Positions 1-10,531 of a DNA stretch of 10,531 nucleotides are shown piece after piece. Made by a program: the position numbers and the translations under genes. The stretch's first letter is position 1. Every line of letters starts with the position of its first letter. Origin of the DNA: an uncultured Prevotellaceae bacterium (GTDB taxonomy: Bacteria > Bacteroidota > Bacteroidia > Bacteroidales > Bacteroidaceae). The stretch is from assembly GCA_946405695.1 (NCBI GenBank), contig CAMJIA010000052.1, positions 1-10,531 on the forward strand, read 5' to 3'. The notes under the pieces are model-generated. The model made no database searches, was not told the DNA's origin, and saw only the letters and a program-made list of their open reading frames with translations.

Positions 1-437
1 AGCTGTTAGGCAAGAAGACAGAATACAAGATGACCTATGCTCCAGAGGTGCTGGAGACGTTTGAGAACAAGCATAAGGACAACGACTACTGGGTGCAGTT
101 CAACTGCCCTGAGTTCACGTCGCTGTGTCCTATCACGGGTCAGCCCGACTTTGCGGAAATCAAGATTATGTATATTCCTGGCGAAAGAATGGTGGAGTCG
201 AAGAGTCTGAAGCTCTACCTCTTCTCGTTCCGCAACCACGGCGATTTCCATGAGGATTGCGTCAACATCATCATGAAGGACTTGGTGAAGCTCATGCAGC
301 CTAAATATATAGAGGTGGTAGGACTGTTTACCCCACGTGGTGGCATCAGCATCTATCCTTATGCCAACTACGGACAGCCTGGAACAAAATACGCTGCCCT
401 TGCAGAGCAGCGCCTTTTGAACTATCAGTTACGCTAA
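1..437 (+). CDS. queF: NADPH-dependent 7-cyano-7-deazaguanine reductase QueF (5' end cut by window)
   Basis: QueF reduces the nitrile preQ0 to the amine preQ1 with NADPH in the cytoplasm, a step in making the tRNA nucleoside queuosine. The visible reading frame (from base 3, 144 residues) has the family signature [13 protein letters not shown], whose cysteine forms the thioimide with preQ0. It also has the NADPH-side motif [16 protein letters not shown] followed by FHED, which supplies the conserved His and Glu, and ends with [15 protein letters not shown]. This is the short single-domain (B. subtilis-like) type of about 150 residues, so only a few N-terminal residues lie outside the window. 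The ATG at 30 is probably not the start: the residues before it, LLGKKTEYK, match the conserved N-terminus of Bacteroidetes QueF as I remember it. The stop lies 3 bp from the stop of the convergent lipoprotein gene. Family assignment is very secure. Confidence 0.96.
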
Positions 438-440
438 GTT

Positions 441-1199
441 TTATTCCCCTTTGCGATAGTACTCTTGCGTGTGGTCGCGGAATTCCAGGATGAGGGAGTC
501 TGGCGTGAGCATCCGTATCTGTACGGTGTCAATCTCAGGCACGTCGCCCTCCTGAGAGAATCCTGCTACGGTGTCGGCTTTCAGAATCAGCTGACCGTTA
601 AAGAAGTACCAGTCGGTATAGCGCTTGATGGAGGGGTACTCCACAGGCGACATATCGTCGGTAGTGGTACGGCGACGCATGCCCCCTCGAGCTGATGCTG
701 TGAAGTCACGTTTCAGTCGCAGGGAGTATTCGCGGGGAGTTATCATCAGTTGGCGCAGTGAGTCGGGCATGCGCTCAATCATGCGGCGCTGCATACGCTT
801 GTGCATGCTCTCGGGTGTTCGCAACTGGGGAAGCACCTGATAGCACCATTCTCCTTTCAGCATTTCCATGTTGACTACGCTGAGTGCTTCGTCGTGGTCT
901 TCTGGATTGACGGTGACTGCCAGTTCGTCACCGATGCGTGGACGTCCGTAGATGCGGTGCTGCTGGAAGGCATTGATGATATCAAACGTGTCTGGGTCAC
1001 CACCAGAGTAGGGGAGGAACACCAATACGGAGTCAGTACATCCGTCACATGCCAGTCCATAGAGGGCAGAGTCGCCCGGAAGATTCTTTTTCAGGCTGAT
1101 GGCATCGTCTGCTACGTCTGTGGCAGTCGGTTGCTGATTACTGCCGCATGCTCCCGTCAAGAGCACAGTGGCAAAGATGAAAAATAAGGCTTTTTTCAT
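441..1199 (-). CDS. Putative lipoprotein of unknown function with a CxxC motif
   Basis: The 252-residue product starts MKKALFFIFATVLLTGAC, a short basic N-terminus, a hydrophobic core and a lipobox-like end with Cys18, so it is probably a lipidated envelope protein. The residues after the cysteine (GSNQQPT) lack the acidic run of Bacteroidetes surface-export signals, so a periplasm-facing location is more likely. I chose the ATG at 1199 over one 8 codons upstream because it gives a clean signal peptide and leaves room for the -7 box at 1221-1228. The mature part has a CxxC (Cys51-Asp-Gly-Cys54) near the start of a beta-rich region, a basic helical middle (about 130-180, rich in Arg and Met), and a C-terminal pattern WYFFNGQLIL...DSLILEFRDHTQEYYRK. 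That pattern resembles lipocalin-like or NlpE-like beta-barrel folds, but the resemblance is weak and I do not assign a family. It is divergent from the carboxyltransferase operon and shares its promoter region. Confidence 0.85.
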   Translation of the reverse strand: MKKALFFIFATVLLTGACGSNQQPTATDVADDAISLKKNLPGDSALYGLACDGCTDSVLVFLPYSGGDPDTFDIINAFQQHRIYGRPRIGDELAVTVNPEDHDEALSVVNMEMLKGEWCYQVLPQLRTPESMHKRMQRRMIERMPDSLRQLMITPREYSLRLKRDFTASARGGMRRRTTTDDMSPVEYPSIKRYTDWYFFNGQLILKADTVAGFSQEGDVPEIDTVQIRMLTPDSLILEFRDHTQEYYRKGE

Positions 1200-1220
1200 T
1201 GCTTTATATAAATTATTGTG

Positions 1221-1228
1221 CAAAAGTA
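1221..1228 (-). promoter_or_regulatory. Bacteroidetes -7 promoter box for the lipoprotein gene
   Basis: Read on the minus strand the bases are TACTTTTG, a full match to the Bacteroidetes sigma-A -7 consensus TAnnTTTG. It lies 21 bp before the ATG at 1199, which implies a very short leader. No good -33 TTTG is visible at the usual distance. Confidence 0.6.
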
Positions 1229-1251
1229 AGAAATAATTCTCAATTATTTCG

Positions 1252-1259
1252 TATCTTTG
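1252..1259 (+). promoter_or_regulatory. Bacteroidetes -7 promoter box for the four-gene operon
   Basis: TATCTTTG matches TAnnTTTG exactly and lies 33 bp before the ATG at 1293. No clear TTTG -33 element lies 19-21 bp upstream; that stretch is the AT-rich arm of the palindrome. It is the only good promoter seen before the operon. Confidence 0.7.
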
Positions 1260-1292
1260 CAGAAAATTATATATCTAAATCGAAAAAATAGC

Positions 1293-3068
1293 ATGAAAAA
1301 GAAGATTAAGTTTAGTCTTGTGTACCGCGACATGTGGCAGTCGTCTGGTAAGTTTCAGCCCCGTAAGGACCAGTTGGAGCGTATCGCTCCCGTCATTATC
1401 GACATGGGATGTTTTGCCCGTGTGGAAACCAATGGTGGTGCCTTCGAGCAGGTGAACCTGATGGCTGGCGAGAACCCCAACCTGGCAGTGCGTGCTTTCT
1501 GTAAGCCGTTCAATGAGGTGGGCATCCAGACGCACATGCTGGATCGTGGTCTGAATGCACTGAGAATGTATCCTGTTCCCGACGATGTTCGCGAACTGAT
1601 GTATAAGGTCAAGAAGGCCCAGGGTGTGGATATTCCCCGTATCTTCTGCGGTCTGAACGATACCCGCAATATCATCCCCTCTATCAAGTGGGCCAAGGCT
1701 GCTGGTATGATTCCGCAGGCTACGCTGTGTATCACCACCAGTCCCGTACATACTGTCGAGTACTATAGCGCCATTGCTGACGAGGTGATTGCTGCTGGTG
1801 CTGAGGAAATCTGCTTGAAGGATATGGCCGGTATCGGACAGCCTGCCCTGCTGGGTGCCCTGACCAAGAGCATCAAGACGAAGCATCCTGATATCATCAT
1901 CCAGTATCACGGCCACTCTGGTCCTGGTCTGTCGATGGCCTCTATCCTGGAGGTTTGTAACAACGGTGCCGACATCATCGATACCGCTATCGAACCATTG
2001 AGCTGGGGTAAGGTGCATCCCGATATCATCTCCGTACAGTCGATGCTGAAGAACGAGGGCTTCGAGGTGGCTGATATAAATATGAACGCATATATGCAGG
2101 CCCGCAGCCTGACGCAGGAGTTCATCGACGACTGGCTGGGCTACTTCATCAATCCTGCCAACAAGCATATGTCGAGTCTGTTGCTCGGCAGTGGTCTGCC
2201 TGGTGGCATGATGGGTTCGATGATGGCAGACCTCGGTCCTATCCAGAGCATGATCAATAAGCTGCGTGAGAAGAAGGGCGAGGCTACACTGTCTATGGAC
2301 GACATGCTGGTGAAGCTGTTCAACGAGGTAGAGTATGTATGGCCACGCGTGGGTTATCCCCCATTGGTAACGCCGTTCTCTCAGTACACGAAGAACATTG
2401 CCCTGATGAACCTGTTGACCATGGAACAGGGCAAGGGTCGCTACGTCATGATGGACGACGCCATCTGGGGTATGATTCTCGGCAAGAGCGGCAAGGTGCC
2501 TGGCACCATCGATCCCGAGTTCATCGAATTGGCCAAGAAGCAGAATCGCGAATTTACCACCGCTGATCCTCACACTCTCATCCCTAACGCCCTCGACGGC
2601 TTCAAGAAGGAGATGGACGAGAACGGTTGGGATTACGGACAGGACAACGAAGAACTCTTCGAACTCGCTATGCACCCCGAACAGTACCGTCCGTTCCGTA
2701 GTGGTCAGGCCAAGAAACAACTGTTGGCTGACATCCAGAAGGCTAAGGATGCTAAGCTCGGTTCTAAGCTGAGCCCCGCTGAGATTGCTGCCTTCAAGCA
2801 TGCCAAGGCTGATGCGCTGACTGCTCCTGTTGCTGGTCAGGTATATTATGAGTTCTCTGGCGAGGGCGCTTGCGAACCTTGTCTGGAACCATTCATTGGT
2901 CAGCAGTACAAGGAGGGCGACACCTTCTGCTATATCCAGGCTCCTTGGGGCGAGATTGTTCCCATTCCTGCTGCTATTGGTGGTAAACTCGTTGAGGTTG
3001 CTGCCAAACAAGGTGCCAAGGTACGCAAGGGCGATAACCTCGGTTGGATTGAACGATCAGAGGCTTAG
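1293..3068 (+). CDS. oadA: OadA/pyruvate carboxylase subunit B-type carboxyltransferase with degenerate biotinyl domain
   Basis: The 591-residue product belongs to the carboxyltransferase family of oxaloacetate decarboxylase alpha, pyruvate carboxylase subunit B and transcarboxylase 5S. These enzymes move a carboxyl group between a 2-oxoacid (oxaloacetate/pyruvate) and biotin at a metal centre. The metal-site residues are present: Asp13 in RDMWQS, Lys176 in CLKDMAGI, and His206 and His208 in YHGHSGPG. The family loop GLPGGMMGSM is at 301-310. A conserved carboxylase domain follows (about 290-480), then a charged linker and a biotinyl/lipoyl-like domain (about 508-591). That last domain lacks the biotinylation motif: where EAMKM is expected the protein reads QAPWGEIVPIP (549-559), with no lysine. 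Biotin is therefore probably supplied by a separate carrier protein not in this window. I start at the ATG at 1293; an upstream TTG at 1257 overlaps the promoter. The exact acceptor (pyruvate or an acyl-CoA) is not certain. It is first in an operon and ends 16 bp before the next gene. Confidence 0.88.
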   Translation: MKKKIKFSLVYRDMWQSSGKFQPRKDQLERIAPVIIDMGCFARVETNGGAFEQVNLMAGENPNLAVRAFCKPFNEVGIQTHMLDRGLNALRMYPVPDDVRELMYKVKKAQGVDIPRIFCGLNDTRNIIPSIKWAKAAGMIPQATLCITTSPVHTVEYYSAIADEVIAAGAEEICLKDMAGIGQPALLGALTKSIKTKHPDIIIQYHGHSGPGLSMASILEVCNNGADIIDTAIEPLSWGKVHPDIISVQSMLKNEGFEVADINMNAYMQARSLTQEFIDDWLGYFINPANKHMSSLLLGSGLPGGMMGSMMADLGPIQSMINKLREKKGEATLSMDDMLVKLFNEVEYVWPRVGYPPLVTPFSQYTKNIALMNLLTMEQGKGRYVMMDDAIWGMILGKSGKVPGTIDPEFIELAKKQNREFTTADPHTLIPNALDGFKKEMDENGWDYGQDNEELFELAMHPEQYRPFRSGQAKKQLLADIQKAKDAKLGSKLSPAEIAAFKHAKADALTAPVAGQVYYEFSGEGACEPCLEPFIGQQYKEGDTFCYIQAPWGEIVPIPAAIGGKLVEVAAKQGAKVRKGDNLGWIERSEA

Positions 3069-3084
3069 TGGACAGCTCTTTGTC

Positions 3085-4050
3085 ATGAAGAATTCACCAA
3101 GACGATTCCGGATACTTGCTGCCATTCTCATGGTATGGGGAAGTGTGGTCCAGGCAGTTCACGCACAAGATGAGACCATCGTTTTCACGCCCCAATGGAC
3201 TGCGCAGGCACAGTTCGCAGGCTATTATGTGGCTGAGGCCAAAGGCTTCTATCGTGAAGCGGGTGTGAAGGTGAAGATTGAACACCCGTCGCCCACGCAA
3301 CCTGCGATGAGTCGTCTGCGCAAGAACCAGTGTCAGGCTACTACGCTGCAGCTCTGTCAGGCCATGGAGATTGTTGACGAAGGAGTACCCTTGGTGAATA
3401 TCCTTCAGACTTCGATGAACAATGCGATGGTCATTGTATCGGCCAAAAACCAAGACCCATTGACGCAGAAGGGTGCCCATGTGGGCATCTGGAGCGTGGG
3501 TTTTGGCCAGTTGGCTATCTGCATGAGCATCAAAGACCATTTGAACTACGAGTGGGTGCGCTTCGCACAGAATATCAATCTGTTCGTATCAGGAGCACTC
3601 GATGCTACATTGGCTATGAGCTACAATGAGTATTACCAGTTGGTGCAGGCCGGCATTGAGATGACGGACAAGAATGTCTATCGTTTCTGTGACCACGGCT
3701 ATAATGTGCAAGAGGATGGTGTCTATATGAAGCGTAGCTACTATCTGAAACACAAAGACCAGGCTCGTCGCTTTGCTCAGGCCAGCAGGAAAGGGTGGGA
3801 GTGGGCTGCCCAGCACCCTGAAGAGACACTGGACATCGTGATGCAATATGTCGACAAGAATGGTATTGCCACGAATCGTGTTATGCAGCGACTGATGCTG
3901 AAGGAGGTACTGCGTCTTCAGGTGGATCGTGAGTCCAAGAAGCGCGAGTTCCGTCTTCGTCCCGATATGGTGAAGCGGGCTAGTACGCTGATGGTAGAGA
4001 ATCAGATGTTGAGCCGTGACATTACTTACAAAGAACTTGTAGGTGAATAG
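3085..4050 (+). CDS. NMT1/THI5-like periplasmic solute-binding protein (orphan)
   Basis: The 321-residue protein has an export signal (MKNSPRRFRI, a hydrophobic core, and AVHA-Q near residue 27-28), so it should be periplasmic. The mature part opens with FTPQWTAQAQFAGYYVAEAKGFY and continues EAGVKVKI, the hallmark of the SsuA/ThiY/NMT1 family, whose members bind thiamine precursors, sulfonates, nitrate or similar small molecules through ABC importers. Here no permease or ATPase gene is near. Instead the next gene, 23 bp downstream, encodes a membrane receptor with a large periplasmic domain, so the likely role is to present a ligand to that receptor. This is an inference from context. The start at 3085 follows the upstream stop by 16 bp and gives a complete signal peptide; an in-frame extension further upstream only overlaps the previous gene. 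The ligand cannot be told from sequence. Confidence 0.88.
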   Translation: MKNSPRRFRILAAILMVWGSVVQAVHAQDETIVFTPQWTAQAQFAGYYVAEAKGFYREAGVKVKIEHPSPTQPAMSRLRKNQCQATTLQLCQAMEIVDEGVPLVNILQTSMNNAMVIVSAKNQDPLTQKGAHVGIWSVGFGQLAICMSIKDHLNYEWVRFAQNINLFVSGALDATLAMSYNEYYQLVQAGIEMTDKNVYRFCDHGYNVQEDGVYMKRSYYLKHKDQARRFAQASRKGWEWAAQHPEETLDIVMQYVDKNGIATNRVMQRLMLKEVLRLQVDRESKKREFRLRPDMVKRASTLMVENQMLSRDITYKELVGE

Positions 4051-4073
4051 TGAAGAGTTGATACCGCTTTGTT

Positions 4074-6440
4074 ATGAATAAAGTCTTAGCATATATCCGT
4101 CAGAAACTCTCCGTTAGGGTCAGCCTGTGGGTGGTTATGTTTGCTGCTGTCATCTTCATTGGCGCACTTAGCTTTCTGTTCTATCAGTCGCGTGAGGCCA
4201 TTCGTCAGGAGGCCATCAATCGTGCCACACAGATTCTGGATAAGACATCGCTACGTGTTGAGGGTATACTGAACCGCGTAGAGGTGGCCAGCTACATGAC
4301 CAAATGGCTGGTACAGCGACATCCCAACAAGGCGGATTCTATGTTTGTCTACAGTCGAGGCGTGCTTCTGAACAATCCTGACTTCTACAACTGTTCTATC
4401 GCTTTTGAACCATACTACTTCAGTGATAAGGGACGCTACTTTTCGGCTTATACAAAGCACGTAGGCGATAGTTTACGTACCATACAAGGTGGTAGTGACA
4501 ACTACCAATATTTCTTTACGGACTGGTATCTCATGCCCACATTGCTAGACCGCCCCTGTTGGACAGAGCCTTATATGGACCTTGACGTGGCAACGAATAC
4601 GAGTGAGATGGTGACTAGCTACTGCCAGACTATCAAGGACAAAGACGGTAAGCTGCTTGGTGTCATCAATACTAGCCTTTCGCTGAATTGGCTCTCGCAC
4701 ACCATCTCAGCTATCAAGCCTTATCCCCATTCCTACAGTGTCATGATAGGTCGTGGCGGTACGTATTTCGTACATCCTGACTCGACGAAGATAACCCGTC
4801 AGACCATCTTCACACAGACCATTGAACAGCCCGATACGGCCCTTACTGCGTTGGGTCATGCTATGCAGCGTGGAGAAGAGGGCATGAAACACATGAACAT
4901 TGACGGAGAAGACTGCTATGTCTTCTACAAACCTCTCGGTAAAACGGGTTGTAGCATGGCTATTGTCTGTCCTGAAAGCGACATTTTTGGTGGCTTTGAC
5001 CGCGTGCGTCGTGCCGTCACGGCTATTGTCGCTGTTGGTTTGCTTCTGATGTTATACCTGTTCATCCGCATTATCAGTCGCGAACTCAGTCCTTTGCGCC
5101 GTCTGGCCAGAGAGGCAGAGAATATTGTTTCCGGACAGTTCGATGCTGAGTTACCCGACTTCCAACGTAGTGATGAGATTGGTCAGTTGAGCCACTCGTT
5201 TTCAGATATGCAACAGTCGCTTGTAAAATATATCGACGAGTTGAGGTCCACTACCGCCCAAAAGGCATCGATAGAGAGTGACCTCCGTATTGCCAGCAAC
5301 ATCCAGATGGGTATGCTGCCTGAGAAATTCCCTACCAAGGAAGATCGCGACGATGTGCAGATCTATGCCTCATTGACACCAGCTAAGGAAGTTGGTGGAG
5401 ACTTGTTCGACTTCTACATTCGCGATGAGAAACTCTTTTTCTGCATTGGTGACGTCAGCGGAAAGGGTGTTCCTGCTTCACTATTCATGGCAGTTACACG
5501 TTCTACCTTCCGCACTGTGTCTGCCCATGAGTCAATGCCTGACCGTATCGTGATGACGATGAATAAGACGATATCCGATATGAATAAGACCCAGATGTTT
5601 GTCACGCTCTTCGTTGGTGTCCTTGACCTACCTACGGGTCGCTTGTATTATTGTAATGCCGGCCACGATGCTCCGTTGCTTATTGGGGCTGGTGTAGGTG
5701 AGCTGCCTTGCGACGCCAATATTCCCGTCGGTTTCATGGACTGGAAGTACACACTTCAGGAGGTGCGGATATTTACAGGTACCACTATTCTTCTTTTTAC
5801 TGACGGACTGACTGAGGCAGAGAATGCCAACCACGCACAGTTCCAGATGGAGCGTGTGAACGAGGTGGCTATTCAGGCGCTCGCAAACCAGCAACATGAA
5901 CCACGCCAGCTCATCGACCAGATGACTGTTGCTGTCCACGAGTTTGTGGCTGGCGCCGAGCAGAGTGATGACCTGACGATGATGGCTATACAATATACCA
6001 AGCAGCAACGCGATGAGCGGTTACGAAAAAGTATTGTGTTGCCCAACGATATTGAGGAGGTTCCCAAGTTAAATGCTTTTATTGAGGAAGTGTGCGAGAC
6101 CCTAGGGTTCAGTCCTTCCACAACCATGCAAATCAATCTTGCTATTGAGGAAGCTGTGGTCAACGTAATGAATTATGCTTATCCACTCAATTCACATGGG
6201 GATGTGACGATTGAAGCTCAGGCAAATGATCTGCGCGTCAAGTTTACCATCATCGATAGTGGAACTCCCTTCGATCCTACTGTCCAGGGTGAAGTTGACA
6301 CCACGCTGTCGGTAAAGGACCGTCCCATTGGTGGCCTTGGCATTCACTTGGTGCGTCAAATCATGGACTCTATTAATTATGAGCGCTTGGATGAGTTCAA
6401 TGTGCTGACGCTGAGAAAGAAATTGGAAATAAAACAATAA
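4074..6440 (+). CDS. Membrane receptor: Cache-like sensor, HAMP, PP2C/SpoIIE phosphatase, RsbW-like ATPase domain
   Basis: This 788-residue protein looks like a transmembrane partner-switching regulator. A first membrane helix (about 17-37) and a second (about 312-333) enclose a periplasmic segment of some 270 residues with a double-Cache look (WTEPYMD at 163-169, then GKLLGVINTSLSL at 192-204). HAMP and a coiled coil follow (about 334-400). The SpoIIE-type PP2C phosphatase domain (about 403-640) has the metal-binding aspartates in VGGDLFDF (440-447), IGDVSGKGVPASLFMA (458-473), FTDGLTEA (575-582) and SDDLTMMAI (631-639). The C-terminal GHKL domain (about 655-785) has the N-box LAIEEAVVNVMNYAYP (689-704), the D-x-G box IIDSG and the glycine-rich IGGLGIHLV (752-760), as in RsbW/SpoIIAB anti-sigma kinases. 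One polypeptide thus has both a predicted Ser/Thr phosphatase and its opposing kinase or binding module. The substrate, normally a STAS-domain anti-anti-sigma protein, is not encoded here. It sits 8 bp before the alarmone synthetase gene. Confidence 0.92.
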   Translation: MNKVLAYIRQKLSVRVSLWVVMFAAVIFIGALSFLFYQSREAIRQEAINRATQILDKTSLRVEGILNRVEVASYMTKWLVQRHPNKADSMFVYSRGVLLNNPDFYNCSIAFEPYYFSDKGRYFSAYTKHVGDSLRTIQGGSDNYQYFFTDWYLMPTLLDRPCWTEPYMDLDVATNTSEMVTSYCQTIKDKDGKLLGVINTSLSLNWLSHTISAIKPYPHSYSVMIGRGGTYFVHPDSTKITRQTIFTQTIEQPDTALTALGHAMQRGEEGMKHMNIDGEDCYVFYKPLGKTGCSMAIVCPESDIFGGFDRVRRAVTAIVAVGLLLMLYLFIRIISRELSPLRRLAREAENIVSGQFDAELPDFQRSDEIGQLSHSFSDMQQSLVKYIDELRSTTAQKASIESDLRIASNIQMGMLPEKFPTKEDRDDVQIYASLTPAKEVGGDLFDFYIRDEKLFFCIGDVSGKGVPASLFMAVTRSTFRTVSAHESMPDRIVMTMNKTISDMNKTQMFVTLFVGVLDLPTGRLYYCNAGHDAPLLIGAGVGELPCDANIPVGFMDWKYTLQEVRIFTGTTILLFTDGLTEAENANHAQFQMERVNEVAIQALANQQHEPRQLIDQMTVAVHEFVAGAEQSDDLTMMAIQYTKQQRDERLRKSIVLPNDIEEVPKLNAFIEEVCETLGFSPSTTMQINLAIEEAVVNVMNYAYPLNSHGDVTIEAQANDLRVKFTIIDSGTPFDPTVQGEVDTTLSVKDRPIGGLGIHLVRQIMDSINYERLDEFNVLTLRKKLEIKQ

Positions 6441-6448
6441 CTATAAAA

Positions 6449-7513
6449 ATGGTAAAACTAGATTCACATGGCGAGGCACTGATGGCACAGTTTCGTGAAC
6501 TGCGCCCCACGCTGGACCAGCTGGCAAAAGAAGCCTTTGAACAGTTGAATAATGCGCTACAAGAGCAAGGCGTCTATGTTACCGCTATGGAGCATAGGGT
6601 AAAGACCGAAAAGTCGCTAGCAGGAAAACTGGAGCTGAAAGGCGCAAAATATAAGAGCATCGATGACATCACTGACCTCGTTGGCTTGCGTATTATTACC
6701 TTTTATACTGACGAGGTTGACAAGGTAGCAGCCATTGCCAAGCATATCTTTGACATTGACTGGGAAGAGAGTGTCGACAAGCGAAAGCACCAACTGACCT
6801 CCTTTGGTTACAACTCGTTACACTATATCTGTCGCCTGAAGACAGGTGGCCCGCGTTTCGAGCTACAGATGCGTACGGCACTGCAACACGTATGGTCTAC
6901 CATTGAACATGACATTGGCTACAAAAGTGAGGTGAAGATTCCACCTGAGTATCGTCGTCAGTTCAGTCGATTGGCAGGTATGTTGGAACTTATCGATGAT
7001 GAGTTCAGTCGTCTGCGTATGGTACTCACCGAGTATCACCGTCAGGTCTATTCGTTGGTGAAGAATGGTAAACTCGACGATGTACCCTTGGCGCCCGATA
7101 CGTTCCGGAGTTTCCTCGAATTGGAGCCTTTCGCTCGCCTGAACCGACGCATTGCTGTTGTCAATCAGGCTGAGATATATCCTGTTTCCATGATGCCCTT
7201 CTTACCTGTGCTCGAATCCTTCGGGCTGGAGACTCTTGGCGATGTGCAGCGTTTCTTGGACGACAATGCTGAAGATGCTATCCAGTTGGCTCTCTCGCAG
7301 TTGGCCGTTACCGATCTCGACATCCTTGCCTCTAGTGCAGCCTTGCAATACCTTTGTCTGGTCTATGTGCTGAAAAACGATGGTGGCCATCGTGGTCTGA
7401 AGGCTGTTTACGACATTATCAATGGTGTTGGCGATGCCAATAGTATGTTGGCTGATATGATGCTGGAACAAGCCAAGACACTACCGTTCATGCAGCGAAA
7501 AGAAACTGTGTAA
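6449..7513 (+). CDS. (p)ppGpp synthetase (RelA/SpoT synthetase domain) with long C-terminal extension
   Basis: The first ~160 of 354 residues form a RelA/SpoT-type synthetase domain, which transfers pyrophosphate from ATP to GDP or GTP to make the alarmone (p)ppGpp. Visible motifs are HRVKTEKSLAGKL (49-61, ATP-binding basic residues), DDITDLVGLRI (72-82, the catalytic-region Asp), FGYNSLHYI (119-127, the nucleotide-stacking Tyr and the His) and FELQMRTALQHVWSTIEHDIGYK (137-159, with Glu138, Gln140, Arg142 and the Trp and Glu-His pair). All key positions look intact. There is no HD hydrolase domain before it and no TGS/ACT regulatory region, so it is a stand-alone synthetase. The remainder (about 165-354) is mostly helical and I do not recognise it; typical small alarmone synthetases are only some 200-250 residues. 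It is last in the operon, which suggests that the upstream receptor and alarmone production are coordinated. The last base of its stop codon is part of the target duplication of the transposon behind it. Confidence 0.92.
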   Translation: MVKLDSHGEALMAQFRELRPTLDQLAKEAFEQLNNALQEQGVYVTAMEHRVKTEKSLAGKLELKGAKYKSIDDITDLVGLRIITFYTDEVDKVAAIAKHIFDIDWEESVDKRKHQLTSFGYNSLHYICRLKTGGPRFELQMRTALQHVWSTIEHDIGYKSEVKIPPEYRRQFSRLAGMLELIDDEFSRLRMVLTEYHRQVYSLVKNGKLDDVPLAPDTFRSFLELEPFARLNRRIAVVNQAEIYPVSMMPFLPVLESFGLETLGDVQRFLDDNAEDAIQLALSQLAVTDLDILASSAALQYLCLVYVLKNDGGHRGLKAVYDIINGVGDANSMLADMMLEQAKTLPFMQRKETV

Positions 7514-7520
7514 TAAAAAA
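7513..7520. repeat. 8-bp target site duplication, left copy
   Basis: ATAAAAAA directly precedes the left inverted repeat and is repeated exactly after the right one (10477-10484). Eight bases is the duplication length known for the IS1595 family. Its first base is the last base of the synthetase stop codon, so the insertion left that gene intact. Confidence 0.93.
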
Positions 7521-7545
7521 GGCAATAACATCGCAGTTGACCCAA
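7521..7545 (+). repeat. Left terminal inverted repeat (25 bp)
   Basis: It begins GGCAATAACATC and ends GTTGACCCAA. It is identical over 25 bases to the reverse complement of 10452-10476; the next base differs (C on the left, A on the right), which sets the inner edge. Confidence 0.96.
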
Positions 7546-7551
7546 CTTTTT

Positions 7552-7593
7552 AATAATTCCTTGGAATCCTTGTGATTCTGAGGAATTATTTTT
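7552..7593 (+). terminator. Strong hairpin terminator just inside the left end of the element
   Basis: AATAATTCCT (7552-7561) pairs perfectly with AGGAATTATT (7581-7590). Two G-U pairs and an inner GAATC/GATTC continue the stem, giving 17 paired positions around a 5-base loop, followed by TTT. Its place between the inverted repeat and the transposase gene suggests that it stops outside transcription from entering the element. It would also end the synthetase operon, whose own terminator was displaced. Confidence 0.75.
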
Positions 7594-7625
7594 GTATTTG
7601 TTTTTTACCGTATTCTTAGAATCAA

Positions 7626-7644
7626 CAATTTACTTTGTAAATTG
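7626..7644. repeat. Short perfect inverted repeat in transposase leader
   Basis: CAATTTAC and GTAAATTG flank TTT. It lies 110 bp before the transposase start in a 160-bp AT-rich leader (7594-7753) that otherwise holds three copies of TATTTG and no convincing -33/-7 promoter pair. It could be a transposase or regulator binding site or a small hairpin. Confidence 0.45.
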
Positions 7645-7693
7645 AAGCCTCAAATATCTTCAGTATTTGTACACTTATATGTATGAAAACCAG

Positions 7694-7751
7694 CACTTGG
7701 TACTTGTAAAAACCCATATTTGTATTAGAATTTAAATAAAAACCCCAAGTG
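7694..7751 (+). promoter_or_regulatory. Possible fold-back over the transposase start
   Basis: CACTTGG (7694-7700) is complementary to CCAAGTG (7745-7751), which ends two bases before the transposase ATG. If formed in the mRNA, this stem would close off the start region and could damp translation, as known in some other insertion sequences. The stem is only 7 bp around a 44-base loop, so it may be chance. Confidence 0.25.
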
Positions 7752-7753
7752 TT

Positions 7754-8728
7754 ATGATAGATTTCAAGAAGTTCAACAGCGTTATCTCACTCACCTCGTA
7801 TTTCACCTCTGACGAGAAGTGCAAGCAAGCCATCATCCAGTCACGTTGGTCTGACGGTGACGTTGTATGCCCCTACTGTGGTGGTCATCATTGTGTTGTA
7901 CGCAAGGATGGTAAGTTCCGTTGCAAGCACTGTGGCAAGAATTTCTCTTGCCTCGTTGGTACTATCTTCGAGAATACCAAACTCCCACTTATCAAGTGGT
8001 TCTTGGCTATGTACTTTATCTCTTCTCACAAGAAGGGTATCTCTTCATACCAACTTGCAAGGAACATTGAGGTGACGCAGAATACCGCTTGGTATATGCT
8101 TCAGAAGGTACGTCTTCTCTACCCTCAGACTGATGCTGAGTCATTTGAGGGTACTGTGGAGTGTGATGAGGTGTATATTGGTGGTAAGGAGAAATGGAAG
8201 CACAAGTCAATGCGTACACCCAATACACAAGGTCGTAGTACTAAGACTAAGACTCCAGTCTTTGGTATGATGGAGCGTAGCACCTTCATTAACAAGAAGG
8301 GTGAGGTTGAGCCTATTACTTACGTTCACGCTATTGTTGTGAAGAACACCAATAGAGCCACATTGCAGCCTATCATTCAGCAGTTTGTTGCTGAAGGTTC
8401 AAGAGTGATTACAGATGAACTCAGTGCCTATAATGGGCTTGCTACGTTGGGTTATACCCACGCTGTTGTTGCTCATGGTGCTGAAGAGTATGCCAATGGT
8501 GATGTATTCACCAATAGCATTGAGGGCTTTTGGAGTCATTTCAGACGTATGATTGTTGGCTGTTACCACGATGTGTCTGACGAGCATTTGCAGTCATATA
8601 TTGACGAGGCTGTGTATCGTTGGAACACAAGAAAAATGAGCGAATCGGAGAGATTCGCCCATATGTTCAATAAGTCCATTGGACTCATCGTTACTTGGAG
8701 CGAGTTAAGACTATGTAAGGCGGCTTAA
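7754..8728 (+). CDS. IS1595-family (ISXO2-like) DDE transposase
   Basis: The 324-residue product catalyses cut or copy of the surrounding element by binding its 25-bp ends. It has an N-terminal zinc ribbon of the IS1595 type (Cys39-x2-Cys42 in VCPYCGG, Cys57-x2-Cys60 in FRCKHCGK). A helical region follows (about 75-125, with KGISSYQLARNIEVTQNTAW, a helix-turn-helix-like stretch), and then the catalytic domain. The acidic triad is Asp138 in ECDEVYIGGKEKWKH, Asp221 in ITDELSAY, and Glu257 in FTNSIEGFWSHFRR; the first and last motifs are diagnostic for ISXO2-like proteins. The reading frame is unbroken and of usual length, so it is probably functional. The ATG at 7754 is the natural start; there is no Shine-Dalgarno sequence, as is normal in this phylum. 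Its stop is one base from the stop of the opposing 93-residue gene. Confidence 0.96.
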   Translation: MIDFKKFNSVISLTSYFTSDEKCKQAIIQSRWSDGDVVCPYCGGHHCVVRKDGKFRCKHCGKNFSCLVGTIFENTKLPLIKWFLAMYFISSHKKGISSYQLARNIEVTQNTAWYMLQKVRLLYPQTDAESFEGTVECDEVYIGGKEKWKHKSMRTPNTQGRSTKTKTPVFGMMERSTFINKKGEVEPITYVHAIVVKNTNRATLQPIIQQFVAEGSRVITDELSAYNGLATLGYTHAVVAHGAEEYANGDVFTNSIEGFWSHFRRMIVGCYHDVSDEHLQSYIDEAVYRWNTRKMSESERFAHMFNKSIGLIVTWSELRLCKAA

Positions 8729-8729
8729 A

Positions 8730-9011
8730 TTACAAAGATAAGTTATAATCTATTGTTTGCGGGTTTTTCATATATTCCAAATATGCTTTACAAGAATTAA
8801 TCCTATCCTTTAATTCTTGAGAAAGACTGTCATAATGTTGAGGGTTCATTGCTGATATAGATGCTACTGCGGTAATATCTGCGAACGACATTGGCCTACC
8901 ATCCGAATAAGTAGGGATTGGATTTACTTCTTCCTTTAATATTCTATTTACAGACTCCTTCACTATCTTATGAAGGTCTGATTCTGTTAATCTTATTAAT
9001 TTCTTATTCAT
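8730..9011 (-). CDS. Cargo ORF, 93 residues, with phage-like N-terminal LTESDLHKIVKESV motif
   Basis: This small protein begins MNKKLIRLTESDLHKIVKES and continues VNRILKEEV, an amphipathic helix of alternating basic and hydrophobic residues. From memory, close variants (RLTESDLxxIVxESVxxIL, ending NE or KE) recur at the N-terminus of many small, otherwise unrelated proteins of gut Bacteroidetes phages and mobile elements; I could not check this and do not know the motif's role. The rest (residues 34-93) includes FADITAVASISAMNPQHYDSLSQELKDRI, probably helical, with no recognised domain, signal peptide or membrane segment. It is encoded opposite to the transposase, with stops one base apart, and diverges from the two other cargo genes. 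No -7 box was found for it. The motif's conservation and the full open frame argue that it is real. Confidence 0.72.
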   Translation of the reverse strand: MNKKLIRLTESDLHKIVKESVNRILKEEVNPIPTYSDGRPMSFADITAVASISAMNPQHYDSLSQELKDRINSCKAYLEYMKNPQTIDYNLSL

Positions 9012-9021
9012 ATACGTATAT
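9010..9021. repeat. 12-bp palindrome overlapping the start of the 93-residue gene
   Basis: ATATACGTATAT is a perfect palindrome beginning inside the start codon of the minus-strand cargo gene and lying 27 bp from the -33 element of the opposite promoter. It could be an operator, but simple alternating AT sequence makes chance likely. Confidence 0.3.
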
Positions 9022-9047
9022 ATTTTCTAAATAAATATCACGTAGAA

Positions 9048-9079
9048 TTTGTTTTTCTCAGATATTTTATGTATCTTTG
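9048..9079 (+). promoter_or_regulatory. Bacteroidetes promoter for the cargo operon
   Basis: TTTG at 9048-9051 and TATCTTTG at 9072-9079 are separated by 20 bp, a match to the Bacteroidetes TTTG / TAnnTTTG promoter in both elements and in spacing. The ATG of the 80-residue gene is 42 bp downstream. The cargo therefore does not depend on transcription from the transposase. Confidence 0.8.
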
Positions 9080-9121
9080 CACAAATAAGGATATTTATTG
9101 TAGAATTAAAGTTTATAGGAT

Positions 9122-9364
9122 ATGGAATACTTAAAAGAAGATGGTAGTTTAGATATTGAAAGAATTAACAAACTACCAAGGGAAGAATATTTGAGGGAGA
9201 TTGGAAGATTCACAAGAGAGCAAATGAAAGAATATATATCCAAAACACCAATTAATGAGTCAAATAATTCCGTGACAATTACAAAGGTGGATTATAAGAT
9301 GGAAGACTTGTTAGCAAATGGGTGGGTTACAATTGATGACATATATAATATACTAATGAAATAA
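9122..9364 (+). CDS. Cargo ORF, 80 residues, unknown function
   Basis: I do not recognise this 80-residue protein. It is charged and probably helical in its first half (MEYLKEDGSLDIERINKLPR, then EEYLREIGRFTREQMKEYIS), followed by a polar linker (TPINESNNSV) and a short end, YKMEDLLANGWVTIDDIYNI. There is no signal peptide, membrane segment or cysteine. It has its own promoter just upstream and its stop is 6 bp before the ATG of the 347-residue gene, so the two are almost certainly co-transcribed. The small-then-large gene pair would fit an accessory or antidote protein with a larger effector, but nothing in the sequence proves that. Codon use is AT-rich like the rest of the cargo. Confidence 0.72.
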   Translation: MEYLKEDGSLDIERINKLPREEYLREIGRFTREQMKEYISKTPINESNNSVTITKVDYKMEDLLANGWVTIDDIYNILMK

Positions 9365-9370
9365 ATAGAA

Positions 9371-10414
9371 ATGGTTAAACAACACATACTAAACGAAGGT
9401 GACTTACCACCAAAGCTACCAGTAATATTTTCCGATGAAATTGCAGACAGAATACGAGATATTAGATTTTACAATCAGTTTGACAAAGAAGGACTATCAA
9501 GATTATTTTCCTACATCAAAGGTATAAAAAACCATATATCAAATCGTGCAATAGCATTTAGCTACGGAAGCGCAAGTTATTCCTATGGTGCATCTATTAT
9601 CTATGATTTTGGAGTTGGTTTTTGTCTTGAAGACGATTCAGAGAAAGTTTATGTTAAAGTCGTTTGGTTAGATTTAAACCTTGAAGACTTTGGCTTGAAT
9701 GAAAACAGACATATTGATAAAATCATAACTGAGGTTATTAATCAAAATACAACAAATGAATTTGTAAGTGTAAGCGAGTTTAAATATAAAGGAAAAGAAC
9801 TTTATAATGTTGGTGGTGGAGATTCTTTTGCCTATTTCCCATGCGACATATATGGTACACCAAAACTATATTATGGAGATTGCCATTATTCGTGCGCAGG
9901 TTCAGCTTGTGAAGATATATTGCACTCTTTTGGTAATTGTTCATATGATTGGTTTAACGACTATGAATTTGATTCTATAGTAGAAGAATTATGGCTTGAT
10001 TGTTGTTCAGAACGTGGAAGGGTATATTTTGAGAAATACATTGTAGTTGGAGAGGATGGTCATATACCTTCTTCTGAATATGTTTCAAAAGTTATAGAGT
10101 ATATGGGCGGTAGTCCAAAAGATTATTCTGTATTATATAACGAAAGTAATACAGTTAAAGAAATCTCTGCTGATTTGTTTTTAAAAAGTGGAATAAGTGG
10201 TAAGAAGAAACCTACAAAATTATCTGTACCTAAAAAACTTAAAGAAGTATATGAGAGAGTTGTCAACAGAAGGTATGCTGCTGATAGTAAGTTTCCAACT
10301 AACATGACAAGAGCAGAATATTATTGGTTAACAAGACAAGAAAGTAGAAAGATTAATAAAATAGTTATTGAAACAATTAATCAATACTTGAAACAGAACT
10401 TGATATTAAACTAA
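9371..10414 (+). CDS. Cargo ORF, 347 residues, unknown cysteine-rich protein
   Basis: This is the largest cargo gene and I do not recognise its family. The N-terminus MVKQHILNEGDLPPKLP has no signal peptide and no membrane helix is visible, so the protein is probably cytoplasmic. Residues about 60-105 (SYGSASYSYGASIIYDFGVG, then VYVKVVWLDL) look like beta strands. The middle carries most of the cysteines: 158, 171, 175, 180, 190, 211 and 212, including CHYSCAGSAC at 171-180, which might bind metal. It is also rich in aromatic and acidic residues (YDWFNDYEFD at 192-201). The last 75 residues turn basic and helical (GKKKPTKLSVPKKLKEVYER, then ESRKINKIVIETINQYLKQN), as in a nucleic-acid or partner-binding tail. 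The frame is open over its full length, it follows the 80-residue gene by 6 bp, and it ends at a good terminator. It is strongly AT-rich. Confidence 0.82.
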   Translation: MVKQHILNEGDLPPKLPVIFSDEIADRIRDIRFYNQFDKEGLSRLFSYIKGIKNHISNRAIAFSYGSASYSYGASIIYDFGVGFCLEDDSEKVYVKVVWLDLNLEDFGLNENRHIDKIITEVINQNTTNEFVSVSEFKYKGKELYNVGGGDSFAYFPCDIYGTPKLYYGDCHYSCAGSACEDILHSFGNCSYDWFNDYEFDSIVEELWLDCCSERGRVYFEKYIVVGEDGHIPSSEYVSKVIEYMGGSPKDYSVLYNESNTVKEISADLFLKSGISGKKKPTKLSVPKKLKEVYERVVNRRYAADSKFPTNMTRAEYYWLTRQESRKINKIVIETINQYLKQNLILN

Positions 10415-10444
10415 ATGAGCAACCGTAATTGGCTGCTCATTTTT
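10413..10444 (+). terminator. Intrinsic terminator of the cargo operon
   Basis: AAATGAGCA (10413-10421) pairs with TGCTCATTT (10434-10442). CC/GG continues the stem after one mismatch, and a T run ends it. It overlaps the last bases of the 347-residue gene's stop codon and lies 8 bp inside the right terminal repeat, so the cargo transcript ends within the element. Confidence 0.82.
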
Positions 10445-10451
10445 AAGATAT

Positions 10452-10476
10452 TTGGGTCAACTGCGATGTTATTGCC
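10452..10476 (-). repeat. Right terminal inverted repeat (25 bp)
   Basis: Read on the plus strand it starts TTGGGTCAAC and ends GTTATTGCC. It is the exact reverse complement of 7521-7545. Confidence 0.96.
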
Positions 10477-10484
10477 ATAAAAAA
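10477..10484. repeat. 8-bp target site duplication, right copy
   Basis: ATAAAAAA, identical to 7513-7520. It runs directly into the A-tract of the old operon terminator, showing that the target was the start of that terminator. Confidence 0.93.
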
Positions 10485-10514
10485 ACACCGCACGCAATTG
10501 CGTACGGTGTTTTT
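10481..10514 (+). terminator. Displaced intrinsic terminator of the carboxyltransferase-synthetase operon
   Basis: AAAAACACCG pairs with CGGTGTTTTT. A C/A mismatch and an inner ACGC/GCGT around AATT complete a long stem with A and T tracts on both sides, so it may work in both directions. Joining 7520 to 10485 restores the stop codon followed within about 10 bp by this hairpin, which shows that it belonged to the synthetase operon before the insertion. The last 17 bases of the window are AT-rich with no feature seen. Confidence 0.88.
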
Positions 10515-10531
10515 AGTATATATATTTTTTT

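Follow-up and report, generated by a model that had tools for sequence, protein, structure and literature searches.

Phage satellites such as PICI and PLE are host-resident mobile elements that exploit phage particles. Passenger genes are also found on simple transposons of the IS1595 family, where the passenger-bearing relatives presumably belong to the subgroup named ISPna2/ISXO2-like. For phage T4, the available part of one source describes the prohead protease gp21 as cleaving after L/I-X-E (PMC9026906), and that of another describes the T-even internal proteins as diverse, with the targeting sequence alone being conserved (PMC3012670). Here, we analyse a window of 10,531 nucleotides (the whole stretch of DNA studied) from an uncultured Prevotellaceae bacterium. 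It contains a transposon whose cargo bears a tag that is common in large phages, where it probably serves to load the phage's own proteins into the virus particle, and the element may therefore use viruses for cell-to-cell protein transport.

Results

The transposon and its boundaries

Positions 7521-10476 of the window form a complete IS1595-family transposon of 2956 bp with three cargo genes, which confirms the exact unit proposed in the initial annotation: both 25-bp inverted repeats are perfect, the 8-bp target duplication ATAAAAAA is present on both flanks and the transposase ORF is intact (Table 1). The family assignment is consistent with these paired ends and the duplication as well as with the zinc ribbon and the ISXO2-like domain of the transposase, which scores above all cut-offs with NF033547 (IS1595; 196.5 bits, cut-off 75), PF12762 (152.4 bits) and PF12760 (41.2 bits). 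The three predicted cargo ORFs are present as described, and so is their low G+C content (0.305, compared with 0.445 for the transposase and 0.50 for the left flank). Cargo regulation of its own, as claimed before, is suggested by the upstream boxes and a terminator-like hairpin inside the unit; a stronger hairpin at 10481-10514 starts within the right-hand duplication copy and is external to the unit.

Table 1. Positions of the transposon and its predicted features within the window.
Feature	Position	Strand	Remark
Left target-duplication copy ATAAAAAA	7513..7520	.	First base is the last stop-codon base of a RelA/SpoT-domain gene
Left terminal inverted repeat	7521..7545	+	Identical 25 bp at one element end in viral contig L001/L218
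IS1595-family (ISXO2-like) transposase, 324 aa	7754..8728	+	NF033547, PF12762, PF12760
Leader gene, 93 aa: phage-type leader and 66-residue tail	8730..9011	-	Tail without known family
Leader coding part, 27 residues, MNKKLIRLTESDLHKIVKESVNRILKE	8931..9011	-	Ends at predicted L-x-E site
Phage-type upstream box GATATTTAT	9031..9039	-	28 nt 5' of the leader gene ATG
Host-type promoter match TTTG-N20-TATCTTTG	9048..9079	+	5' of ORF2/ORF3
Phage-type upstream box GATATTTAT	9090..9098	+	32 nt 5' of ORF2
ORF2, 80 aa, small, leads operon	9122..9364	+	53% identical relative in L003; no family match
ORF3, 347 aa: N-terminal domain, core domain, two leader-like segments	9371..10414	+	Possible RelE/ParE-like fold in N-domain
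Leader-like repeat 1 within ORF3	9701..9745	+	Repeat D1, 71%
Leader-like repeat 2, by the ORF3 C-terminus	10340..10384	+	Repeat D1, 71%
Terminator-like hairpin with T run, 3' of ORF3, within the unit	10413..10442	+	Inverted repeat I9 and sequence
Right terminal inverted repeat	10452..10476	-	Pairs with left end
Right target-duplication copy	10477..10484	.	Matches left copy

Related elements in bacteria and viral contigs

Since 31 elements among the loci collected (window included) have paired ends together with an exact 8-bp duplication, the arrangement is more than chance, and exact duplications at different sites point to movement of the transposon. The larger set of 33 elements also includes L019 and L020, which have paired ends despite differing duplications, and leaves out L022, whose ends have four mismatches and whose duplication has one. 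Both Bacteroidales genomes and viral contigs contain relatives of the window element that are flanked by exact duplications; one viral record (G001) combines such an element with TerL, portal, capsid protein and the prohead protease S77. The bacterial carriers are gut and rumen bacteria.

L002 and the 1607-bp phage-borne element in L218 each share one end identical to that of the window, yet they carry different cargo genes, and the closest similar cargo set is that of L003 (ORF2 53%, N-terminal part of ORF3 37%). The expectation that relatives with the same ends would hold conserved cargo therefore stands for the several insertion sites and falls for the cargo itself; a conserved three-gene set was rejected. 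Nor are the ORFs of the window the sole unbroken ones: related ORFs in L003 are intact, and cargo dN/dS is 0.058 for L027/L039 (two bacterial MAG copies) and 0.026 for L218 versus L224. Across elements, the recurring features are the phage-type leader, upstream boxes of two kinds and a divergent layout. For 15 of the 97 cargo modules, relatives were seen at viral loci that do not belong to these elements. In the pair L027/L039, the dS of the transposase is 0.79 versus 0.065 for the neighbouring cargo, which shows that cargo has been exchanged between diverged backbones in this one case.

Transposase fragments are found adjoining phage leader genes, and in one phage copy of the element a cargo gene is split. 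Both observations, together with the variation of cargo from element to element, would fit random uptake of phage DNA by the transposon, with the cargo being functionless. The low dN/dS in the two pairs compared argues against such passive passengers, as does the recurrence of the divergent layout and of paired families in bacterial and viral copies, and we regard this explanation as highly improbable.

A leader ending at a prohead protease motif

A leader of about 27 residues (..RLTESDLHxIVKESVNxIL[NK]E), followed by unrelated sequence, is present in 24 of 25 elements with a transposase identity of at least 69%; in the window its last residues are LKE. Among 204 distinct leaders, information content is 2.7 bits at the Glu and drops to 0.64, 0.46 and 0.39 at the positions behind it. 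The motif [ILVMF]xE stands at the leader end in 191 of them; in two downstream control windows, which overlap, the count is 19 of 204 each. Two hallmarks of T4-type targeting are seen, namely conservation of a short N-terminal segment among proteins that are otherwise unrelated (the segment being internal in many cargo proteins) and an end at the protease motif L/I-X-E (here as [ILVMF]xE). Leaders or leader-like segments are also found internally and at protein C-termini. At E ≤1 the leader profile matched 1065 protein clusters (one size range), and tblastn of the leader peptide against 50,697 phage records gave one match (E 9) and none for a second variant, which for such short queries does not imply absence. 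Recombination at the leader stretch is likely because phage loci and the window cargo resemble each other at the DNA level mainly around the leader and its nearby upstream sequence. A DNA recombination signal as the sole cause of leader conservation was rejected, as it leaves unexplained that protein conservation ends at the Glu.

All 30 viral records have leader matches (2-21 per record); the leader itself was the basis for picking 27 of them, an ORF3 relative for two and a transposon end for one. The leader is native to large T4-headed phages. S77 exceeds the cut-off in 15 of the 30 records, the same 15 that have a near-full-length major capsid protein, and the other 15 may be fragments; a search for S77 in 23 element-bearing bacterial genomes gave no match. 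Within 5 kb of S77 lie 24 of the leaders listed, versus 8.2 expected from the full numbers, and [LI]xE precedes the conserved core in 14 of 14 capsid proteins (site judged by eye). The hosts of these phages are probably the same Bacteroidales that carry the element.

Alternatively, the leader could be a mobile docking helix for another phage or host factor, with the final Glu lying within the helix and without any capsid signal. The internal and C-terminal copies and the 15 records without S77 would agree with this, and the packaging of the leader is something that we infer. A docking helix leaves unaddressed why conservation ends precisely at the T4-type protease motif, why the same motif is present in capsid proteins, and why leaders are closer to S77 than expected, with S77 coinciding with the capsid protein; it is an unlikely explanation in our view.

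Two kinds of upstream box

The box TATTTAT precedes 119 of 226 phage head-region genes and 25 of 34 leader-side cargo genes, compared with one of 31 transposase genes and four of 207 genes in bacterial flanks. Conversely, the host -7 box TAnnTTTG is found at 22 of 34 opposite-strand cargo genes versus one of 34 on the leader side. These counts include L082, L121 and the L218 element among the cargo genes; they exclude L034, L046, L048 and L050, in which no transposase ORF is recognised, as well as cargo ORFs below 48 aa. In the window, the host-type match (Table 1) fits what we take to be the Bacteroidetes -33/-7 promoter pattern. With leader and box both of phage type and relatives in viral contigs, the suspected link of the cargo to phages has been substantiated.

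ORF2 and ORF3

Searches of the three cargo proteins against PHROGs, PADLOC, NCBIfam and Pfam returned nothing convincing (best E 0.0036 among the matches listed), and known anti-phage defence families in the PADLOC 2023 library gave no match at E ≤1. With ten cargo or phage proteins scanned in each case, Pfam and PHROG yielded weak matches only, and tblastn of ORF3 against 72,556 plasmid and 50,697 phage records yielded none. The direct model of ORF3 was poor (pLDDT 60.5) with weak Foldseek matches, while a relative of its N-terminal domain gave a usable model, in which a RelE/ParE-like toxin fold is possible (Foldseek alone, E 0.13; absence of a family from the VIA-align fold listing does not exclude that family). 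The core domain occurs without the N-terminal domain in viral contigs L054 and L055. Because of this possible toxin-like start in a two-gene operon, the pair resembles a toxin-antitoxin or effector-immunity system, with ORF2 in the putative position of the antitoxin.

ORF2 and ORF3 could accordingly serve addiction or abortive infection, retaining the element or halting a phage within the infected cell, and no transport in virions would be needed. This would leave the leader genes and the phage box unaccounted for, and many elements have other partners instead of the ORF2/ORF3 pair. For the toxin fold, Foldseek by itself gives an E of 0.13. We consider this reading improbable.

Discussion

Our data are probably best explained by a transposon that moves between bacteria and phages and encodes a phage-induced leader protein, which is loaded into the head and cut, beside a partner expressed in the host. 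The window unit would belong to a group of IS1595-family transposons whose cargo includes exchangeable head proteins of phage type, and whose members are found in large T4-headed phages as well as in Bacteroidales genomes. Transcription of its minus-strand leader gene would start at a promoter of phage type, probably a late one, and the product would hence be made upon infection by such a phage. The leader would then act as a T4-like capsid-targeting propeptide that brings the protein into the prohead, where the phage S77 protease would cleave it after [I/L]-x-E; the tail, now mature, would travel in the virion and enter the next cell by ejection. The partner would be encoded on the plus strand by one or more genes that a host promoter drives in cells free of infection, in the window a two-gene operon whose second product may start with a RelE/ParE-like toxin fold. 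Support comes, at the level of sequence, from the transposon itself, its bacterial and viral relatives, the sharp leader end, the coincidence of S77 with the capsid protein, the two boxes, selection and one cargo exchange. Packaging, cleavage, promoter activity and delivery are what we infer from these patterns, and the putative beneficiary could be the bacterium, the phage or the element alone. A more specific version, in which the late-phage-induced leader protein is a virion-delivered effector and the constitutive partner shields element-holding cells, as kin defence or as a weapon, is rather doubtful.

It is also conceivable, albeit somewhat unlikely, that the phage is the home of the element, that the cargo comprises T4 IPI-like counter-defence proteins, and that the bacterial copies are spill-over. 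Leader genes are plentiful in viral records, and the T-even internal proteins, so far as the accessible text goes, show the same diversity behind a conserved targeting sequence (PMC3012670). Against this, the host-type promoter boxes 5' of the partner genes and the purifying selection between the bacterial MAG copies L027/L039 point to an additional role in bacteria that are not infected. The packaging step is common to this proposal and to the bacteria-phage transposon that we favour.

In the literature searched (mostly papers outside subscription, with ISfinder not covered), no transposon with capsid-targeted cargo was found, and the main texts, so far as available, on huge gut phages (PMC12363816) and bS21 phages (PMC9723584) have no word starting with "transpos". 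If true, the favoured reading joins simple transposons, diverse T4-like internal head proteins and toxin-partner pairs, which are usually studied apart. The leader would be a readable tag by which many proteins of Bacteroidales phages could be picked out as candidates for carriage in the virion, and their acquisition and exchange would become testable, as such proteins are borne by a transposon that occurs in both bacteria and phages. Should the effector-partner version hold, the phage would be a delivery vehicle for the protein of a bacterial transposon.

Comparison with known systems

With passenger-bearing IS1595 elements, the window group shares the transposase family, paired ends, 8-bp duplication and passenger genes; it differs by the phage-type leader and upstream box and by its relatives in viral contigs. 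RelE/ParE modules are similar in the possible fold of the ORF3 N-terminal domain and in the order of a small gene followed by a toxin-like gene, whereas ORF3 has no sequence family match, an extra core domain and leader-like segments, and ORF2 is not recognised as an antitoxin. As far as the available parts of the sources describe them, the gp21-cut T4 internal proteins (IPI, IPII, IPIII, Alt) resemble the leader proteins in being small and diverse behind a short N-terminal segment that is conserved, in the L/I-X-E end of that segment and in the presence of a prohead protease in the same phage (PMC9026906, PMC3012670). In contrast, the segment has about 10 residues in T4 and about 27 here, where it also occurs internally and is transposon-encoded in bacterial genomes. 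The capsid signal of phage P1 DarB and the ejection proteins of SPN3US likewise tie N-terminal signals or propeptides to head loading, but in the accessible accounts they are phage-encoded, without a transposon (PMC9024508, PMC5694885). Phage satellites (PICI, PLE) share with our proposal a mobile element of the host that uses phage particles, whereas the elements described here have a single transposase and 1.5-4 kb, and nothing in them suggests packaging of their own DNA.

A complete transposon with exchangeable cargo

The initial annotation placed a complete, cargo-bearing transposon of the IS1595 family in this stretch, and our analysis bears this out: both 25-bp ends are perfect, the element is flanked by the duplication ATAAAAAA and encodes a transposase of this family. 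For the three cargo ORFs, called uncharacterised there, nothing convincing was found among PHROGs, PADLOC, NCBIfam and Pfam. The first base of the left duplication is also the final stop-codon base of a gene with a RelA/SpoT domain. Left of the element, the genes, with SpoIIE phosphatase and carboxylase domains, look chromosomal in type. A strong hairpin outside the element probably represents the RelA/SpoT-domain gene's terminator, in a displaced position.

Coordinates of the window element and of features in related loci and phage records
Feature	Location	Strand
Window transposon	7521-10476	
Window transposase	7754-8728	+
Window leader gene	8730-9011	-
Window ORF2	9122-9364	+
Window ORF3	9371-10414	+
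Strong hairpin, window	10481-10514	
MITE-like element	L184:991-2076	
Cargo gene	L039:7815-8672	
Cargo gene	L042:7059-7472	
Short transposase fragment	L239:6001-6090	
Short transposase fragment	L240:4756-4836	
Frame sharing capsid start	G013:C1:39468-39794	
Frame sharing capsid start	G009:C1:368983-369312	
Homing/HNH endonuclease gene	L158:1680-3356	
Homing/HNH endonuclease gene	L171:6970-7914	

A transposase scan with one genome per species yielded 52 loci, and among all loci then collected 31 elements, including that of the window, combine paired ends with an exact 8-bp duplication. We examined these together with L019 and L020, which have both paired ends and unmatched duplications. Cargo varies among the resulting 33 elements, so the idea of a cargo-carrying family held only in part: several relatives with exact duplications exist, but instead of a fixed gene set it is the leader, a segment of about 27 residues followed by unrelated sequence, that recurs (25 of 33 elements). 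At 69% transposase identity or more, 24 of 25 elements encode it, and still 21 of 22 without the window element, L082 and L121, the latter two having been found via the leader; among more distant elements it occurs in one of eight (L032). The sole leaderless element of the closer group, L002, encodes a protein that has weak, below cut-off matches to Lcl_C and Fib_succ_major; a viral contig encodes a 42% relative. For cargo genes of L039 and L042, a phosphoribosyltransferase domain and DUF4160 matched weakly, below cut-off. A MITE-like element (L184) has paired ends, the duplication AAAATTTT and a leader gene without a transposase.

Judged from its sequence, the leader cassette of the elements L027 and L039 is one that has been swapped between old backbones, because dS amounts to 0.79 for the transposases and 0.065 for the adjoining leader cargo, while the remaining cargo genes are unrelated.

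The leader in phages and bacteria

The leader is a phage module. Its DNA pattern matched 103 viral contig stretches, and transposase sequence was seen in eight of these loci. All 30 viral records analysed (62-413 kb; 27 chosen by the leader, L054 and L055 by a relative of ORF3, L001 by the transposon end) contain 2-21 matches to the leader profile. A second scan of viral contigs by transposase, independent of the leader, gave 12 loci: in seven a leader ORF detected by pattern lies beside the transposase or its remnant, L235 is an eighth by eye, transposase fragments of ~27-30 residues adjoin phage leader genes in L239 and L240, and no leader was found in L233 and L236. Such short fragments near phage leader genes, also present in L100, L089 and L143, are possible scars of cargo capture. 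In the viral stretch L066, a transposon-like end is followed by an apparent decayed partner gene. When residues 1-40 of the window leader protein were searched against protein clusters, 1065 clusters matched at E <= 1, the best 120 of which have E <= 6.2e-6.

Of 23 bacterial genomes selected for their transposase, 20 contain leader matches, 25 in all. Comparing coordinates by hand, 21 lie within paired-end elements, three (L026, L031, L052) adjoin a transposase or remnant without paired ends, and one (L223) lies in a stretch without transposase, with a cargo pair resembling that of L004 by eye. In a 200-genome sample from the genus that includes Prevotella sp. MA2016, the leader is present in 16 genomes (E <= 1e-6), the transposase in 17 (E <= 1e-30) and both in eight; in the ~3 kb covered per locus, no more than 10 of the 27 leader loci show transposase sequence, four of them as short fragments. 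One contig of this sample (G124:C1, 286,648 bp; L190, L195, L198, L199) carries four leader genes; it probably belongs to a large phage and was binned together with the host genome.

An element of 1607 bp lies in the viral record G001, which encodes a capsid protein and a prohead protease of the S77 family. It has an exact duplication, leader cargo and a transposase that is shortened internally, and one of its ends matches the 25 bp of the window perfectly. The same cargo occurs at 89% DNA identity in L224 (G124:C71), on a contig whose genes look bacterial by eye, in the genome that also holds the phage-like G124:C1. The two copies show a dN/dS of 0.026 over 151 codons; in the phage copy, the leader and the module shared with L224 are split into two ORFs.

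Association with head genes

Around S77, PHROGs identified a major head protein, head maturation protease, portal and large terminase in G001 and a tail sheath match in G013; leader genes sit among these head-region genes in G001, G013 and G026. S77 scored above cut-off in 15 of 30 viral records versus none of 14 control genomes, and it was not found in the 23 bacterial genomes. Such a blank by itself is no proof of absence, although this search did detect S77 in the viral records. A near-full-length capsid protein is present in exactly these 15 records (in two pieces in G024). As capsid matches are partial at most in the other 15, these may be fragments missing the head module. Among the leaders listed, 24 lie within 5 kb of S77 versus 8.2 expected (P ~6e-6), spread over 11 of the 15 records; four records have none among those listed, and proximity in individual records is mostly not significant alone. 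Homing/HNH endonuclease genes lie near the capsid gene in two phages (phrog_3339, phrog_559).

The box (T)GATATTTAT was first noticed upstream of leader genes. In head-region non-leader genes, a set independent of its discovery, it precedes 91 of 200 genes with at most one mismatch, versus 18 for the opposite strand and 16.3 for shuffled sequence. Of 226 head-region genes, 119 have the TATTTAT core upstream (35 in reverse, 23.4 when shuffled), compared with 4 of 207 genes flanking the elements in bacteria and 1 of 31 transposase genes. Since it is also found before 253 of 715 non-leader genes of leader-found viral loci (114 in reverse, 58.8 when shuffled), the box is of phage type and not strictly tied to head genes; counts are 3/47 for non-leader genes of L054 and L055 and 5/29 for three other viral stretches. 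Within cargo, genes running antisense to the transposase have the core in 25 of 34 cases and the host -7 box TAnnTTTG in 1 of 34; for genes on the transposase strand the counts are 10 of 34 and 22 of 34. The host box precedes 55 of 207 bacterial genes and 17 of 31 transposases; significance tests on these counts take genes to be independent, though records and elements are related. The window has an exact phage box in both cargo directions, and ORF2 also a host match. Nor is the core merely the companion of the leader, because in several elements (e.g. L005, L006, L013, L015) it precedes a gene that starts with another domain and holds the leader internally.

Proposed function and comparison with T4

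Taken at the level of sequence, these data support a transposon that trades phage-type head-protein cassettes and is present in both Bacteroidales and T4-headed phages. The best interpretation of the leader is that it would direct its protein into the phage head. We consider it fairly likely that the transposon moves between bacteria and phages and that its leader protein would be made in infection, loaded into the head and cut. A bolder reading, which we regard as rather doubtful, is that the partner would protect the host and that both proteins would form an effector system delivered by virions. Confidence in both readings is slightly lowered because genes other than head genes also have the box and the cargo is split in one phage copy.

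Cleavage is suggested by the point at which conservation ends. In 204 leaders with distinct downstream parts, selected by a profile of the first 21 columns only, conservation stays high up to a Glu and drops sharply with the residue that follows; 191 of the 204 have [ILVMF]xE at this end, compared with 19 of 204 for either of two control stretches that overlap each other. Fourteen capsid proteins have LIYE, LLKE, LISE or LLNE at the close of their first ~60 residues (site picked by eye), followed by a conserved core. Open frames of 203-225 residues in G013, G009, G006, G015, G021, G025 and G026 contain the ~89-residue start of the major capsid protein in part or in full, as if a propeptide had been reused on another head protein. 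According to PMC9026906, T4 gp21 cleaves after L/I-X-E and removes N-terminal propeptides of 7 to 65 residues; the leader end described here, as read from sequence, shows the same pattern.
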